Below, one piece after another: positions 1 through 64,000 of a stretch of DNA of 64,000 bases; position 1 is the first letter of the stretch; every line of letters begins with the position of its first letter. Location of the stretch: the NCBI GenBank assembly GCA_000724175.1, contig JPGV01000020.1:1-64000 (forward strand), given 5' to 3'. The translations under genes and the position numbers were made by a program. The notes beneath the pieces are model-generated. The model did no database searches and was not told the DNA's origin. It worked only from the letters and a program-made list of their open reading frames with translations. Origin of the DNA: [Candidatus Thermochlorobacteriaceae] bacterium GBChlB. GTDB taxonomy: Bacteria > Bacteroidota > Chlorobiia > Chlorobiales > Thermochlorobacteraceae.

Positions 1-263
1 TCTTGAACATTCGCAATTACTACCCGGATTTCGTCGCCGTGCTGACCGACGGCTCGCGCTGGATTATTGAGACCAAAGGGCGCGAAGATGTTGAGGTCAA
101 GCAAAAAGACATCGCCGCCGCTCACTGGTGCGAAACCGCCCGCACACTCACAGGCAACTCATGGCACTACCTGAAAGTCTTGCAAAAAGATTTTGAAGGA
201 TTGAGACCGAACTGCTTTGAGGAATTAGCCTACGCTAACTCTGGCAATGCTTCCATGGCATGA
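1..263 (+). CDS. C-terminal end of type III restriction endonuclease (Res subunit / helicase), 5' truncated
   Basis: Only about the last 86 residues are in the window; the gene clearly begins before base 1, so the TTG at base 3 is not a real start. The fragment holds the nuclease core of the family: PDFVAV followed by the IIETKG segment, which is the PD...ExK catalytic pattern found at the C-terminus of type III restriction R subunits after the DEAD-box helicase. The family cuts DNA after ATP-dependent translocation together with a Mod methyltransferase. No Mod gene is visible downstream; the next gene is a small non-DNA-type methyltransferase. It could also be the end of a related stand-alone helicase-nuclease. 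Confidence is good for the nuclease end and moderate for the exact family. Confidence 0.7.
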   Translation, partial: LNIRNYYPDFVAVLTDGSRWIIETKGREDVEVKQKDIAAAHWCETARTLTGNSWHYLKVLQKDFEGLRPNCFEELAYANSGNASMA

Positions 264-319
264 TACAAACGATTGGCACTTGCTCAAATTATGCTTACCT
301 TTGCGCCCGATGGAATTGA

Positions 320-1048
320 ATGCGTTTATTCATGTTCGCGACTTACACGCACTTTGACAATTACAGCGATGCTGTCACACAGCTCGCCTCAACGCTCGGC
401 GACTTGAACGGACTCAACGTTTTGGAAGCTGGCTGCGGCTCTGGCTCATATCTCGACCTCTCTCGCTGCGTCGTAACTGGCATCGACATTTCCCAGCACC
501 AATTAGACCGCAATCAGCAACTTGCGCATCGCGTCTGCGCTGACTTGCATGTCTATGAAAATCCAACATGGAACGACTCGTTTGACTTGATTATTTGCTG
601 GGATGTCGTCGAGCATTTGCGCGACCCGAAAGTTGCCATCGAGAAGTTTCTTCAATGGCTGAAGCCCAACGGTCGTCTCGTCTTAGCGTATCCAAACCCG
701 CAAATCCTGAAAGGCTACGCGACGAAATACACGCCCTACTTCGTGCATCAGGCGTTTTACAAATTGGCGTCTGGCACGCCTTTTTCCGCAAGCAAAACTG
801 ACCAAGGTCCGTTTCGAACGTTCTTCAACCGCGATTTGCACATCATTCGGTTAAAGACGCTTCTCGAGCGCTATGGCTGCACGATTGAGCGCTTTCTGAG
901 CGCAGAATCGTATCAAAATAAGTTCATCAAGAAATATCTTTCGGCATCGGTTGTTAATTCTGTCAACCGCATTTTTTTAGGCGAGTTGAGAGACTCCCTA
1001 CATCACTCTGCCACAGATTTCATTCTTGTGATTTCCAAACGCGAATGA
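320..1048 (+). CDS. Class I SAM-dependent methyltransferase (Methyltransf_11-like)
   Basis: A 242-residue soluble protein. Residues about 34-42 read VLEAGCGSG, the glycine-rich SAM-binding motif I; VTGIDIS follows as motif II, and IICWDVVEHLRDP is the post-II motif of the UbiE/COQ5-like group. LKPNGRLVLAYPNP is the usual beta-strand 5 region. The C-terminal 80 residues are basic and contain FNRDLHIIRLKTLLERYG, typical of small-molecule or glycan methyltransferases. The substrate cannot be read from sequence. The ATG at 320 is used; there is no clear Shine-Dalgarno, as in most genes here. It follows the restriction gene by 56 bp but is not the Mod subunit, since it lacks a DPPY/NPPY motif and target-recognition domain. 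Confidence 0.8.
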   Translation: MRLFMFATYTHFDNYSDAVTQLASTLGDLNGLNVLEAGCGSGSYLDLSRCVVTGIDISQHQLDRNQQLAHRVCADLHVYENPTWNDSFDLIICWDVVEHLRDPKVAIEKFLQWLKPNGRLVLAYPNPQILKGYATKYTPYFVHQAFYKLASGTPFSASKTDQGPFRTFFNRDLHIIRLKTLLERYGCTIERFLSAESYQNKFIKKYLSASVVNSVNRIFLGELRDSLHHSATDFILVISKRE

Positions 1049-1066
1049 GCGAGTGCTTGACAGACC

Positions 1067-1567
1067 TTACGCTTTTGTAACGGCGCGAATGGTCATGGTA
1101 ATCGGCGTCGTGGGGTTGTCGCGAGCGTCTTTGGGAACGACGGAAATTTTATCGGCCACGTCCATTCCGTCCACGACTTTTCCGAACACCGTGTAGCCGG
1201 CTTGACGCGGGTCGTCAAGAAATAAATTGTCTTTGACATTGATGTAGAACTGGCTGCCCGACGATGCCTTTTGCGGATTGCCATCACGAGCGGCAGCGAG
1301 CGTGCCGCGTTTGTTGGCATGCTTGAACTCGGCGGGAATACGGTAGTCAGGTCCGCCCGTGCCGTGCATCATTCGTTTGCTTTCATCGCGCGAGAGCGGG
1401 TCGCCGCCTTGAATCATAAAATCCTTGATGACGCGGTGGAAGCGCACGCCGTCGTAATATTTCTCGGCAACCAGTTTCGCAAAATTGTCTCGATGCTGCG
1501 GCGTATCGTCAAAGAGTTCAACGGTGATGTTGCCGAGCGTAGTTTCAATAACGAATTGAAGCGGCAT
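1067..1567 (-). CDS. Cyclophilin-type peptidyl-prolyl cis-trans isomerase (cytoplasmic)
   Basis: About 166 residues from the ATG at 1567 (MPLQFVIETTLGNITVELF); an upstream in-frame extension to 1603 adds 12 unconserved residues and is not preferred. Cyclophilin motifs are clear: FHRVIKDFMIQGGDP (catalytic Arg and Gln region), GTLAAARDGNP, SSGSQFYINVKDN and YTVFGKVVDGMDVADKI. The enzyme speeds cis-trans isomerisation of peptide bonds before proline. There is no signal sequence, so it should be cytoplasmic, unlike its neighbour. It is the last gene of a minus-strand run: TPR membrane protein, lipoprotein cyclophilin, this one. The 94-bp gap to the preceding gene leaves room for a separate promoter. 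Confidence 0.93.
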   Translation of the reverse strand: MPLQFVIETTLGNITVELFDDTPQHRDNFAKLVAEKYYDGVRFHRVIKDFMIQGGDPLSRDESKRMMHGTGGPDYRIPAEFKHANKRGTLAAARDGNPQKASSGSQFYINVKDNLFLDDPRQAGYTVFGKVVDGMDVADKISVVPKDARDNPTTPITMTIRAVTKA

Positions 1568-1661
1568 AGCTGAATAGTTACAGTTGTTGAAAGATGGACT
1601 CAAAGATACAAAGTCTTGTTGAAGAAACCGTTGCGAGGCGTCTGGATTCGTCGCGTTTGGC

Positions 1662-2255
1662 TTACTCGTCGGCGCGGCGAATGCGCATCCATTGTCGCAC
1701 GGTCGGGACGTTTTGACCGTCGCGCGGTGTCTTTGAAATACGGTCGACGACGTCCATGCTCACGCTGTCCATCACGCGCCCGAAGACAGTATAGCTGCCA
1801 TCTAAAAATCGGTTATCGTTGAGATTGATATAGAATTGACACGAGGACGATTCGCGCTTCGGGTTTACATCATCGTCTTTTCGAGCCGCGCCGATGGTGC
1901 CGCGAAAGTGCGAGTGTTTGATTTCGGCGGGCAATGTTTTTTTACCAAGCGAATCGAGTTCGGGCATCGGCTTCTCGCGCGTATCTGGGTCGCCCCCCTG
2001 AATCAATAGTCCCGGCACAAGCCGCCAAAACGACGTGCCGTCGTAAAATTTTTTATCGACAAGTTTGGAGAAGTTTTCGGTGTGAATGGGCGTGTCCTCA
2101 AAAAGTTCAATCGCTATCTCGCCTTTGGGCGTCTCGATGATGAACTTGGGTCGCTTGGCGGAGAGCGAATCAGCCGTCGCCCGATTGACAGACGGCTTGG
2201 CGCATCCGAAGAGCATCGCGCTTGACGCGAGGAGGACCATCAGCAGCGGGTTCAT
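1662..2255 (-). CDS. Lipoprotein cyclophilin-type peptidyl-prolyl cis-trans isomerase
   Basis: 197 residues. The N-terminus is a lipoprotein signal peptide with lipobox LFGC, the lipidated Cys being residue 18, so the enzyme is probably anchored in the periplasm or outer membrane. The cyclophilin domain starts at about residue 36 (KFIIETPKGEIAIELFED) and shows FWRLVPGLLIQGGDP, GTIGAARKDDD and SSCQFYINLND. Relative to the adjacent cytoplasmic copy, the usual FHRVI is FWRLV: the catalytic-region His is replaced by Trp while the following Arg remains. It starts 33 bp after the TPR membrane gene and precedes the second cyclophilin. A role in folding exported proteins is inferred from location only. 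Confidence 0.92.
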   Translation of the reverse strand: MNPLLMVLLASSAMLFGCAKPSVNRATADSLSAKRPKFIIETPKGEIAIELFEDTPIHTENFSKLVDKKFYDGTSFWRLVPGLLIQGGDPDTREKPMPELDSLGKKTLPAEIKHSHFRGTIGAARKDDDVNPKRESSSCQFYINLNDNRFLDGSYTVFGRVMDSVSMDVVDRISKTPRDGQNVPTVRQWMRIRRADE

Positions 2256-2288
2256 CTGTTAGGCATTCAGGTCGTTTGACATATCGGT

Positions 2289-3017
2289 TCAACTCTTCAA
2301 ACGGGCGATGGCTTTCTCGGCGTCTCTGCCTTCTTTGGTGTCCGAAAATTCTTTTTTCAGGCGTTCCAGAAGTTCCAAGGCTTCTTTCTTTTCACCTGCA
2401 AGCTCGAAAGCGCGTGCGGCGTCGTTGAGATAAACGGAAACATAGCTGTCGTTACCCACTTTCGCCGCAGCACTTTTATAGAGCGATGCCGCTTTCTTGA
2501 AATCTTTTTTCTGTTCGTAGCACGCGGCTTCCCCGGCGGTTGCGGCTGCAGCAACAAGCGGCGCACTGGTTGAAATGCTTGAATACAGTTGTAGCGCAGA
2601 GTCAAGGCTGCCTTTTTGGAAGTAGATATTGGCAAGGTAGAGTTTTGCTGTTTCGCCTGTCGCCGTTCCCGAAAATTGCGTAACCAATTTTGCCAGCCCG
2701 GCACTGGTGCTGTCACCGTTGACCGCAAGTTCAAAATTTTCATCTTTGTAAGCCGTCATCGCTTTACGCAACATCGCCGACGCCTCCGCCTCGCGCGTCG
2801 CCTGCTGTTGATTCCAAAACACAAACCCACCAACGACCAGCACAAGGACAACGCCCGCGCCGATAACGAGCTGCTGATTTTTTTCATAAAACTCGACGAG
2901 CCGATAGTATAATTCTAAAGCTTTATCGCTGCTGCTTGACGCTGGCGCCGATGCAGACTTTGCAGCGCTTTTGACAGTGTTGTTCGACGTTACTTTAACT
3001 GCGTTTTCGTTTGCCAT
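2289..3017 (-). CDS. Membrane-anchored tetratricopeptide-like protein (YfgM-like architecture)
   Basis: 242 residues from the ATG at 3017. A TTG at 3035 would add six residues but lies only about six bases from the predicted transcription start, so ATG is preferred. Layout: Ser/Ala-rich N-terminal tail, one membrane helix at about residues 48-68 (QQLVIGAGVVLVLVVGGFVF), then helical TPR-like repeats to the end (TAKLYLANIYFQKGSLDSAL, AGEAACYEQKKDFKKAASLY, DAARAFELAGEKKEALELLE). This is the layout of YfgM, which in E. coli partners the periplasmic foldase PpiD and the SecYEG translocon. Here two peptidyl-prolyl isomerase genes follow directly, which fits a shared role in protein export folding. 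Function is inferred from architecture and context. Confidence 0.72.
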   Translation of the reverse strand: MANENAVKVTSNNTVKSAAKSASAPASSSSDKALELYYRLVEFYEKNQQLVIGAGVVLVLVVGGFVFWNQQQATREAEASAMLRKAMTAYKDENFELAVNGDSTSAGLAKLVTQFSGTATGETAKLYLANIYFQKGSLDSALQLYSSISTSAPLVAAAATAGEAACYEQKKDFKKAASLYKSAAAKVGNDSYVSVYLNDAARAFELAGEKKEALELLERLKKEFSDTKEGRDAEKAIARLKS

Positions 3018-3020
3018 ATC

Positions 3021-3078
3021 CAAAGTTAAGTTCAAAAATTGAGGCGCAAAGTTAGGAAATCACGCCCCAAATCCCAAC
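3021..3078 (-). promoter_or_regulatory. Bacteroidetes-type promoter(s) for the TPR/cyclophilin operon
   Basis: Read on the minus strand, a -7 element TAACTTTG lies at 3054-3047 and a -33-like GTTG at 3078-3075, with 20 bp between them. This fits the known Bacteroidetes pattern TTTG-N17..23-TAnnTTTG. Transcription would start near 3041, giving a leader of about 24 bases before the ATG at 3017. A second TAACTTTG at 3028-3021, 18 bp after the TTTG of the first, makes a nested second match, but it would start transcription at or inside the start codon. Confidence 0.5.
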
Positions 3079-3133
3079 TTGTTTGCTTCACTGTTGAACA
3101 TCTCTTGCCGATGTAAGTTGTCTCGTCGTCGCG

Positions 3134-3141
3134 TATCTTTG
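3134..3141 (+). promoter_or_regulatory. Possible -7 element for the DUF2887 gene
   Basis: TATCTTTG matches TAnnTTTG exactly and sits 17 bases before the ATG at 3159. No TTTG is present at the expected -33 distance, so this is a half-match only. Confidence 0.3.
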
Positions 3142-3158
3142 CTGAAAAGACAACGCCA

Positions 3159-4004
3159 ATGCGAACCGACGCGCTTGTTTATTTTCTGCTCAAGTCTCTG
3201 CCGCACGCCTTTTTCGTCTTGATTGGCAGACCCGCCGATGACGCAAAAAACTATCGCTTCCAATCCGTCGAGCTTAAAGAACTCTCGTTTCGGCTCGACG
3301 GCGTGTTTATGCCGCTCTCCGCAGACATTTCCTACATCGTCGAGGCACAGTTCCACTTGGATCACCAATTCTATCCCCGACTCTTCGCTGAGGTATTCGT
3401 TTATCTCAAACAATACGGCAACGCGCCTTGGCAAGCTGTCGTGATTTATCCGAGCAGAAAAGTTGAATCCAAAAACATTTCGGGGTACGAAGCGCTGTTT
3501 GAAGCAGGATTGGTTCAACGCATTTACTTGGACGAACTGCCCGACGGACTAAAATTGGGAAATGGGATTGCGTTGTTTAAGTTGCTCATAGAGCCGGAAC
3601 AAGCCGCCATTCGGTCGGCAAAAACGCTGTTGGAACAAGCGCCGGAGCAAGTAGATTTCATTCAACAGATTTTATTTTACAAATTTTCAAACTTAACGCG
3701 GGAGGAGATTTTGAAGATGTTGAGCATTGAAGAAGCATTTGAAGCGGAACTCAAAAAGACGCGCGCCTATCAAGAGATTTTGCAGGAAGGCAAACTTGAA
3801 GGCATCAAACAAGGGATAAAGGAAGGCATCAAGGAAGGCATCAAGGAAGGCATCAAAGAAGGCATCAAAGAAGGCATCAAAGAAGGCGAATTGCAAGGCA
3901 AACTGGCGGCCGTGCCGATTTTGCGACGTTTAGGGCTTTCAGATGAGCAAATCGCTGCGGAACTGTCCATTCCTATCAGCGCGGTCAAATCTATCTCACG
4001 ATAA
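3159..4004 (+). CDS. DUF2887 / Rpn-like PD-(D/E)XK family protein
   Basis: 281 residues. The N-terminal 130 residues match the DUF2887 pattern common in cyanobacteria: MRTDALVYFLLKSLPHAFF, then FRLDGVFMP, IVEAQFHLD and RLFAEVFVYL; FRLDG and the VEAQ segment supply the D...ExQ nuclease core. The group is annotated as Rpn-type recombination-promoting nuclease or putative transposase. Residues about 213-245 are a perfect low-complexity run of the four-residue unit KEGI, encoded by a 12-bp tandem repeat. The last 40 residues (AAVPILRRLGLSDEQIAAEL) are the usual C-terminal helix-turn-helix-like tail. It stands alone between minus-strand operons. Biological role is unknown; mobility or DNA recombination is a family-level inference. 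Confidence 0.8.
   Translation: MRTDALVYFLLKSLPHAFFVLIGRPADDAKNYRFQSVELKELSFRLDGVFMPLSADISYIVEAQFHLDHQFYPRLFAEVFVYLKQYGNAPWQAVVIYPSRKVESKNISGYEALFEAGLVQRIYLDELPDGLKLGNGIALFKLLIEPEQAAIRSAKTLLEQAPEQVDFIQQILFYKFSNLTREEILKMLSIEEAFEAELKKTRAYQEILQEGKLEGIKQGIKEGIKEGIKEGIKEGIKEGIKEGELQGKLAAVPILRRLGLSDEQIAAELSIPISAVKSISR
3800..3892 (+). repeat. 12-bp tandem repeat inside the DUF2887 gene
   Basis: About seven tandem copies of a unit close to ggcatcaaagaa, coding Gly-Ile-Lys-Glu. The first copies are degenerate (aaacaa, aaggaa) and the last three are identical, as expected for slippage-driven expansion. Because the unit is a multiple of three, changes in copy number keep the frame and only change linker length. 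Confidence 0.88.
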
Positions 4005-4102
4005 ACTCAACACTTCACGATTCTTGACGGTCTCGGCAGGCGTAGCGGTTCACAAGCAGTTGTATTGTTGTTGACCCAGCCGACATTGAAAAATGCGTTT
4101 GG

Positions 4103-4873
4103 TTACTTTTGGGAAACAGCAAATAGTTCCGCCGCGCTTTGGTGAACTGTTTCGGCGACTGTTTCTATGGCAAGCCCTTTGACCGCCGCGATTTTTTTAG
4201 CGACTTCTACCACAAACGACGGTTCGTTTCGCTTGCCTCGATGCGGCGCAGGCGCAAGATACGGGCAGTCCGTTTCAGTGAGCAGGTCTTCAATATCGAG
4301 CGCGGCAACAACATCGGGCAACGTGGATTTCTTGAACGTGATAATGCCCGGAATGGAAATCTTAAAACCCAACGCCAAACATTTTTTGGCCTCTTCAACA
4401 CCGCCTGAAAAACAGTGCATTGCGCCGCGCAAGTTCGATGACGATTCTTCTTGCATGATTTTGAAGGTGTCGTCCCAAGCCTCGCGCGTGTGAATGACGA
4501 CAGGCAAGTCGTGCCGTTTGGCAAGGCGAAGCATCTCCCGAAAACACTGATGCTGTTTGGGGATATTGGCGTCTGGGTAGTGATAGTCCAGTCCAATTTC
4601 GCCGACGGCGACGACTTTTTGATGCGCCAGAAGTGCGTCGAGCGTATGGAAATCGTCGTCGGTAATCTGATGCACATCGTTGGGGTGCAAGCCGACATTG
4701 GCATAAACGAACTCGTATTGTTCGGCGAGCGCGATGGCGTCGCGGCTGGTTTGAACATTTGTGCCGGGGTTGACAACGAGCGAGACGCGCTGCTCTTTCA
4801 GTCGCGCTACAACATCGCTACGGTCGGCGTCGTAATCGGCAAACGAAAGATGCGCGTGAATATCAACGAACAT
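4103..4873 (-). CDS. tatD: TatD-family metal-dependent hydrolase / deoxyribonuclease
   Basis: 256 residues, the usual length for TatD. Metal-ligand motifs are all present in order: DIHAHL at residues 4-9, GEIGLDYHY at about 92-100, VIHTREA, MHCFSGG and TETDCPYLAP (the final Asp ligand). The family removes nucleotides from 3' DNA ends and is implicated in DNA repair. The gene starts 6 bp after lspA, so the two are probably co-transcribed, perhaps from the transglutaminase promoter further upstream. Confidence 0.95.
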   Translation of the reverse strand: MFVDIHAHLSFADYDADRSDVVARLKEQRVSLVVNPGTNVQTSRDAIALAEQYEFVYANVGLHPNDVHQITDDDFHTLDALLAHQKVVAVGEIGLDYHYPDANIPKQHQCFREMLRLAKRHDLPVVIHTREAWDDTFKIMQEESSSNLRGAMHCFSGGVEEAKKCLALGFKISIPGIITFKKSTLPDVVAALDIEDLLTETDCPYLAPAPHRGKRNEPSFVVEVAKKIAAVKGLAIETVAETVHQSAAELFAVSQK

Positions 4874-4879
4874 TGCTGT

Positions 4880-5455
4880 TTAATTCGGTTGTTTTGCTGG
4901 CTCGCTTGGCGCATCGGAACTGGGTTCGGCGGGCGGCTCGGCGGCTGGCGCACTCTCAGCAGCAAGTGTTTCAGCGACGGGTTCCTCGAAGATGTGCTTG
5001 TAAAAGACAAACATAATCAAGACGCCCACGGTAATCGCCGTGTCAGCCACATTGAAAATCGGAAACACCGATACATATTTTCCCCACACATAGCCGTTGT
5101 ATAAATCGAAGTGAATGAAGTCAATCACTTGTCCATGAACGATGCGGTCGATAAGATTTCCAAACGCGCCGCCAATGATACATCCAAATGCCGCGCGATA
5201 GTAGCCATTGTCGCGCTGTGTTCTGTATAGATAATAGCAAATCCCGATGGTGGCTAAAATCGAGAGCGTGGTTACAACGGCTCTGCCGCCCAAATCAATG
5301 CCGAATGCGATGCCTGAATTTTCCGTGTAAGTAAATTTCAGCCAATCGGAAATGAGTGTGATTTGTTGAACACCCTCGCCGAGATGAATTTTTGCAAAGA
5401 ACTTCGTCGCTTGGTCGAGCGCGACGATGACAGCGATAATCAAAAAAATCTGCAT
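4880..5455 (-). CDS. lspA: Lipoprotein signal peptidase II
   Basis: 191 residues with four predicted membrane helices. Signature segments are TENSGIAFG, GGAFGNLIDRI (first catalytic Asp) and FNVADTAI (second catalytic Asp). The aspartic peptidase cuts prolipoproteins before the lipidated cysteine; at least four lipoproteins are encoded in this window. The last 35 residues are an Ala/Pro/Glu-rich cytoplasmic tail longer than in E. coli LspA. In many Bacteroidetes lspA sits next to ileS and the DksA-like gene; here those two genes are 3 kb away in another orientation. Confidence 0.96.
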   Translation of the reverse strand: MQIFLIIAVIVALDQATKFFAKIHLGEGVQQITLISDWLKFTYTENSGIAFGIDLGGRAVVTTLSILATIGICYYLYRTQRDNGYYRAAFGCIIGGAFGNLIDRIVHGQVIDFIHFDLYNGYVWGKYVSVFPIFNVADTAITVGVLIMFVFYKHIFEEPVAETLAAESAPAAEPPAEPSSDAPSEPAKQPN

Positions 5456-5506
5456 ATCAACTTTTCAAGAAAAAAATCGCGTTTAAGCGACAGTTGTTTG
5501 AGCAAA

Positions 5507-6769
5507 CTATCTGGCGAATTTAACTTTTTCGACTCGAATAATTCGCTCTGGCGCCATGTTTTTGAAGAGCGGATTGACATCGCCTATTTCGCTGTTCATC
5601 AGCGATGGGTCGCAACTTAAAAAGACCCTTCCATCTACATCATATCGCTGCTGTGCCTGCGCTGGTTCGGCAGACGGCGGCTCGTGGTTCAAATGCACTG
5701 CTGCTGAGATATGGTTCGGCAACTGCAAGCCGACGACGTCGTAACCCAAAACGCCTTGCACCATAGCCGATAACAGCACGGCGCGGTCTTCACAATCGCA
5801 GTAGTCGGAAAGCAGGGTTTCCTCGACAAAGTTGCAATGCTCGCCGCGCGTTGTTTTCGCGTCGTCTTTGTATTTGAATCCGTCCAAACAAAATTGCAAC
5901 AGAAAATTCACAGCGTCTCGGCCCGTCCACTTGTTCTTCCGTATGATGGCTTGAAGCGGCTCAACGACCTGCGCCTTCACGGCGCTTGTGAGCGGGCGAT
6001 TGAAATACCAATCGACTTCCATCTGCGGAAATCCCTCGAGATAGTCGACCAAGTTTTTATTGAGCGCAAGCTCGAGTGTGTAAGGCTTCTGCTGAAATGT
6101 CCATTTGATTTTTCTCGAGGCGATTTTTTCGGGCAGCGTCGGAAAGCCTTCAATGTCCAAGTTCAGTGCGGCGGCGTGCGCGCCAAATGTTTGCGTGGCG
6201 TCGAAAAATTCCAGAGATGGCGACGGGAGTTTTTTCAAAAATTCGCCGCACTCGACGTCGTAGATGCCGAAAATCTCGCCGCTCTCTTGGGTGAAAATTG
6301 CGCCGAAATAAATTTTGCGGCTAAGTTGCACGGCTAAGTAGAGTCGTTTGTTCATCAGCACAAGGTCGGCGTTGTATCCCATAGCGCGGACGAGCGCGGC
6401 GGCAGCGAAACTTTGCGCGTCTTGACCTTTCCACAGTTTTTTGACCAGCGCGACCGCGAGCTTGAATTTTAACCAATCGTTGAAGTGTGAGCGGGACGCG
6501 TGTGCGTTTAAGTCGGCGGCAAGCGGCGCGAGCTTTGCCACGGCGGCTTTAAGCGACTGCGCGAATTTTTCTTCGTTGAACGCGCCTTTTGGGACAAGCG
6601 CTTTTTGCGCCGCCGAAACCGCCACGCTGGTCTTCCAGCCGTAAAGTTCAAGCCCTACACTGCCCTCCTGAGCGTGGAGATTTTTCCCAACCGAACAGCA
6701 CACGAGCGCGAAAAAGACCAACCAAACCAGTTCTTTTGACGCATTTTTTTGAAACTTATTTCTTTCCAT
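5507..6769 (-). CDS. Exported transglutaminase-like superfamily protein
   Basis: 420 residues. An N-terminal signal peptide spans about residues 14-34 (VWLVFFALVCCSVGKNLHAQ). The C-terminal half carries the transglutaminase-like triad: Cys in YCDCEDRAVLLSAMV, His in NHISAAVHL and Asp in SCDPSL, with about 33 residues between the Cys and His motifs. The region before it is a mixed domain with no motif I recognise. Bacterial members are mostly proteases or peptide-crosslinking enzymes acting on cell-surface substrates; the substrate here is unknown. It has its own promoter overlapping the divergent maf promoter, and lspA starts 51 bp downstream. Confidence 0.8.
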   Translation of the reverse strand: MERNKFQKNASKELVWLVFFALVCCSVGKNLHAQEGSVGLELYGWKTSVAVSAAQKALVPKGAFNEEKFAQSLKAAVAKLAPLAADLNAHASRSHFNDWLKFKLAVALVKKLWKGQDAQSFAAAALVRAMGYNADLVLMNKRLYLAVQLSRKIYFGAIFTQESGEIFGIYDVECGEFLKKLPSPSLEFFDATQTFGAHAAALNLDIEGFPTLPEKIASRKIKWTFQQKPYTLELALNKNLVDYLEGFPQMEVDWYFNRPLTSAVKAQVVEPLQAIIRKNKWTGRDAVNFLLQFCLDGFKYKDDAKTTRGEHCNFVEETLLSDYCDCEDRAVLLSAMVQGVLGYDVVGLQLPNHISAAVHLNHEPPSAEPAQAQQRYDVDGRVFLSCDPSLMNSEIGDVNPLFKNMAPERIIRVEKVKFAR

Positions 6770-6816
6770 TCATCAATTGCTTAACTTAGCTTAATGATAT
6801 TTTACAGCAATTTAAA

Positions 6817-6846
6817 TTTGGCACAAAAATAACTGCTGTATATTTC
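6817..6846 (+). promoter_or_regulatory. Bacteroidetes-type promoter for maf-sixA
   Basis: TTTG at 6817-6820, an 18-bp spacer, then TATATTTC at 6839-6846 (seven of eight bases of TAnnTTTG). Transcription would begin near 6852, about 15 bases before the maf ATG at 6867, which argues against the upstream TTG at 6861. It overlaps a promoter reading the other way. Confidence 0.5.
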
Positions 6847-6854
6847 GACGCAAA
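6824..6854 (-). promoter_or_regulatory. Bacteroidetes-type promoter for the transglutaminase-lspA-tatD run
   Basis: On the minus strand TTTG lies at 6854-6851, followed by a 19-bp spacer and TATTTTTG at 6831-6824, an exact match to TTTG-N17..23-TAnnTTTG. The leader would be about 50 bases. The elements interleave with the divergent maf promoter, so the two cannot both be fully occupied by polymerase at once. Confidence 0.6.
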
Positions 6855-6866
6855 CCTTATTTGTCC

Positions 6867-7475
6867 ATGCTCAATCATACTCGCCTTGCACTTGCTTCCA
6901 AATCACCGCGCCGACACGCCCTGCTCAAATTGCTCAACCTTCCGTTCACCGTTGTTGCGGTCGATGCCGATGAGCGTTTTGATTCCTCTCTCTCGCCGGC
7001 GGAAGTGGTAACCACATTGTCGGAACGCAAAGCCCGTTTAGCGCAAACCGTTCACTCGATTGAACACGCTGTGGTGCTTGGCGCGGACACCATCGTCGTC
7101 ATTGACCAACTGATTTTGAACAAACCGGCAAACGAGGCCGAAGCGTTCTCTATGCTCTCGATGCTTCAAGGGCGAACGCATTCGGTTTATACTGGGTTCA
7201 CCTTGCTCGAAGGCGATGTGCAACTTTCCGACTATGAAAAAACCGATGTGTCGTTTTCGCCGATGACCGACGACGAAATTCGGTTTTACATCCACACGGC
7301 TAAACCTTTTGACAAAGCCGGAGGATATGGCATTCAAGACGATTTGGGCGCGTGTTTTATTGACCGCATTGACGGCTGCTACTACAATGTCGTCGGATTG
7401 CCGATAGCGAAACTGTATCAATCGCTTAAACGCTTTGAGGCGTTGCATCACCGTAATTCAAAACCGACTACTTAA
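6867..7475 (+). CDS. maf: Maf-family nucleoside triphosphate pyrophosphatase
   Basis: 202 residues from the ATG at 6867. LALASKSPRRHALL is the family signature near the N-terminus; VLGADTIVVID contains the catalytic Asp, and KPANEAEAFSMLSMLQGRTHSVYTG (read as KPANEAEA then LQGRTHSVYTG) is the second conserved block. AGGYGIQD is the C-terminal motif. Maf proteins hydrolyse dTTP/UTP or modified nucleotides and are linked to septum-formation control and nucleotide-pool cleaning. The sixA gene starts 14 bp downstream, so the two form an operon. Confidence 0.94.
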   Translation: MLNHTRLALASKSPRRHALLKLLNLPFTVVAVDADERFDSSLSPAEVVTTLSERKARLAQTVHSIEHAVVLGADTIVVIDQLILNKPANEAEAFSMLSMLQGRTHSVYTGFTLLEGDVQLSDYEKTDVSFSPMTDDEIRFYIHTAKPFDKAGGYGIQDDLGACFIDRIDGCYYNVVGLPIAKLYQSLKRFEALHHRNSKPTT

Positions 7476-7489
7476 CCGCCAACTTACCA

Positions 7490-7972
7490 ATGAAACTTTA
7501 CATCATTCGCCATGCCACTGCCAAAGACGTTGGCGAGGATAACATTTTAACCGATGAAGCGCGTCCGCTTAGTTCCATTGGCGAAACAGAAGCCGATAAA
7601 CTTGGCGCGTATTTGAAATCGAAATCCGTTCATCTCGATATGCTTGCCCACAGCCCGCTCTTGCGCACCACGCAAACTGCCGAGCATATCGCCAAGCATC
7701 TGGGCTGTTCGCTCAAACCTGTCGAGAAGCTCTCGACCGAGCATGGCGTGAGGTCGTGTCTGGACGTCATAGATGACCATAAGTTCATCTCGTCGCTGGC
7801 GATTGTTGGGCATCAGCCGACGCTGACAAAGGTGATTTTAACATTGATAGGCGCCGACCAACGCGCTGGAATAAAATTCACCAAGGGCGCAATGGCCGTC
7901 CTGCACCTCGAGCGCTTGTCAAGCACATGGTCAGCCCAACTCGTCTCACTGCTCTCTCCCTCCGACATTTAG
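7490..7972 (+). CDS. sixA: SixA-type phosphohistidine phosphatase (histidine phosphatase superfamily)
   Basis: 160 residues. YIIRHATA near the N-terminus is the RHG catalytic motif in its SixA form; SPLLRTTQTAEHIA carries the second Arg, and VGHQPTL holds the second catalytic His. E. coli SixA removes phosphate from phosphohistidine proteins such as NPr or HPt domains. This fits a region rich in histidine kinases, but no direct partner gene is adjacent. It is probably co-transcribed with maf. The 190 bp downstream hold the ileS promoter. Confidence 0.88.
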   Translation: MKLYIIRHATAKDVGEDNILTDEARPLSSIGETEADKLGAYLKSKSVHLDMLAHSPLLRTTQTAEHIAKHLGCSLKPVEKLSTEHGVRSCLDVIDDHKFISSLAIVGHQPTLTKVILTLIGADQRAGIKFTKGAMAVLHLERLSSTWSAQLVSLLSPSDI

Positions 7973-8065
7973 ACGTGAATCGCCGCCGCACTGGAATCTA
8001 CCATTGTGCCGCTGCAAGGGCGAGGCAGATTGGGACAAAAACGCATAAAAAAATTATCGTTATAC

Positions 8066-8097
8066 TTTGATTATTCACCGCGCGCGAAATATATTTG
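8066..8097 (+). promoter_or_regulatory. Bacteroidetes-type promoter for ileS
   Basis: TTTG at 8066-8069, a 20-bp spacer, then TATATTTG at 8090-8097: an exact match to TTTG-N17..23-TAnnTTTG. Transcription would begin near 8103, giving a leader of about 60 bases. The leader shows no T-box-like structure. A Shine-Dalgarno-like AAGGTGAT at 8148-8155 lies nine bases before the ATG. Confidence 0.65.
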
Positions 8098-8164
8098 CAC
8101 CTTTTAATAAAAGCGGTTTAACGCAAAAACGGTTACCAATTCTGCCGAAGGTGATACAGAGTAA

Positions 8165-11100
8165 ATGCCGACATTCAAAGAACTTGCGTCCGATTTAAGT
8201 TACAACCAATTAGAGGCAGACATTCTCGCCTTCTGGAAAGCATGTCGCATCTTTGAAAAGAGCGTCTCCGCCCGCGCCGGGCGTCCAAAATTTTCCTTCT
8301 ACGAAGGACCGCCAACCGTCAATGGCAAGCCGGGCGTTCATCATGTGTTCAGCCGCACCCTCAAAGATCTGGTCTGTCGTTATCAAACCCTCAAAGGCTT
8401 TCAGGTGCGCCGCCAAGCTGGTTGGGACACGCACGGGCTTCCCGTTGAGATTGCCGTTGAAAAAAAATTAGGCTTGAAAAATAAATCCGCCGTCGAGACT
8501 TACGGCATTGATGAGTTCAACCGCGAAGCCCGCGCCCTCGTCTATCACCACATCGAAGACAACAAAGAAGGCTGGGGAAAACTCACCGAGCAAATGGGAT
8601 ATTGGTGCGATATGGATCATCCGTATATCACCTGCGACAATACTTACATCGAGTCTGTGTGGTGGGCGCTCAAAACCATTTTCGATAAAGGGCTCATTTA
8701 CAAAGATTACAAAATCGTCCCGCAAGACCCGAAATCCGAAACGGTGCTGAGTTCACATGAACTTGCGTTGGGCTACAAAGATGTGCAAGACCCCAGCGTC
8801 TATGTCAAGTTCAAGAGAAAAAATACGGACGAACATTTCCTTGTTTGGACAACAACGCCTTGGACGCTGATCTCGAATGTGTGTCTCGCAGTTGGTCCCG
8901 ACATCGACTATGTGCGCGTCAAGGTCAAGGACGAAGTTTTTATTTTAGCAAAAGCGCGGCTGGGCGTGTTAGGACAAGCCTCCGAAGAAAATCCTATTGA
9001 GGTTCTCGACGAAATCAAAGGCAAAGACTTGGAGTTCGCCGAATACGAACAGCTCTTGCCATACCTTGACATCAAAGAGAAAGCGTTTTATGTAACGCTC
9101 GGCGAGTTTGTCTCAACGGGCGATGGCACGGGCATTGTGCATTGCGCGCCAGCCTTCGGCGCAGACGACTACGAGGTCTCCAAAAAATATCATTTGCCCA
9201 TGGTTCAGCCGATTGCACGCAATGGCTGCTTCACCAAAGAGGTGCCACCTTACGAAGGCGTGTTTTTCAAAGATGCCGACAAAGGCATTATGGAGACGCT
9301 CAAAAAAGACGGCAAACTTTACAAACGCGAGATGATTTTTCACTCCTACCCGTTTTCATGGCGATACGACGTTCCTGTGATTTACTATGCCCGCGAATCT
9401 TGGTATATCCGCACCACCGCCGTCGCCAAACAAATGGTTGCGCTTAACCAAGAAATCAATTGGTATCCGCCAGAGACAGGGAGCGGGCGCTTCGGCAACT
9501 GGCTCGAGGAAAATAAAGATTGGGCGCTCTCGCGGGAGCGCTTCTGGGGAACGCCGCTTCCGATTTGGGTGCGCGACGACTTCAAAATCGGAGACGCTAT
9601 TGATTCAGGAAAACTCTTTGCCATCGGCTCTATTGCAGAACTGCGAGATGGATTTATCGACATTGACGGCAAGCCGATGAAACTCGGCGACGCGCTCGAC
9701 CAGCACCTCGTCGAGCTTGATTTGCACAAGCCGTTTGTCGACCGCATTTACTTCATCAAAGACGGCAGAAAATTCACGCGCACGCCTGAACTCATCGACG
9801 TTTGGTTCGATTCCGGCGCGATGCCGTTTGCCCAATTTCATTATCCGTTTGAAAACACGGACGCGTTTGAACAGAGTTTTCCAGCGGATTACATCTGCGA
9901 AGCTATTGACCAAACGCGCGGCTGGTTCTACACGCTACACGCAATTGCAACGCTCGTTTTCAATTCCAAGGCGTTTAAGAATGTCATCGTCAATGCGCAC
10001 ATTTTGGATAAAGACAAACAAAAAATGTCGAAGTCCAAAGGCAATGTCGTTGACCCGTTTGTGATGATGGAAAAATACGGCGCGGATTCGTTGCGCTGGT
10101 ATTTGCTCAACAGTAGTCAGCCTCATCTGCCCAAAGCCTTCAACGAAGACGACATTGTCAAAGGGCAACGTAAGTTTTTCCGCACGTTCCTCGAGAGCTA
10201 CAAATTCTTTGCGCTCTACGCCAATGTCGATGGCTTTTCGTATCAGGATCCGCCGATTTCCAAACGGTCGGAATTAGACCGATGGATTTTGTCGTCGCTC
10301 AACACGCTGATTAAAAAGGTCGATGCAGCACTGTCCTCTTATGACCCGACGGCGGCGACGAAACTTATCGAGGAATTTACGGTCGATAATTTATCGAATT
10401 GGTATATCCGTCGCTCGCGCCGCCGCTTCTGGAAAGGCGAAACGGGCGACGATAAACTCGCCGCGTATCAAACGCTGTATGACTGTCTCATCGCGCTGTC
10501 AAAATTGGCATCGCCGTTCACGCCCTTCATCGCCGATGAAATTTATCGCAACCTCAACAGTGTAACAATGCGCGAGCCGTTTGAGTCAGTGCATCTCGCC
10601 GATTTTCCGACGGTCGACGACAGCGCCATTGACCTTCCGCTCGAGGCACGAATGAAGAAAGCGCAAACGATTGCTTCGCTCACAAGAACGATGCGCGAAA
10701 AAGCCGGCTTGAACGTGCGCCAGCCGCTCAAGCGCATTTTGATTCCAATTGCAAGTGTTCAGGAGCGGCGTGAGTTAGAGCAAGTGCGCGATGTAATTCT
10801 CGATGAAATCAATGTGAAAACCATTGAATATGTCGAGGACGAATCGGGCATCGTGAGTAAGAAAGCAAAACCAAACTTCAAAACGCTGGGCAAAAAGTTC
10901 GGCAAAGAGGTCAACGCCGTCGCTGCATTGGTACGCGAACTCTCGAGCGAGCAGCTCTCGAGGCTTGAAAAATCAGGCGTTCTCAGCTTGCCCTTTAACG
11001 GCGCGGAGATTACGATTGAGCGTTCCGATGTGGAGATTTTGCGTGAAGATATTGAGGGCTGGCTCGTGGCGTCGGACGAGGCGTTGAACCTGACGGTGGC

Positions 11101-11389
11101 GCTGGACACGGAACTGACGCCCGACCTTATCGCCGAAGGCGCCGCGCGCGAACTGGTTAGCCGCATTCAAACGCTGCGCAAAGAGCAAGGGCTGGACATC
11201 ACGGATAGAATTAAGCTCTACATTGGCGCCTCAGAAAAGCTGCGTCAGGCGATTGAAAAAAATTTGGAGTATATCAAAATGGAAACACTTGCTGTTGAGT
11301 TGGAGTTTGCGCTCAACGGAAAAGCTGCGTCCGCCAAAGAAGAGGACATCAACGGCGAGCGTTGCATGGTCGCATTGGAAAAAAAATAA
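8165..11389 (+). CDS. ileS: Isoleucyl-tRNA synthetase
   Basis: 1074 residues, a long IleRS like those of Bacteroidetes and eukaryotes. It charges tRNA-Ile with isoleucine in the cytoplasm. The class I signature is the variant [17 protein letters not shown] rather than [22 protein letters not shown] follows. [13 protein letters not shown] is the editing (CP1) domain, [16 protein letters not shown] the core, and [15 protein letters not shown] the KMSKS loop at about residue 620. The C-terminal third is an anticodon-binding helical domain. Sequence class is that of the eukaryotic-type (mupirocin-insensitive) enzymes, a family-level inference. One of the few genes here with an SD-like leader (AAGGTGAT). 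The DksA-like gene follows 58 bp downstream, a gene order known from Bacteroidetes. Confidence 0.97.
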
Positions 11390-11447
11390 CGCCGACGCTT
11401 GCGCGTCGGGCAAGGAATTTCATAAACACTTTAAATCCGTCCGCAGT

Positions 11448-12065
11448 ATGGTCAAGAAGTCAAAAGCACAAGCGCAAGCCGCTTCTGCAAGCAAATCGTC
11501 GAGACGAGCGAAGCCCGCCGCCAAATCAAGCAAACTTGCAGCGACGAAATCGGGCAAGCTCGCTGCGACGCAAGTTTCCGCAAGTAAGGTGAAGCCAAAA
11601 GTCGCCAAGAGTGCCGACAAAAAAGATGATAAGAAACCTTTGCCGCTCTCCCCGCAAACAATGCCGCCGCTTCCGCCGCCAGAGAAGCGCCTGACGAAGA
11701 CATATCTTTCTCCTGCTGACCTCAAGCACTTCGAGAAAATCTTGCTCCAAAAACGCACCGAAGTCCTGCGCGATTTGGAAATCATGCGCTCTTCGTTCAA
11801 CGAGGACAGCAATAACGAAGAAGCCAACTCCAGCTACTCGATGCACATGGCAGACCACGGCACCGAGACGATGGACAAAGAACAGCACTTTATGTTCATT
11901 CAGCGCGACGAGAAATATCTCGGCTACATCGATAAAGCGTTGGAGCGCATCAAAAACAATACCTACGGCATCTGCGTCGTCTCGGGACTTCCGATTCCGA
12001 AAGAGCGTCTGGAAGCCGTCCCGCATACCGCCGTGCGCATCGAGTACAAAAACAAGGGCAAATAG
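11448..12065 (+). CDS. DksA/TraR-like protein with a basic Ala/Lys/Ser-rich N-terminal tail
   Basis: 205 residues from the ATG at 11448. Residues 1-70 are a low-complexity Lys/Ala/Ser tail (KSSKLAATKSGKLAATQ) like histone H1-type tails, followed by a Pro-rich hinge. The rest is the DksA coiled coil (LSPADLKHFEKILLQKRTEV, DKALERIKNNTYGICVVSG) and its C-terminal motif GLPIPKERLEAVPHT. The four zinc cysteines of classical DksA are reduced to one (GICVVSG), as in Bacteroidetes homologues. The family binds the RNA polymerase secondary channel. It follows ileS closely and is ended by a hairpin terminator, so the two probably form one transcript. Confidence 0.86.
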   Translation: MVKKSKAQAQAASASKSSRRAKPAAKSSKLAATKSGKLAATQVSASKVKPKVAKSADKKDDKKPLPLSPQTMPPLPPPEKRLTKTYLSPADLKHFEKILLQKRTEVLRDLEIMRSSFNEDSNNEEANSSYSMHMADHGTETMDKEQHFMFIQRDEKYLGYIDKALERIKNNTYGICVVSGLPIPKERLEAVPHTAVRIEYKNKGK

Positions 12066-12117
12066 CAATCTTGCCGAGCGTAGGCGGAACACGAGCTTGC
12101 CGAGCGCATCGAGAAAC

Positions 12118-12149
12118 AAAAGGGCGACCGCGTCGCCCTTTTTATTTTT
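12118..12149. terminator. Rho-independent terminator between convergent genes
   Basis: Stem AGGGCGAC / GTCGCCCT with a three-base loop (12121-12139), flanked by A-rich sequence upstream and a T-rich tract downstream. It can serve the ileS-dksA-like transcript and the opposing gene ending at 12170. Confidence 0.85.
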
Positions 12150-12169
12150 AAACCTTTGCCGTTGAACGT

Positions 12170-12609
12170 TTAGAACGTGTCTGTGCCGAAGAATTTTTCT
12201 TCCATCACGTCGGCGGCGAGCGCGACTTCCCAAACGACGTCTTTTAGGTGGACGATGTTCTCGATGTGATGCGCGTAAGGACGCGCTTGAACGAGAACCG
12301 TCTCGCAAGGCGTGCCGTCTTTTTTCTTGTCGTCAGCGATGGCGGAGGTAACAAAGCAATTTTTCATTGCCTCGCGCAAGAGGGCGTGCAGATTGACCTT
12401 CGCGGCATCATACAAGCCGACGCGGCTTTCTACATGAAAACATTCGGGCGCATTTTGCGGGCGGTCAACCCATGCAAAGACTTCTGGTAACGCATACGTC
12501 CGTTGGGCATTGCAAATGGCACGTCAATCGTGTAGACGCCCTCACCGGGCGTAAGTTTTGCATTGAGCATAGTGGCGATTTGCGGAATCGCGGTATCGAG
12601 AGTAATCAT
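12170..12609 (-). pseudogene. Unknown gene with an apparent one-base frameshift
   Basis: Reading on the minus strand from the ATG at 12609, 45 residues are open (MITLDTAIPQIATMLNAKLT onward, through GRMRYQK) before the frame runs into an early stop at about 12430. From about 12480 a different frame gives VFAWVDRPQNAPECFHVESR and continues without a stop to 12170 (ending MEEKFFGTDTF). One added base at the AAG-TC junction near 12480 would restore a single protein of about 146 residues. Upstream, TAAGGA nine bases before the ATG is a fair Shine-Dalgarno, rare in this window, which supports the start. I do not recognise the family; no signal peptide or membrane helix is visible. The break may be an assembly error, real decay or, less likely, programmed shifting, since the site is not slippery. 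Confidence 0.6.
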
Positions 12610-12646
12610 TGTGGTGCTTCCTTATGATTTAATGGTTTTTGAGAAG

Positions 12647-15600
12647 TTATTTTATGAGTAGCATTTTTTTAGTTTCAACAAATGTGCCTGCTTGCAGACG
12701 ATAGAAATAAACCCCGCTTGAAAGTTGATAATTGGCGGCGGAAAATTGAACGGTGTATGTCCCTGCATCTTGCCTTGTGTTTGCGAGCGTCGCCACTTCC
12801 CGTCCAAGCATATCATACACTTTCAACGATACATTACCAGAGGTCGGCAATTGATAACTGATGGTGGTTGTTGGATTAAACGGGTTCGGATAGTTTTGCG
12901 CGAGCGCGTAGTCGGTCGGAATTGGGCGAGTGCGGTCTAAAATCGGCGCGGACGATGTGTTGCGCGGCTCGGCATAAGACAGGACTTGTCCGAAACCCGT
13001 GAGTGCATATCCCAGCGTGGTTTCGCCATCGGTGGCGAAAGAGAGTTTGATGTTTTCATCGGACAGAATCTCCGAATTTTGAACACGCCAAGTTCTGCCG
13101 CCATCTTTGCTGGTGTAAATGAGTCCAAGCGTGTCGCGCCCAACTGCGCCGACGCCCGATACCCAGAGTTGATTGGCGTTAGGCGCCGCGCCTGCACCGA
13201 AAAATGCAACAGCACCCGGAACAGATACCGCGCTCCAACTCGAGCCGCCATCAGTGGTGCGATAGAGTGCTGGCGCGGCAATTGAGTTTTGCCCGTTGCG
13301 CGTTACGGTTACATAGCCTGCGGCAACACCCGTCGTGGCTGAACTGAACGCAATGCCGGGCAGCCAAACGTCTTGTGGCGCGGGTGCGGTCGGCGTCCAT
13401 GTATTGCCGCCGTCGCTGGTGCGAAATACCCTGCCTTGATTCGTGCCGAACCAACCGTTGTTTGCATCAGCAAAGTAAAACGAGGCGACCAAACCAAATT
13501 CTCTGGAGCGAGCGGACGGCGCCGTTGAAATTGGCGTCCATGTGGCGCCGCCGTCGCTGGTTTTAACGATGAGAAAACGTCCGCCCGAAGTTGCCGTCGG
13601 GTCGCTCTGTGCAATGCCGTTGCGCGCGTCGAAGAAATGCACTGCGTTCCAGAATGCGCCGTTGGCGCCACGATAAACGGTCGACCAAGTCGACGCGCCG
13701 TCGGTGGTGCGGTAGAGATTTCCCGGTCCGCCGTCGACAGCGTCGCCGACAACGGCGGTATTGGCGTCGAGCGCGGCAACGGCGTAGAGGTTGCCTGAGG
13801 TTTGCGGACCGCGTATGATGCTCCACGATTGTCCGTTGGTCGTGCGAATCACCGTTCCAGCATCGCCAACGCCCCATGCGACCGAGCGATTGACAATATC
13901 AAGGTTGTTAAAAAACGCGGAGACATCGAGAAACGAGGCTTGTCCGCGCCACGCATTTCTGGAAAAATCAACGGGATAAGAGACACTGTAATTTTGAGCT
14001 GCACTTGCCGCCGTGATGATGAACGAGGCGCGAACGGTCGTCAAGTCCGTCGACGGCAACTGAAGCGAAAACAGTAAATCAACTGTTTCGCCGGGCGCGA
14101 CTGAACCGCGCGAGATGGTCGGATTAGAAACGATCACATCGGCACTTCGAGAGGCGACCGTGAATGTCGGAGCCGAGGCTGGTGTGTCGTTATAGTTTCG
14201 AATGCGCAGAAACAGTTGATTGCTCGACGTGATAGTAACGCTGTCGAGAATGAGCGCGGGAATGCGGCGCGTGAGCGCGTTGAAGGCATTGATGCGTCTG
14301 CCGTTCAAGGGCGTCAGGAAGTCCGATGTAGCAATGATTTGATTTGAAATTTGCTGCGGTGTCCATGTTCGATTGCGTGCTTTAATCAATCCCGCAAGCC
14401 CGCTCACGACGGGCGCAGAGAACGAGGTGCCGCTGACATTGTCGTAGCGCCCACCGGGTCCGGTGGATAAAATTCCCGACCCTGTTGCATAGACCTCAAC
14501 GGTCTCGCCGAAGTTCGAGAAGCTCGACCGTCGGTCTGCGCTGACGATATGGTTGACTGAGCCAACGGACAACGCATTTGAAAACGACGCGGGATAATTT
14601 GGAATGCTGTTACCATCGTTTCCGGCGGCAGCCACGACCAGCGCGCCGCGCGCCGTAGCGAAGTTGACCGCGTCTAAGCCGGACTGTGAGGCGACGGTGC
14701 TGCCAAAACTACAATTGATGACATCCGCGCCGTTGCTTGCCGCATAAAGAATGCCCCGATTTGCAGAGAGGTTCGAGAAGGTCAGTTGGTCGCCTGAACC
14801 GACTTTGACCGCCATCACGCGGCAGTTGAAGCCTGTTCCAGCAATGCCTGTGCCGTTGTTGGTGTTCGCGCCTGCGACGCCGCCGACCCATGTGCCGTGC
14901 GAACCGCCATCACCTGCGCCGTCGTTAATTGGGTTGTTGTCTTGCGGGAACGACGGGTCTCGCTGAAAGTCCCAGCCGCGTACGTCGTCGATGAAGCCGT
15001 TGCCGTCGTCGTCAATGTTGTTATCAGGAATCTCGCGTCGGTTCGTCCAGAGTTTGCCGAGAATGTCGGGGTGATTGTAATCAATGCCCATATCGACGAT
15101 GGCAATCGTGATGCTGGTATCACCTGTGCTGATGTCCCACGCGCGGAAAAAGTTTTGATACTCGAAATAATCTTGTCCTGATGTGTTGATTAAAGGATCG
15201 TTCGGCACGAGCGTAATGCGCATGGTGTAGTCGGGTTCGGCATACTCGACACCGTCTAATTGCGAGACGCGGCGGGCGAGTTCAAGCGCATCAATGTCGT
15301 CTTGGTAATTGACCACATAAATTCTTGACACATCGGCAGAAAGTCTTGCGGCATCGAGCGACGCAGCGGAAACGCGCTTGCCATTGAGCATTCCTTTCTC
15401 GGAAATTGTGCGTTCCAGCGCACGTTGATGTTCTGGCTTCCAGAGCGGCTCCATCTCGCCCGTGCCGTAGCGTTTGAGCATTGACGCACACTGTTCTTGC
15501 GGCGTCAAGCCAGAGCGTTGCAGCGTGAGAGCCGTGCCGTGCGCGTCTTTGAATTTGACGATGAGCCGCCCTTGCGCGTAATCAGCAGTCGGCTTTGGCG

Positions 15601-15709
15601 GCGATGCGACAGAGCGGTTCGGGAATTTCAGAGCCGATTTATTTTGCGCATCGGCGTGAGACGAAACGCCCAACAACAGCAGCAGGAACACAAGCAAGCG
15701 AGACAACAT
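12647..15709 (-). CDS. Secreted subtilisin-like (S8) protease with Ycf48/BNR-like repeats and a Por secretion (T9SS) C-terminal tail
   Basis: 1020 residues from the ATG at 15709, which begins a clean signal peptide (MLSRLLVFLLLLLGVSSHADA); longer starts overlap the upstream Uma2 gene. An N-terminal propeptide-like domain (YAQGRLIVKF) precedes the S8 domain, with Asp in IAIVDMGIDYNHPD (about 203), His in GSHGTWVGGVAG (about 270) and Ser in GTSFSAPVVSGLAGL (about 426). Residues about 600-850 hold beta-propeller repeats of the form YRTTDGGSSW and VFRTSDGGNTW. The last 90 residues are a type A sorting domain: LAQNYPNPFNPTTTISYQLP, then VYDMLGREVATL and SSGVYFYRLQAG. The Por system would export it across the outer membrane and attach or release it. 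Likely a surface or secreted protease. Confidence 0.95.
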   Translation of the reverse strand: MLSRLLVFLLLLLGVSSHADAQNKSALKFPNRSVASPPKPTADYAQGRLIVKFKDAHGTALTLQRSGLTPQEQCASMLKRYGTGEMEPLWKPEHQRALERTISEKGMLNGKRVSAASLDAARLSADVSRIYVVNYQDDIDALELARRVSQLDGVEYAEPDYTMRITLVPNDPLINTSGQDYFEYQNFFRAWDISTGDTSITIAIVDMGIDYNHPDILGKLWTNRREIPDNNIDDDGNGFIDDVRGWDFQRDPSFPQDNNPINDGAGDGGSHGTWVGGVAGANTNNGTGIAGTGFNCRVMAVKVGSGDQLTFSNLSANRGILYAASNGADVINCSFGSTVASQSGLDAVNFATARGALVVAAAGNDGNSIPNYPASFSNALSVGSVNHIVSADRRSSFSNFGETVEVYATGSGILSTGPGGRYDNVSGTSFSAPVVSGLAGLIKARNRTWTPQQISNQIIATSDFLTPLNGRRINAFNALTRRIPALILDSVTITSSNQLFLRIRNYNDTPASAPTFTVASRSADVIVSNPTISRGSVAPGETVDLLFSLQLPSTDLTTVRASFIITAASAAQNYSVSYPVDFSRNAWRGQASFLDVSAFFNNLDIVNRSVAWGVGDAGTVIRTTNGQSWSIIRGPQTSGNLYAVAALDANTAVVGDAVDGGPGNLYRTTDGASTWSTVYRGANGAFWNAVHFFDARNGIAQSDPTATSGGRFLIVKTSDGGATWTPISTAPSARSREFGLVASFYFADANNGWFGTNQGRVFRTSDGGNTWTPTAPAPQDVWLPGIAFSSATTGVAAGYVTVTRNGQNSIAAPALYRTTDGGSSWSAVSVPGAVAFFGAGAAPNANQLWVSGVGAVGRDTLGLIYTSKDGGRTWRVQNSEILSDENIKLSFATDGETTLGYALTGFGQVLSYAEPRNTSSAPILDRTRPIPTDYALAQNYPNPFNPTTTISYQLPTSGNVSLKVYDMLGREVATLANTRQDAGTYTVQFSAANYQLSSGVYFYRLQAGTFVETKKMLLIK

Positions 15710-15746
15710 AGACACGAGTTTGGGTTGATAAAAAATCGCAAGTAAA

Positions 15747-16388
15747 TTATTTGGTTTGTTTTTCGGCAAGCGCGGCGTCTTTTGCCAAGAGCACGGCTTG
15801 CGCTTCGGCGACAGTCGGAATGCGTTGATTGTCGCGATAAAATCGAATCAAACCGTCTTCATAGACAAGTTCAACATTGAGTTCTTTGCTGTAAAGGCGT
15901 CTGTAATCGTTTGGCTCGACTATTTGGTAAAAGCCGTCCTCGCCCAACCGATGCAAGACAAGTTCGTCGGTTTTGGCGTCGTATTCCAAATACTCGCTTG
16001 CGCCTAAGCGGCGGTAACGGTCATATTTGGCGTAGCGCTCGCGCATCGGGTTGTCTTTGCTCCAAATTTCCATGACGAAGGCTATTCGAGAATCAGGAAA
16101 TTTGTCGCGCTCTTCGAAGAGGCGAATGCTGTCGCGTTGCGATTTATCGACGCCGCGAAGCACATGCGCGTCGGGAACAATGACGTCCGCAATCACGCGC
16201 GGCGTCCAATAAAACGCTTGGTCTCCGCCGACGTGTGCGTCGGGAACGTCCTTGAAGAGTTCCATCAGCATATTGCCGAAAGACATGAAGATATGTGCGT
16301 GTTTATCGCTCTGTATCTCTTTTTGTTCGTAGGGGTATTCGAAGTGGTCGTCGGCAACGCTTGGCATGGCAATCATGGTGTCGGGCAT
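15747..16388 (-). CDS. Uma2-family (DUF820) PD-(D/E)XK nuclease-like protein
   Basis: 213 residues from the ATG at 16388; a TTG at 16394 would add two. The Uma2 pattern is present: HAHIFMSFGNMLMELF, then VIVPDAHVL (catalytic Asp), AFVMEIWS (catalytic Glu) and RERYAKYDRYRRLGASEYLE, the helix that follows the active site in this family. Members are abundant in cyanobacteria and other environmental bacteria and their function is unknown. It lies 44 bp after the pyrophosphatase gene and 37 bp before the secreted protease, all on the same strand. Confidence 0.82.
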   Translation of the reverse strand: MPDTMIAMPSVADDHFEYPYEQKEIQSDKHAHIFMSFGNMLMELFKDVPDAHVGGDQAFYWTPRVIADVIVPDAHVLRGVDKSQRDSIRLFEERDKFPDSRIAFVMEIWSKDNPMRERYAKYDRYRRLGASEYLEYDAKTDELVLHRLGEDGFYQIVEPNDYRRLYSKELNVELVYEDGLIRFYRDNQRIPTVAEAQAVLLAKDAALAEKQTK

Positions 16389-16432
16389 CGTCAAAGGCTG
16401 GTTTCGAGCGTTGGAAAAATTTGTTGAGCAAA

Positions 16433-18628
16433 TTAAATAAAGAGCGGCGCAAGCACTAACGTAATTGTTGAAAGCAATTTAATCAAGACATGCAGCGAGG
16501 GACCGGCGGTGTCTTTGAACGGGTCGCCGACCGTATCGCCGACGACGGCGGCTTTATGTTTATCCGAGCCTTTGCCCGTGTTAGCGGCTTTGTCGCGCGG
16601 TTCGGTCTCGACATATTTTTTTGCATTGTCCCACGCGCCGCCCGCGTTGTTGAGAAACAATGCGACCATAATGCCGACAATCGTGCCTATCATCAACAGT
16701 CCCGCCACGACTTCTGCGCCCGTTGCGCCGCTGGGGTGCGAGCCGCCCACTTGATAGACTGCTTTGAACACCACGCCTGTTACAATTGGCATTGCGACGA
16801 CGAGTGTGCCGGGCAAGACCATTTGCTTCAACGCCGAACTGGTTACCAAATCGACGCAGGCGCGGTAGTCAGGTTTAAAGTCGGGCGTAAAGATGACGCT
16901 CCCGTCGCCGTCGCGTTTGAGCACGGCAAATTGCCGACGCACTTCGACGATAACGCCTTGTGCAGCATTGCCGACCGCCCGCATGGCAAGCGCACTGAAC
17001 ACGAACACCAGCATCGCGCCCAGCATTCCGCCGATGAATACTTCGGGCTTATTCAAATTCACCGCCTCGAGGTTCAAGCCATAGTTTCGGAGTTCATCGA
17101 GATAGGCACTGAACAACAGAAACGCCGCCAACGCTGCCGACCCGACCGCATAGCCTTTCGTGAGGGCTTTCGTCGTGTTGCCGACGGCATCGAGCTTATC
17201 GGTCTTGACGCGAATCTCATCGGGCTGTTCCGACATTTCAACAATGCCGCCCGCATTGTCGGTAATCGGTCCGAAATTATCCATCGCTAAAATGTATGCG
17301 GCTGTAACGAGCATTCCCATAGTGGCGACCGCCGTGCCGAAAAGTCCTGCGTGCTGCAACCCTGACGCAGCGCCCAAATAATACGACGCAATGATAGCAA
17401 TCGAGATGGTTAGAATCGGCATCGCCGAACTTTCAAGTCCGACGGCAATGCCCGAAATCACATTGGTGGCAGGACCTGTCCTCGAGCTCTCAACGATTGA
17501 GAGAACAGGGCGATATCGATATTCGGTGTAATACTGCGTTACATACACAAACGCGAGCGAGGTGAGAATGCCGACGACGCCGCACAAAAAGAAGTTCAGC
17601 CAAAACGCGCCCAGCAGCCATTGCGAGGCGAAAAAAAATCCAAGTAAGCCGCCCGCCATTGTTACATAGTATCCGCGATTGAGCGCGTTCATTGGGTCTT
17701 CGGCGTCGCTGGCTCGGACAATCATGACACCAATCAGCGAAGCAATCAGCCCAACGCCAGCCGCAATAAGCGGAAACAACACCACGCCGAGCAATCCAAT
17801 GTTGTTCGCTTGAAATGTTTGTTGGTTGGACGCGTAGAGCGTGGCGGCGAGAATCATCGCGCCGATGTTTTCGGCAGCAGTGGACTCGAACAAATCCGCG
17901 CCGCGTCCCGCGCAGTCGCCCACATTGTCGCCGACGAGGTCAGCAATCACCGCCGGGTTGCGCGGGTCATCTTCGGGAATGCCAGCTTCGACTTTGCCGA
18001 CGAGGTCTGCGCCGACGTCCGCCGCTTTCGTGTAGATGCCACCGCCGAGTTGTGCAAAGAGCGCGACAAACGACGCACCAAAGCCGTAGCCTGCAATGAG
18101 CAATGGAATTTGTGCAGGCGATTTCACCACGCCCAGCGCGTCGATAGTAGCAAAGAGCCCTGCAACACCCAGCAGACTGAGCGTAACGACGAAGAAGCCG
18201 GAAATCGCACCGCCGCGCAACGCGACTTGAAGCGCATCGTTAAGCGACTTTTGCGCCGCTGCCGCCGTGCGAATGTTCGTGCGAATTGAAACCCACATGC
18301 CGATGTAACCCGAAAGACCTGAACTGGCTGCACCCAAGACAAACGACAGCGTCGTCCAAAGCGCCAGCGACACGGGCGAGGCGACATCGTGTGTAGTCGG
18401 CGTTCTGACAAAGGCATAGAGAATGTAAATCAACGCGGCGAGTGCGATGGCAAGCGTTACAATGGTTTTATTTTGACGCGCCAGAAACGCCTCTGCGCCG
18501 TCCTTGATGGCGTCGGAAATGCGCCGCATTGCCTCGCTGCCAGTATCTTTTCCAAGGATTTGTTGCATCAGGAAGAGCGCGAAGAAAACGCCCAGTGCGC
18601 CGGTGAGAAAAACAAAGAGTAACTCCAT
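16433..18628 (-). CDS. hppA: Membrane-bound proton-translocating pyrophosphatase (K+-independent type)
   Basis: 731 residues from the ATG at 18628 (MELLFVFLTGALGVFFALFL); the upstream frame to 18724 adds an unconserved soluble stretch. About 16 membrane helices are expected. The PPi-binding motifs are DVGADLVGKVEAGIPEDDPR, DNVGDCAGRGADLFES and the C-terminal GGAWDNAKKYVE with GDTVGDPFKDTAGPS. The enzyme couples cytoplasmic PPi hydrolysis to ion export. GNTTKALTKG carries Lys where K+-dependent enzymes have Ala, which by family knowledge marks the K+-independent proton-pumping class. The Uma2 gene follows by 44 bp. Confidence 0.95.
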   Translation of the reverse strand: MELLFVFLTGALGVFFALFLMQQILGKDTGSEAMRRISDAIKDGAEAFLARQNKTIVTLAIALAALIYILYAFVRTPTTHDVASPVSLALWTTLSFVLGAASSGLSGYIGMWVSIRTNIRTAAAAQKSLNDALQVALRGGAISGFFVVTLSLLGVAGLFATIDALGVVKSPAQIPLLIAGYGFGASFVALFAQLGGGIYTKAADVGADLVGKVEAGIPEDDPRNPAVIADLVGDNVGDCAGRGADLFESTAAENIGAMILAATLYASNQQTFQANNIGLLGVVLFPLIAAGVGLIASLIGVMIVRASDAEDPMNALNRGYYVTMAGGLLGFFFASQWLLGAFWLNFFLCGVVGILTSLAFVYVTQYYTEYRYRPVLSIVESSRTGPATNVISGIAVGLESSAMPILTISIAIIASYYLGAASGLQHAGLFGTAVATMGMLVTAAYILAMDNFGPITDNAGGIVEMSEQPDEIRVKTDKLDAVGNTTKALTKGYAVGSAALAAFLLFSAYLDELRNYGLNLEAVNLNKPEVFIGGMLGAMLVFVFSALAMRAVGNAAQGVIVEVRRQFAVLKRDGDGSVIFTPDFKPDYRACVDLVTSSALKQMVLPGTLVVAMPIVTGVVFKAVYQVGGSHPSGATGAEVVAGLLMIGTIVGIMVALFLNNAGGAWDNAKKYVETEPRDKAANTGKGSDKHKAAVVGDTVGDPFKDTAGPSLHVLIKLLSTITLVLAPLFI

Positions 18629-18918
18629 AGTCTGATACCACGATGTTTTGTTGAAGCTCAAGCCTGCTTGGAAGATAGCGGATTTTACTGTGGGTTCAAT
18701 AGCGCAGAGCTGTATGCGCAGCAAAACACCGACGCACGCGCCTTCTTAACATCATATCGGTATCAGCACACTGGCATCACGCTCAGACTGTCTGTCTCGA
18801 TACTCTCTGTTTTTCCTTTTCAATTTTGGCAATAAGTTTCTGCTTTTTTGAGCACGCCAGATATGCGTTCTTTTTATTTTGCACAACTCTCTTGCCCAAA
18901 GCTATCTTGCCCAAAAAG
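18629..18918. other. Divergent intergenic region between hppA and the TPR kinase
   Basis: About 290 bp between divergent genes. It contains the candidate kinase promoter at 18847-18881. I see no convincing TAnnTTTG element for hppA on the other strand and no small gene. Confidence 0.5.
18847..18881 (+). promoter_or_regulatory. Possible promoter for the TPR histidine kinase
   Basis: TTTG at 18847-18850, a 23-bp spacer and TTATTTTG at 18874-18881 (seven of eight bases of TAnnTTTG). Transcription from about 18888 would support the ATG at 18919 rather than the TTG at 18826. Confidence 0.35.
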
Positions 18919-21021
18919 ATGCGTTCTGCGGTTTATCATCTCGTTTGGTGTCTTACCGTGCTGTTGCTGTTGGCGGTGGTCGTCGGCGCGACGCGAGCCG
19001 TTGCGTTGGCGCAGAGCGACACGGGCGAAGTTCGGCGGTTGGCACAACTTGCGGAGGACTTTCGCCGCCGAAACCGTCTCGATTCGGCGATTGCACTGAC
19101 GGAACAACTGAAAACTCTGGCGGAACAGCGTAACGATAAAACAGGCATTGGACTGTATTGGCTCAACGTTGGATACATCAAAGCGATACAATGCGATAAC
19201 GCCGCGTCGCTTTCTGCATTTGGCTCGGCATTGAAGATTTTTCGTCAAACCGCCGACTCAGCGAATCTGGCAAAGGCGCTCAACGGAACTGGTCGCACCT
19301 ATTTTCAACAGGGTCGCCTCGACGAGGCGCTCCGAGTCTTGATTGATGCCCTCGCCGTTTCGGAGCCGCTCGGAAACAACGCCCTTGTTGCCACGTCGCT
19401 CACCAACATCGGCAATTTGTATTTCGCCCAGCGCCAATACGACGATGCGATTCTGCACTATCAAAAAGCCAAGCCGCTCTTCGAGGAACTCGGCGACATG
19501 CAGTTCGTCGGGTTTATTTTGAACAACATCGGGAACGCTTATCAAGAACAAGGCAATTACGACGACGCACTGCGGCATCATCAGGAATCGCTTGCCATTA
19601 AAACCACACAGGGCGACGAGCGCGGCGTTTCAAACGCACTTAACAACATCGGCCTATTGAACGAACTGAAAGGCAATTTTGTGGCTGCTCTGGAACAGTA
19701 TCGCCAGTCGCTTGCGCTTCGGGAACAGTTGCATCTTAAATTTGAAACATGTCAATCGCTCTACAACATTGCGCGGTTGTGTTTTAGGCAAGACAGCCTT
19801 TTGCGCACGAGCAAAGAACTTGCGCCGCCGCGCCAAGACCTGCTTTCGCTCGCGCTCGATTACGCACTGCGCTCGCGCGACGCCGCAACAGAGATTCACG
19901 CCGCTGAGTTTATCTCGCTTTCCAACTACTTGCTCTCGGATATTTACCAACAATTGGGCAAGCCCTCCGACGCCTTGATTGCCTACAAGCAGTTCATCGC
20001 TGCTCGCGACTCGATGTTCAATCAGGCATCCGTGAAAAAGCTGAACGAACTCCGCGTGCAATATGAAACTGAGCGGAAGGAAAAGGACATCGCGCTCTTG
20101 CAAAAGGAGGCGGAGAATCAAGTTCTCGTCAGAAATTCGCTTGTGGCCGGGGTTGTGCTGTTCGGGCTGTTGCTGATTGTAGCAGCAAATCGGTATCGGC
20201 TGAAGTTGCGCTCCGAAGCGGCGTTGCGCGAAAAGAACGCCGCGCTCGACCACGCTCTGCGTCAAGTCGAGGAGCAAAAACAGCTCGCCGAAGAAGCTGG
20301 GCGACTCAAGTCGGAAATTCTCAACATTGTCGCTCACGATTTGCAAACGCCGCTCAGTTCGGTGATTCACTTCGCCTATTTGCTCAACCAAACAGGACGT
20401 TTTACGCCGAAGCAATCGGAAATGCTCTCGCGCATCACAAGCATCTCGCAAGCGATGTTGCGCCAAACGGTCAATCTGCTCAACGCGGCGGCAGAGCGTG
20501 CAAGCACCGAAATGCAACGCGAGAAAATTAATCTCACCGCCCTTTTGCTCGACGTAATTTCGGGCTGCGGCGCAGCGGAAAAACAACTCGCCGTCCATTT
20601 GAACAGCGAGGCAGACTACTGCGTCATCGGCGACGGCGATAAGCTCCGTGAAGCCTTCGAGAACATTCTCTCCAACGCTGTTAAATACAGTCCGAGACAA
20701 AAAACAATTCATATTGAGATGAAAAGGCATTCAGAATATGGGAGTCAGAAAAGAGACGGCGCTCCGCTTCCATCTCCTGACAGCTGTATTCTGGTTTCAA
20801 TTCGTGATGAAGGACAAGGCTTAACGGACGACGACCAGAAAAAGCTATTTGGCAAATTTCAACGACTATCGGCGAAACCGACGGGCGGCGAGAGTTCAAC
20901 GGGACTTGGGCTTTACATTACAAAGCATATCATCGAACTGCATAGCGGCAGAATTTGGGCGGAATCCGACGGCAAAGGCAAAGGCACGACGTTTTTCGTT
21001 GAGCTACCGTTGCACGACTAA
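18919..21021 (+). CDS. TPR-containing membrane sensor histidine kinase
   Basis: 700 residues from the ATG at 18919. A signal peptide or first membrane helix lies at about residues 5-30. Residues 40-370 are tetratricopeptide repeats of the NIGNLYFAQRQYDDAILHY kind, probably periplasmic. A membrane helix follows (SLVAGVVLFGLLLIVAANRY, about 403-425), then a coiled coil and the HisKA box IVAHDLQTPLSSV (His near 472). The ATPase domain shows the N box NILSNAVKYSP, G1 DEGQGL and G2 STGLGLY. Between the N and G1 boxes is an unusual hydrophilic insert of about 15 residues (GSQKRDGAPLPSPDS). The response regulator gene 61 bp downstream is the probable partner. Its 3' end is strikingly similar in DNA to the kinase at 26607. 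Confidence 0.93.
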   Translation: MRSAVYHLVWCLTVLLLLAVVVGATRAVALAQSDTGEVRRLAQLAEDFRRRNRLDSAIALTEQLKTLAEQRNDKTGIGLYWLNVGYIKAIQCDNAASLSAFGSALKIFRQTADSANLAKALNGTGRTYFQQGRLDEALRVLIDALAVSEPLGNNALVATSLTNIGNLYFAQRQYDDAILHYQKAKPLFEELGDMQFVGFILNNIGNAYQEQGNYDDALRHHQESLAIKTTQGDERGVSNALNNIGLLNELKGNFVAALEQYRQSLALREQLHLKFETCQSLYNIARLCFRQDSLLRTSKELAPPRQDLLSLALDYALRSRDAATEIHAAEFISLSNYLLSDIYQQLGKPSDALIAYKQFIAARDSMFNQASVKKLNELRVQYETERKEKDIALLQKEAENQVLVRNSLVAGVVLFGLLLIVAANRYRLKLRSEAALREKNAALDHALRQVEEQKQLAEEAGRLKSEILNIVAHDLQTPLSSVIHFAYLLNQTGRFTPKQSEMLSRITSISQAMLRQTVNLLNAAAERASTEMQREKINLTALLLDVISGCGAAEKQLAVHLNSEADYCVIGDGDKLREAFENILSNAVKYSPRQKTIHIEMKRHSEYGSQKRDGAPLPSPDSCILVSIRDEGQGLTDDDQKKLFGKFQRLSAKPTGGESSTGLGLYITKHIIELHSGRIWAESDGKGKGTTFFVELPLHD

Positions 21022-21039
21022 CACACATTGGTCATTTCA
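21019..21039 (+). promoter_or_regulatory. Intergenic box, copy 1 (upstream of the response regulator)
   Basis: ATTGGTCATTTCA at 21027-21039, preceded by TAAC so that TAAC-N8-GTCA forms an imperfect inverted repeat. Its TTTC lies 19 bp before TAGATTTT (21058-21065), a near match to a -7 element, so the box may overlap the -33 region of the regulator gene. Two more copies occur at 21883 and 22970. Confidence 0.5.
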
Positions 21040-21082
21040 AAAGCCGCGCGTTTCGTTTAGATTTTCCGAAAACACACTTTGT

Positions 21083-21721
21083 ATGTCAAACCATCTTGTT
21101 CGCGTCGGCATTGTTGAAGACAACGAGTCGTTCCGCGAGGGCATTGGGTATATGATTGAATCGACAGAAGGATTTGCACTCTCCGGCAAATATGAATCGT
21201 TGGAATTTGCGCTCGAATTTATGCCCGAAAGCGATGTGATTTTAATGGACATTAATTTGCCGGGCAAATCAGGCATCGAGGGACTTGCAGAGATGAAACA
21301 GAAACAGCCGCAGGCGCAAATCGTCATGATGACAGTCTTCGACGACGACGCGCATATTAGCCGCGCGATTATTGCAGGCGCGAGCGGATACATTCTTAAA
21401 CGCACGCCGCCAGAGCGGTTGATTCAAGCCGTGCGCGATGCGGCGGCGGGCGGTATGCCGATGTCGCCTGCGGTGGCGCGGAAAATCAGCGACCTTTACA
21501 TTCGCTTTGCGCCCGACGAACAGCCCGATATTCAGCTCACGCCGCGCGAAAAAGAAATTCTCGCCTTGCTCGTCGACGGCTTGAACTTTACGATGATTGC
21601 CGAGAAACTTTTCATCAGCTTCGAGACCGTGCGCAATCACTCGCGCAAGATTTACGAGAAACTTCACGTCCATTCCAAATCCGAAGCCGTCGCCAAAGCC
21701 CTTAAACACGGCTTGATTTAA
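21083..21721 (+). CDS. NarL/FixJ-family response regulator
   Basis: 212 residues from the ATG at 21083. The receiver domain has VGIVEDNESFREG (acidic pocket), VILMDINLPGKSG (phospho-acceptor Asp), MMTVFDDDAHISRAI (Thr) and GYILK (Lys). The C-terminal LuxR-type helix-turn-helix is LTPREKEILALLVDGLNFTM, then IAEKLFISFETVRNHSRKIY. It follows the TPR histidine kinase by 61 bp and is probably its partner. A 13-bp box with two further copies just downstream of this gene lies in its own leader, which makes it a candidate for autoregulation. Confidence 0.95.
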   Translation: MSNHLVRVGIVEDNESFREGIGYMIESTEGFALSGKYESLEFALEFMPESDVILMDINLPGKSGIEGLAEMKQKQPQAQIVMMTVFDDDAHISRAIIAGASGYILKRTPPERLIQAVRDAAAGGMPMSPAVARKISDLYIRFAPDEQPDIQLTPREKEILALLVDGLNFTMIAEKLFISFETVRNHSRKIYEKLHVHSKSEAVAKALKHGLI

Positions 21722-21965
21722 CGAAAAAGTCTACCCGACCTCGTCACCCAAGTCGCCTTGTAGCAAGTTGAATTAGCGCTGCGAACTTGATTTTGAAATC
21801 ACGCCCTTCCCTATCAATCCCCAATCGCCATAAACATTACTTCAATCCGACACCGCAAATCCAAAATCGCCCACCGAGAAATTGACACGCATTGGTCATT
21901 TCACAGCTGCGTCGCGTCGCCGATGTTGCATTTGGCTTATCAACGATAATCAAACATCTACTCAA
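21722..21965. other. Intergenic region with box copy 2
   Basis: 244 bp without a gene. It holds the second copy of the intergenic box; no terminator hairpin is evident after the response regulator. Confidence 0.5.
21883..21903 (+). promoter_or_regulatory. Intergenic box, copy 2 (upstream of an exported protein)
   Basis: ATTGGTCATTTCA at 21891-21903 preceded by TGAC at 21883-21886, giving the perfect inverted pair TGAC-N8-GTCA. It ends 62 bases before the ATG at 21966. TGCATTTG at 21927-21934 is a possible weak -7 element. Confidence 0.5.
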
Positions 21966-22967
21966 ATGACAAACATAAAATTTATCACGCTGTTGTTCTT
22001 CGTCGTGCTACTGTCGTCGAGCGTCTCGCTTGCGCAGGACAAGAAAAAACAGGCGGCGCAAAAGCAAGACAGCGTCCAGAGCGCGGCGGCAGAGGGAAAG
22101 GTCGGCAAAATTCTTTTTTCGCAAGACGTCCTTAAAAAAGAAGCCTCCGACGGCGAAACCTACATCGACGAATACGAACTCGGCAAGCCGCTTTACGCCC
22201 GCGTCTTTTACGAGATGCCCGCAGAGCGCAAGGGAAAATTATCGATTCGCTTCACGACGGACGGACAAACCTTCGCCGAAGAGGATATGCGGGAACTCTG
22301 GCAAAATTGGGATAGCCGAAATCAAAACGTCGGGTCGGCAGGCGCATCTTACTTTGCCTCCAGCAACAGCGCGGGCATTCGGCTCGTCTCCGAAGAGAAA
22401 ATTTTGGGTCGCTATGTTTGGGTTAATATGTATTCGCTCGCCGAAGAAGCCTTCCGTATGCACCTCTCGCGCCTCAAAGATAAAATCAAAGTCGGCAAAA
22501 CTCTTACGGTGAAGGTAGAAGTATTTCTGACCGAGCGCTTCGGTAAAGACAAGAAAGATTCGGACGGCGCAGTGTTAGCGACGGGCGACCTGAAAGTCAA
22601 AGTAACCAACTATTCCAAAGACCTGACCAATATGGTTTGCCGTTGCGGCGAAGAAGGTATGAAAAACGCCAAATTGGAAAAGGAAATCGGCGACGCCTTA
22701 AAGTTCGGCTATAAAGACCACTGCGCCAAAGTGCATCAGGTCGTGATTATGGACCGCGATTGGCAAATCGTTAATGACAAGCGCACCGGCGTCGTTAAAG
22801 GGCGGTTCGTCGGCGCGAGCGTCATCTGGGAAACCAAAGCGGGCGACTATTGGGTGGCGCGACACAATTTTTGGTTTCCCTTCGACGGCACGAAGTTCGC
22901 CGACAAGGGACAGTTAGACAGTTTTATTTTCAATGCACCGACGGCAAAACTTTGTAGCGGCAAGTAA
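21966..22967 (+). CDS. Exported protein of unknown function
   Basis: 333 residues from the ATG at 21966, which starts a typical signal peptide (KFITLLFFVVLLSSSVSLAQ). The mature part opens with a Lys/Gln-rich stretch and continues as a mostly beta-rich domain (GKPLYARVFYEMPAERKGKL, IRLVSEEKILGRYVWVNMYS). There are three cysteines in the mature protein apart from the tail (CRCGEEG and DHCAKVHQV), which could bind metal or form a disulfide. I do not recognise a family. It sits between two copies of the intergenic box and downstream of the two-component pair, so it is a candidate target of that system. Confidence 0.75.
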   Translation: MTNIKFITLLFFVVLLSSSVSLAQDKKKQAAQKQDSVQSAAAEGKVGKILFSQDVLKKEASDGETYIDEYELGKPLYARVFYEMPAERKGKLSIRFTTDGQTFAEEDMRELWQNWDSRNQNVGSAGASYFASSNSAGIRLVSEEKILGRYVWVNMYSLAEEAFRMHLSRLKDKIKVGKTLTVKVEVFLTERFGKDKKDSDGAVLATGDLKVKVTNYSKDLTNMVCRCGEEGMKNAKLEKEIGDALKFGYKDHCAKVHQVVIMDRDWQIVNDKRTGVVKGRFVGASVIWETKAGDYWVARHNFWFPFDGTKFADKGQLDSFIFNAPTAKLCSGK

Positions 22968-22969
22968 AA

Positions 22970-22990
22970 TGACACCTATTGGTCATTTCA
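22970..22990 (+). promoter_or_regulatory. Intergenic box, copy 3 (upstream of a small exported protein)
   Basis: ATTGGTCATTTCA at 22978-22990 preceded by TGAC at 22970-22973, again TGAC-N8-GTCA. It begins three bases after the stop codon of the preceding gene and ends 86 bases before the ATG at 23077. Confidence 0.5.
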
Positions 22991-23076
22991 CAGGCGTCTT
23001 GCATTAACGAATTTTACGGCGAGATGATTGCACCATGCAATTGGTCTCGTTCATCAATCAACATCAATATACCGTT

Positions 23077-23334
23077 ATGAAAAATTCAACCGTATTTGCT
23101 TGCTTCATCATCGTATTGGGGGCATTGTTTTGTTTTTCCGTTGCGCAGGCGGCAACGGTCGAAGCGCCTGCCCTCGCAGGATTTACCGTGCCGACATCGT
23201 CCGATGTGCTTGCGGCAGTCTCGAAAGACCGACCGAGACGCGGCAAAATCAAGCCGCCGCCGCGCCACAGCGCACGCAATCACACCAGCCGAAATTACTA
23301 CAAGTCCAATCGATTCAAAGGGCGACGCCGATAA
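23077..23334 (+). CDS. Small exported basic protein of unknown function
   Basis: 85 residues from the ATG at 23077. A signal peptide (FACFIIVLGALFCFSVAQA) with a likely cut after AQA leaves about 60 mature residues, ending in a strongly basic tail (NYYKSNRFKGRRR). No domain is recognised. The third intergenic box lies upstream, and a strong hairpin terminator follows directly, so this is a real transcription unit end. Confidence 0.62.
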   Translation: MKNSTVFACFIIVLGALFCFSVAQAATVEAPALAGFTVPTSSDVLAAVSKDRPRRGKIKPPPRHSARNHTSRNYYKSNRFKGRRR

Positions 23335-23357
23335 TTACAGCATGGTTTTAGACGCGC

Positions 23358-23389
23358 AAAGGCGATGAGAAATACATCGCCTTTTTTTT
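23358..23389 (+). terminator. Rho-independent terminator
   Basis: Ten-base stem AAAGGCGATG / CATCGCCTTT with a seven-base loop and a long T tract, ending the transcript of the small exported protein. Confidence 0.88.
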
Positions 23390-23454
23390 CACAATTCCGC
23401 CGCACTGTTCAATTCGGCTGTTTCAACCGCACGACGATTTGCTTTCAGTAAATC

Positions 23455-23488
23455 TTTACGATTCCGTAAACTTTTTTTCCTATCTTTG
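23455..23488 (+). promoter_or_regulatory. Promoter candidate for the 23519 gene
   Basis: TATCTTTG at 23481-23488 matches TAnnTTTG exactly; TTTA at 23455-23458 is a three-of-four -33 match with a 22-bp spacer. Start of transcription near 23494 leaves a leader of about 25 bases. Confidence 0.45.
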
Positions 23489-23518
23489 TTCGTCGTTTCC
23501 GCCTTAACGCTTAATTCA

Positions 23519-24115
23519 ATGGACGCGCTTTTCACAGGCTTTTTCGGATTACTCGCATTCATCGTCATTTACCGATTTATTCGCTACATCACCACGCCGC
23601 TTCTGAAAAAAATCGGGTTCTACAACTACTATTCTAAGGCGTTTTTCACGGTGCCAATTTGGAAAAATCGGTTGGAGATGCACATGGGCACGTCGTGGGA
23701 TTTGTTTCGCTTGGAACGGCTCGACGCCAAAACGCAAATGTTCTACCTTGCCAAAGGCTTAGCGAAACTTTGCGCCGAAATCGAACAAGGCAAGTTCAGC
23801 AAAGAGACGGTCATTTACGGCACCACGTATTATTTCAGCAACGCCACACTCCAACGCTTTGGATTTCGCGTGCGAGAACAATCGCTGTTTGAAAAATTTA
23901 TGTTCGGACTCAATTACCTCGAACTCTGCTTGCTCTTTAGCATCTCGCGCCGCAAACTTTCCTTTGTCAATACCGACCTTGTCAAAGTCGCTTATTGTCC
24001 GCTGGAACGGCTGGTTCAAAACAAAGCCGATTATGAACGATTGGCGCTGCGGATGTCGGGACAGTCGCCCCATCGCCTTATCGACGACAACCAAAGCGAC
24101 GCGCTCGCCGCATAG
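23519..24115 (+). CDS. Conserved-looking membrane-anchored protein of unknown function
   Basis: 198 residues from the ATG at 23519, placed 31 bases after an exact -7 promoter element. One N-terminal membrane helix (DALFTGFFGLLAFIVIYRFI) is followed by basic residues, so the rest should be cytoplasmic. The body is an alpha/beta domain rich in aromatic residues (IYGTTYYFSNATLQRFGF, FMFGLNYLELCLLFSIS) and ends in a polar tail. I recognise no family. It is a single-gene unit between a terminator upstream and a repeat-bearing spacer downstream. Confidence 0.7.
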   Translation: MDALFTGFFGLLAFIVIYRFIRYITTPLLKKIGFYNYYSKAFFTVPIWKNRLEMHMGTSWDLFRLERLDAKTQMFYLAKGLAKLCAEIEQGKFSKETVIYGTTYYFSNATLQRFGFRVREQSLFEKFMFGLNYLELCLLFSISRRKLSFVNTDLVKVAYCPLERLVQNKADYERLALRMSGQSPHRLIDDNQSDALAA

Positions 24116-24183
24116 GTTAGTCGCGTATCCAACTTGTGTTTACTTTCACCACATCGAGTGGTCATCATTCCGAGCCTTTTGCT

Positions 24184-24239
24184 TGTCATTCTGAGCAATC
24201 CATTGAACGTGTGGATGCTTCACGGCGTCCAGAATGACA
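24184..24239. repeat. Interspersed inverted repeat, copy A
   Basis: Ends TGTCATTCTGAGC and AGAATGACA are inverted copies around a core holding ATCCA and TGGAT, so the whole forms a long hairpin. A half-copy (TCATTCCGAGC) sits just upstream at 24165-24175. The same kind of element recurs at 37994. Such GTCATTC/GAATGAC repeats are widespread in environmental bacterial genomes. Confidence 0.7.
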
Positions 24240-24297
24240 CAAACATAGTTTTGATACACAGCCCATAGGTTCAACAGATTCAAGCGACTGGATATGC

Positions 24298-24325
24298 AAA
24301 AGGCAGGGATTTCCTGCCTTTTTTA
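24298..24325. terminator. Rho-independent terminator between convergent genes
   Basis: Stem AAAAGGCAGG / CCTGCCTTTT with a five-base loop followed by T residues; with A residues on the other side it can also end the opposing ahpC-ahpD transcript. Confidence 0.82.
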
Positions 24326-24340
24326 CCGTTGATGTCTCAT

Positions 24341-24943
24341 TCAGACGCCGACCGATTCAGTCTCGTGCATTGAGACCACCACGCCACGCACCACCGCCGC
24401 CAATCGAATCGCATCGAAAATAATTTGTTCCGAGCCGCCTGCCTCGCGCACGGATTTTTCATGGCTGTTGACGCAAACCTCGCAGCCATTAACCGCGCTG
24501 ACCGCCAACGAAATCAGCTCGAAAAACATCTTCGGCAGCACAGGACGCGCCATAATCGTCATCTTGATTCCCGCCTGCATTTGCTCGTAGACCTTGTTTT
24601 CCGAAAAGTGTCGGAAGCGGTAGAATACATTGTTCGTCGCAAGCAATGATGCAATTGCGTGGACTTCGGCGATTTCCGCGTCGGTCGCGCCATCGCGTTT
24701 TGCGGCTTCGGTGAAGGCGTGAATGAGCGGATTGCTGCGTTCATTGACCGCAACTGCCAGCGCAATCAGGTAGGCGTTTTTCTTGCCGCCCAAGCTCGCG
24801 CTTTCCAGCGTCATTTTCAAATTGATGCGCAAGTCGCGAATGTATTTATGGTCGCCTTTCACATAAGCGTCCAAACTGCCGAAATGCGTTTCGGCGTTCA
24901 AGCCTAAATCAGCAAGTAAATCTTTTCTGGTTTCTTCCATCAT
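24341..24943 (-). CDS. ahpD: AhpD-like alkylhydroperoxidase (carboxymuconolactone decarboxylase family)
   Basis: About 200 residues from the ATG at 24943 (or 24940); a TTG at 25018 would add 25 residues and is less likely. The active site is NGCEVCVNSHEKSVREAG, with the CxxC and nearby His of AhpD; ATNNVFYRFRHF is another conserved block. In Mycobacterium AhpD passes electrons to AhpC. Here ahpC lies immediately upstream on the same strand (78 bp), so the same pairing is likely. Confidence 0.9.
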   Translation of the reverse strand: MMEETRKDLLADLGLNAETHFGSLDAYVKGDHKYIRDLRINLKMTLESASLGGKKNAYLIALAVAVNERSNPLIHAFTEAAKRDGATDAEIAEVHAIASLLATNNVFYRFRHFSENKVYEQMQAGIKMTIMARPVLPKMFFELISLAVSAVNGCEVCVNSHEKSVREAGGSEQIIFDAIRLAAVVRGVVVSMHETESVGV

Positions 24944-25021
24944 TTTTTGAGAGATTTCTGTTTCGCTAAAATTGAAAAGGCGTCCCGCGAAGAACGCCTT
25001 TTGAAGTTGCTTTATCAATGA

Positions 25022-25588
25022 TTAGGCTTCGACGAGTGAGCCGCCCTCGACTTTGAGCGTTTTATCGCCTTCTTTCCAGTTGCACGGGCAGAGCTCATCG
25101 GTTTGAAGCGCTTGCAAAACACGAAGCGTTTCCTCGATGTTGCGTCCCACATTCAGGCTGTTGACGCTTGCCCATTGAATCGTGCCTTGCGGATCGACGA
25201 TGAACGTGGCGCGCAGACAAACTTCTTCGTCGCCGGTTAAGATGCCGAGTTCGCGGCTGAGTTTTTTGCCATGGTCGGCAAGCATTGGGAATTTCAGGTC
25301 GCGCAGGTCTTGATGGTCTTTACGCCATGCGAGGTGAACGAAAGCCGTGTCGGTGCTGGCACCGTAGAGAACCGCATCGTTGTCGCGAATATCAGGATAG
25401 ACTCTGTTGAAACCCGCAATCTCAGTTGGGCAAACAAATGTGAAGTCTTTGGGCCAGAAGAATATCACCATCCACTTGCCGTCTTTTTTGTGGTCTTGCG
25501 ACGTAATCGTCGCAAATTCTTTGCCTTTTTCGGTGGAGACGACGGCTTCAAGCGAAAATTCCGGAAATTTTTGTCCTACGGTAAGCAT
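25022..25588 (-). CDS. ahpC: Alkyl hydroperoxide reductase / peroxiredoxin AhpC
   Basis: 188 residues. DFTFVCPTEIAGF holds the peroxidatic Cys (about residue 53); DELCPCNWKEGD near the C-terminus holds the resolving cysteines. It reduces hydrogen peroxide, organic peroxides and possibly peroxynitrite in the cytoplasm. The C-terminal CPC arrangement and neighbouring ahpD resemble the actinobacterial AhpC/AhpD pair rather than AhpC/AhpF. The 100-bp leader toward the superoxide dismutase gene contains two direct repeats of ATTGAGTTT but no clear promoter of the Bacteroidetes type. Confidence 0.95.
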   Translation of the reverse strand: MLTVGQKFPEFSLEAVVSTEKGKEFATITSQDHKKDGKWMVIFFWPKDFTFVCPTEIAGFNRVYPDIRDNDAVLYGASTDTAFVHLAWRKDHQDLRDLKFPMLADHGKKLSRELGILTGDEEVCLRATFIVDPQGTIQWASVNSLNVGRNIEETLRVLQALQTDELCPCNWKEGDKTLKVEGGSLVEA

Positions 25589-25689
25589 AGCTGTTATTGA
25601 GTTTATTGAGTTTGATTAGGAATGGTTACTATTACTACGCATTTATAAACGGCGCGATTTCCCAATACGTTGCACGGTTCGGAAAAAAA

Positions 25690-26454
25690 TCAGCCAATTT
25701 TTCTGGCGGCGTCAAGTCGCTCGGCAACGTTGTCCCAATTGATGATGGAAAAAATGGCGTTCACATAATCGGCGCGTCTATTTTGGTATTTCAGGTAGTA
25801 AGCATGTTCCCACACATCAATGACGAGCAACGGAATCGCGCCCCAAACGGTCAGGTCTTGGTGCTTTTCGGTTTGCAGCACCGTTAATTTTTTCGTTAGG
25901 GCATGATAAGCTAAAATTCCCCAGCCCGACCCCTCAACGGAAATCGACGCATTGACAAGTTGGGTTTTAAATTTATCGACGCCGCCGAAGTCGCTCGTCA
26001 AGGCTTTTTCTAACTCGGCGTTGGGTTTGCCGCTCTTGGCTTGGCTGGTTAGGTTCGTCCAATAAATTGTGTGCAAGATGTGTCCGGAGCCGTGAAAGGC
26101 AAGTTCGCGTTCCCAATGTTTAACGAGTGCAAAATCGCCCGTGTCGCGGGCTTTCTGCAAATTTTCTTCAGCTTTGTTTGCGCCTGCCACGTAGCTTGCA
26201 TGGTGCTTGTCGTGATGAAATTCAACGGTCGCTTTATCAATGACAGGCTCAAGCGCATCTTTGGCGTAAGGCAGGTCGGGCAACACATATTTGCCTTTGT
26301 CGTCCATGAGTTTATCGGTTTGGTATAGCATAGCAAGGATAGACGGTTTTGCATCCGCGACGGCGGAGAGTATCGGCGCGCCGACAAGTGTTGCGCCAAC
26401 AGCGCCAAGCGAGGTCTGTTTCAAAAAAGTGCGGCGAGATGAACGGTTTGACAT
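25690..26454 (-). CDS. Fe/Mn superoxide dismutase with Tat signal peptide
   Basis: 254 residues. The N-terminus SRRTFLKQTSLGAVGATLVG is a twin-arginine signal, so the enzyme should be exported in folded form. Metal ligands are in EFHHDKHHASY (first His), GSGHILHTIYW (second His) and the C-terminal DVWEHAYYLKYQNRR (Asp and His). It converts superoxide to oxygen and peroxide. Exported Fe/Mn-SODs are less common than cytoplasmic ones. It lies 101 bp upstream of ahpC on the same strand, forming an oxidative-stress group, although separate promoters are possible. Confidence 0.95.
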   Translation of the reverse strand: MSNRSSRRTFLKQTSLGAVGATLVGAPILSAVADAKPSILAMLYQTDKLMDDKGKYVLPDLPYAKDALEPVIDKATVEFHHDKHHASYVAGANKAEENLQKARDTGDFALVKHWERELAFHGSGHILHTIYWTNLTSQAKSGKPNAELEKALTSDFGGVDKFKTQLVNASISVEGSGWGILAYHALTKKLTVLQTEKHQDLTVWGAIPLLVIDVWEHAYYLKYQNRRADYVNAIFSIINWDNVAERLDAARKIG

Positions 26455-26606
26455 GTGCTGGACTTATTTTCGTTAAGAGAATTTAGGCTGTAACCACCAC
26501 TTGAAAGGAACTTTGGGCAATTTTCGTTTCCATGTCATTCTATTAACTTAACAGGGCATCAAGACGATGCTATTCCGTTCATTATCACAGCACTTACAGC
26601 ACTTCA

Positions 26607-28931
26607 ATGACTGGTCACTTCTGGCATCGCTTCTTTCTACTGCTGGCGTTTGTTTGCATGACCGTTTCTATTCCTGCGACATCGGCTCAATCCAACCATT
26701 CCATTGTTCTCGATGGAAAGCAGACATTCTATGCGGTTGGGCTTTACATGGATTTTCTTGAAGATAGAACCAAGTTGCTCACGATTGACAGCATCGCGTC
26801 GGAAGCGTATCACGGTCAATTTCAGCGCAGCACATCGGAAGCGATTAACTTCGGCTACTCGTCATCGGCGTATTGGGTGCGATTTACGATTCAATCAACA
26901 TCGGAGCATGAAGACTCTTGGTATTTGGAATCGAAGAATTACAACATCAAGCGCATTGACGTTTTTATGCGCGACGGGTCGGATTGGCTTGTCAAGTCAG
27001 GCGGACTCAGCTTGCCGTTTTCGGAGCGTGTGGTTCAGCATCGGTATTTTCTTTTTCCCATCGTGCTTCAGCCAAACGACCGCAAGACGTTCTATGTTCG
27101 ATTCGAGAGCGACGGCAACCTGACGATTCCTTTGAAACTTTGGCGCACCGATGCGTTCATCGCCAAAGACCGCAAAGAAATCTATGTGCTTGGACTTTAC
27201 TTCGGGATTGCCATCGCGCTGATACTCTATAATTTATTTCTTTTCCTAACGCTCCGCGACACGACTTACTCAATTTACGTTCTCTTCAACACGCTTTATG
27301 CGTCAGCGATTTTTATTTTTAACGGCTTTGCTTATGAATTTTTCCCGACCGACATCGCCGAGTATTGTTCGCGCCGACTGATTTTCTTCTTGTATCACTT
27401 CTCGATTGTCTTTGCGATTTGGTTTATTCGGTCGTTCTTAGAGACGCCGCGCCATGTGCCGCGCCTCGATAAAGTTTTGCTGACATTGCTTGTGTGTTTT
27501 AGTTCAGTCGCGCTCGGTGCGTTTTTTTTGGACTACGGCATTCTTTCGCGCAGCGTGAATTTTTTAACACTTCCAACGGCACTTGTCGCCCTAACGGTCG
27601 GTGTTATTCGCGTCCGTCAAGGCAACCGACCGGCGCGGTATTTTTTAATTGGCTGGACAGTGTATCTCGTCGGCGCAATGCTCTTTCAACTGCACGGCTT
27701 TGGCGCTGTGCCAAGCCATTTCATCACGGAGCAGAGCTATCAAATTGGGTCGGCGTTGGAAATGATTTTGCTTTCGCTTGCGCTCGGCGACCGAATCAAC
27801 TTGCTGCAAAGAGAAAAAGAAGCCGCTGAAGCCGAAGCACTTCAAGCGGAAATTTATCAGCTCAAAAACGTTGAGCTTGCAGGCTCTCTGGCGGAAACGG
27901 AACGGCAAAAAAAATTCGCCGAACAGGCGTTGGCGGAAATAGAATTGCAACGACAGATTTCGGAAGAAGCATTACGCGAATCCGAAATGCAAAAACAGTT
28001 CGCCCAAGAGATGAGCGACGCACTTGCTAAGTCGCTTCAAGCCGCTGAAGTCCAAAAGAGCGAGGCGGAACTACAGCGGCAAATCGCCCAAGAGATGAGC
28101 GCCGCGCTTGCTGAATCGCTCTATAATGTCGAGAATCAAAAAGACGAAATTGAGCGCCAACGCGCCGCTGCCGAACAAGCCAACGCGCTGAAAACTGAAC
28201 TTTTAGCCATCGCCGCGCACGACCTTAAAAATCCGCTCCAATCTATTCTTGGTTTTGCGTATCTCATTCGTGAAAAGCCCGATGATGTCAATGCTGTTGC
28301 CCAACGCGCCGAAACCATTGAACGCTCGTCGAAGCGCATGGTCAAACTCATCAACGATTTGCTCGAAGATGCCGCGCTTCAAGCCGGCAAATTACTCATT
28401 CAAAAATCCGCCGTCGATGTCGCCGCGCTGCTCTCGGTTGCCATTGAGCATAACCGCGCCCAAGCCGAGCAAAAATCGCAATGTATTGACGCGCGTCTCG
28501 AGCCAAACCTTATCGCCGAACTTGACGCCGACCGTATGCGCGAAGTGTTCGATAATCTCATCAGCAACGCCATCAAATACTCTCCAACCGGCAAAACCAT
28601 TTATGTCGAGGCGCAGCAGCATACAGGAATGGGAAGACAGGAAGCAGAAACAACCAACACACCTCTGTCTCCAGATTCTTCTATTCTGATTTCTATTCGT
28701 GATGAAGGACAAGGCTTAACGGACGACGACAAGAAAAAGCTGTTTGGAAAATTTCAACGCTTGTCGGCTCGACCCACAGGCGGCGAGAGTTCAACGGGAC
28801 TTGGGCTGTCGATTGTCAAGCAACTGGTGGAACTGCACGGCGGACGGGTGTGGGCAGAAAGCGAGGGCAAAGGCAAAGGCAGCACATTCTTCGTTGAACT
28901 GCCGATGCTCCATCGTTTCATTCAAGACTAA
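26607..28931 (+). CDS. 7TM-DISM sensor histidine kinase
   Basis: 774 residues from the ATG at 26607 with signal peptide HRFFLLLAFVCMTVSIPATS. Residues 30-190 are a periplasmic beta domain of the 7TMR-DISM extracellular type (SSAYWVRFTIQSTSEHEDSW). Seven membrane helices follow (about 190-400; for example YVLGLYFGIAIALILYNLFL). A long coiled coil with near-repeats (KKFAEQALAEIELQRQISEE) connects to HisKA (IAAHDLKNPLQSI, His near 536) and the ATPase domain (NLISNAIKYSP, DEGQGL, STGLGLSIV). The DISM class senses small ligands, often carbohydrates; the ligand is unknown. No response regulator is adjacent. The ATPase 3' end shares long identical DNA tracts with the kinase at 18919. Confidence 0.94.
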   Translation: MTGHFWHRFFLLLAFVCMTVSIPATSAQSNHSIVLDGKQTFYAVGLYMDFLEDRTKLLTIDSIASEAYHGQFQRSTSEAINFGYSSSAYWVRFTIQSTSEHEDSWYLESKNYNIKRIDVFMRDGSDWLVKSGGLSLPFSERVVQHRYFLFPIVLQPNDRKTFYVRFESDGNLTIPLKLWRTDAFIAKDRKEIYVLGLYFGIAIALILYNLFLFLTLRDTTYSIYVLFNTLYASAIFIFNGFAYEFFPTDIAEYCSRRLIFFLYHFSIVFAIWFIRSFLETPRHVPRLDKVLLTLLVCFSSVALGAFFLDYGILSRSVNFLTLPTALVALTVGVIRVRQGNRPARYFLIGWTVYLVGAMLFQLHGFGAVPSHFITEQSYQIGSALEMILLSLALGDRINLLQREKEAAEAEALQAEIYQLKNVELAGSLAETERQKKFAEQALAEIELQRQISEEALRESEMQKQFAQEMSDALAKSLQAAEVQKSEAELQRQIAQEMSAALAESLYNVENQKDEIERQRAAAEQANALKTELLAIAAHDLKNPLQSILGFAYLIREKPDDVNAVAQRAETIERSSKRMVKLINDLLEDAALQAGKLLIQKSAVDVAALLSVAIEHNRAQAEQKSQCIDARLEPNLIAELDADRMREVFDNLISNAIKYSPTGKTIYVEAQQHTGMGRQEAETTNTPLSPDSSILISIRDEGQGLTDDDKKKLFGKFQRLSARPTGGESSTGLGLSIVKQLVELHGGRVWAESEGKGKGSTFFVELPMLHRFIQD

Positions 28932-28934
28932 GCT

Positions 28935-29963
28935 ATGCTGAAAGCACCGCTTACGCTTGCCGTTGTTGGCGTCGGAAAATTGGGCGAACTGCATGCCAAG
29001 TTGTTATCGGAACTCGTGCGCGAGCGCAACGATGCGCGCTTCGTTGGTGTGTTCGACATCAACGGCGCTCGCGCCGATGAGATAGCGCGGCGGTTTTCTG
29101 TTCAATCGTTTAGCACGCTCGACGACGTTGCGCGCGCCGCGCAAGCAGCGTTTCTCTCAACCACCACGAGTTCGCATTACGCGATTGCAAAATTTCTGTT
29201 GTCCAAAGGCGTTCATTTGTTCATCGAAAAACCGATCACGACGACCGTCAGAGAAGCCGATGAACTTATCGCGCTTGAAAAACACCACGGCGTTAAACTT
29301 CAAGTCGGGCATATCGAGCGGTTCAATCCAGCACTGCGTTCAATCGACGGACTCCTTGGAACGCCAATGTTTATTGCGGCGGAGCGGCTATCGGGATTTT
29401 CAAAGCGCGCGACGGACGTCTCGGTCGTGCTGGACTTGATGATTCACGACATAGATTTAATCCTGTCGTTGGTGCGCTCGCCCGTCACGCAGGTCGCCGC
29501 GTCGGGCATGTCGGTTTTTTCAAACGAATTGGATATTGCCAATGCGCGGTTGGAGTTTGAAAACGGCGCGGTCGCAACCGTAACGGCAAGCCGCATCAGC
29601 CGCACCAAAGTTCGCAAAATGAGGCTGTTTTGCGCCGACCCAAACAGTTACGCCTCGCTGGATTTGACGACGGGAAAAGCAGAAGTGTTCCGACTGGTCG
29701 AGAAACCATCGGGACGAAAAAAATCGCTCAAAGAAAAAGCGACTGAAAAAGTTCTCGAACTATTCGGTGACATTGAGGACGCGCTGAACGGCAAAACCAT
29801 TGAATACCTTTCGCCCGACTCACCAAAAGTCAACGCGCTGAAATTGGAACAGGACAGTTTTCTCGATGCCGTGCTTTACGATAAGCCGATTCGTGTCTCG
29901 TCGCTCGATGGTCGCCGCGCCTTAGACACTGCGGTGCGCATTACCACTGCCATTCAGCGATGA
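28935..29963 (+). CDS. Gfo/Idh/MocA-family NAD(P)-dependent oxidoreductase
   Basis: 342 residues. LAVVGVGKLGELHAKLL is the N-terminal dinucleotide-binding fold, FIEKPITTTVREADEL holds the family's EKP catalytic Lys, and GHIERFNPA is the second conserved region with the substrate-side residues; DLMIHDIDLILSLV provides the active-site His. Substrates in this family are usually sugars or inositols, often in cell-envelope synthesis. The substrate is not evident here. It starts 3 bp after the 7TM kinase, so it is probably co-transcribed with it. Two hairpins follow the stop codon. Confidence 0.9.
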   Translation: MLKAPLTLAVVGVGKLGELHAKLLSELVRERNDARFVGVFDINGARADEIARRFSVQSFSTLDDVARAAQAAFLSTTTSSHYAIAKFLLSKGVHLFIEKPITTTVREADELIALEKHHGVKLQVGHIERFNPALRSIDGLLGTPMFIAAERLSGFSKRATDVSVVLDLMIHDIDLILSLVRSPVTQVAASGMSVFSNELDIANARLEFENGAVATVTASRISRTKVRKMRLFCADPNSYASLDLTTGKAEVFRLVEKPSGRKKSLKEKATEKVLELFGDIEDALNGKTIEYLSPDSPKVNALKLEQDSFLDAVLYDKPIRVSSLDGRRALDTAVRITTAIQR

Positions 29964-29964
29964 A

Positions 29965-30025
29965 GTGTTGGCGACCCGGCCGCTGGTGCCAACACGAAAA
30001 AGGCGTCTGAACCAAGACGCCTTTT
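29965..30025. terminator. Two hairpins between convergent genes, the second a terminator
   Basis: First, GTGTTGGC (29965-29972) pairs with GCCAACAC (29988-29995). Second, AAAAGGCGTC (29998-30007) pairs with GACGCCTTTT (30016-30025), an A/T-flanked stem that can act as a terminator in both directions, for the oxidoreductase and for rpsU. Confidence 0.75.
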
Positions 30026-30051
30026 GAAGATTCTATCGCGGGGAACTTCTC

Positions 30052-30249
30052 TTAGGAGTTGTTCTCCTCGTTGGCGCGCTGCGCCCTGCGTTTGCTGCGA
30101 GAACGCTTCAAGCGCTCCTCGACGGACTCTTTCGTAAAATAGGTGCGACGGCGGTATTCCTTCAATGTGCCGGAACGCTCATATTTTTTCTTAAAGCGTT
30201 TGAGCATCTTATCAACGGTTTCGCCTTCTGCAATTTGAACGCCTACCAA
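30052..30249 (-). CDS. rpsU: Small ribosomal subunit protein bS21, strong Shine-Dalgarno and TTG start
   Basis: 65 residues. [20 protein letters not shown] is the typical bS21 N-terminus and the C-terminal half is very basic ([11 protein letters not shown]). bS21 sits on the 30S platform near the 3' end of 16S rRNA. The start must be the TTG at 30249, because an in-frame TGA lies three codons upstream and TTG gives the conserved N-terminus. AGGAGGTGA at 30267-30259 is a nearly perfect complement of the anti-Shine-Dalgarno, while almost no other gene in the window has one. In Bacteroidetes, bS21 helps sequester the anti-SD and rpsU keeps a strong SD, suggesting feedback control; the same may hold here (inference). 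Confidence 0.95.
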
Positions 30250-30258
30250 AAGATTTCA

Positions 30259-30267
30259 CCTCCTTCA
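30259..30267 (-). promoter_or_regulatory. Extended Shine-Dalgarno of rpsU
   Basis: On the minus strand AGGAGGTGA, overlapping the in-frame TGA that closes off any upstream start; nine bases separate the AGGAGG core from the TTG start. Unusually strong for this window. Confidence 0.85.
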
Positions 30268-30320
30268 TTTTGGCTTTTAGAGTTAAAGAAACATAAAAAA
30301 GTCGTTTGCTTCTTCGCCGG

Positions 30321-30839
30321 TCATAGATACCGCTCTTGCAAAATACGGCTGTGATGCAGTTCGTGTCCGAGAATCACGCTGGCAAGCGCGCGCACGGTTA
30401 CGGGACTACCGGAAGCAATGCCTTGACACGCGAGTTTTTCATCGCTCATGTTTGCAAAGAGCAAGATGCTGCTTTTTCTGACCATTTCAAACTCGGCGAG
30501 CAAATCTGGCAGCGTCCGCCGTTGGAAAAGCGCATTTTTGACATAGTCGTTTTCATTGAACCCGGGCAAGGGCTGCGTCTCGCCGCGCCCAAATGCCAGT
30601 GCTCGATACGCCATCACGCGCTCGGTATCAATGATATGTCCTAACACTTCCTTGACCGTCCATTTTCCGTCAGCGTAAGCATGATCATGCTTTGCGGGCG
30701 GCAACGTTCCCCACAGGGTTAGGACTGCCGACAGCCGCGAGTGAAGGGCTTGCATCACATCGGGTTCGGTAATCATCTGTAAATAGCCGTGATAGAACGG
30801 CGCGATTTCAGACGGGTCGGCTTTTGGAATGGTTCGCAT
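30321..30839 (-). CDS. DinB-family (DinB_2) protein
   Basis: 172 residues, a four-helix bundle of the DinB/YfiT kind. Conserved features are WTVKEVLGHIIDTERVMAYR and ILGHELHHSRILQERYL; together the His residues in GHIID and GHELHH form the family's metal triad. PGFNENDYV matches the conserved loop between them. Members include thiol transferases and stress-related proteins; no specific function can be assigned. It follows the zinc-ribbon gene by 15 bp and precedes rpsU by 71 bp on the same strand, so rpsU may be the last gene of a three-gene transcript. Confidence 0.86.
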   Translation of the reverse strand: MRTIPKADPSEIAPFYHGYLQMITEPDVMQALHSRLSAVLTLWGTLPPAKHDHAYADGKWTVKEVLGHIIDTERVMAYRALAFGRGETQPLPGFNENDYVKNALFQRRTLPDLLAEFEMVRKSSILLFANMSDEKLACQGIASGSPVTVRALASVILGHELHHSRILQERYL

Positions 30840-30854
30840 ATCGGGGACGGTCGG

Positions 30855-31568
30855 TTACTCTTCGGCGGGTTTTCGTTTAGCGGTTTTACGCAAGAGTTTC
30901 AACCTCGCTTTTTTGCCCGATTCCACCACTGCGCCGTTAGGGTCGATGCTCACATTTTCCAGCAATTGTCTTGTGCCGAGCGCACGAAATTCAATGGTAA
31001 CAGCGTTCATTCCGCTTGCAGTGGTGAGTTTAGTGCGCACAATGCCGACTTCGTTGAGTCCGGCATGATAGACCGCATCGCCGACGGCGTAAATGCCTTG
31101 CGGCGAGTATGTAATGCAGTCATCTTTTTTGAGGTCGTCTAATTTTTTTTCGCGGTCGAGCTGAATTTTCCATTCTTCGACGAGCTGAACTTGGGAGCAG
31201 TTATCGCAGCGCAGCCAGTATTTGCGCTCAGTCTCAACGGGTTCATCTTCTTCGCGCGGGCGGTCGCTGGGCTGCCATTCGCCGACAAAGGTTTGTGGCT
31301 GCACCGTGCCGCAGGTCTCGCAAAAAACGCCTTTGATTTTACCGGCTAAAATCAATTCGCGCTTGCTAATCGATTGGCCATTAGGGGCGGATACATGTTC
31401 CAGCACCACCGCACCTTTGGTTTTGGCGTTCACGGACTTTCCGTTGAGGCTTTTTTTAGCCTCTTTCGCCGCGCCGACAAGGCTGACGACTTTAGCGGCG
31501 ACTTTTTTCGCTGCGCTCTTTGCTCTTGCGGCTTTCGCCCTTGTTGTTTTTTTTATCTTCTCTGCCAA
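30855..31568 (-). CDS. Unrecognised zinc-ribbon-like protein with basic tails, strong Shine-Dalgarno and TTG start
   Basis: 237 residues from the TTG at 31568. The longer open frame to 31613 is rejected because GGAAGGAGA stands nine bases before the TTG. Layout: Lys/Ala-rich N-terminal tail (KIKKTTRAKAARAKSAAKK), a middle region with FCETCGTVQ and LRCDNCSQVQ, two CxxC pairs about 43 residues apart that look like a split zinc ribbon, then a small beta domain (YSPQGIYAVGDAVYHAGLNE, VGIVRTK) resembling the basic-transcription-factor or CarD-like SH3 fold, and a basic tail ending in KRKPAEE. I know no family for it. Zinc and nucleic-acid binding are inferred from composition. It shares strand and probable transcript with DinB and rpsU, and the unusual initiation signals of rpsU. 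Confidence 0.75.
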   Translation of the reverse strand: MAEKIKKTTRAKAARAKSAAKKVAAKVVSLVGAAKEAKKSLNGKSVNAKTKGAVVLEHVSAPNGQSISKRELILAGKIKGVFCETCGTVQPQTFVGEWQPSDRPREEDEPVETERKYWLRCDNCSQVQLVEEWKIQLDREKKLDDLKKDDCITYSPQGIYAVGDAVYHAGLNEVGIVRTKLTTASGMNAVTIEFRALGTRQLLENVSIDPNGAVVESGKKARLKLLRKTAKRKPAEE

Positions 31569-31576
31569 GCGATGTT

Positions 31577-31585
31577 CTCCTTCCG
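31577..31585 (-). promoter_or_regulatory. Strong Shine-Dalgarno of the zinc-ribbon gene
   Basis: On the minus strand GGAAGGAGA precedes the TTG start at 31568 with eight bases between the sequence and the start codon. Decides the start and, with rpsU, is one of the two best SD sequences in the window. Confidence 0.8.
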
Positions 31586-31654
31586 TGAAAGCGCTCGAAT
31601 GTAAATACTCCACTTCAATTTGTCAACTCGTGTTCAAACACAGTTTTTTGTGTC

Positions 31655-33025
31655 TTACGAGGTAATCGCCGCAATTAAATCGGACTTGGTGATAATTTGA
31701 AATTCGTGTTCAGGCAGTTCAACCAGCACGGCATTATCGCGCGAGAGCTCGTCCGAGAGCGTCGTGAGCGTTGTGCCAGAGGGGACAATCGGGAACGGTT
31801 TTTCCATATAGCCAATCACCTTGTTGTGCTGCGCGTTGTCTTCGCCGAGCAAAATCGAGAGAATTTTATTTTCACTGATGCTGCCGATTTCCGCACCGTC
31901 CGAGAGAATCGGCACTTGCGAGACTTCGTTTTTCTTCATCATCTCGAATGCTTCGGAGAGCGGCGTTTCAGGTGTCGCAAAAATTAGCTGTCGTTGTCTC
32001 TTCGACGCAACGATGTCGGCGGCGGTGAGCTTTGATTTTTGCTTATCAAACGACTGCGCGAAGTTATTTTCCTTCATCCAAATGTCGTTATACATTTTGC
32101 TCACATAGCGCGCGCCCGTGTCGGTAATCATCGCAACAATGAGTGCGTTCTCGTCCAAGCGTTTGGCGTATTGCAAGGCGGCGTGCAGTGTCGCGCCCGA
32201 TGAGCCGCCGCCGAAAATGCCCTCGAGCCGCGAGAGTTCTCGTCCTGTGTGAAACGCCTCGCCGTCGGCGACCGTTACTACATCGTCAATGATGCTAAAA
32301 TCGACCGTCTTTGGAATTTTGCTGCCGCCCATGCCTTCAAGTTTGTAGAGCCCTAATTCGGCGGGCATTTTGCCGCTTCGAAAATACTCGGCGTAGGCTG
32401 AGCCAACCGGGTCTGTGCCGATAATTTGTATTGCAGGATTTCTCGACTTCAAATATCGACCGATGCCAGTAATCGTGCCGCCTGTGCCGATGGCCGTAAA
32501 AACGTGTGTTACACGCCCGTTGGTTTGTTCCCAAATTTCAGGCCCGGTGGTCTCGACATGAATTTGCGGATTGGCGTCGTTGGTAAATTGGTTTGGGTAG
32601 TAGGAATTCGGAATCGTTTTGGCAAGGTGTTCGGCGACACTGTAGCAACTGCGCGGGTCTTCGGGCTTGACAGCGGTCGGCGTAATGACCACTTCTGACC
32701 CTAAGGCGCGAAGCAAATCGATTTTTTCCTGCGAGACTTTATCGGGCATCACCATAATCGATTTGTAGCCTTTGACCGTTGCGACGAGCGCGAGTCCGAT
32801 GCCGGTGTTTCCCGCCGTCCACTCGATAATCGTGCCACCGGGTTTAATGAGTCCCTTGCGCTCCGCGTCTTCAATCATGCTAAGCGCGATGCGGTCTTTG
32901 ATGCTGCCGCCCGGATTCATAAACTCCAACTTGGCCAGCACGATAGGCTTTACTGATTTAGCGATTCGATTGAGCCGCACCATCGGCGTCTGTCCAATGG
33001 TATCGAGAATACTGTTGTGCCACAT
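31655..33025 (-). CDS. Cystathionine beta-synthase with C-terminal CBS-domain pair
   Basis: 456 residues. The catalytic half is fold type II PLP enzyme: FMNPGGSIKDRIAL carries the PLP Lys (about residue 43), TAGNTGIGLAL the substrate loop, and GTGGTITGIGRYL the phosphate loop. Residues about 335-456 form two CBS motifs (LIFATPETPLSEAFEMMKKN and VPSGTTLTTLSDEL). The length and Bateman-like tail point to cystathionine beta-synthase (serine plus homocysteine to cystathionine) rather than cysteine synthase, which is shorter. The tail often binds SAM or adenosyl compounds. No other transsulfuration gene is adjacent. Confidence 0.9.
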   Translation of the reverse strand: MWHNSILDTIGQTPMVRLNRIAKSVKPIVLAKLEFMNPGGSIKDRIALSMIEDAERKGLIKPGGTIIEWTAGNTGIGLALVATVKGYKSIMVMPDKVSQEKIDLLRALGSEVVITPTAVKPEDPRSCYSVAEHLAKTIPNSYYPNQFTNDANPQIHVETTGPEIWEQTNGRVTHVFTAIGTGGTITGIGRYLKSRNPAIQIIGTDPVGSAYAEYFRSGKMPAELGLYKLEGMGGSKIPKTVDFSIIDDVVTVADGEAFHTGRELSRLEGIFGGGSSGATLHAALQYAKRLDENALIVAMITDTGARYVSKMYNDIWMKENNFAQSFDKQKSKLTAADIVASKRQRQLIFATPETPLSEAFEMMKKNEVSQVPILSDGAEIGSISENKILSILLGEDNAQHNKVIGYMEKPFPIVPSGTTLTTLSDELSRDNAVLVELPEHEFQIITKSDLIAAITS

Positions 33026-33259
33026 GGCGGTCTTCGGAAAAACGGTTTGGAAATGTGTCGTTCATTTTTCAGGCGGGAAGTTAAACATTGTCGGTTCATT
33101 TGCAAACGTGCGTTTGATGTTTCGGCACGCGCGACGTCGCCGCTCATCGTGTGATTCATCGCACAGTGTCGGCAGCTCGCCTTAAACCTTTCTGCGAGGC
33201 GCAGAGTCATACAGGCGTCAATTACGACACACACCATCAATTAACTAACGCACACGATT

Positions 33260-33673
33260 ATGAAGACGACTTTTGTTTCACTTGCATTTGCTGCATTGGT
33301 TTTCACCATCGGCTCGCCAAGCGCTTCGGCGCAAGACAGTTCCCGAATCCGCAAAGAAGTTCAAGAGCTTCGGGAAGAAAAGCAAGAACGCCGTGAAGAG
33401 CGACGCGAACTCAGAGACGCGAGAGCTGACCGGCGCGACGCGCAACGCGACGTCAATCAAGAAAAGAGAGACCTGCGCGACGCCGTCCAGTCGGGCGATA
33501 AAGACGCGATTAAAGAGGCTCGACAAGACCTGCGCGACGCCAAACGAGAGCGCAACGATGCCAACCGCGATGTCCGCGCCGAGCGACGCGATGTTCGCAA
33601 AGAAACCCGTGATGTGCGCAAAGACCGCCGTGATGTCAAGCGCGCTGTCCGCAAATCCCAAATGCAACCGTAA
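33260..33673 (+). CDS. Exported, extremely charged Arg/Asp/Glu-rich helical protein
   Basis: 137 residues from the ATG at 33260. The signal peptide (FVSLAFAALVFTIGSPSASA) is followed by about 110 residues made almost wholly of Arg, Lys, Asp, Glu, Ala and Val in short repeats such as RRDAQRDV, KRDLRDA, ERRDVRKE and DRRDVKR. This predicts one long, salt-bridged single alpha helix or coiled coil in the periplasm. No family is recognised. It is flanked upstream by a 230-bp divergent spacer and downstream by a clear terminator, so it is a one-gene unit. Confidence 0.75.
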   Translation: MKTTFVSLAFAALVFTIGSPSASAQDSSRIRKEVQELREEKQERREERRELRDARADRRDAQRDVNQEKRDLRDAVQSGDKDAIKEARQDLRDAKRERNDANRDVRAERRDVRKETRDVRKDRRDVKRAVRKSQMQP

Positions 33674-33698
33674 CTCGCGGCGCTCCGACAGTTGAAAC

Positions 33699-33728
33699 AA
33701 CGGCTGGCGACCGTCGTCAGCCGTTTTT
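33699..33728 (+). terminator. Rho-independent terminator
   Basis: Stem AACGGCTG / CAGCCGTT (33699-33706 with 33718-33725), an 11-base loop, then TTT; ends the charged-protein transcript and lies just before the convergent acyltransferase gene. Confidence 0.78.
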
Positions 33729-33737
33729 ATCTCGTTG

Positions 33738-34493
33738 CTATAAGCCGAGCCGTTCTTTGAACCTATCCCAACGTCGATTGATAGACGGAGCGCCTTCGAC
33801 CAAAATTTCCGACCGACTGAAATCCCTTGTTAAGACGCACTGTTTGAGTTCATCGAGATGCGCTTCAGTTTCACGCTGCATTGTTGCAGTGAGCGATTTT
33901 GCGCCGACAAAACTTTCCTGCGTTACGCGCATTGGCGGTTTGAACGATAAAAAGAGATTAGGTTTTTGCTCCTCAATGTAGTCGATGCGCGAGACCATTG
34001 AGCAGACATAAACGGCGGGCAATTTTTCTAAGACGCGCTCGACGATTTTCGCTGCACCGTTAAAAAAAACAATCGGGCGTTTATCGACGTGTTCAATTAC
34101 ACCCTGCGGAAAAATCCAAAGCGCGTTTTGCTTCGCTGAGGGTTCGGTGAGTTTCTCGACCGCGTAGTTGATGGTCTCCACCGCCTCGCGCGGATTTTCA
34201 CGCACCAGCGAGAATGCACCGAGCCGCGTAAAAAATTGATACCGCACCAGTTGTTTATACTCAATGATGATGTAGAGATTTTGGTTGAAGTATGTCTCGG
34301 TGCAGAGCTGCGTCCAGAAGCCATCCCACCAATATGCATGGTTGCAATAAAACACAATGGGAATGGACGAGTCCATCGGTTTCACTGATGCTGTTCCAAA
34401 CACGCGGACGGCATCGAAAAATTTTTGGAACTGCCGTCGTGAATACCAACTAAACCAAGCCGTGTAAAGCGGGCTTCGGCGAACTTTCAGCAT
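33738..34493 (-). CDS. PlsC-like lysophospholipid / glycerol-phosphate acyltransferase family protein
   Basis: 251 residues. YCNHAYWWDGF is the acyltransferase HxxxxD motif (His near residue 50) and WIFPQGVIEH is the FPxG substrate motif; VRENPREAVET lies between. The family transfers acyl chains from acyl-CoA or acyl-ACP to lysophospholipids or other hydroxyl groups at the inner membrane. In green sulfur bacteria a related enzyme acylates carotenoid glucosides, which is an alternative here. It starts 55 bp from the divergent rhodanese gene. Confidence 0.8.
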   Translation of the reverse strand: MLKVRRSPLYTAWFSWYSRRQFQKFFDAVRVFGTASVKPMDSSIPIVFYCNHAYWWDGFWTQLCTETYFNQNLYIIIEYKQLVRYQFFTRLGAFSLVRENPREAVETINYAVEKLTEPSAKQNALWIFPQGVIEHVDKRPIVFFNGAAKIVERVLEKLPAVYVCSMVSRIDYIEEQKPNLFLSFKPPMRVTQESFVGAKSLTATMQRETEAHLDELKQCVLTRDFSRSEILVEGAPSINRRWDRFKERLGL

Positions 34494-34547
34494 CGTTTTT
34501 TTGTAATGGTGTATGAAGTCGTTTCACGCATTTTCTTGCAAACCACT

Positions 34548-34853
34548 ATGAACCATATCACCGCAGAGCAAGCTGCCTTGACAGTCGCGCAGAACTCGAA
34601 CATTGTCGTTTTGGATGTGCGCACTGTGCCTGAATTTAAACATCGCCGCATTTCGGAGGCAATCAACATTCCGCTCGATGAGCTCTTGCGTCGCTACCGA
34701 GAATTGGATTCGGAGAAGGACATCATTGTGGTATGCGAACACGGTATTCGTAGCCAGAGCGCGACGGGACTGTTGATGCAACTCGGCTTTGAGCGCGTCT
34801 ATAATATGCTCGGCGGCATGTCGCAGTGGACGGCGAAAACGGTTTCTGGGTAA
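34548..34853 (+). CDS. Single-domain rhodanese-like sulfurtransferase
   Basis: 101 residues from the ATG at 34548. VVLDVRTVPEFKHRRI is the rhodanese CH2A region, and VVCEHGIRSQSAT holds the catalytic Cys in a six-residue loop (CEHGIR), the size typical of sulfurtransferases rather than phosphatases. GGMSQW is the C-terminal motif. It handles persulfide sulfur in the cytoplasm; the acceptor is unknown. It converges with ccmB, with stops 15 bp apart. Confidence 0.9.
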   Translation: MNHITAEQAALTVAQNSNIVVLDVRTVPEFKHRRISEAINIPLDELLRRYRELDSEKDIIVVCEHGIRSQSATGLLMQLGFERVYNMLGGMSQWTAKTVSG

Positions 34854-34867
34854 GGCGTTTGACGCAT

Positions 34868-35539
34868 CTACTCTTCCCACACAAATTCAAAGAGCAGCAG
34901 CGAGACGGTCAGCATCACGACGGCATAGGCGGCGAGCAGTTGCAGTTCGGTCTCGGCTCTGAAGAACGGCGCATCTTCCATCGTTGAAATTCGCGTGGCG
35001 CGCACCACCAGCAATATCATTGGCAATAAAATCGGGAACGACAAGACGGCGAAAAGTCCGCCTCGTGAATTGGCGTTTGCCACAATCGCGCTGATGAGCG
35101 TCAGCGTTACTGCGGTCGAGACGCTCGCTAAAAAGAGCGTCGCCATAAAAATTTCCCACGTTTCAACCTTCAAATTGAGAAACAGCGCATAGAGCGCAGC
35201 GACAAGGGCGTTCACGACGAGCGAGAGCAGAAAGTTGTAGATAGCTTTGCCCAGAAAAATCGCGGTCGCCGATGCTGAAAGTGCAAGGAACAGCGCCGTG
35301 CCACGCTCTGCTTCGCTGACAAACCCGCGCTGCAAGGCGGTCATTGCAGCGAAGAAAATCGTGTTCCACATCAAAGTGGCGACGACCTCGTTTTTTAATT
35401 CTTCGCCCGCCAGTGAAAACAGCGCAAGCGCAACAGAAATCACGACGAAAAGCGCTATCGTGTTCACACCGTAGCGCGTGCGCGCTTCCAAGAGAAAATC
35501 TTTTTCCAACACTGCCAGCGCGGAACGAAGCAATCGCAT
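34868..35539 (-). CDS. ccmB: Heme exporter permease CcmB
   Basis: 223 residues with six predicted membrane helices. LEKDFLLEARTRYGVNTIAL is the CcmB N-terminus, FVSEAERGTALFLALSASA the conserved loop, and LSFPILLPMILLVVRAT the conserved helix near the C-terminus. With CcmA (ATPase) and CcmC it forms the transporter of cytochrome c maturation system I. Neither ccmA, ccmC nor other ccm genes are adjacent, so the partner genes must be elsewhere. It is divergent from the M28 peptidase with 79 bp between starts. Confidence 0.9.
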   Translation of the reverse strand: MRLLRSALAVLEKDFLLEARTRYGVNTIALFVVISVALALFSLAGEELKNEVVATLMWNTIFFAAMTALQRGFVSEAERGTALFLALSASATAIFLGKAIYNFLLSLVVNALVAALYALFLNLKVETWEIFMATLFLASVSTAVTLTLISAIVANANSRGGLFAVLSFPILLPMILLVVRATRISTMEDAPFFRAETELQLLAAYAVVMLTVSLLLFEFVWEE

Positions 35540-35618
35540 TCAAAGACACAGTTTTTTTGTAGATTGTCAAAATACGCAGAACATTTGATTTCGTTCGTTC
35601 AACAACAACATCTCGTCA

Positions 35619-36980
35619 ATGAAACGGCTTGCGTTTATTTTTTTTCTCATCGCTTGTTCCTCTCCCGTGTTTGCACAACAAGATTCCGCCAAACTCGCCG
35701 GACAGTATCGAGACGCGGCGACGAAAATTTTAGCCTCGTCGATGCAAGACAGTCTGGCTTACACGCGACTTGCCGAACTCTGCGACCGATTTGGGCCTCG
35801 GCTGAGCGGCACGCCGAACTTGGAACGCGCCATTGATTGGTGTTTGGAAAAACTCAAAGCGGACGGATTCGATAATGTTCGTAGCGAGCCTGTGAAAGTG
35901 CCGTATTGGATTCGCGGCGATGAGTCGTGCGAGCTTTTGCAACCACGCCCGAAATCGCTTGCCATGCTTGGGCTTGGCGGCAGTGTCTCGACGCCGCCCG
36001 ACGGCTTGACGGCAGAGGTCTTGGTTGTCGGCGATTTCGAGGAGTTGGAGCAGCGTTCCAAAGAAGCCAACGGAAAAATTGTCTTGTTCAATTCGCCGTT
36101 CACGAACTATGGAGAGACGGTTCGCATCAGAGTTCTCGGTGCGCAGCGCGCTGCAAAATACGGCGCTGTGGCCAGCCTGATTCGCTCTGTCGGACCGTTT
36201 TCTATGAACACGCCGCACACGGGCGGCATGGCTTACGCCGACAGCCTTCCGAAAATTCCACATGCTGCGCTCTCGCTTGAAGACGCAGAGATGCTTTCAA
36301 GAATGAGCAAGCGCGGCGAGAAAATCGTCGTCAAGTTGAAAATGAGCGGCAAGTTTGCTGCCGATTCCGCGCTCTCGCGCAACGTGATTGCGGAAATCAA
36401 AGGCACTCACAAGCCAGACGAAATTATCGCGTTTGGCGGACACATTGATTCGTGGGACGTCGGACAAGGCGCGATGGATGACGGCGGCGGCTGTCTTGTC
36501 TCGTGGCAAGCTTTGAAGCTCATCAAGCAGTTGGGCTTAAAACCCAAACGCACACTGCGGCTTGTGCTGTGGACGAATGAAGAAAACGGTATGCGCGGTG
36601 CAAAATCCTACGCCGAGCGACACGCGGCTGAAAAACACGTCTTTTGCTTGGAGTCCGACGCGGGCGTCTTCAAGCCGACGGGATTTTCGTTTGCAGGCAA
36701 AGAGCCGTTTCTCTCAATGGCAAAAGCGGTAACAGGGTTGCTCTCGGCGATGCAACCGATGAAGCTCTCGCCGGGCAGTCCGGGCGCTGATGTCGCACCG
36801 CTCGTCGAGAAAGGCGTCTCCGGCGTTGGCTTGCTTGTCGATGGCACAAAGTATTTTTGGTATCATCATACCCACGCCGACACGATGGATAAACTCAACC
36901 CAAAAGAAATGAACGAGTGCGTTGCCGCCATTGCCCTCATGGTTTATGTCGCATCTGATTTTCAATTTCAACTACCCTGA
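35619..36980 (+). CDS. Secreted M28-family metallopeptidase (carboxypeptidase Q-like)
   Basis: 453 residues with a signal peptide (KRLAFIFFLIACSSPVFAQ). A PA-type insert lies at about residues 115-240 (TAEVLVVGDFEELEQRSKEA). The di-zinc site is GGHIDSWDVGQGAMDDGGG (His, Asp), TNEENGMRGAKSY (Glu pair), ESDAGVF (Asp) and HHTHADTMDKL (His). Domain order matches plasma glutamate carboxypeptidase / carboxypeptidase Q. It should cleave peptides or dipeptides outside the cytoplasm. The FkbM methyltransferase starts 12 bp downstream, so they may be co-transcribed. Confidence 0.93.
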   Translation: MKRLAFIFFLIACSSPVFAQQDSAKLAGQYRDAATKILASSMQDSLAYTRLAELCDRFGPRLSGTPNLERAIDWCLEKLKADGFDNVRSEPVKVPYWIRGDESCELLQPRPKSLAMLGLGGSVSTPPDGLTAEVLVVGDFEELEQRSKEANGKIVLFNSPFTNYGETVRIRVLGAQRAAKYGAVASLIRSVGPFSMNTPHTGGMAYADSLPKIPHAALSLEDAEMLSRMSKRGEKIVVKLKMSGKFAADSALSRNVIAEIKGTHKPDEIIAFGGHIDSWDVGQGAMDDGGGCLVSWQALKLIKQLGLKPKRTLRLVLWTNEENGMRGAKSYAERHAAEKHVFCLESDAGVFKPTGFSFAGKEPFLSMAKAVTGLLSAMQPMKLSPGSPGADVAPLVEKGVSGVGLLVDGTKYFWYHHTHADTMDKLNPKEMNECVAAIALMVYVASDFQFQLP

Positions 36981-36992
36981 CGCCTTGGCTCA

Positions 36993-37949
36993 ATGAACTT
37001 ACTCCGAAAATACCTTTCAGAGCCGATTAGGCTTATTGATATTGGCGCACGCGCAGGCGTTCATCCGCGTTGGAAGTCGCTGTCGTCTTCCCTCCCCATC
37101 CAAATTATTGGCTTCGAACCAGACGCTGCCGAATGCGCAAGGCTCAATCAACAAAGTGAATCGTATGTTTCCTATCTGCCCAACGCGGTCGGGCGCGAGC
37201 GGTCTAACAAGACGCTTTACTTGCTTGAATCCGAGCCGTGCAGCTCACTTCACAAACCGAATTATGCTTTTATCAAGCGGACACAAGCTGCCAATGTCTA
37301 TCGCATCAAAGAGGAACTTTCTGTCGCCGTCGAGCCGCTCGATGAAGTTCTATCTCAACACCGTATTACAAATGTCGATTATATGAAAATCGACACGGAA
37401 GGCTATGAAGTAGAAATTTTACACGGGGCGCGCCATACCCTGAGCCATACTTTTGCTGTTGAATTAGAAGTCTGGTTCAATCCCGTTTTTGAACATGCGC
37501 CGCTCTTTAGCGACATTGATGTGATGATGAGGCAACTTGGATTTACTCTCTTCGATGTAGCACGGAGCAACTTTCTTTTTAAGCGCCGACACGGCGTGAT
37601 GTTGGGCGGACCAAAAGGACAATTAGTCGCCGGCGATGCCCTCTACTTTCGCGATGTGGCGGCTTATCCTGCCGACAGCTTGTTCTATCACAAACAGAAA
37701 CTTGTCAAGTCTCTTGTTCTGCTTATGGAGTATTGTTACTTCGATTGTGCTTTGGAACTTGCTGAGCAAGCCTTGCAATACGGCGCGTTGAGTGCCACAG
37801 AGTTCGAAGACATACGCCTTGCTATTCTCACCTTAGGGAAGCCCACACTTCCCGCTTTTCGCGGCAGACACAGGGTTGAGAAATTCTTCAAGCGTTTAGG
37901 CAGACTATTTTCCGAATTTGAGTCGGATTATCTTGGGAATTGGAAATAA
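36993..37949 (+). CDS. FkbM-family methyltransferase
   Basis: 318 residues. LIDIGARAGVHPRW is motif I of the SAM fold, IIGFEPDAAEC motif II, and DYMKIDTEGYEVEILHGA the hallmark of the FkbM family. The C-terminal 100 residues are a helical extension (YFDCALELAEQALQYGALSA) not seen in the minimal family. FkbM enzymes O-methylate sugars or polyketides; surface glycan or glycolipid methylation is plausible but unproven. An interspersed repeat follows downstream. Confidence 0.88.
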   Translation: MNLLRKYLSEPIRLIDIGARAGVHPRWKSLSSSLPIQIIGFEPDAAECARLNQQSESYVSYLPNAVGRERSNKTLYLLESEPCSSLHKPNYAFIKRTQAANVYRIKEELSVAVEPLDEVLSQHRITNVDYMKIDTEGYEVEILHGARHTLSHTFAVELEVWFNPVFEHAPLFSDIDVMMRQLGFTLFDVARSNFLFKRRHGVMLGGPKGQLVAGDALYFRDVAAYPADSLFYHKQKLVKSLVLLMEYCYFDCALELAEQALQYGALSATEFEDIRLAILTLGKPTLPAFRGRHRVEKFFKRLGRLFSEFESDYLGNWK

Positions 37950-37993
37950 GGCGATGTTATACCAACATAGAAGAGCAGCAGATTTTACCGCGG

Positions 37994-38069
37994 TGTCATT
38001 CCGAGCGCCGCGAGGCATCCATCTTTATACTTGGATTCTTCATCTCGCTTTGCGGGAGTCAGAATGACA
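37994..38069. repeat. Interspersed inverted repeat, copy B
   Basis: TGTCATTCCGAGC at the left end and CAGAATGACA at the right end are inverted, with ATCCA/TGGAT inside, as in copy A at 24184. It lies in the 149-bp spacer between convergent genes and can fold into one long hairpin, so it could also work as a transcription block. Confidence 0.7.
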
Positions 38070-38098
38070 ACTCCTATCTGCTTCAAGTTATATCCGTA

Positions 38099-38863
38099 TT
38101 ACTTTGTCTTTTCAAAAATGAAAATATGCTGCCAAGGCAACCCAGCTTTGGTTTCGCGCCAAGCCAAGCCGACGGCGGAGAGTTCCTTTTTAACTTGCGC
38201 TTCGGTCATTTTGTGAAGCGGCTTAATCGGCACGCGGTCGTCCTCCCCACGGTATTCAACCAGCACAACCCGCCCGCCCGCTTTGAGTGCCTTAGTGATG
38301 TTCATCATCATTTCGCGCGGGTGTGAAAATTCATGATACGCATCAACCATCAACGCCACGTCAATACTGCTGTCGGGTAAATTCGGAGTTTCAACCGTGC
38401 CAAGCACACCTTCGACATTGGAAATGTTCTTTTCGCGTTTTGCCTCGTTTAAGAGTTCGAGCATCTCGGGCTGAATATCGACCGCCAAGACTTTTCCCTG
38501 TGCCACAAGCGGCGCGATGCGAAATGAGAAATATCCTGTTCCTGCGCCAATGTCGGCGACAACGTCCGTCGGTTTTAAGTTCATCGCGTTGAGGACGACG
38601 GCGGGACGCTCTTCTTCTTCGCGCTCTGGTCGTTCTAACCAGCCTGCACCGAAGTGTCCCATGACCTGCGCGATTTCCCGTCCCATATAAAATTTCCCGA
38701 TACCATCGCGGCTGTGGTTAGCGCGCGTTTCATATATCGTGTCAAGGTTGCCTGCGTCCCTTTTCTTGGCATCGTGTTGGCTTTGCGCATCTGCATCGGA
38801 GCGTTTGTCGCACGCCGATAACACCAGCAGCGCGAACAGAAAAAACAGTTTGGTTGATTTCAT
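38099..38863 (-). CDS. Lipoprotein with SAM-dependent methyltransferase domain
   Basis: 254 residues. The N-terminus is a lipoprotein signal (KLFFLFALLVLSAC), lipidated Cys at about residue 18. The rest is a complete class I methyltransferase: VVADIGAGTGYFSF (motif I), VLAVDIQPEMLELL (motif II), VALMVDAYHEFSHPREMM and GGRVVLVEYRGED. SAM is not known to be present outside the cytoplasm, so an exported enzyme is puzzling, although similar exported methyltransferase-fold proteins are annotated in several environmental phyla. Start ATG overlaps the stop of the pseudouridine synthase gene (TAATG), so they are translated from one message. Confidence 0.87.
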   Translation of the reverse strand: MKSTKLFFLFALLVLSACDKRSDADAQSQHDAKKRDAGNLDTIYETRANHSRDGIGKFYMGREIAQVMGHFGAGWLERPEREEEERPAVVLNAMNLKPTDVVADIGAGTGYFSFRIAPLVAQGKVLAVDIQPEMLELLNEAKREKNISNVEGVLGTVETPNLPDSSIDVALMVDAYHEFSHPREMMMNITKALKAGGRVVLVEYRGEDDRVPIKPLHKMTEAQVKKELSAVGLAWRETKAGLPWQHIFIFEKTK

Positions 38864-39660
38864 TACTTCAGCGTCAAAAGTTGTGTTTTCTGAATTTCCC
38901 GCGTCTCGCCGCTTGGCAAAGGCATTCCGTCGAGCGTCGGCGGTTCGGCTGACAAATCTAATCGAAGTCCCGCAACGCCAGTTCTGACAAGGCTTTTCAC
39001 CGAGTAGCCCAACGCCTTAAAGAGCCGACGCACTTCCCGATTTTTTCCTTCGGTCAATACAAGCTCGATAAGCGCAGGGGCGATTTTTCTGACGCAAGTT
39101 GGCTTTGCAACATAATGCTCGCCACGCGCCTCAATCGCGACGCCCTCTTGCAGTTTCTTGAACGCTTCGTCGGAACAGGGCTGGGTTAATTTGGCCAGAT
39201 ACGTTTTTGGGACACCGTTTTCGGGCGATGTCAGCCAATCGGCGAACTCGTTGTCGTTGGTGAACAAGAGCAAGCCTTCCGTGTCTTTATCTAAGCGTCC
39301 GACCGCAAAGAGCCGCTCTGTGATATTTTTCTCGTCGAGAAATTTCTGCAAGTCGTCATAGACGGTTGCTCTGCCGAGTTCATCGGCGGCGGTTGTAACC
39401 ACGCCGCGTCGTTTGTTCATCACGGCGTAGCGCGGTGTTTTCGTCGGCAAGGGCGAAGCGGTTTTGTTCAGCAGTTCAATCGTAGCATCAAGCGGGATAA
39501 GGGCTTCGGGCAAGCGAACGATTTTTCCGTTGACTTTAACGTTGCCATCGCGCGCCAATTTTTCTGCCGCGCTGCGCGAACATAACCCTTGTTTGGACAT
39601 CACCCGCGCAAGCGAGCGGCGCGGCACATTGCGGTCTACTCGGTTACGACGCGAGTTCAT
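38863..39660 (-). CDS. RsuA/RluB-family rRNA pseudouridine synthase
   Basis: 265 residues. An S4 RNA-binding domain at the N-terminus ([28 protein letters not shown]) is followed by the catalytic core: [19 protein letters not shown], with the catalytic Asp in RLDKDT, then PKTYLAKL and the [19 protein letters not shown] block. The family modifies uridines in 16S or 23S rRNA; which site cannot be decided. Its start overlaps the end of the Hsp70 gene by 17 bp and its stop overlaps the lipoprotein methyltransferase start, a tight three-gene unit. Confidence 0.93.
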
Positions 39661-41542
39661 TGATGCGCTTTTGTTGCAAGGCTTTTTGAACGGCGGTGTT
39701 CATTACATTTTGCGCGAACGTCGTCGTGAGCTCGTTTGCTTTTTCGGTCAGTTCCGCAATGCGTTGTCGGTCTTTGCTATCGACGGTGGCTTTCAAGTCG
39801 TTCAGCACGTTGGTAATTGCGTCTTGTTCGTCGCTCGGCAGGGCGTGAAACACGTCGCTGTGTTGTGTGAGCGATTTTTCAATCGCGGCAATCATCGCGC
39901 GGGCTTCGACTTGGGTTTCAATCAGCAACCGCGCCTCGACATCGCTTTTAGCATTTTGGAAACCAGCTAATAGCATTGCCTCAACTTCTTCGTCGGAGAG
40001 ACCATACGTCGGCTTCACTTCAATCATCTGCTCTTTGCCTGTGCGTTGGTCTTTTGCGGTTACGGAGAGAACACCGTCGGCATCGAGTCCGAACATCACG
40101 AGAATACGCGGCATTCCCGCAGGCAAGGGCGGAATGGGCTTTAAAGTAAACTTCGCCAAGCTGCGATTGTTCTTTGCCAGTTCGCGCTCGCCTTGCAAGA
40201 CATGAATGTCAACGCCCGTTTGATTATCGACCGATGTTGTAAACTCTTGTGCGACTTTAATCGGCACTTTGGTATTGCGCGGAATAATCGGCGCGAAGAC
40301 ACCGCCGACGGTCTCGATGCCCAGCGAGAGCGGCGTAACATCGAGCAGCAACACATCGTCGGTGTCGCCCGACAGCACACCCGCTTGCACGCCCGCGCCG
40401 AGTGCGACGACTTCGTCGGGATTGATGGAATCGTAGGGCGTTTTGCCGCCGAAAATCTGCGAGACGAATTGCTTGACGAGCGGCGTGCGCGTTGAACCGC
40501 CGACCAAGACGACCGCGTCAATGTCGCTCGGCGTCAGCCCGGCATCTTTCAAGGCTTTCAGGCACGGTGTTTTGGTGCGCTCGACAACGGGCAAAATGAG
40601 TTGCTCAAACTCATGGCTCGAGAGCCTGCGCTCGAAATTTTTTCCGCAGACATCTAAGCGTATGGTGGCTTCATCTGCCGTTGTCAGGTCTTTTTTAGCT
40701 TGTTCGCACGAGAGCCGCAGCCGTTGTTTGATTTGCGGATTGTCATACACATCGAGGCCGCAAAAGTTTTTCACTTCGGCAGCCATGACAGTCAAAACGG
40801 CTTGGTCGATGTCGTCGCCGCCCAAATGTGTATCGCCATTGGTAGAAAGCACATCGAAAATGCCGTCTTCCAATTTGAGAATGGAAATATCGAACGTGCC
40901 GCCGCCCAGGTCGTAGACGGCAATGGTGCCATCTTTGGTTTTATCGAGTCCGTAGGCAAGTGCCGCAGCGGTCGGTTCATTGACGATTCGCAGCACGTCG
41001 AGACCGGCGAGTTTGCCCGCGTCTTTGGTGGCTTGGCGTTGCGCGTCGTTGAAATACGCAGGCACCGTGATGACCGCTTGCATCACTGGCTCTTCAAAGT
41101 AATCGTCTGCCCATCGCTTCAACTCGCGCAGAATCATTGATGAAATTTCAATCGGCGTAAAAAGCCGCGTCTCTTTGCCGTTGTTGATTTCAATTTTGCA
41201 GACTTTCTCCGATTCAGCATCGCTGACATGGTAGCTCAGTCGCGGCAGCTCGTCCTTGACATCAGCGAAGGCTTTTCCCATCAGGCGCTTGACGGAGTAA
41301 ATTGTTCGGTTAGGGTAATGTGTCAAAAATTCTTTTGCGGCGTTGCCGACGATGGGCGTAAAATCATCGTTAAAATATACGACAGAGGGCAAGATGCGCT
41401 CTCCTGTGTATTTATTGGCGATGACAGCCGGGTGGTCGTCGTGCATATACGCCACAAGGCTGTTCGTCGTGCCTAAATCAATTCCGATGATGCGATCTTT
41501 TTTGAATGTGCCAGTGCGGATATCGATTGGAATGGTTGCCAT
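39644..41542 (-). CDS. Hsp70-family chaperone (HscA/DnaK-like)
   Basis: 632 residues. The ATPase domain shows [39 protein letters not shown] and [27 protein letters not shown] is the adenosine motif. The substrate-binding domain follows from about residue 395 ([14 protein letters not shown]). The C-terminus ends in [19 protein letters not shown] and lacks the Gly-rich tail and EEVD-like end of housekeeping DnaK. No dnaJ or grpE is adjacent and the leader has no CIRCE-like repeat. The tail and context suggest a specialised paralogue such as the Fe-S cluster chaperone HscA, but no isc gene is next to it. Confidence 0.93.
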
Positions 41543-41622
41543 TGATTCAATGATTACGTTTGAACATGTCAGGCAAATAGTAACGAGCGCGGCGGCTTAT
41601 TGGTTTTGCAGGTTAGCCGACC

Positions 41623-43620
41623 CTATGCGCGTTTCTTGACAGTAAAATGAAATTCCGAGCCTGCGCCGCGCTCCGAGACAATCCAAATGCGTCCGCCGTA
41701 TTGCTCAATGACTTTTTTGACGATGGCCAGCCCGACGCCGCTCCCGGCTTGGTCACTCTCGCCGCGCTCGAACAGTCGAAACACTTTGTCAAAATCTTTC
41801 GGGTCGATGCCGATGCCGTTGTCCTTCACGACGATTTCATGATTGTCAATGTTTTCAATCGCATAGATGGAAATTTTCGGCTCTTTGACTTTAGCTGTGT
41901 AGCGAATCGCGTTGCCAACCAGATTCGTCATGACTTGCTCCAAGCGCCGTTTCGGAAATTTGACGGCGGGCAACTCAGGCGAAATGTCAACTTTGGCTTT
42001 GCGCGTCTCGATGTGTCCGCGATAATTTTCCATAATCGAGGAGGTCATTTCATACAAATATACCTCGTCGAGTTCTACATTCTCGCGCGAGATGCGTGAA
42101 ATGTCCAGCAGTTCGGAAATCATATCTTCCATCGTCTTGGCATTGTAGCGAATGCGCTCCAAGCAAAACCGCGCTTCGTAGTCGAGTTCGTCGAAGTAGA
42201 GTTCTTGAATTTGTGCGGCGAACCCCTGAATGGAAATCAGCGGCGCTTTGAGGTCGTGCGAGACCGAGTAGACGAAGTGTTCCAACTCCGCGTTTTTTTC
42301 GCCGAGCGTTTTGTTGGCTTCCGTAAGTGCGGCGCTGAGTTTTTTTCGATACAGCCCTTCGGCGAGTTCATTGGCGATGAGGCGAGCGAGGCGCTTTTCA
42401 TCGTTGGAAAAGTGCTTGCCACGCAGGGTCAAAATTTGCAGCACGCCTTGTAAGTCGCCCGATGCAATCATCGGAATGCTGAGCAAACTTTGCGCCGCCT
42501 TTTGGCGCAGAAACAGCTCGGCGTAAGCGAGCGACTCGTCCAGCAGGCAATCTTCAATGAAGAACTCGCGGCGCAGAAACGCCGTGCGCGGTGCAATGCC
42601 CGGCACGCCTTCCGCCACCCGATATATCAAGTCGGCGCGCTCTACGCCAAGGATGGACGCATGCGCCAGAAACAGTGTATTTTCGTCGTCATCATATTGA
42701 TAGAGTATCATTTCAGCTGACGGAAATAAGCCGCCTAATTCATTGGCGACGCGCTGTAAAATCTCGTTCACGCTGTTCGAGCGATTGATGCTTTCGCCGA
42801 TTTTAATGATGACTTCACTTTCAAGCCGTGTTTGTTTTTCAATCGTGATGTCTTGCAAGAGAATCTTGAATCCGCCTGATACGGTGCTTTGCCCAAAGGT
42901 GAGCGGCGAAAATTCTGCTTGAAAAAAATGTGGCTCGCCTCGTTGGTCTTTCAAGACGAGTTCGGTTTTGACCAATTCGCCTTTTTCGGTCTGCTGCGCG
43001 GCAAGAATCATGCGGTTCGTATCGTCGGGCGCGAGCCGTTGCATCAAATTAAATTCTTGCAAACTGTTTCTGTCCCACCCGAAAAAAAGTTCCACTGCGC
43101 GATTGACTTCCAAGACGCGATAGTCCGCGCTACAGATAAAAATCAGCTCCGCCGTCGAATCGAACAGGCTGCGGTATTGAAGTTCGGCGAAGAGCAGTTC
43201 CTCGGTTCGCTTCTTCACCGTTTCGGAGAGCGACTCGTTGTAAAATTGAAGTTGCGCGTTGGCATCGTTGAGCGACTCAGTCGCTTTTTGTAGCGACTTC
43301 GTCAGTTCTTGATTGCGCTTCGCCGTTGAGTAAACAAGAAAACTCACCACGCCGCCAACCATCACCCATGCAATTGCAACGACGCTTTGGAATCCGCCCT
43401 CGCGCAGTTCGTCAACCCCCAGAAAAAACAATCCGAGTAGAAAGCAGACAAGGGTTGCTGCTGAGAGCAAAATCTCTCGTCGTTGGTCGAAGCCTGCCGT
43501 CAACTGATTGAGCGGCTTGAGTTGAAGCGCGGCTTGCATATTGATGAAGTCGGTCAGTCGACGCGGCGCATCTATCATGGTCTTGCGGTAAAAAATGCGG
43601 ACGCTCGGTTGTTTCCGCAT
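41623..43620 (-). CDS. PAS-GAF sensor histidine kinase with two membrane helices
   Basis: About 665 residues from the ATG at 43620 (a TTG at 43638 adds six; MIDAPRRL at 43578 is a later option). Two membrane helices (LLSAATLVCFLLGLFFLGVD and VAIAWVMVGGVVSFLVYSTA) form a short hairpin, so input is probably cytoplasmic. A coiled coil, a PAS domain (LFDSTAELIFICSADYRVLE) and a GAF domain (about 270-420) follow, then HisKA (SVSHDLKAPLISI, His near 455) and the ATPase (NLVGNAIRYT, DNGIGI, GSGVGLAIVKKV). The layout resembles phytochrome-like kinases without a chromophore Cys being evident. No response regulator is adjacent. Confidence 0.93.
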   Translation of the reverse strand: MRKQPSVRIFYRKTMIDAPRRLTDFINMQAALQLKPLNQLTAGFDQRREILLSAATLVCFLLGLFFLGVDELREGGFQSVVAIAWVMVGGVVSFLVYSTAKRNQELTKSLQKATESLNDANAQLQFYNESLSETVKKRTEELLFAELQYRSLFDSTAELIFICSADYRVLEVNRAVELFFGWDRNSLQEFNLMQRLAPDDTNRMILAAQQTEKGELVKTELVLKDQRGEPHFFQAEFSPLTFGQSTVSGGFKILLQDITIEKQTRLESEVIIKIGESINRSNSVNEILQRVANELGGLFPSAEMILYQYDDDENTLFLAHASILGVERADLIYRVAEGVPGIAPRTAFLRREFFIEDCLLDESLAYAELFLRQKAAQSLLSIPMIASGDLQGVLQILTLRGKHFSNDEKRLARLIANELAEGLYRKKLSAALTEANKTLGEKNAELEHFVYSVSHDLKAPLISIQGFAAQIQELYFDELDYEARFCLERIRYNAKTMEDMISELLDISRISRENVELDEVYLYEMTSSIMENYRGHIETRKAKVDISPELPAVKFPKRRLEQVMTNLVGNAIRYTAKVKEPKISIYAIENIDNHEIVVKDNGIGIDPKDFDKVFRLFERGESDQAGSGVGLAIVKKVIEQYGGRIWIVSERGAGSEFHFTVKKRA

Positions 43621-43655
43621 GATTCTGTTTCTATCCAAAATAAACTTTCGCCTCG

Positions 43656-43796
43656 TCAGTCGATACTCCCGAGCACAAGGCTGCTGGCGTTTTTCTTATC
43701 GTGATACAACCGATGCATTGCTTTGATGAAGTCTCTATCGTCTGCCTTGTAAATGTTCGGCGTACATTTTTTCGGATTGCGGTCGAGGAGCGACAT
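43656..43796 (-). CDS. Small open frame of unknown function
   Basis: 46 residues from the ATG at 43796 (a longer frame reaches 43853). The sequence (SLLDRNPKKCTPNIYKADDR, DFIKAMHRLYHDKKNAS) looks like coding sequence: it is polar, with a balanced charge pattern and no low-complexity bias, and it fills the gap between purN and the PAS-GAF kinase on the same strand. No family is assigned and no Shine-Dalgarno is seen. It could equally be a chance frame. Confidence 0.4.
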   Translation of the reverse strand: MSLLDRNPKKCTPNIYKADDRDFIKAMHRLYHDKKNASSLVLGSID

Positions 43797-43842
43797 CGCG
43801 GTCGTTGCACTTGGCGATAAGTAACTCTGACGATGGAATATA

Positions 43843-44454
43843 TCACGCTTCACTTAAAATCTTTTCCAGCGCATCGGCGTAGAGTTGATGCTCGACTGCC
43901 AAGACACGCTCAGCAAGCGATTCGGGCGAATCGTCGGGCAAGACAGGCACGCGGCGTTGAAGAATTACCTCGCCCGTGTCATAATCGGCATCGACAAAAT
44001 GCACGGTTGCGCCGCTCTCTGGTTCTTTGGCGGCCACGACCGCTTGATGCACATGCAGCCCAAACATTCCTTCGCCCCCGAACTTCGGCAGCAGCGACGG
44101 GTGAATGTTGAGGATTTTTTTCGGATACGCCTTAATCACATCGTTTGGAATTTTTTTCATGTAGCCTGCCAGTAAAATCAAATCAATGCGATGCTGCTGT
44201 AATTTACGAAGCATAGCGTTAGTGTAATCTTGCGCTATCGGGTGTGTTTTTGTTGAGAGATGCACGGCGTCGATGTTGTTTTCGCGGGCGTAGGTCATTG
44301 CGCCGCATTGAGAGTTGTTCGAGAGGCAAAGCACAATGTCGCACGGCAGGTGTTTTTCTCGAATGCGTTTGTGCAAGGCTTTGAAGTTCGAGCCGTTGCC
44401 AGAGCAAAAGACCGCGAGCCGTTTTTTTTCGTCAGGTTTTTTGATGCTTACCAT
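43843..44454 (-). CDS. purN: Phosphoribosylglycinamide formyltransferase (GART)
   Basis: 203 residues from the ATG at 44454; the frame extends to 44535 but then overlaps the divergent purH start. LAVFCSGNGSNFKAL is the N-terminal motif, LLAGYMKKIP the substrate loop, NIHPSLLPKF the catalytic His block, and GATVHFVDADYDTGEVILQR the catalytic Asp block. It formylates GAR with 10-formyl-THF in purine synthesis. purH is divergent with 68 bp between starts. Confidence 0.95.
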   Translation of the reverse strand: MVSIKKPDEKKRLAVFCSGNGSNFKALHKRIREKHLPCDIVLCLSNNSQCGAMTYARENNIDAVHLSTKTHPIAQDYTNAMLRKLQQHRIDLILLAGYMKKIPNDVIKAYPKKILNIHPSLLPKFGGEGMFGLHVHQAVVAAKEPESGATVHFVDADYDTGEVILQRRVPVLPDDSPESLAERVLAVEHQLYADALEKILSEA

Positions 44455-44467
44455 TGCTGTAAATTTG
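44440..44467 (+). promoter_or_regulatory. Promoter candidate for purH
   Basis: TAAATTTG at 44460-44467 matches TAnnTTTG exactly; TTTG at 44440-44443 precedes it with a slightly short 16-bp spacer. Transcription from about 44473 leaves a 50-base leader. It overlaps the start of purN, so the two genes' expression may interfere. Confidence 0.5.
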
Positions 44468-44522
44468 AACGTGGCGCACAACGCCGCCAAAAATCTAATG
44501 CTAATCTTCAATCCAACCGAAT

Positions 44523-46112
44523 ATGCCGAATCCAAAAATTCAACGCGCGCTCATCTCCGTCTCTGATAAAACAGGCATTGTCGAGTTTGCCAAAGCTTTG
44601 GAGAAATTTAACATTGAGATTTTCTCGACCGGCGGCACGCTGAAAACCCTTGTAGATTCAGGCGTCAAGGCGAAATCTATTTCAGACCTGACGGGATTTC
44701 CCGAAATTTTGGACGGCAGAGTCAAGACCCTTCACCCGATGATTCACGGCGGCTTGCTCGCCATTCGCGGCAACGCCGAACACGAAAAGCAAGTCAAAAA
44801 AAACAAGCTCAAGTATATCGATTTGGTCGTCGTGAATTTATATCCCTTCGAGCAAACGGTCGCCAATCCAAAAGTAAAATTGAAAGACGCGATTGAAAAT
44901 ATCGATATTGGCGGCCCCTCGATGCTGCGCAGCGCGGCGAAAAATTACAAATCGGTTACGGTCGTTACCGACGTCGGCGACTATGAATGCGTCTTGGAGG
45001 AACTCAAAAAAAAGAAAGGCGCCACAAGCGAACAAACGCGCTTCGAACTTGCCAAAAAAGTCTTTGCCTTGACCTCGCGCTACGACCAAGCCATTAGCAC
45101 ATATTTGAACAGCCTTGCAAACGGCAACGAATCGCTCGATGCCGCAAAAGCGGGCAACAGCTACACGCTGACGCTGACGAAAGACATCGAGATGCGCTAC
45201 GGCGAAAACCCGCATCAACAAGCGGGCTTTTACAAATTGCGCTCCAGCGATGGCGAGGTCAGTTTCAATGAATTTTTCGATAAACTGCACGGCAAGGAAC
45301 TTTCCTACAACAACATTTTGGACATCTCCGCTGCCGCTGCACTCATCAACGAGTTCGACAACGAGCCGCCGACCGTCGCCATTATCAAGCACACCAATCC
45401 CTGCGGCGTCGCGCAAGCATCGAGTTTAGAAACAGCGTATCGCAAGGCATTCTCGACCGATACGCAAGCGCCGTTTGGCGGCATCATTGCTGTCAATCAC
45501 CCGCTCGATAGAGCCGCCGCCGAAGCCATGAATGAGATATTCACTGAAATCATCATCGCGCCCGATTACGACGAAGGCGTTTTGGATTTTTTAATGAAGA
45601 AAAAAGACCGGCGTTTGATACGACAAAAAAAGAGCGTCAAGCGCCTTGGTTGGGAAGTGCGCGGCACAGCCATGGGCGCGTTGGTGCAAGAGCGCGATGT
45701 AAAAACCGTGCTTAAAAACGAACTGCGCGTCGTTACCAAACGCCAGCCAAGCGAGCAGGAATTGAACGACATGCTCTTTGCATGGATTGTGGCGAAGCAC
45801 GTGAAATCCAATGCGATTGTCTATGCAAAAGGATTGCAGACGGTCGGCATTGGTGCGGGACAAATGTCACGTGTCGATTCATCACGCATCGCGCGCTGGA
45901 AAGCTGGTGAAGCCTCGCTCGACCTCAACGGTTCGGCAGTTGCCAGCGATGCGTTCTTTCCCTTTGCCGACGGACTTATTGCGGCAGCAGAAGCGGGCGC
46001 AAGCGCCGTCATTCAGCCCGGCGGGTCGGTGCGCGATGAAGAAGTGATTGCGGCCGCCGACGAGCGCAACCTAACGATGGTCTTCACTGGCACACGGCAT
46101 TTCAAACATTAA
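44523..46112 (+). CDS. purH: Bifunctional AICAR transformylase / IMP cyclohydrolase
   Basis: 529 residues, the normal length. The N-terminal MGS-like IMP cyclohydrolase domain shows [28 protein letters not shown] and [17 protein letters not shown]. The transformylase domain has [26 protein letters not shown] (catalytic Lys-His) and a C-terminal block with GSVRDEEVI and [11 protein letters not shown]. It performs the last two steps of IMP synthesis. With purN divergent next to it, this is a small purine cluster. A strong terminator follows. Confidence 0.98.
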
Positions 46113-46138
46113 GACAGCCATCAGGTTTAGTCCCAACG

Positions 46139-46170
46139 AAAAGAGCAGATTGTTCATCTGCTCTTTTTTT
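46139..46170. terminator. Rho-independent terminator between convergent purH and gcvP
   Basis: Stem AAAAGAGCAGAT / ATCTGCTCTTTT with a five-base loop and a run of T; the flanking A residues let it work in both directions. Confidence 0.9.
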
Positions 46171-46190
46171 CTTTTTGTTGCTGCGGCTTA

Positions 46191-49109
46191 CTAAACGAGT
46201 TCGGCTTTTTCTACATCGGCGTAAGACTCAATCGGCTCGCAGGCGCAGACAAGGTTGCGGTCGCCGTAAGCGCCGTCGATGCGCCGAACCGTCGCCCAAA
46301 TTTTCGCCTCGCGCACAAACGCCAACGGATAGGCGGCTTTCTCTCGCGAATACGGCTTGTCCCAAGCGTCCGACATCACCATTGCCGCCGTATGCGGCGC
46401 GTTTTTCAAGACATTGTTGGCGCGGTCAGCTTTGCCGTGTTCAATCTCGCGGATTTCTTCTCGAATCGAGAGCATGGCTTCGCAGAAGCGGTCGAGTTCC
46501 GATTTCGGCTCGGATTCCGTCGGCTCAATCATAATCGTGCCTGCCACCGGGAATGAGAGCGTTGGCGCGTGAAAGCCGTAGTCCATCAACCGCTTGGCAA
46601 CGTCTTCCGCCTCAATGCCGACCGCTTTGAACGGACGCAAATCGATAATCATTTCGTGCGCGCATCGTCCGTTTTGATTTGTGTAAAGCACGGGATACTC
46701 GCCTTCCAATCGCGCCTTGATGTAATTCGCGTTGAGAATTGCCATCTTTGTTGCGTTGGTCAAGCCGTCGCCGCCCATCATTGCAATGTATGCGTAAGAA
46801 ATCGGCAGAATGGACGCGCTGCCGTAAGGCGCCGCCGAGACCGCCGTGATGCCCTTTTCGCCGCCCGTTTCCACAAGACGGTGCTTGGGCAGAAAGGGCG
46901 CCAGATGTTTCGCCACGCCAATCGGTCCCATGCCGGGTCCGCCGCCGCCGTGCGGAATACAGAATGTTTTGTGCAAGTTCAAGTGGCAGACGTCCGCGCC
47001 GATGTTTGCCGGACTCGTCAAGCCGACTTGCGCGTTCATATTTGCGCCGTCCATATAAACCTGTCCGCCGAAACGGTGAATCGTCTCGCAAATCTCTTTA
47101 ATGCGTTCTTCAAAAACGCCGTGCGTCGAGGGATACGTGACCATCAAACACGCGAGCGTGTCTTTGTGTTGTTCGGCTTTGGCTTTCAAGTCGTCCATAT
47201 CGATGTTGCCGCGCTCGTCGCATTTGACGACAACGACGCTCATTCCTGCCATCACCGCGCTTGCCGGGTTTGTGCCGTGCGCCGATTGCGGAATGAGCGC
47301 GGTGGTGCGATGCGTCTCGCCGCGGGAGTGATGATAGGCTCGAATCGTCATTAAGCCTGTGTATTCGCCTTGCGCGCCGGAATTGGGCTGCAACGACACC
47401 GCGTCGAAGCCCGTGATTTCACACAGCCACGCTTGTAAATTTTTGAACAGCTCTTGATAGCCTTCGGTCTGCGACAGCGGCGCAAACGGGTGCAATCCGC
47501 CGAACTCCGCCCAAGTAACGGGAATCATCTCCGTCGTTGCGTTGAGTTTCATTGTGCAACTGCCGAGTGAAATCATCGAGTGAACCATTGAGACGTCTTT
47601 GTTCTCCAACTTTTTGAGGTAGCGCAGCATTTCGTGTTCGCTGTGATGGGTATTGAATACCGGGTGCGTCATAAACGCCGACGTGCGCAAGAGATTTTCA
47701 GGAATGTTCAATTCGATTTCTTCTGCAAACCGACCGAACCGCACGTCCAAAAAGTCGCGCGTGAGCGGCTCTCGATACGCGCCGAGAATTTCGATAATCT
47801 GGCGCACGTCGTTTATCGTGGTTGTCTCATCGAGCGAGATGCCAATGCGTTTGTTGTCGTCAAAGTATCTGAAATTGACGCCCGCTTTCTCCGCCGCCTT
47901 ACGGTATTTTTTAATGTCTTTGGCGAGCGCGCTGACCGTAATCGTATCGAAGTGATGTGCGTTCTTCACTTCAAAGCCAAGTTCTTCCAAACTTTTTTTC
48001 AGCAAGGCTGTAAGTCCATACACGCGCTCGGCGATGGCGCGCAAGCCTTTCGGACCGTGATAAATTCCATAAGCCGCCGCCATCACTGAGAGCAGCACTT
48101 GCGCGGTGCAGATGTTCGAGGTGGCTTTCTCGCGGCGAATGTGTTGTTCGCGGGTTTGCAGCGCCATACGCAAGGCGCGATTGCCGTCGGCATCAACGGA
48201 GACGCCGATGAGCCGTCCGGGAATGTTGCGTTTGAACTCCTCTCTCGTTGCAAAAAACGCCGCGTGCGGACCGCCGTAGCCCATTGGCACGCCGAAGCGT
48301 TGCGCCGACCCGAACACCACGTCCGCGCCCATTTCGCCCGGCGGCTTTAAGAGCGTCAGCGCGAGCAAATCCGAACCGACGGCGACCGTTACGCCGTAGT
48401 CGTGCGCGGCGGAAATGAGATTGCTATACTCTTCCACGCTGCCGTCTGTCGCCGGATATTGCACCATTACGGCAAAGAGATTTGGGTTCGTCAGGTCGAG
48501 CGTTTTGTGATTTCCAACCATGAGTTCAACGCCAATCGGCTCAGTGCGCGTGCGAAGCAAGTCAATCGTTTGCGGGTGCAAGAGTTCCGACGCAAAAAAT
48601 TGTTTCGCCGATTGTTTGGACGACGGACGCGCCGCGTATAAGAGGTGCATTGCTTCGGCGGCGGCGGTGGCTTCATCCAAGAGCGATGCGTTGGCGATTG
48701 GCATTCCCGTCAAATCAATCACCATCGTTTGGAAGTTGAGCAACATCTCCAAACGCCCTTGCGCAATTTCGGCTTGATACGGCGTGTAGGCGGTGTACCA
48801 GCCCGGATTTTCTAAAATGTTTCGCAAAATCACGGTCGGCGTAACGGTGTTGTAGTAGCCTGCGCCGATGAACGATTTGAAGATTTTGTTTTTCGAGGCA
48901 AGCGTTTTAAGCGACTGTAAGAAATCGCGTTCCGATTGCGCGGCGGGCAAGTTGAGCGGCTTTTCAAGGCGAATCGCCTCGGGAATCGTTTGCGCAATCA
49001 GCTCGTCGAGGCTTGCGACGCCGATGGTTTTGAGCATATCGGCGGCGTCTTTGGCAGAAGCGTTGTGGCGGGATTCAAATTTTTCTTGATACTGCAAGTT
49101 CAGACTCAT
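46191..49109 (-). CDS. gcvP: Glycine dehydrogenase (decarboxylating), P protein
   Basis: 972 residues, a single-chain P protein (alpha and beta halves fused, as in E. coli). The PLP Lys lies in [20 protein letters not shown] (about residue 715); [20 protein letters not shown] and [14 protein letters not shown] are conserved in the family. It decarboxylates glycine and passes the aminomethyl group to lipoyl-GcvH. The gene order is gcvH, Uma2 gene, gcvP with gaps of 20 and 11 bp; gcvT is not in the window. Confidence 0.98.
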
Positions 49110-49120
49110 TTTACGGTTGG

Positions 49121-49735
49121 TTAGGCGTTAGGCGAGATAAATATCTCGGTTAAAGAAATTTCAACATCGGGAAAGGCTTGAAGCGAGATTTTTTCGCTCG
49201 GCTTCAACAGGCGCTGTTCGGCGTAATTGTTGCCCCTTGGCTGGCGATAGACTTCCAATTGATTGTCCTGCAAATTCAAAACCCACGCTTCGGGAATGCC
49301 CGCGCTGGCGTAAAGCGGCAACTTGATTCGGCGGTCGTAGAGCAATGACGCATCTGCCACTTCAATCAACACATGCACATCGCTCGCTGTTGCCTTGCCT
49401 GACAAGTAGTCGTCCGCTTTCCACTTCAACAGCGCAATATCGGGTTCGGGTTCGGAGTCGTCGCTTAGAATGACGGGCAATTGCGTGAATACAGTTGCCC
49501 TTTTACCGAATGTCTCAATGAATAATCGAGACAACCTTGCCACGTAGGCAATGTGCGGCGCGTTCATTGCAGGCATTTTGACAATCTCCCCGTTGATGAG
49601 TTCCAAGCGCTCATCGGGCTTGAAGACGCCCGCGTTATACATCACATAGTATTCCTCAACCGTGATTTTGCGGCGCGTTATCGGCGCTTCAATCGCTGCT
49701 TCTGTTTGCATCGGTTCTTTGAGCTGGTTCTTCAT
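49121..49735 (-). CDS. Uma2-family nuclease-like protein inside the gcv operon
   Basis: 204 residues. [40 protein letters not shown] (catalytic Asp), [20 protein letters not shown] (Glu and downstream Lys) and [14 protein letters not shown] are the Uma2 landmarks in order. It is placed between gcvH (20 bp upstream) and gcvP (11 bp downstream), so it is co-transcribed with glycine cleavage genes. Nothing in its family suggests a role in glycine metabolism; a neutral insertion that kept the operon intact is the simplest explanation. A second Uma2 gene lies at 15747 and shows little similarity by eye. Confidence 0.87.
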
Positions 49736-49755
49736 TATGTCTCATCTGGACGAAC

Positions 49756-50136
49756 TTACTTGCCGATGTGCGCTTTGTAATCGGCGGCGGTCATTAGGGC
49801 TGCAACGTCGGCAGGATTTGACACTTTGAGTTTAATCATCCACCCGCTTTGATACGGCTCTTTATTTACAATTGACGCATCTTTCAAGGCTGGATTATGC
49901 TCGATGATTTCGCCGTCGACGGGCAGGAACAAATCCGACACCGTTTTCACCGCTTCCACTGTTCCGAAGATGTCATTGGCTTTGAGTTTTGTTCCCACAT
50001 CTTTGAGATCGACGAACACAATGTCGCCCAACTCCGACTGCGCAAAATCGGTAATACCAATGAGCGCGACATCGCTCGATTCAAGAATAATCCACTCGTG
50101 TTCTTTGGTGTAGCGGAGTGTTTCAGGAAAAGTCAT
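49756..50136 (-). CDS. gcvH: Glycine cleavage system H protein
   Basis: 126 residues, normal length. YTKEHEWIILESSDVALIGI, FAQSELGDIVFVDLKDVGTK and the lipoylation site TVEAVKTVSDL (lipoyl Lys near residue 64) are diagnostic. It carries the aminomethyl group between P and T proteins on its lipoyl arm. It is the first gene of the gcvH-Uma2-gcvP run; the 190-bp upstream spacer shows no glycine riboswitch and no exact TAnnTTTG element. Confidence 0.97.
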   Translation of the reverse strand: MTFPETLRYTKEHEWIILESSDVALIGITDFAQSELGDIVFVDLKDVGTKLKANDIFGTVEAVKTVSDLFLPVDGEIIEHNPALKDASIVNKEPYQSGWMIKLKVSNPADVAALMTAADYKAHIGK

Positions 50137-50326
50137 GTCTGGAAGCGTTTGAAGTTGTGATAAGAAAGCGCGTTTGAAATTCTTGGCGCTAATCTAACAC
50201 TTTTCGCCTGACTCTGAAAGCAGCTTGACGCGCGCCTTAAGCCTTGCGTTGTATCACATAACTTTTCATCTGGCGCTGCGTATTATTGCGCACTCATCTG
50301 CCCCAACTATAATCCTGTTACATAAC

Positions 50327-50821
50327 ATGTTCTTTCAAAACAGACCTGAGTTGCTGTTCACTGCTGCGAGTATGCTCACTGCATTTATCGGAGGGAGTTT
50401 CATGTTGGAAAATTGGGTGATTGGATTTGTTATTGCTGCTTTTTTTGGTGTTCTGAACGGAGCGGGACTTTGGCTGCTGTATCGGCGCGATCGGCTTTCA
50501 CGGGCGGCGACAATTCGTCAGGTTCGAATGATGCTTTGCGACGTTGTCAACAATAAACTCGCGGTCATTTCGCTGGCGTCGCGAATGTCGACAACTGCCA
50601 ACGCAGAAGAGACATCGCAACGCCTTCAACTTATTGACGAATCGGTGAAGGACATTTCCGAGTGTATCTCGAACTTATCGGAAGAATCGCTTGACCGTTG
50701 GCATGCAAAATATGCCGCTGCTGAGTGCGAGAGAGCCACATGCATTACGCCGCGCCTCAAGAAGCGTCGTCGCCGTTTAACTGGGGCTTCACAATCACGA
50801 CCTCCTCGCGCTCAACCGTAA
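50327..50821 (+). CDS. Membrane protein with a histidine-kinase-like helical hairpin lacking the phospho-acceptor His
   Basis: 164 residues from the ATG at 50327. Two membrane helices occupy about residues 8-45 (LLFTAASMLTAFIGGSFMLE, WVIGFVIAAFFGVLNGAGLW). The soluble part includes RQVRMMLCDVVNNKLAVISL and a second helix (RLQLIDESVKDISECISNLS), a pattern like the dimerisation hairpin of histidine kinases (H-E-x-N-N-x-L), but the His position is Asp and no ATPase domain follows. The tail is short and basic and its last 65 bp overlap the convergent rqcH gene, so the true end may be less conserved. Function unknown. Confidence 0.55.
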   Translation: MFFQNRPELLFTAASMLTAFIGGSFMLENWVIGFVIAAFFGVLNGAGLWLLYRRDRLSRAATIRQVRMMLCDVVNNKLAVISLASRMSTTANAEETSQRLQLIDESVKDISECISNLSEESLDRWHAKYAAAECERATCITPRLKKRRRRLTGASQSRPPRAQP

Positions 50822-52409
50822 CGCTTCCGGGCGGCGCGCCTTTGGGTTTGCGGACGAATTTTTTTTCGGCGCAAATAACCGGCACATATTCCGAACTTCT
50901 TGCCGACGAATAATACGCCGCAATTTGCGCCGCCCGCAGAACATCGTCTTTGCTTGGCTTGCGCGATGTTTTCAGCACGCAATGCGAGCCGGACACGCCG
51001 CGCGCGTGGAACCACAACTCGTTTGGCTTGGCATATTTGAACGTCAGTAAGTCGTTGTTCTTTGCGTTCTTGCCCACCCAAAGTTCACTATGCTCGGCAA
51101 TCTGAAACCGCCGAAAGAGGCGTTCCTTTTCAGCCTCTTCTTTGGAGACCAGCGAAAATTTTTTCAGCCATTCCAAATTGTTTTCACGCCACGCTTTGAG
51201 GTCTTTCGGACGCTCAACGGTTTCCAATTCCGACGCCAAGCGTTGTTGCTCCAAAAGCCACGTCTCCAATTCCGACAAGCGTTTTCGGGCGACAAGGGTA
51301 TTCTGGCGCGACTTTTTGGCTTTCTCGAAATACATTTGCGCATTTTCTTGCGGCGTTTTTTTTACATCGAGCGCGATGGTCTCTACGGCGTTCTCGGCAA
51401 AGACATTTTCAAGGTCAATCGATGCTATGCCGCGTTGTAATCGCGATAAGTTCAACAGGAGCAGCTGCCCGAACTGTTCATATTTTTCAGCACGATTGAC
51501 CGCCGACTGCTCTTTCAATGTCCGAAGTTGCTCCGCCGTTTTCGCTGCGAGCTTCGCGGTCGATTTTTTCAGCGCAATAAGTTCTTTTCCAAAACGCTCG
51601 AGCTGATGGGCGCGATGTGCATAAGTTTTCATCGCCCCGTTTATCGAGTCAAACGTTTCAACGCGCTCAAACGCCGTGTGCGTATCAGCGACGATGGAAA
51701 ACCAAACGGTGTTCTCTGCGTAATAGACTTTCGGCTCAGGCGAAAGAAGTTCGTAGAAAATTTCTTGAACCGCCTCGTATAGATTTTCAAGCGCCGTTGT
51801 CTGATGAAACGTTTTGGCGCGTTGCAAGGCTTCACGCGACAGATACGCATCGAATCCCAGCAAGACTTTCGGCAGATGTTTTGCAAGGTCAGTTTCGCTA
51901 AACGGCGCAAGCGCGGCGGCAAATCGATTGAAGTCGGTCGCAAGCGATTCTAAGGTTAAGAGAATAGACTGACGATTTTTCTCGTTGAACTCTTTTCCGA
52001 CATAGGCTGTGCTATCTTTGAAGGCGTCGAGCACAACGCCGTTTTGCAGAAGAAAAAAATTTGTGTCGGCGCTGAAGAGCTGGAACGCCAGCGACAGGTT
52101 ATCTTCAAGCTCGAAGTAGATGACGCGCTCGCCGTCGGATATTCTGACAGAGCGAATTTGTTTGTCGTCCGCTGTTCGGAAGAGGCTTGCAGTGTTGCGC
52201 GTGCGCCGTGCGGCGTCTTCGGAAAAGTGCAGCGCGAGTCGGGCAGCGTTGGCAGTCGCCGAAAGCGTGAAGCGGCGTTTATCGTTGGAGATGAGGGCGA
52301 TGCGCAGTTCGTTTTTTTCCTGCGAGAACGACTCGAAGACATAGCCGCCTTCAAAGAGCGATTTAAGCTCGAGCGTTAGGGCATATAGCGCGAAATAATT
52401 TTTCACCAT
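50757..52409 (-). CDS. rqcH: NFACT-family ribosome quality-control protein (RqcH-like)
   Basis: 550 residues, close to the usual length of bacterial RqcH/FbpA-like proteins. The N-terminal NFACT-N domain is followed by a long coiled coil (about 270-410) and the C-terminal NFACT-R (DUF814) domain, with the hallmark NELWFHARGVSGSHCVLKTS and a basic tail (KKFVRKPKGAPPGSVTVERE). RqcH binds stalled 50S subunits and adds C-terminal Ala tails that mark the nascent chain for degradation. Its start lies only 33 bp from the divergent DUF547 gene. Confidence 0.9.
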   Translation of the reverse strand: MVKNYFALYALTLELKSLFEGGYVFESFSQEKNELRIALISNDKRRFTLSATANAARLALHFSEDAARRTRNTASLFRTADDKQIRSVRISDGERVIYFELEDNLSLAFQLFSADTNFFLLQNGVVLDAFKDSTAYVGKEFNEKNRQSILLTLESLATDFNRFAAALAPFSETDLAKHLPKVLLGFDAYLSREALQRAKTFHQTTALENLYEAVQEIFYELLSPEPKVYYAENTVWFSIVADTHTAFERVETFDSINGAMKTYAHRAHQLERFGKELIALKKSTAKLAAKTAEQLRTLKEQSAVNRAEKYEQFGQLLLLNLSRLQRGIASIDLENVFAENAVETIALDVKKTPQENAQMYFEKAKKSRQNTLVARKRLSELETWLLEQQRLASELETVERPKDLKAWRENNLEWLKKFSLVSKEEAEKERLFRRFQIAEHSELWVGKNAKNNDLLTFKYAKPNELWFHARGVSGSHCVLKTSRKPSKDDVLRAAQIAAYYSSARSSEYVPVICAEKKFVRKPKGAPPGSVTVEREEVVIVKPQLNGDDAS

Positions 52410-52442
52410 AATTTTAACTGTCGGTAACGGCTCTTCTAAGCC

Positions 52443-53216
52443 ATGAAAAAAGTGTATCTTCTTTTCACTTTACTTCTTTCGATGATGAGCGCAACTGCAT
52501 CGTTTCAATCAGCCAGGGCGACGGAGTTCAGCCACGCCAAATTCGACACGCTGCTCAAGCGGCATGTTGCGGACGGCAAAGTTAACTACAAAGCGCTCAA
52601 GCAAGACAAGCTGCTCGATGAGTATCTAAGCGACCTGAGCCGCGCCAATCCAAATGCGCTTGGGTCGCGCGATGAAAAAATCGCCTTTTGGATAAACGCC
52701 TACAACGCCTACACGCTCAAACTCATCGTCGATAACTATCCGCTCAAAAGCATTAAAGACCTCAGTTTTCTCGGCACGATTGTCATTAACAGCCCTTGGA
52801 AGAAAGAGTTTTGTAACATTGGCGGCAAGCTTTATTCGCTCGATGCGATTGAACATGATATTTTGCGCGGCGAGTTCGGCGAGGAAAAAATTCACTTTGC
52901 GGTCAACTGCGCGTCGGAGTCCTGTCCGATACTGCGTAGCGAAGCCTACTCGCCCTCGAAGTTGAAAGCGCAATTAGAGGAACAAGCTCGGACGTTTTTA
53001 GGCGACGGCGTGCGCAACCAGATGAGATGGGAGGGCAAAACACTTTATCTGTCGCAGATTTTCAACTGGTATCGAGGCGACTTTGAAAAAAAATCTGGGT
53101 CGCTGGAAGCGTATCTTGCGCAATTTTTCACCGACGAACAAAAACGCTGGCTTGCGGCTGGCGAGGTCAAAATTGAATTTCTCGATTACGATTGGAGTTT
53201 GAACGAGCAGCCATGA
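52443..53216 (+). CDS. Exported DUF547-family protein
   Basis: 257 residues with a signal peptide ([20 protein letters not shown]). DUF547 landmarks are [30 protein letters not shown] and [20 protein letters not shown], the last with the conserved Cys residues and His thought to form a thiol-hydrolase-like site. Members are exported and of unknown function. Its stop overlaps the start of the deaminase gene (ATGA), so the two are translationally coupled. Confidence 0.88.
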
Positions 53217-53719
53217 CGACCGACCTATCACCACACAGCCTTTCGGCAACGACGGAAAAGCCGCCGCGCATCGGTTGGCAGGAATACTTTATGCGCGTGG
53301 CACATTTGATTTCGCAACGCGCCACATGCGAGCGAGCGCACATCGGCGCGGTCATCGTGCGCGATAACAACATTCTTGCCACCGGCTACAACGGCTCGCC
53401 CTCTGGGTTGCCACACTGCGACGGGCCGACCTGTTTGATTTACAAATCCACACACCCTGACGGCACCGTTGAAGAAAATTGCATGAGAACCATTCACGCC
53501 GAAATCAACGCCATTGCACAAGCCGCCAAGCACGGCACATCGATTAAAGACGCCGAGATTTACATTACCGCCAGCCCGTGCATCAATTGCTTGAAAGTCT
53601 TAATCAACGTTGGCATTAAGACCATTTACTACGATAAGCCGTATAAAATTGAAACCATTTCAGAATTGCTGCGGCTTTCAGGGGTGCGGCTGATTCAAGT
53701 GCATCTCGATAAACCATAA
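53213..53719 (+). CDS. Deoxycytidylate (dCMP) deaminase-family protein
   Basis: 168 residues from the ATG at 53213, which shares ATGA with the previous stop. [20 protein letters not shown] is the typical N-terminal block. Zinc ligands are His in [14 protein letters not shown], with the catalytic Glu next to it, and two Cys in [15 protein letters not shown]. It should convert dCMP to dUMP for thymidylate synthesis. ComEB-type proteins of Gram-positive bacteria belong to the same group. It is coupled to the unrelated DUF547 gene. Confidence 0.93.
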
Positions 53720-53764
53720 CGACTGTTTTCAGGCGATGACCCCTGTCGCTTAAACTTTGACCGA

Positions 53765-54667
53765 ATGACCGTGCGACCAAACTTTAAACTCTGGGACGAT
53801 GCGTTTCAAGTCGATGTCAACGCATTAACCAAATCGACGATACAAAAACTGCATTCCTCCATCACGCCCGACGGCAAGCGCGAAGCGGCAGCACTGCTGT
53901 TTTTCTTGTATGCCTCAGGCGTCGCTGAAACTGAAAACTTGGAAGTGCAAGCGAAAGCCGAACTCATCAAAGCAGGAGAGAGCGGCGTTGTTACAAACGA
54001 CCGACAAAGAATCGTCGATGAACTCGACGCCGCGCTCATGGTTCTGAGCGGACAATCGATGCCGACAACGCCAGTCCCGTGGTCATACGAGGGACTTCGG
54101 CTGTCGGCAATGCTGCTCAATGCGCCGTTTGACAACGCGATTATGGATGAATACATTGATGCCATCACGCTCTTTTCACGCTCTAAAGAAATCCCGTATG
54201 ACGCGTCGTTTCTGCTGCTTTGGGACATCTATGAAAAATTCAACGCCTCGATTTATCAGCGTTTTTTTGCCGCCGCCGAGCCCGACTTCTGGGAAAATTA
54301 TGTGGCAATGGCGTTGAAGGTTATGGGGCTGTATTTGCGCGACGCCGTGATGGAATACATCGAGTATTATGAACTTCCGCCCGGCGCAGCAAGCACCGTC
54401 AGGCATTTGGAGCGATGCGGCAAGCTGATGGACGTCGCGCTTGAAGGATGCTTTTTGGTTCACAAACTTTCGCCGCTCATTTCGGCGCAACTCGATAAAA
54501 CCATCTTCGCCTTTTGTAGCGATGTAATTACGAAAGTCAATCCACAGCCGTTGGTTACGTATTCGTATCGCTTGCTTGATTTATCGAGCGAAGACTTTTT
54601 CGTTACCTTGCCGAAGGAGCAAATCAACGACCTGATTGTCAAAGCCATTTCAAAATTGCCGCAGTAG
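53765..54667 (+). CDS. Conserved-looking cytoplasmic protein of unknown function
   Basis: 300 residues, all-alpha by composition (AAALLFFLYASGVAETENLE, QRIVDELDAALMVLSGQSMP, ALKVMGLYLRDAVMEYIEYY). There is no signal peptide, membrane helix or Cys cluster. I recognise no motif. It starts 45 bp after the deaminase gene and precedes ribD by 43 bp in the same direction, so it may belong to a DUF547-deaminase-unknown-ribD-ribE transcript. The coding frame is clean from end to end, so it is a real gene. Confidence 0.8.
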   Translation: MTVRPNFKLWDDAFQVDVNALTKSTIQKLHSSITPDGKREAAALLFFLYASGVAETENLEVQAKAELIKAGESGVVTNDRQRIVDELDAALMVLSGQSMPTTPVPWSYEGLRLSAMLLNAPFDNAIMDEYIDAITLFSRSKEIPYDASFLLLWDIYEKFNASIYQRFFAAAEPDFWENYVAMALKVMGLYLRDAVMEYIEYYELPPGAASTVRHLERCGKLMDVALEGCFLVHKLSPLISAQLDKTIFAFCSDVITKVNPQPLVTYSYRLLDLSSEDFFVTLPKEQINDLIVKAISKLPQ

Positions 54668-54710
54668 TTGAGCAAAGCGGCGCACGACTAAAAAACCAAG
54701 CGGCGCGTCT

Positions 54711-55850
54711 ATGTCGAAAGCGCGTTCATACAGTTCGCGTCCAACGCAACAAGAACATGAGGCATTTATGCGTCAGTGTCTTCGGTTGGCGCGGCGCGGC
54801 GCAGGCGCGGTCAGCCCAAACCCCATGGTCGGCGCTGTCGTGGTGCATCGTGGCGTCGTGATTGGGCGCGGGTGGCATAAGCGCTATGGGGAGTGGCACG
54901 CAGAAGTCAATGCCATCAATGCCGTCAAAAATCCTGCGCTCTTACGCGAGTCGACGCTCTATGTCAATCTCGAGCCTTGTTCGCACTTTGGTAAAACACC
55001 GCCCTGCGCCGATTTGATTATTGAGAAAAAAATTCCACGCGTCGTCGTCGGTTGCAAAGACCCATTCAAGAAAGTCTCGGGCAAAGGCATCAAAAAATTG
55101 CGCGCGGCTGGCGTAAAAGTTACCGTTGGGATTTTGGAAGAGGACTCGCGCCGACTTAACGAGGCGTTCATCAAATTTCATTCACGCGGCCTGCCGCTCG
55201 TCGCCTTGAAACTTGCGCAAACGCTCGACGGAAAAATTGCCACGAAGACCAAAGACTCGAAGTGGATTACAAACGAAGTCGCCCGCGCCTATGCACATCA
55301 ACTTCGCGCCGAGTATGACGCCGTCTTGGTCGGCACTGGCACTGCGCTTGCCGATAATCCCTCGCTCACGGTTCGACTCGTCAATGGCAGGCATCCCAAA
55401 CGAATTTTGTTAGACCGAAAATTGCGCGTGCCACTCGACGCCAAAATTTTTGACAACGCCGCACCCACGATGGTCTTTACTTCAAAAGTCAATCGTAAGC
55501 ACCCAAAAATTCATGCGTTGGAACGCAAGAGCGTCAAGACATTTTTCGTTGGCGAAAAAAACGACGAACTAAACTTACTCGATGTGCTGGAACGACTTCA
55601 CGAAGAAAAGGTTTTATCGGTCATGGTCGAGGGCGGCGCGAAAATTTTTGCCAGCTTTTTGAAGACGGGACTTTGCGATAAACTCCATGCGTTCATTGCG
55701 CCTAAACTGCTCGGCGCAGACGGACTGGGCGGCATCGGCGCGTTGGGATTCAAACATGTGCAAGACAGCATCGCCCTGCAACACTTGTCGCTCAAACTTT
55801 TGGACGACACGCTGCTTGTAGAAGGTTATTTCGAAAACGGATTTTACTGA
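54711..55850 (+). CDS. ribD: Bifunctional diaminohydroxyphosphoribosylaminopyrimidine deaminase / reductase
   Basis: 379 residues. The deaminase half has SPNPMVGAVVV, EWHAEVNAINAV (zinc His and catalytic Glu) and LEPCSHFGKTPPCADLI (zinc Cys pair). The reductase half starts near residue 160: LPLVALKLAQTLDGKIATKT, DAVLVGTGTALADNPSLTVR and VMVEGGAKIFASFL. It catalyses the second and third steps of riboflavin synthesis. ribE starts one base after its stop codon. No FMN riboswitch is visible in the 43-bp leader. Confidence 0.97.
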   Translation: MSKARSYSSRPTQQEHEAFMRQCLRLARRGAGAVSPNPMVGAVVVHRGVVIGRGWHKRYGEWHAEVNAINAVKNPALLRESTLYVNLEPCSHFGKTPPCADLIIEKKIPRVVVGCKDPFKKVSGKGIKKLRAAGVKVTVGILEEDSRRLNEAFIKFHSRGLPLVALKLAQTLDGKIATKTKDSKWITNEVARAYAHQLRAEYDAVLVGTGTALADNPSLTVRLVNGRHPKRILLDRKLRVPLDAKIFDNAAPTMVFTSKVNRKHPKIHALERKSVKTFFVGEKNDELNLLDVLERLHEEKVLSVMVEGGAKIFASFLKTGLCDKLHAFIAPKLLGADGLGGIGALGFKHVQDSIALQHLSLKLLDDTLLVEGYFENGFY

Positions 55851-55851
55851 T

Positions 55852-56499
55852 ATGTTCACTGGAATCATCAAGGACATCGGCTCGGTCGTCGGCATCTCAC
55901 GACGCGGCGATGGGCTTCGGCTTGCCATACAAACAACCAGCCCTGAATTCTCCGACCTCCAAATCGATGAGAGCGTCTCGATTAGCGGCGCATGCCAAAC
56001 GGTCGTCTCGGTCACTCAGAATATCTTTGACGTCGATACGGTCGAGGAGACACTGAAAAAAACAACGCTCGGTAGTTGGCGTGTGGGCGAGCGCGTCAAT
56101 CTGGAACGGGCGCTGCGGGCGAGCGACCGATTGGGCGGACATATTGTTCAAGGACATGTCGACGGTGTCGGCGTCATTCTTTCATTAGAAGAACTTGCTG
56201 GAAGTTGGTCGCTCCACATTTCGTTCGAGCCGCGCTTTGCACCGTTCATTGTTCCGATTGGCTCGATTGCCGTCGATGGTGTCAGCCTGACGGTGGCAGA
56301 TGTTTTGGACAATACTTTCAAAGTTGCCATCATTCCATACACCTTCACACACACGACACTCGGCAAGCGCAAACGCGGCGAAAAAGTTAATTTGGAGTTC
56401 GACATTTTGGGAAAGTATCTTGCTCGGCAGGTTCAGGCGTTCACCTCTCCGCAAGCACAGCCCTTGACCGAGGCACGCCTGAAAGACTTGGGCTACTGA
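55852..56499 (+). CDS. ribE: Riboflavin synthase, alpha chain
   Basis: 215 residues formed of two similar lumazine-binding halves. The first starts MFTGIIKDIGSVVGISRRGD and includes SVSISGACQTVV; the second includes GHIVQGHVDGVGVI and AVDGVSLTVADVL. IIPYTFTHTTLG is the conserved C-terminal element. It dismutates lumazine to riboflavin. It is translated with ribD (one base apart). ribBA and ribH are not in the window. Confidence 0.97.
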   Translation: MFTGIIKDIGSVVGISRRGDGLRLAIQTTSPEFSDLQIDESVSISGACQTVVSVTQNIFDVDTVEETLKKTTLGSWRVGERVNLERALRASDRLGGHIVQGHVDGVGVILSLEELAGSWSLHISFEPRFAPFIVPIGSIAVDGVSLTVADVLDNTFKVAIIPYTFTHTTLGKRKRGEKVNLEFDILGKYLARQVQAFTSPQAQPLTEARLKDLGY

Positions 56500-56915
56500 C
56501 CCTTGCCAACAACAAACAACATCGCTCAACGACAAACCTGCAACAGAGATGACGATAGAACAGCAGGACTCTTAGCAGACTCAAGTTCGGAATGTCCGCG
56601 ATTGCCGCAACGCAAATCCACTGAACTCATAAATTCGTATGCTGCTTACATTTGCCGCTCCATTTATTCTGAATCCGCTTTTTCTGTTGCAACTTGCGTC
56701 CCTCTTTTTTTGTGCTGACCGCGCTGCCGTAGGCATTGTTGTTTTGTTCTATGCGCCCGCCACGACTGGCTTATTTACGATGCCCCGCCCAATCGCGCCG
56801 CGCGTCCATTTCTCGAAGGCTGATTGGCGCTGTGCCGATTTTTCGCTTTGGAACCACGTATCTGTATCTTTCGCCGGTGCAGTTATTAATACATGACATC
56901 TGAACTGTTGCAGGA
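56500..56915. other. 416-bp spacer, no gene assigned
   Basis: Between ribE and the SpoIIE-type phosphatase. An 85-codon frame at 56639-56896 has a hydrophobic start but a Cys/Trp/Arg-rich remainder unlike its neighbours and no initiation signal, so I do not call it. No hairpin terminator or exact TAnnTTTG promoter element is visible. Confidence 0.5.
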
Positions 56916-58655
56916 ATGTTGAACACGGTTGAAAACACGCCGCCGAAGACCGACACGCCGACATCGCAAAGCCATGAGGCGCGGCAAAGTAATGAAACTG
57001 TTCTGGCGCAGTTTTATCTGAACTCGCTCTTGGAGACGAGCAAACTCATCAACTCGACACAAGAGTTGGAGTTTATTTTGTCGCACATCTTGCGCACGGT
57101 GATGGGAAAAGTCATGCTGACCAAAGCGTGCGTCATCACTTCGTCGTTCAACGGGCTATTGCAGGAAATTTACCGCCTTGAAGCAGCACGCGGGTTTGGG
57201 GACGCGCCCAAAGAATTCTACGACCTTGAACGCTTCAAAGCGCATTACCACATTCAAACCGTCGTGCCGATTATTTCGCCGAACCGTATGATTGGGTTTT
57301 TGGCATTAGGCCCAAAATTGAACCAACAGCCACTTTCAGCACAAGAAAAGTCATTTCTTGAGTCGATTGCCTCGCTTACTGCCAGCGCAATTGAAAGCGC
57401 TACTGCCGTCGAGGAACTGCGCTCGCTCAACCGCTCACTCGACCAATCGTTGCAAAAGCTCAAAACGCTGTTCGATTTAGCCAAAGAATATAACCTCAGC
57501 ACCAGCCGCGGCGATATCCTGCGTCTTCTTGTTCGCTCCGTTACGGGACAAATGCTCATCAGAAGCTACGCCGTTTGTTTCAAGACAGACGACGGAAGCA
57601 TCGAGGCGGAAGTCTTAAAAGGCGTCGATGCAAAAGGGCTTTGGCAAAGCGATTTGAAAACACTGTTTGAAACGAGCGCGCCAATTCGACTGACAGAGTC
57701 CGGAACACGCTATCTTTATCGCGCTGGCTTTCGGTTGTCTGTTCCGATGCGCTCGAATGAACAAACCGTCGGCTTGTTCCTGTGCGGCGAGCGATACACC
57801 AGCACGGACTTTTCCGATTCGGATTTAGATTTCATTTCGCTTGCTGCCTCGCAAGCTACAAACGCATTAGAGCAGGCACGGCTCTTTCAGGAAACACTCG
57901 AGAAACGGGCATTTGAAAAAGAATTGGAAGTCGCCCGCGAAATTCAAACGGCGCTCTTGCCAAGCCGTTTACCAAAACCAGACGGCTTTCAAATCGCCGC
58001 GATGAACATCTCCACGCTCCAAGTTGGCGGCGATTACTACGACGTCATGCAGCTCGATAAAGAGCATCTGTTTTTGGCTATCGCTGATGTTACTGGCAAA
58101 GGCGTTCCCGCCTCGCTCTTGATGTCGAACCTGCAAGCGTCCATCAAAGCTTATATGCTTATGTTCGAGCCCAAACGATTTGATTTAGCAGAGATGGTCG
58201 GGAACATTAACACGATTATGTATGAAAATACACCCGCAGATAAATTCGTTACTTTCTTTGGTGCCATTCTGAACTTGAACACCCGCCGCCTCATCAGCGT
58301 CAACGCCGGACATAATCCGCCTTACATTGTTCGTAAAAACAGCACGCTGGAAACGCTCACCAAAGGCGGCATTATCTTGGGCGTCGTGCCAACCGCGCAG
58401 ATGCCCTACCTCACTGAAAGCACGACGCTACACGAGGGCGATACGCTCTTTTTATTCACCGACGGCATCACCGAGGCGATGAACAAACAGCGTGAAGGCT
58501 TCGACGAAGCGCGCTTGGAATCAATTTTGAAAGTCTATGCCGACCGCTCTGCCGAAGAAACGCTCAACGCTGTCATTGGCGCCGTTAAAGCGTTTCAGCC
58601 CGACGGCGAGCAATACGACGACATCACCGCCGTGTGCTTGAAAGTCAAATCGTAA
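56916..58655 (+). CDS. GAF-GAF-PP2C (SpoIIE/RsbU-type) serine phosphatase
   Basis: 579 residues. Two GAF-like domains fill about residues 35-165 and 190-320 (GRDILRLLVRSVTGQMLIRS opens the second). A short coiled coil (FEKELEVAREIQTALLPSRL) leads to the PP2C domain: VGGDYYDVM (metal Asp pair), IADVTGKGVPASLLMSN, NAGHNPPYIV, LFLFTDGITEAMN and a C-terminal YDDITAVCLKV. RsbU-type phosphatases dephosphorylate anti-sigma-factor antagonists; no antagonist or anti-sigma gene lies beside it, so its partner is elsewhere. No membrane segment. Confidence 0.95.
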   Translation: MLNTVENTPPKTDTPTSQSHEARQSNETVLAQFYLNSLLETSKLINSTQELEFILSHILRTVMGKVMLTKACVITSSFNGLLQEIYRLEAARGFGDAPKEFYDLERFKAHYHIQTVVPIISPNRMIGFLALGPKLNQQPLSAQEKSFLESIASLTASAIESATAVEELRSLNRSLDQSLQKLKTLFDLAKEYNLSTSRGDILRLLVRSVTGQMLIRSYAVCFKTDDGSIEAEVLKGVDAKGLWQSDLKTLFETSAPIRLTESGTRYLYRAGFRLSVPMRSNEQTVGLFLCGERYTSTDFSDSDLDFISLAASQATNALEQARLFQETLEKRAFEKELEVAREIQTALLPSRLPKPDGFQIAAMNISTLQVGGDYYDVMQLDKEHLFLAIADVTGKGVPASLLMSNLQASIKAYMLMFEPKRFDLAEMVGNINTIMYENTPADKFVTFFGAILNLNTRRLISVNAGHNPPYIVRKNSTLETLTKGGIILGVVPTAQMPYLTESTTLHEGDTLFLFTDGITEAMNKQREGFDEARLESILKVYADRSAEETLNAVIGAVKAFQPDGEQYDDITAVCLKVKS

Positions 58656-58750
58656 CTGCGCATAAATGTGAAACGCCCCTGCTCACGTCCTTGCGTGCCA
58701 GCGAGTAACTCTCTGCGACTTGACCTTATGTTTAGGGGCAATTCAAGTCG

Positions 58751-59773
58751 TTACTTTGCGCGAATGGTCTCTTGCCAATGTTTTATCCAAACGGCTTGAT
58801 TTGCGCGCGCGCTATCTGCGTTGATGTCGAGCGGTTCAAATGAGCGTCCCGTCATCCACTCCGTTTGAATCATTACGTCTTTACGGGCGGGCAGGCGATA
58901 AAATTTTTCGGCTTGTTCTTTCAGGCTTTCGGGCGTTGTAACGAACTCGTAAAATTTCTTCGCATTCTCCAAATGCTTTGCACCATCAATGAGCGCAATG
59001 CCCTCGATGGCGAACACCGTGCCGCTTTTTGGAATCATAAAGCCAAACGGGTAGTTGTTTTCGCGTGCTTGTAAGAGCGCGTCGTTCATATTCCAGAGCG
59101 TTACGATTGCTTCGCCACGCGCGAGTTTGATAAAGAGTTGCGACGGGTCGGCGGCGTAGCTTTTCGTGTTGGCATGAAGTTTAGCAAGCCACGCAAACCC
59201 TGAATCGACCGAGCCTGTACGCTTGCGCTCTTTTTCAATCATGGCGGCGAAAATCGTGCGCATCGTGCCAGAAGGAATTGGGTCTCTGATGATGATTTTT
59301 TGTTGCCATTTTTCGTCGAGCAAGTCGTCCCAATCTTTCGGCGCAGCGATGGAATCCAAGAGTTCGGTGTTATACATGATGCACTGCGGCGAGAGAAAGG
59401 TCGCAAACCAAAATCCGTTTCTCGATTTGTATTCCGTGCCGACGCTTTGCGCCCATGTCGGCTGGAACACCCCGAAAAGATTGAGCGATTCGGCTTGTTC
59501 AAAAAGTTCTTTTGGTCCGCCCCACCAAATATCAGCTTGCGGATTTTCCTTCTCGGTTCGCACGCGGTCAAGCACATTCTGCGACCCCATATCGAGCCAA
59601 ACGACGTCAATATTTGGATTTGCTGCTTCAAATTTTTTTTCGAAGTAGCCGAGCATCTCTTTGCCGTGCGGCGAGTAGACGACGAGTTTTTCTTTCGGCG
59701 ACGGAGGATTGCACCCAAGTAATACCGTTAGGAACATCAGGGAAATCTTGACGGAGAAATTGCGTTGCGGCAC
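58751..59773 (-). CDS. ABC-transporter solute-binding lipoprotein (iron-type / SBP_bac family)
   Basis: 340 residues from the GTG at 59773; a later ATG (MFLTVLLGC) would shorten the signal. The lipobox is LLGC (Cys about 20). KLVVYSPHGKEMLGYFEKKF, NPQADIWWGGPKELFEQ, MYNTELLDSIAAPKDWDDLL and NMNDALLQARENNYPFGFMI are the landmarks of periplasmic binding proteins related to ferric iron and phosphonate/thiamine binders (Fbp/AfuA group). No permease or ATPase gene is adjacent, so the transporter partner is elsewhere or absent. The ligand cannot be named. Confidence 0.87.
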   Translation of the reverse strand: MPQRNFSVKISLMFLTVLLGCNPPSPKEKLVVYSPHGKEMLGYFEKKFEAANPNIDVVWLDMGSQNVLDRVRTEKENPQADIWWGGPKELFEQAESLNLFGVFQPTWAQSVGTEYKSRNGFWFATFLSPQCIMYNTELLDSIAAPKDWDDLLDEKWQQKIIIRDPIPSGTMRTIFAAMIEKERKRTGSVDSGFAWLAKLHANTKSYAADPSQLFIKLARGEAIVTLWNMNDALLQARENNYPFGFMIPKSGTVFAIEGIALIDGAKHLENAKKFYEFVTTPESLKEQAEKFYRLPARKDVMIQTEWMTGRSFEPLDINADSARANQAVWIKHWQETIRAK

Positions 59774-59838
59774 GGTTCGGAAATTTTATTTCTGCAATAT
59801 CGCTCCGCCGCGCCGCAATTCAACTTTTTACAACAGGG

Positions 59839-61106
59839 CTACTGATGTTTGACCGACTCGACCGTCGGGTCAATCATTTTTCCAGCGAACAAAATCGCGC
59901 CCGTCGTTCGCTCCCGAATGAGATACAAGAACGGACGATTGGCAAGAAATACCGGCGGTGCGCTTGTCCGACCGATTCCAACGACCGTTACCGCCGCCGC
60001 TTCCGTTCCCTCTTCATTCACTTCCACAAAGGCTTTTTGCTTGACCTCGCTGATGAATAGTCCGCCGTTGCGATTGATGCCGCGAAAATCGGCGCGTCTT
60101 TCGTCAAACGCAATTCCCATACCCATCAACGCCAACTCGCTGTTGAGCTGGTTCTCATACTCGAACTTCCAACGTGGCAACGAGAGCATCATCGTCGTCG
60201 GGCGCAAGCCTTGAAGCCATGTTTGGAGCCGCGATTCGGTGAGCGAGGCGATGAATGCATCGATTGTCGCGGGCGAATTCGGCATTAGAATCGTCATAGA
60301 ATACAGCGAATCGCCGTAAGGAAGGTCGGCGACTTGCACTTCACGGTCGGCGAAATATCCAAGCGACGCATCGGTTCGGTTCATCATTTTTACGTTCTTG
60401 CGCAGCGTATTTGTAACAGAGAATTCGCCGTCGCGCGTGTTTTCAGGCTTGAACTGCTGCCGCCACTGCGCCTTGAAATAAATCGCATTAATGAGATACA
60501 TCACGACGTTGTTGCGGATTTGGTCAATGATGGTTGGGATTCTGCCGTTGGTGGCGGGCTAACCCACTCGTTAATCGTGCCAACGGCGGAAGGGTTGAAA
60601 AAATCGAGCGTTTGCACTTCGGCGTTGAAATGCACTCGATTCACACTCAAAAATGTTGGTTCAACTTCAAAGCCTTGTCGCGCCCAAATTGAGTTGGCGA
60701 TTTGCAAGCGAACTTTCGCGTCCAATCGCGTCAGCAACGTGATGAGCGACTGCGATGCTTGGTTCATTGCCAGCGAATCGAGACCGACAAGTCGCAAGGC
60801 TCGGCGCATTGAGTCGCGGGTTGCGCCCTGTGCGCCGTTGAGCGTCATTGAAAGCGCCATTGACGCGCTGAGCGGCGAGATAAATACATTCTCGTTCTGA
60901 GCGCCCGCGTTAACGGCTTTCAAAAGATTCACGCTGAACGCCCAGCCCGACGCTACAATTTGCTGCTCCGAGAGCGAGAGCGGACGCGGCGGCACGACAT
61001 CAATCGGCGGTTCATTTTCAGTAGGCATTCGGCGGCATTGCGATAAGACCAACGACGCCGCGAGCAGCAGGCATAACACACGAATTTTACGCATCGATTT
61101 CATCAT
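59839..61106 (-). pseudogene. Lipoprotein serpin (serine protease inhibitor) with an apparent one-base frameshift
   Basis: Read from the ATG at 61106. A lipoprotein signal (RVLCLLLAASLVLSQC) is followed by serpin sequence: NVFISPLSASMALSMTLNGA, ANSIWARQGF and VGTINEWVS. At about 60556-60558, a run of three C on the minus strand shifts the frame; the first frame stops at 60501. The other frame, starting ATNGRIPTIIDQI, continues as a normal serpin (MYLINAIYFKAQWRQQF, LPRWKFEY) to 59839. One extra base in the C run would give a single protein of about 420 residues. The reactive-loop hinge EEGTEAAAVT is the inhibitory type; aligned to antitrypsin, P1-P1' would be Thr-Ser in GRTSAPP. Assembly error, decay or strain-level off state are all possible. 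Confidence 0.82.
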
Positions 61107-61235
61107 TTTAAGTGAAGAAAAATGTTTGTTCTCAACCGCGCCGTTTTTTGCAGCGCGACTGCAAGTTACAATTTCCTTAAAACCTAAACCGCGTGACTGC
61201 ACAAGCGACAGGCGACGGCGGTCTTTGGGTCTGAA

Positions 61236-61263
61236 CTTTGGTCTTGCCGCTTGCGGTAATTTT
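61236..61263 (+). promoter_or_regulatory. Weak promoter candidate for the PorV-like gene
   Basis: TTTG at 61236-61239 and TAATTTTA at 61256-61263 (seven of eight) with a 16-bp spacer. The predicted leader is about 35 bases. Confidence 0.3.
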
Positions 61264-61303
61264 ATCGACCTTTGTTCAAATGTTTTTGAACCACTGGTCT
61301 TTT

Positions 61304-62371
61304 ATGGCTCGCTCGATTTATGTCCTCCTCGCGCTTATATCTCTTTCTATTGCTTGCGTTTGTTCTGCACAGACGGGCGGCGCAGCAGCAGCGTTTGCGC
61401 GATTGGGTTTTTCGGCACGCGGCATTGCGCTCGGCAACGCGGCTAACGCGGTCATTACCGATGGAGAGCTGCACCCGTATTACAATCCTGCTGCCGTCGG
61501 CTTCGCCGAGTTCTACAATGCAACCGCCGCATACACGTTCCTGTCGTTTGACCGACGGCTCAACTTCATCTCGTTCACCGGAAAAATCGGTCCAACAGCA
61601 GGCATCGGCGCATCATTTATCAACTCCGGCGTTGGCAACATCGACGGGCGCAATCGGGACGGCGAACCCACTGGCGTGCTCTCCACGTCGGAAAATCTCT
61701 TTATGCTTTCCTTCGCCAATAAATTCATTGATGAACTTTCCGTTGGCATTACCTTACGCGGTTATTTAGCGTCGCTCTCACCCGACATTCCCAACTCGTT
61801 CACCATCGGATTCGATGTCGGTGCAATTTACCGCATCGCCCTTGACTCGCTGTCGTCAGTTTCCATCGGCGCAAGCGTTGCGGACGTCTCTTCAAATTAT
61901 CGGTGGGACACAACGCCGATTTACGGCACACAAGGGGCGACGACGATTGACCGAATGCCGATTGCCTTACGATTCGGCGCAGCTTGGCAACAAGAAAACA
62001 CGTTTGGCTTGCAACTGCTATTGCTCTCGACCGATGTGCAATTTTTATCGCAACAATTTGAAGGTCGCCGAACAACCTTCACGGTTGAGAACGGCATTCC
62101 GCGAGAAACGTTTGAGACATCGACGCTCACGCGCTCCGAAATTCATTTACGATTCGGCGCCATGCTTCAGCCAATACGCCAACTCAAGTTCCGCGTCGGC
62201 ATTGACCGCTTGGGCATTCAGGGCATTCAATTTTTCGACGCAGCGCGTCCCGCCATCGGCTTTTCGTTTGAGTATCCGATTGAAGGCGCGTTAGCCGTTT
62301 TGGATTATACCTTTTCATTTGAGCCGAACAGCGCTGGCGTCAATCTTATTTCGCTCGGCGCGCGATTTTAA
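61304..62371 (+). CDS. PorV/PorQ-like outer-membrane beta-barrel protein
   Basis: 355 residues from the ATG at 61304 with a signal peptide (SIYVLLALISLSIACVCSAQ). The mature start, AFARLGFSARGIALGNAANA with HPYYNPAAVGF, is the signature of the PorV/PorQ (UPF0164, FadL-like) family; alternating beta strands continue to the C-terminus (LDYTFSFEPNSAGVNLISLG), ending in a barrel-type terminal strand (GARF). In Bacteroidetes PorV shuttles type IX cargo to the attachment complex. This fits the presence of a Por-tail protease at 12647, but several paralogues usually exist, so a direct role is inferred only. A lipoprotein gene follows by 19 bp. Confidence 0.85.
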   Translation: MARSIYVLLALISLSIACVCSAQTGGAAAAFARLGFSARGIALGNAANAVITDGELHPYYNPAAVGFAEFYNATAAYTFLSFDRRLNFISFTGKIGPTAGIGASFINSGVGNIDGRNRDGEPTGVLSTSENLFMLSFANKFIDELSVGITLRGYLASLSPDIPNSFTIGFDVGAIYRIALDSLSSVSIGASVADVSSNYRWDTTPIYGTQGATTIDRMPIALRFGAAWQQENTFGLQLLLLSTDVQFLSQQFEGRRTTFTVENGIPRETFETSTLTRSEIHLRFGAMLQPIRQLKFRVGIDRLGIQGIQFFDAARPAIGFSFEYPIEGALAVLDYTFSFEPNSAGVNLISLGARF

Positions 62372-62390
62372 ACTCATCAAAGCGGGACTT

Positions 62391-63251
62391 ATGAAAAAAT
62401 TTGTGTGCGCTATCGTCGCAGTGGCGACGGCATTGCTTGTTGCATCGGGCTGCGGCAACCTTGAAGAGATTGCTTCGTCGAGCGACCACCTTCCGCCGTT
62501 TGACGTGTCGGAGATGACGCTCTCGCCCGCCGCCATTGATTTGGATACGCTGCAATTTGAATCCAACAATCAAGCCTTAGTTACGCTCCGCGCGCGCGTG
62601 CGACTTTCACCACAGCCCGCGTCGTTGCCAAACAGCCCATCAAGTCAGAGTTCTCCTTACCGCGTCCGATTTTTCCTGAACGCAGTTGCCTCAGACGCGC
62701 CTACGCCGTCCATAGAGCTCACGCCAACACCCGAAGTTCGTCCGCCGAACATCGGAGCAGAACTCATTTACACCTTCACAACGCGGTTCTCGCGCGCGCA
62801 AGTTGGGGCATACACATTCATTGCTTTTACAGAGAGCGTGATGTCAGGACGTGTTGGACAAACCGCTCGACACAAAGTAACGATTCTGGATAGCCGCGCC
62901 TCCGCGCCGCAGCTCGTCGGTGTCAATTCGCCCGATACGGTTCGCATTCCAGCGAGCGGCACATCGCTTATTCAAATCACGGCGACCGCAACGCATCGCA
63001 ACGGTGTTGGCTTCATCCGCGAGGTTCTTGCCACCCGCACCGACAATCGCAGCATCACGTTTCAACTTTTGGACGACGGAGACCGCAACGGACTTTCAGG
63101 CGACCTCATCGCTGGCGATGGCACCTTTACCGCAACACTTCAAGTTCCCTCGACCAATTCGCCTGCGGTTCGCACATTTGAGTATCAGGCTATCGACCGA
63201 AACAACACTCGAAGCAACGTTATCTCGAGAAGAATTGTATTCATTCGTTGA
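62391..63251 (+). CDS. Surface lipoprotein with beta-sandwich domains
   Basis: 286 residues from the ATG at 62391 with lipobox VASGC. The mature part looks like two Ig-like or beta-sandwich domains; the second contains DDGDRNGLSGDLIAGDGTFT, a calcium-loop-like sequence seen in choice-of-anchor-type surface domains. No enzyme motif. It starts 19 bp after the PorV-like gene, so the two are likely co-transcribed and may share a location at the outer membrane. Confidence 0.8.
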   Translation: MKKFVCAIVAVATALLVASGCGNLEEIASSSDHLPPFDVSEMTLSPAAIDLDTLQFESNNQALVTLRARVRLSPQPASLPNSPSSQSSPYRVRFFLNAVASDAPTPSIELTPTPEVRPPNIGAELIYTFTTRFSRAQVGAYTFIAFTESVMSGRVGQTARHKVTILDSRASAPQLVGVNSPDTVRIPASGTSLIQITATATHRNGVGFIREVLATRTDNRSITFQLLDDGDRNGLSGDLIAGDGTFTATLQVPSTNSPAVRTFEYQAIDRNNTRSNVISRRIVFIR

Positions 63252-63294
63252 ACTTTCTTGTGCGAAAACGCAAAGCAGTTTAGGCGATTTTTTG

Positions 63295-63302
63295 TAATTT
63301 TG
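63295..63302 (+). promoter_or_regulatory. -7 element for the 63354 gene
   Basis: TAATTTTG matches TAnnTTTG exactly, 51 bases before the ATG at 63354. No good -33 element at the expected distance. Confidence 0.35.
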
Positions 63303-63353
63303 TACTCGCGTCTCTGGCGTCTCAATACCATTTCCAACTAATCAATAACTCTT

Positions 63354-63944
63354 ATGAAGAAGCCGATTCTTTCCTTGTTGCTCATTGTGGCTGTGGCTGT
63401 TAGCGTTGCGTTTGTGGCTCAACAAAGTCCAAAACAATTTTACACGATTATTGGCGAGGACGGAAGCAAAACGAAAAAGTATTTTTTCCGTGATGCCGCG
63501 CGTGGTGTCGGCGTCGCTGTCGTCGGTCAATATGAAGTTATTGTTAAGCCGCTTAAAAACGAGCGCGTGCGACTTGCCGCCGTGCGCTCCGTCGTCGAGC
63601 TTGATTTGGAGAACAAAGGCACAGAGACGATGGAGATTGACATTTCAAAATTGAAACTGCTCTCGTCGACGTTTCTTTACATCAGTTTTAAGGAATTTGC
63701 GGCGCGCTACAAAATGGAAGTTCCGAACAAGCCCGATAAAATCACGGTTGCGCCAGGCAAGGGCGAAAAAGTCTATGCGACGTTCATCGCTGATTTCGCC
63801 GACTCGACGGTCATTTACCCGTATGATTATCCCGGCGCATACAAAGTTGGCAATACCGAAGATTTGGTGCTGCTCTGGAACAGAGCTGTCAAGGTGAGCA
63901 AAGACACGCTGGCACTGCAACCGATTCGTTTCAAACCGGAGTAA
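63354..63944 (+). CDS. Exported protein of unknown function
   Basis: 196 residues with a signal peptide or single N-terminal membrane helix (ILSLLLIVAVAVSVAFVAQQ). The rest is beta-rich (VRSVVELDLENKGTETMEID, KITVAPGKGEKVYATFIADF) like an immunoglobulin-type or DUF4352-like domain, with no Cys. I recognise no family. It has its own -7 promoter element and is followed 14 bp later by another exported protein gene. Confidence 0.75.
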   Translation: MKKPILSLLLIVAVAVSVAFVAQQSPKQFYTIIGEDGSKTKKYFFRDAARGVGVAVVGQYEVIVKPLKNERVRLAAVRSVVELDLENKGTETMEIDISKLKLLSSTFLYISFKEFAARYKMEVPNKPDKITVAPGKGEKVYATFIADFADSTVIYPYDYPGAYKVGNTEDLVLLWNRAVKVSKDTLALQPIRFKPE

Positions 63945-63958
63945 TTTTCATTCCCTCT

Positions 63959-64000
63959 ATGAAACCGTTCATCGCGCTATTGCTCTTCGTGCTGACAGGG
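63959..64000 (+). CDS. Start of an exported protein or lipoprotein, 3' truncated
   Basis: An ATG at 63959 opens MKPFIALLLFVLTG, a typical signal-peptide core that runs off the window. The closing LTG could be the start of a lipobox. It is 14 bp after the previous stop and probably in the same transcript. Confidence 0.6.
   Translation, partial: MKPFIALLLFVLTG

Follow-up and report, generated by a model that had tools for sequence, protein, structure and literature searches.

A zinc-ribbon protein with a predicted PcrA/UvrD-type tudor domain is encoded upstream of rpsU in Chlorobia and related genomes

The closest described relative of the protein considered here is the C-terminal tudor domain of the helicases PcrA and UvrD (PF21196). 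In PcrA, each of the residues H681, W684, K712 and L714 is required for the pulldown of RNA polymerase (RNAP; PMC5397179), and the partner of the domain is a TGE-tipped hairpin present in both RpoB and UvrB; [VIL]-D-x-x-T-G-E-[VIL]-[VILT] is given as the helicase interaction motif (PMC8318588). The beta1 region is where Mfd and CarD bind, and the tudor domain of Mfd has no apparent sequence homology to that of PcrA (PMC5397179). A second described system concerns rpsU, the gene for ribosomal protein bS21. McNutt et al. (2023; PMC9976891) tie an extended Shine-Dalgarno (SD) sequence of about -13 kcal/mol to bS21 autoregulation, in Flavobacterium johnsoniae and by prediction in Chlorobia; the idea of SD-driven translation of rpsU under bS21 shortage, Chlorobia included, was already put forward there.

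The window (the whole stretch of DNA that was analysed, 64,000 nucleotides from Candidatus Thermochlorobacteriaceae bacterium GBChlB) carries on its minus strand a gene for a zinc-ribbon protein, here named ZnR, in the following arrangement.

31655 to 33025, minus strand: PLP-dependent cysteine synthase/CBS-type enzyme carrying a CBS domain, present 5' of ZnR in almost every Chlorobia locus
31598 to 31626 (read 31626-31598), minus strand: sigma70-like promoter, TTGACA-17-TACATT, with 10 of 12 consensus matches
31576 to 31584 (read 31584-31576), minus strand: SD-like GGAAGGAGA, its AGGAG core 8 nt from the ZnR TTG, pairing with the anti-SD at -9.4 kcal/mol
30858 to 31568, minus strand: ZnR gene, a 237-residue zinc-ribbon/tudor protein, from TTG 31568-31566, with stop TAA at 30855-30857 (open reading frame and orthologues)
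30321 to 30839, minus strand: DinB_2 (YfiT-like) gene between ZnR and rpsU, absent here from the other family members checked
30052 to 30249, minus strand: rpsU (bS21), the conserved partner gene, with a TTG start and the SD AAGGAGGTGA at 30265-30256, -13.4 kcal/mol

ZnR is a genuine gene, and the original prediction of a minus-strand frame upstream of DinB_2 and rpsU, beginning at TTG behind an SD-like sequence, is borne out in its coordinates. The start is placed at TTG 31568 rather than at the upstream GTG 31613 because the promoter-like site overlaps that GTG; an element of the TATATT/TACATT type also lies 5' of the ZnR gene in relatives. Conservation of the CBS-domain cysteine-synthase-like gene farther upstream was seen among the Chlorobia loci. 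Beyond it, at 33260-33673, an open reading frame encodes a small secreted-looking protein in which Arg/Asp/Glu repeats such as RRDVRKDRRD predominate.

The distribution of ZnR and the constancy of its downstream neighbour are revealing. Members of the family are present in 60 of the 61 genomes searched among the genome of origin and its relatives. In a sample of 394 genomes spanning the GTDB phylum, 154 have the family, some 65 of these lying outside the order. The loci read were 80 named ones, from a scan of all species with patterns derived from Chlorobia, and 40 from distant genomes. In every locus with a visible downstream side (123 of 123, a count that includes some closely related genomes), rpsU follows ZnR on the same strand; two loci end at a contig edge. 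The gap between the two genes is 185 nt or less in 121 of the 123; the exceptions are L157 (902 nt) and the window itself (605 nt), where DinB_2 has been inserted. More specifically, of the three-gene synteny first suggested, the ZnR-rpsU part holds in all 123 loci, a far stronger link than was guessed at the outset although it does not run through the SD, while the DinB gene is an insertion outside the conserved synteny. The inserted gene belongs to the YfiT-like kind and does not encode DNA polymerase IV. In 20 genomes lacking the ZnR family, rpsU is present with no ZnR-like frame adjoining it, and genomes with Bacteroidia-like bS21 sequences are without ZnR. The E. coli operon rpsU-dnaG-rpoD offers a precedent for rpsU in the company of non-ribosomal information genes. 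Because rpsU follows ZnR wherever the downstream side can be seen, an overlooked partner in transcription or translation is suggested.

Across the Chlorobia loci examined, rpsU begins with TTG (GTG in one) behind an SD of -11.5 to -13.6 kcal/mol, in agreement with the autoregulation of bS21 proposed for Chlorobia in PMC9976891. The original prediction had suggested extending this scheme to ZnR, which would join rpsU in an SD-dependent regulon turned on when bS21 is short; it pointed to the TTG start and to an SD that it took to be, apart from that of rpsU, the sole strong one in the window. The ZnR SD (-9.4 kcal/mol) falls well below that of rpsU (-13.4 kcal/mol) and does not reach the extended class, which begins at about -13 kcal/mol. 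An SD-like site stronger than that of ZnR (-10.0 kcal/mol) precedes an internal ATG of the frame at 50225-50821, whose start is uncertain, so that the ZnR SD is not alone in the window. Among the 349 open reading frames of a 430-kb portion of the genome, 13 reach -9 kcal/mol or lower, against 0-8 with permuted anti-SDs, and ZnR ranks about 10th of the 349, a ranking made with uncurated starts and the usual anti-SD sequence, which was assumed because a search of the assembly for a 16S gene found none. The ZnR SD is thus probably real and fairly strong but unexceptional, being equalled or exceeded at other genes. Some close relatives do combine TTG with an SD of -6.5 to -9.5 kcal/mol, as the regulon would have it, and others have no SD. 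Orthologues that start with ATG and lack an SD had been named beforehand as the finding that would count against the idea, and this is what Chlorobiaceae present: ATG in 70 of 70, with a best SD of -4.3 and a median of +1.2 kcal/mol (n = 70), and 0 of the 70 starts at -6 kcal/mol or beyond. Membership of ZnR in such a regulon is accordingly very improbable, and a link between ZnR and rpsU by way of a shared SD was rejected on its rank and on the 70 SD-less orthologues. Unlike the autoregulated rpsU, ZnR has an SD that is weaker and unconserved, and it goes unmentioned in the part of PMC9976891 considered here.

The ZnR protein divides into three parts.

31452 to 31565, minus strand: Lys/Ala-rich arm at the N terminus, residues 2-39, predicted to be helical; Chlorobiaceae lack it and other relatives have a short one
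31170 to 31337, minus strand: zinc ribbon, residues 78-133, with C83, C86, C121 and C124 (sequence and AlphaFold model)
30948 to 31097, minus strand: predicted PcrA/UvrD-type tudor domain, residues 158-207, with H168, L171, R200 and L202 (profiles and alignment)

The AlphaFold model (pLDDT 77, pTM 0.46) comprises a helical basic arm at 2-39, a zinc ribbon at about 81-131 and, at 165-203, a small beta barrel. Basic tails, two CxxC pairs and a small beta domain had been anticipated, and all three are recovered in the Lys/Ala-rich N-terminal tail and basic C-terminal tail, the pairs C83/C86 and C121/C124, and the modelled barrel. The family can do without the arm, which Chlorobiaceae lack and which is short elsewhere. 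Of the 49 aligned members, 32 keep all four zinc-ligand cysteines; the 17 that have lost the ligands form a single clade (17 tips, support 0.89). Most of the ligand-free members (among L142-L181) also have a weak rpsU SD, L148 (-13.1 kcal/mol) being the exception. A coupling of ligand loss to loss of the extended rpsU SD was considered and dropped: with a single clade and L148 breaking the rule, the two losses amount to one event and not to evidence.

The C-terminal domain is assigned, from profile and alignment evidence, to the PcrA/UvrD type of tudor domain. Searches of the window protein against Pfam, NCBIfam and PHROGs returned nothing usable, and no Pfam or NCBIfam model recognises it, just as the original prediction of a protein without a named family had it. 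The window protein has no match to PF21196 and does not reach its gathering score, and the assignment therefore runs through its relatives. No Pfam model other than PF21196 is matched by many members; 19 of the 49 match it weakly, at E<=1, and one relative, at locus L110, exceeds the curated score (26.0 bits against a cut-off of 23.9, E 8.2e-6). Supporting this assignment, an independent profile built from 30 UvrD tudor domains of the same phylum gave 117 matches at E<=10 among 14,427 open frames from the loci, of which 109 belong to the ZnR family, a family that makes up 0.9% of the frames scanned. Alignment of the ZnR and UvrD-tudor profiles with hhalign was in register over the whole barrel at P 0.0005, although hhalign's own probability for it is only 33%. 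The modelled barrel is tudor-sized; Foldseek searches with two AlphaFold models gave no match below E 0.001, their best SH3, tudor and KOW matches being weak, and searches of PDB sequences with family profiles gave nothing significant.

ZnR resembles the PcrA/UvrD tudor domain in sequence profile, in barrel length and in its positions for His, an aromatic or hydrophobic residue, Lys/Arg and Leu. It differs in having no helicase (at 237 residues it contains no SF1 helicase core), in the zinc ribbon that precedes the tudor domain and in being encoded with rpsU; in the lineage of the window, a basic helix also stands before the tudor domain. Mfd RID, CarD/CdnL, RapA and NusG likewise carry a small SH3/tudor-like barrel in a gene-expression protein, but none of them is among the Pfam matches of ZnR; the CarD/Mfd RID model, PF02559, appears neither among the matches of the window protein nor among the 25 families most often matched by the 49 members.

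The residues through which PcrA contacts RNAP can be followed into ZnR. The UvrD-tudor profile matches PcrA in 1pjr (profile positions 6-54 to residues 672-721), and by the numbering of this match H681, W684, K712 and L714 correspond to H168, L171, R200 and L202 of the window protein. Among the 49 aligned members, His occupies position 168 in all, Lys or Arg position 200 in all and Leu position 202 in all, and position 171 is Trp in 38, Leu in 10 and Phe in one; the window protein has His, Leu, Arg and Leu. On the polymerase side, RpoB of the same genome contains IINTETGELI, apparently in the corresponding insert and close to the helicase interaction motif. The earlier impression of an RNA-polymerase or nucleic-acid-binding protein gains from this pairing of a UvrD-type tudor domain, its RNAP-binding residues kept, with a zinc ribbon.

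From these comparisons we infer that RNAP is the most likely partner of ZnR. ZnR and rpsU would form a two-gene unit in which ZnR serves the machinery of gene expression as a small adaptor. Its tudor domain would dock on a beta hairpin with a TGE tip, above all the one in the SI1 insert of RNA polymerase beta; the zinc ribbon and basic arms would then touch either nucleic acid or a protein, the latter on RNA polymerase or on the 30S subunit, and co-expression with bS21 would couple the amount of ZnR to the supply of 30S subunits, which may be why the two genes are paired. This account of ZnR as an RNAP-docking adaptor co-expressed with bS21 is tentative, and we place it somewhat short of an even chance. 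Several observations weigh against docking on RNAP: the equivalent of W684 is Leu in Chlorobia and its aromatic character is lost, IINTETGELI has N where the motif consensus has D, and the constant neighbour of ZnR is rpsU and no RNAP gene. Tudor domains, moreover, have varied binding partners.

The surface by which the PcrA tudor domain binds RNAP also binds UvrB (PMC8318588), which counts against RNAP as the partner and opens the way to a role in repair, in which ZnR would modulate DNA repair or UvrD because it competes with UvrD/PcrA for binding to the TGE hairpins in RpoB and UvrB. The shared tudor class and contact residues, and the UvrD encoded in the same genome, are consistent with such competition, which would however leave the zinc ribbon without explanation and sits poorly with linkage to rpsU rather than to repair genes; we regard it as improbable.

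The main rival lies on the ribosome side, where ZnR would act with bS21 as an assembly or platform factor of the 30S subunit, loading bS21 or helping to hold the 3' tail of 16S rRNA, with its tudor domain bound to a ribosomal or other hairpin. That rpsU alone is a constant neighbour throughout the phylum argues for this, as does the presence of RplX (uL24) among the B. subtilis proteins carrying the TGE motif (PMC8318588), and the size of the zinc ribbon, the basic tails and the single loss of zinc ligands (17 of 49) recall the C+ and C- forms of ribosomal proteins. A ribosomal role nevertheless appears somewhat less likely than docking on RNAP, given that the C-terminal domain retains the residues of PcrA that contact RNAP, that ZnR is missing from the genomes with Bacteroidia-like bS21 and that structural searches brought up no bacterial ribosomal protein. 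A combination of the two, in which ZnR would hold RNA polymerase with its tudor domain, at the SI1 hairpin of beta, and the 30S platform round bS21 with its zinc ribbon, as a dedicated bridge and transcription-translation coupling factor of the Chlorobi side of Bacteroidota, is a speculative and unlikely extension of RNAP docking.

The tudor class itself is known. The predicted combination of a zinc ribbon with a UvrD-type tudor domain, and its constant pairing with rpsU among the genomes compared within one GTDB phylum, are described neither in Pfam or NCBIfam nor in the open-licence literature, where no account of the family was found. That a protein without a name accompanies rpsU so strictly through much of a phylum hints strongly at a component of gene expression that has been missed, and the tudor assignment turns a 'hypothetical protein' into a testable claim, namely binding to RNAP beta through four named residues. 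Were RNAP the partner, ZnR would add to the tudor-based RNAP factors, and would do so in a group that already initiates translation in an unusual way; were it the 30S subunit, the protein would bear on the loading and autoregulation of bS21.

Three minor observations concern the rpsU side of the locus and individual records. A likely rpsU terminator, AAAAGGCGTCT-TGGTTC-AGACGCCTTTTT, was recognised by eye at 29997-30025 on the minus strand, and is absent from the list of the consensus scan. One genome (G166) carries two near-identical ZnR-rpsU pairs, L178 and L179, near contig ends, representing either a duplication or an assembly artefact. The ZnR of L111, recorded under Armatimonadetes bacterium SJ842, is 78% identical to that of L110 from Chlorobiota and its rpsU is similar, and the Armatimonadetes label is therefore probably wrong.
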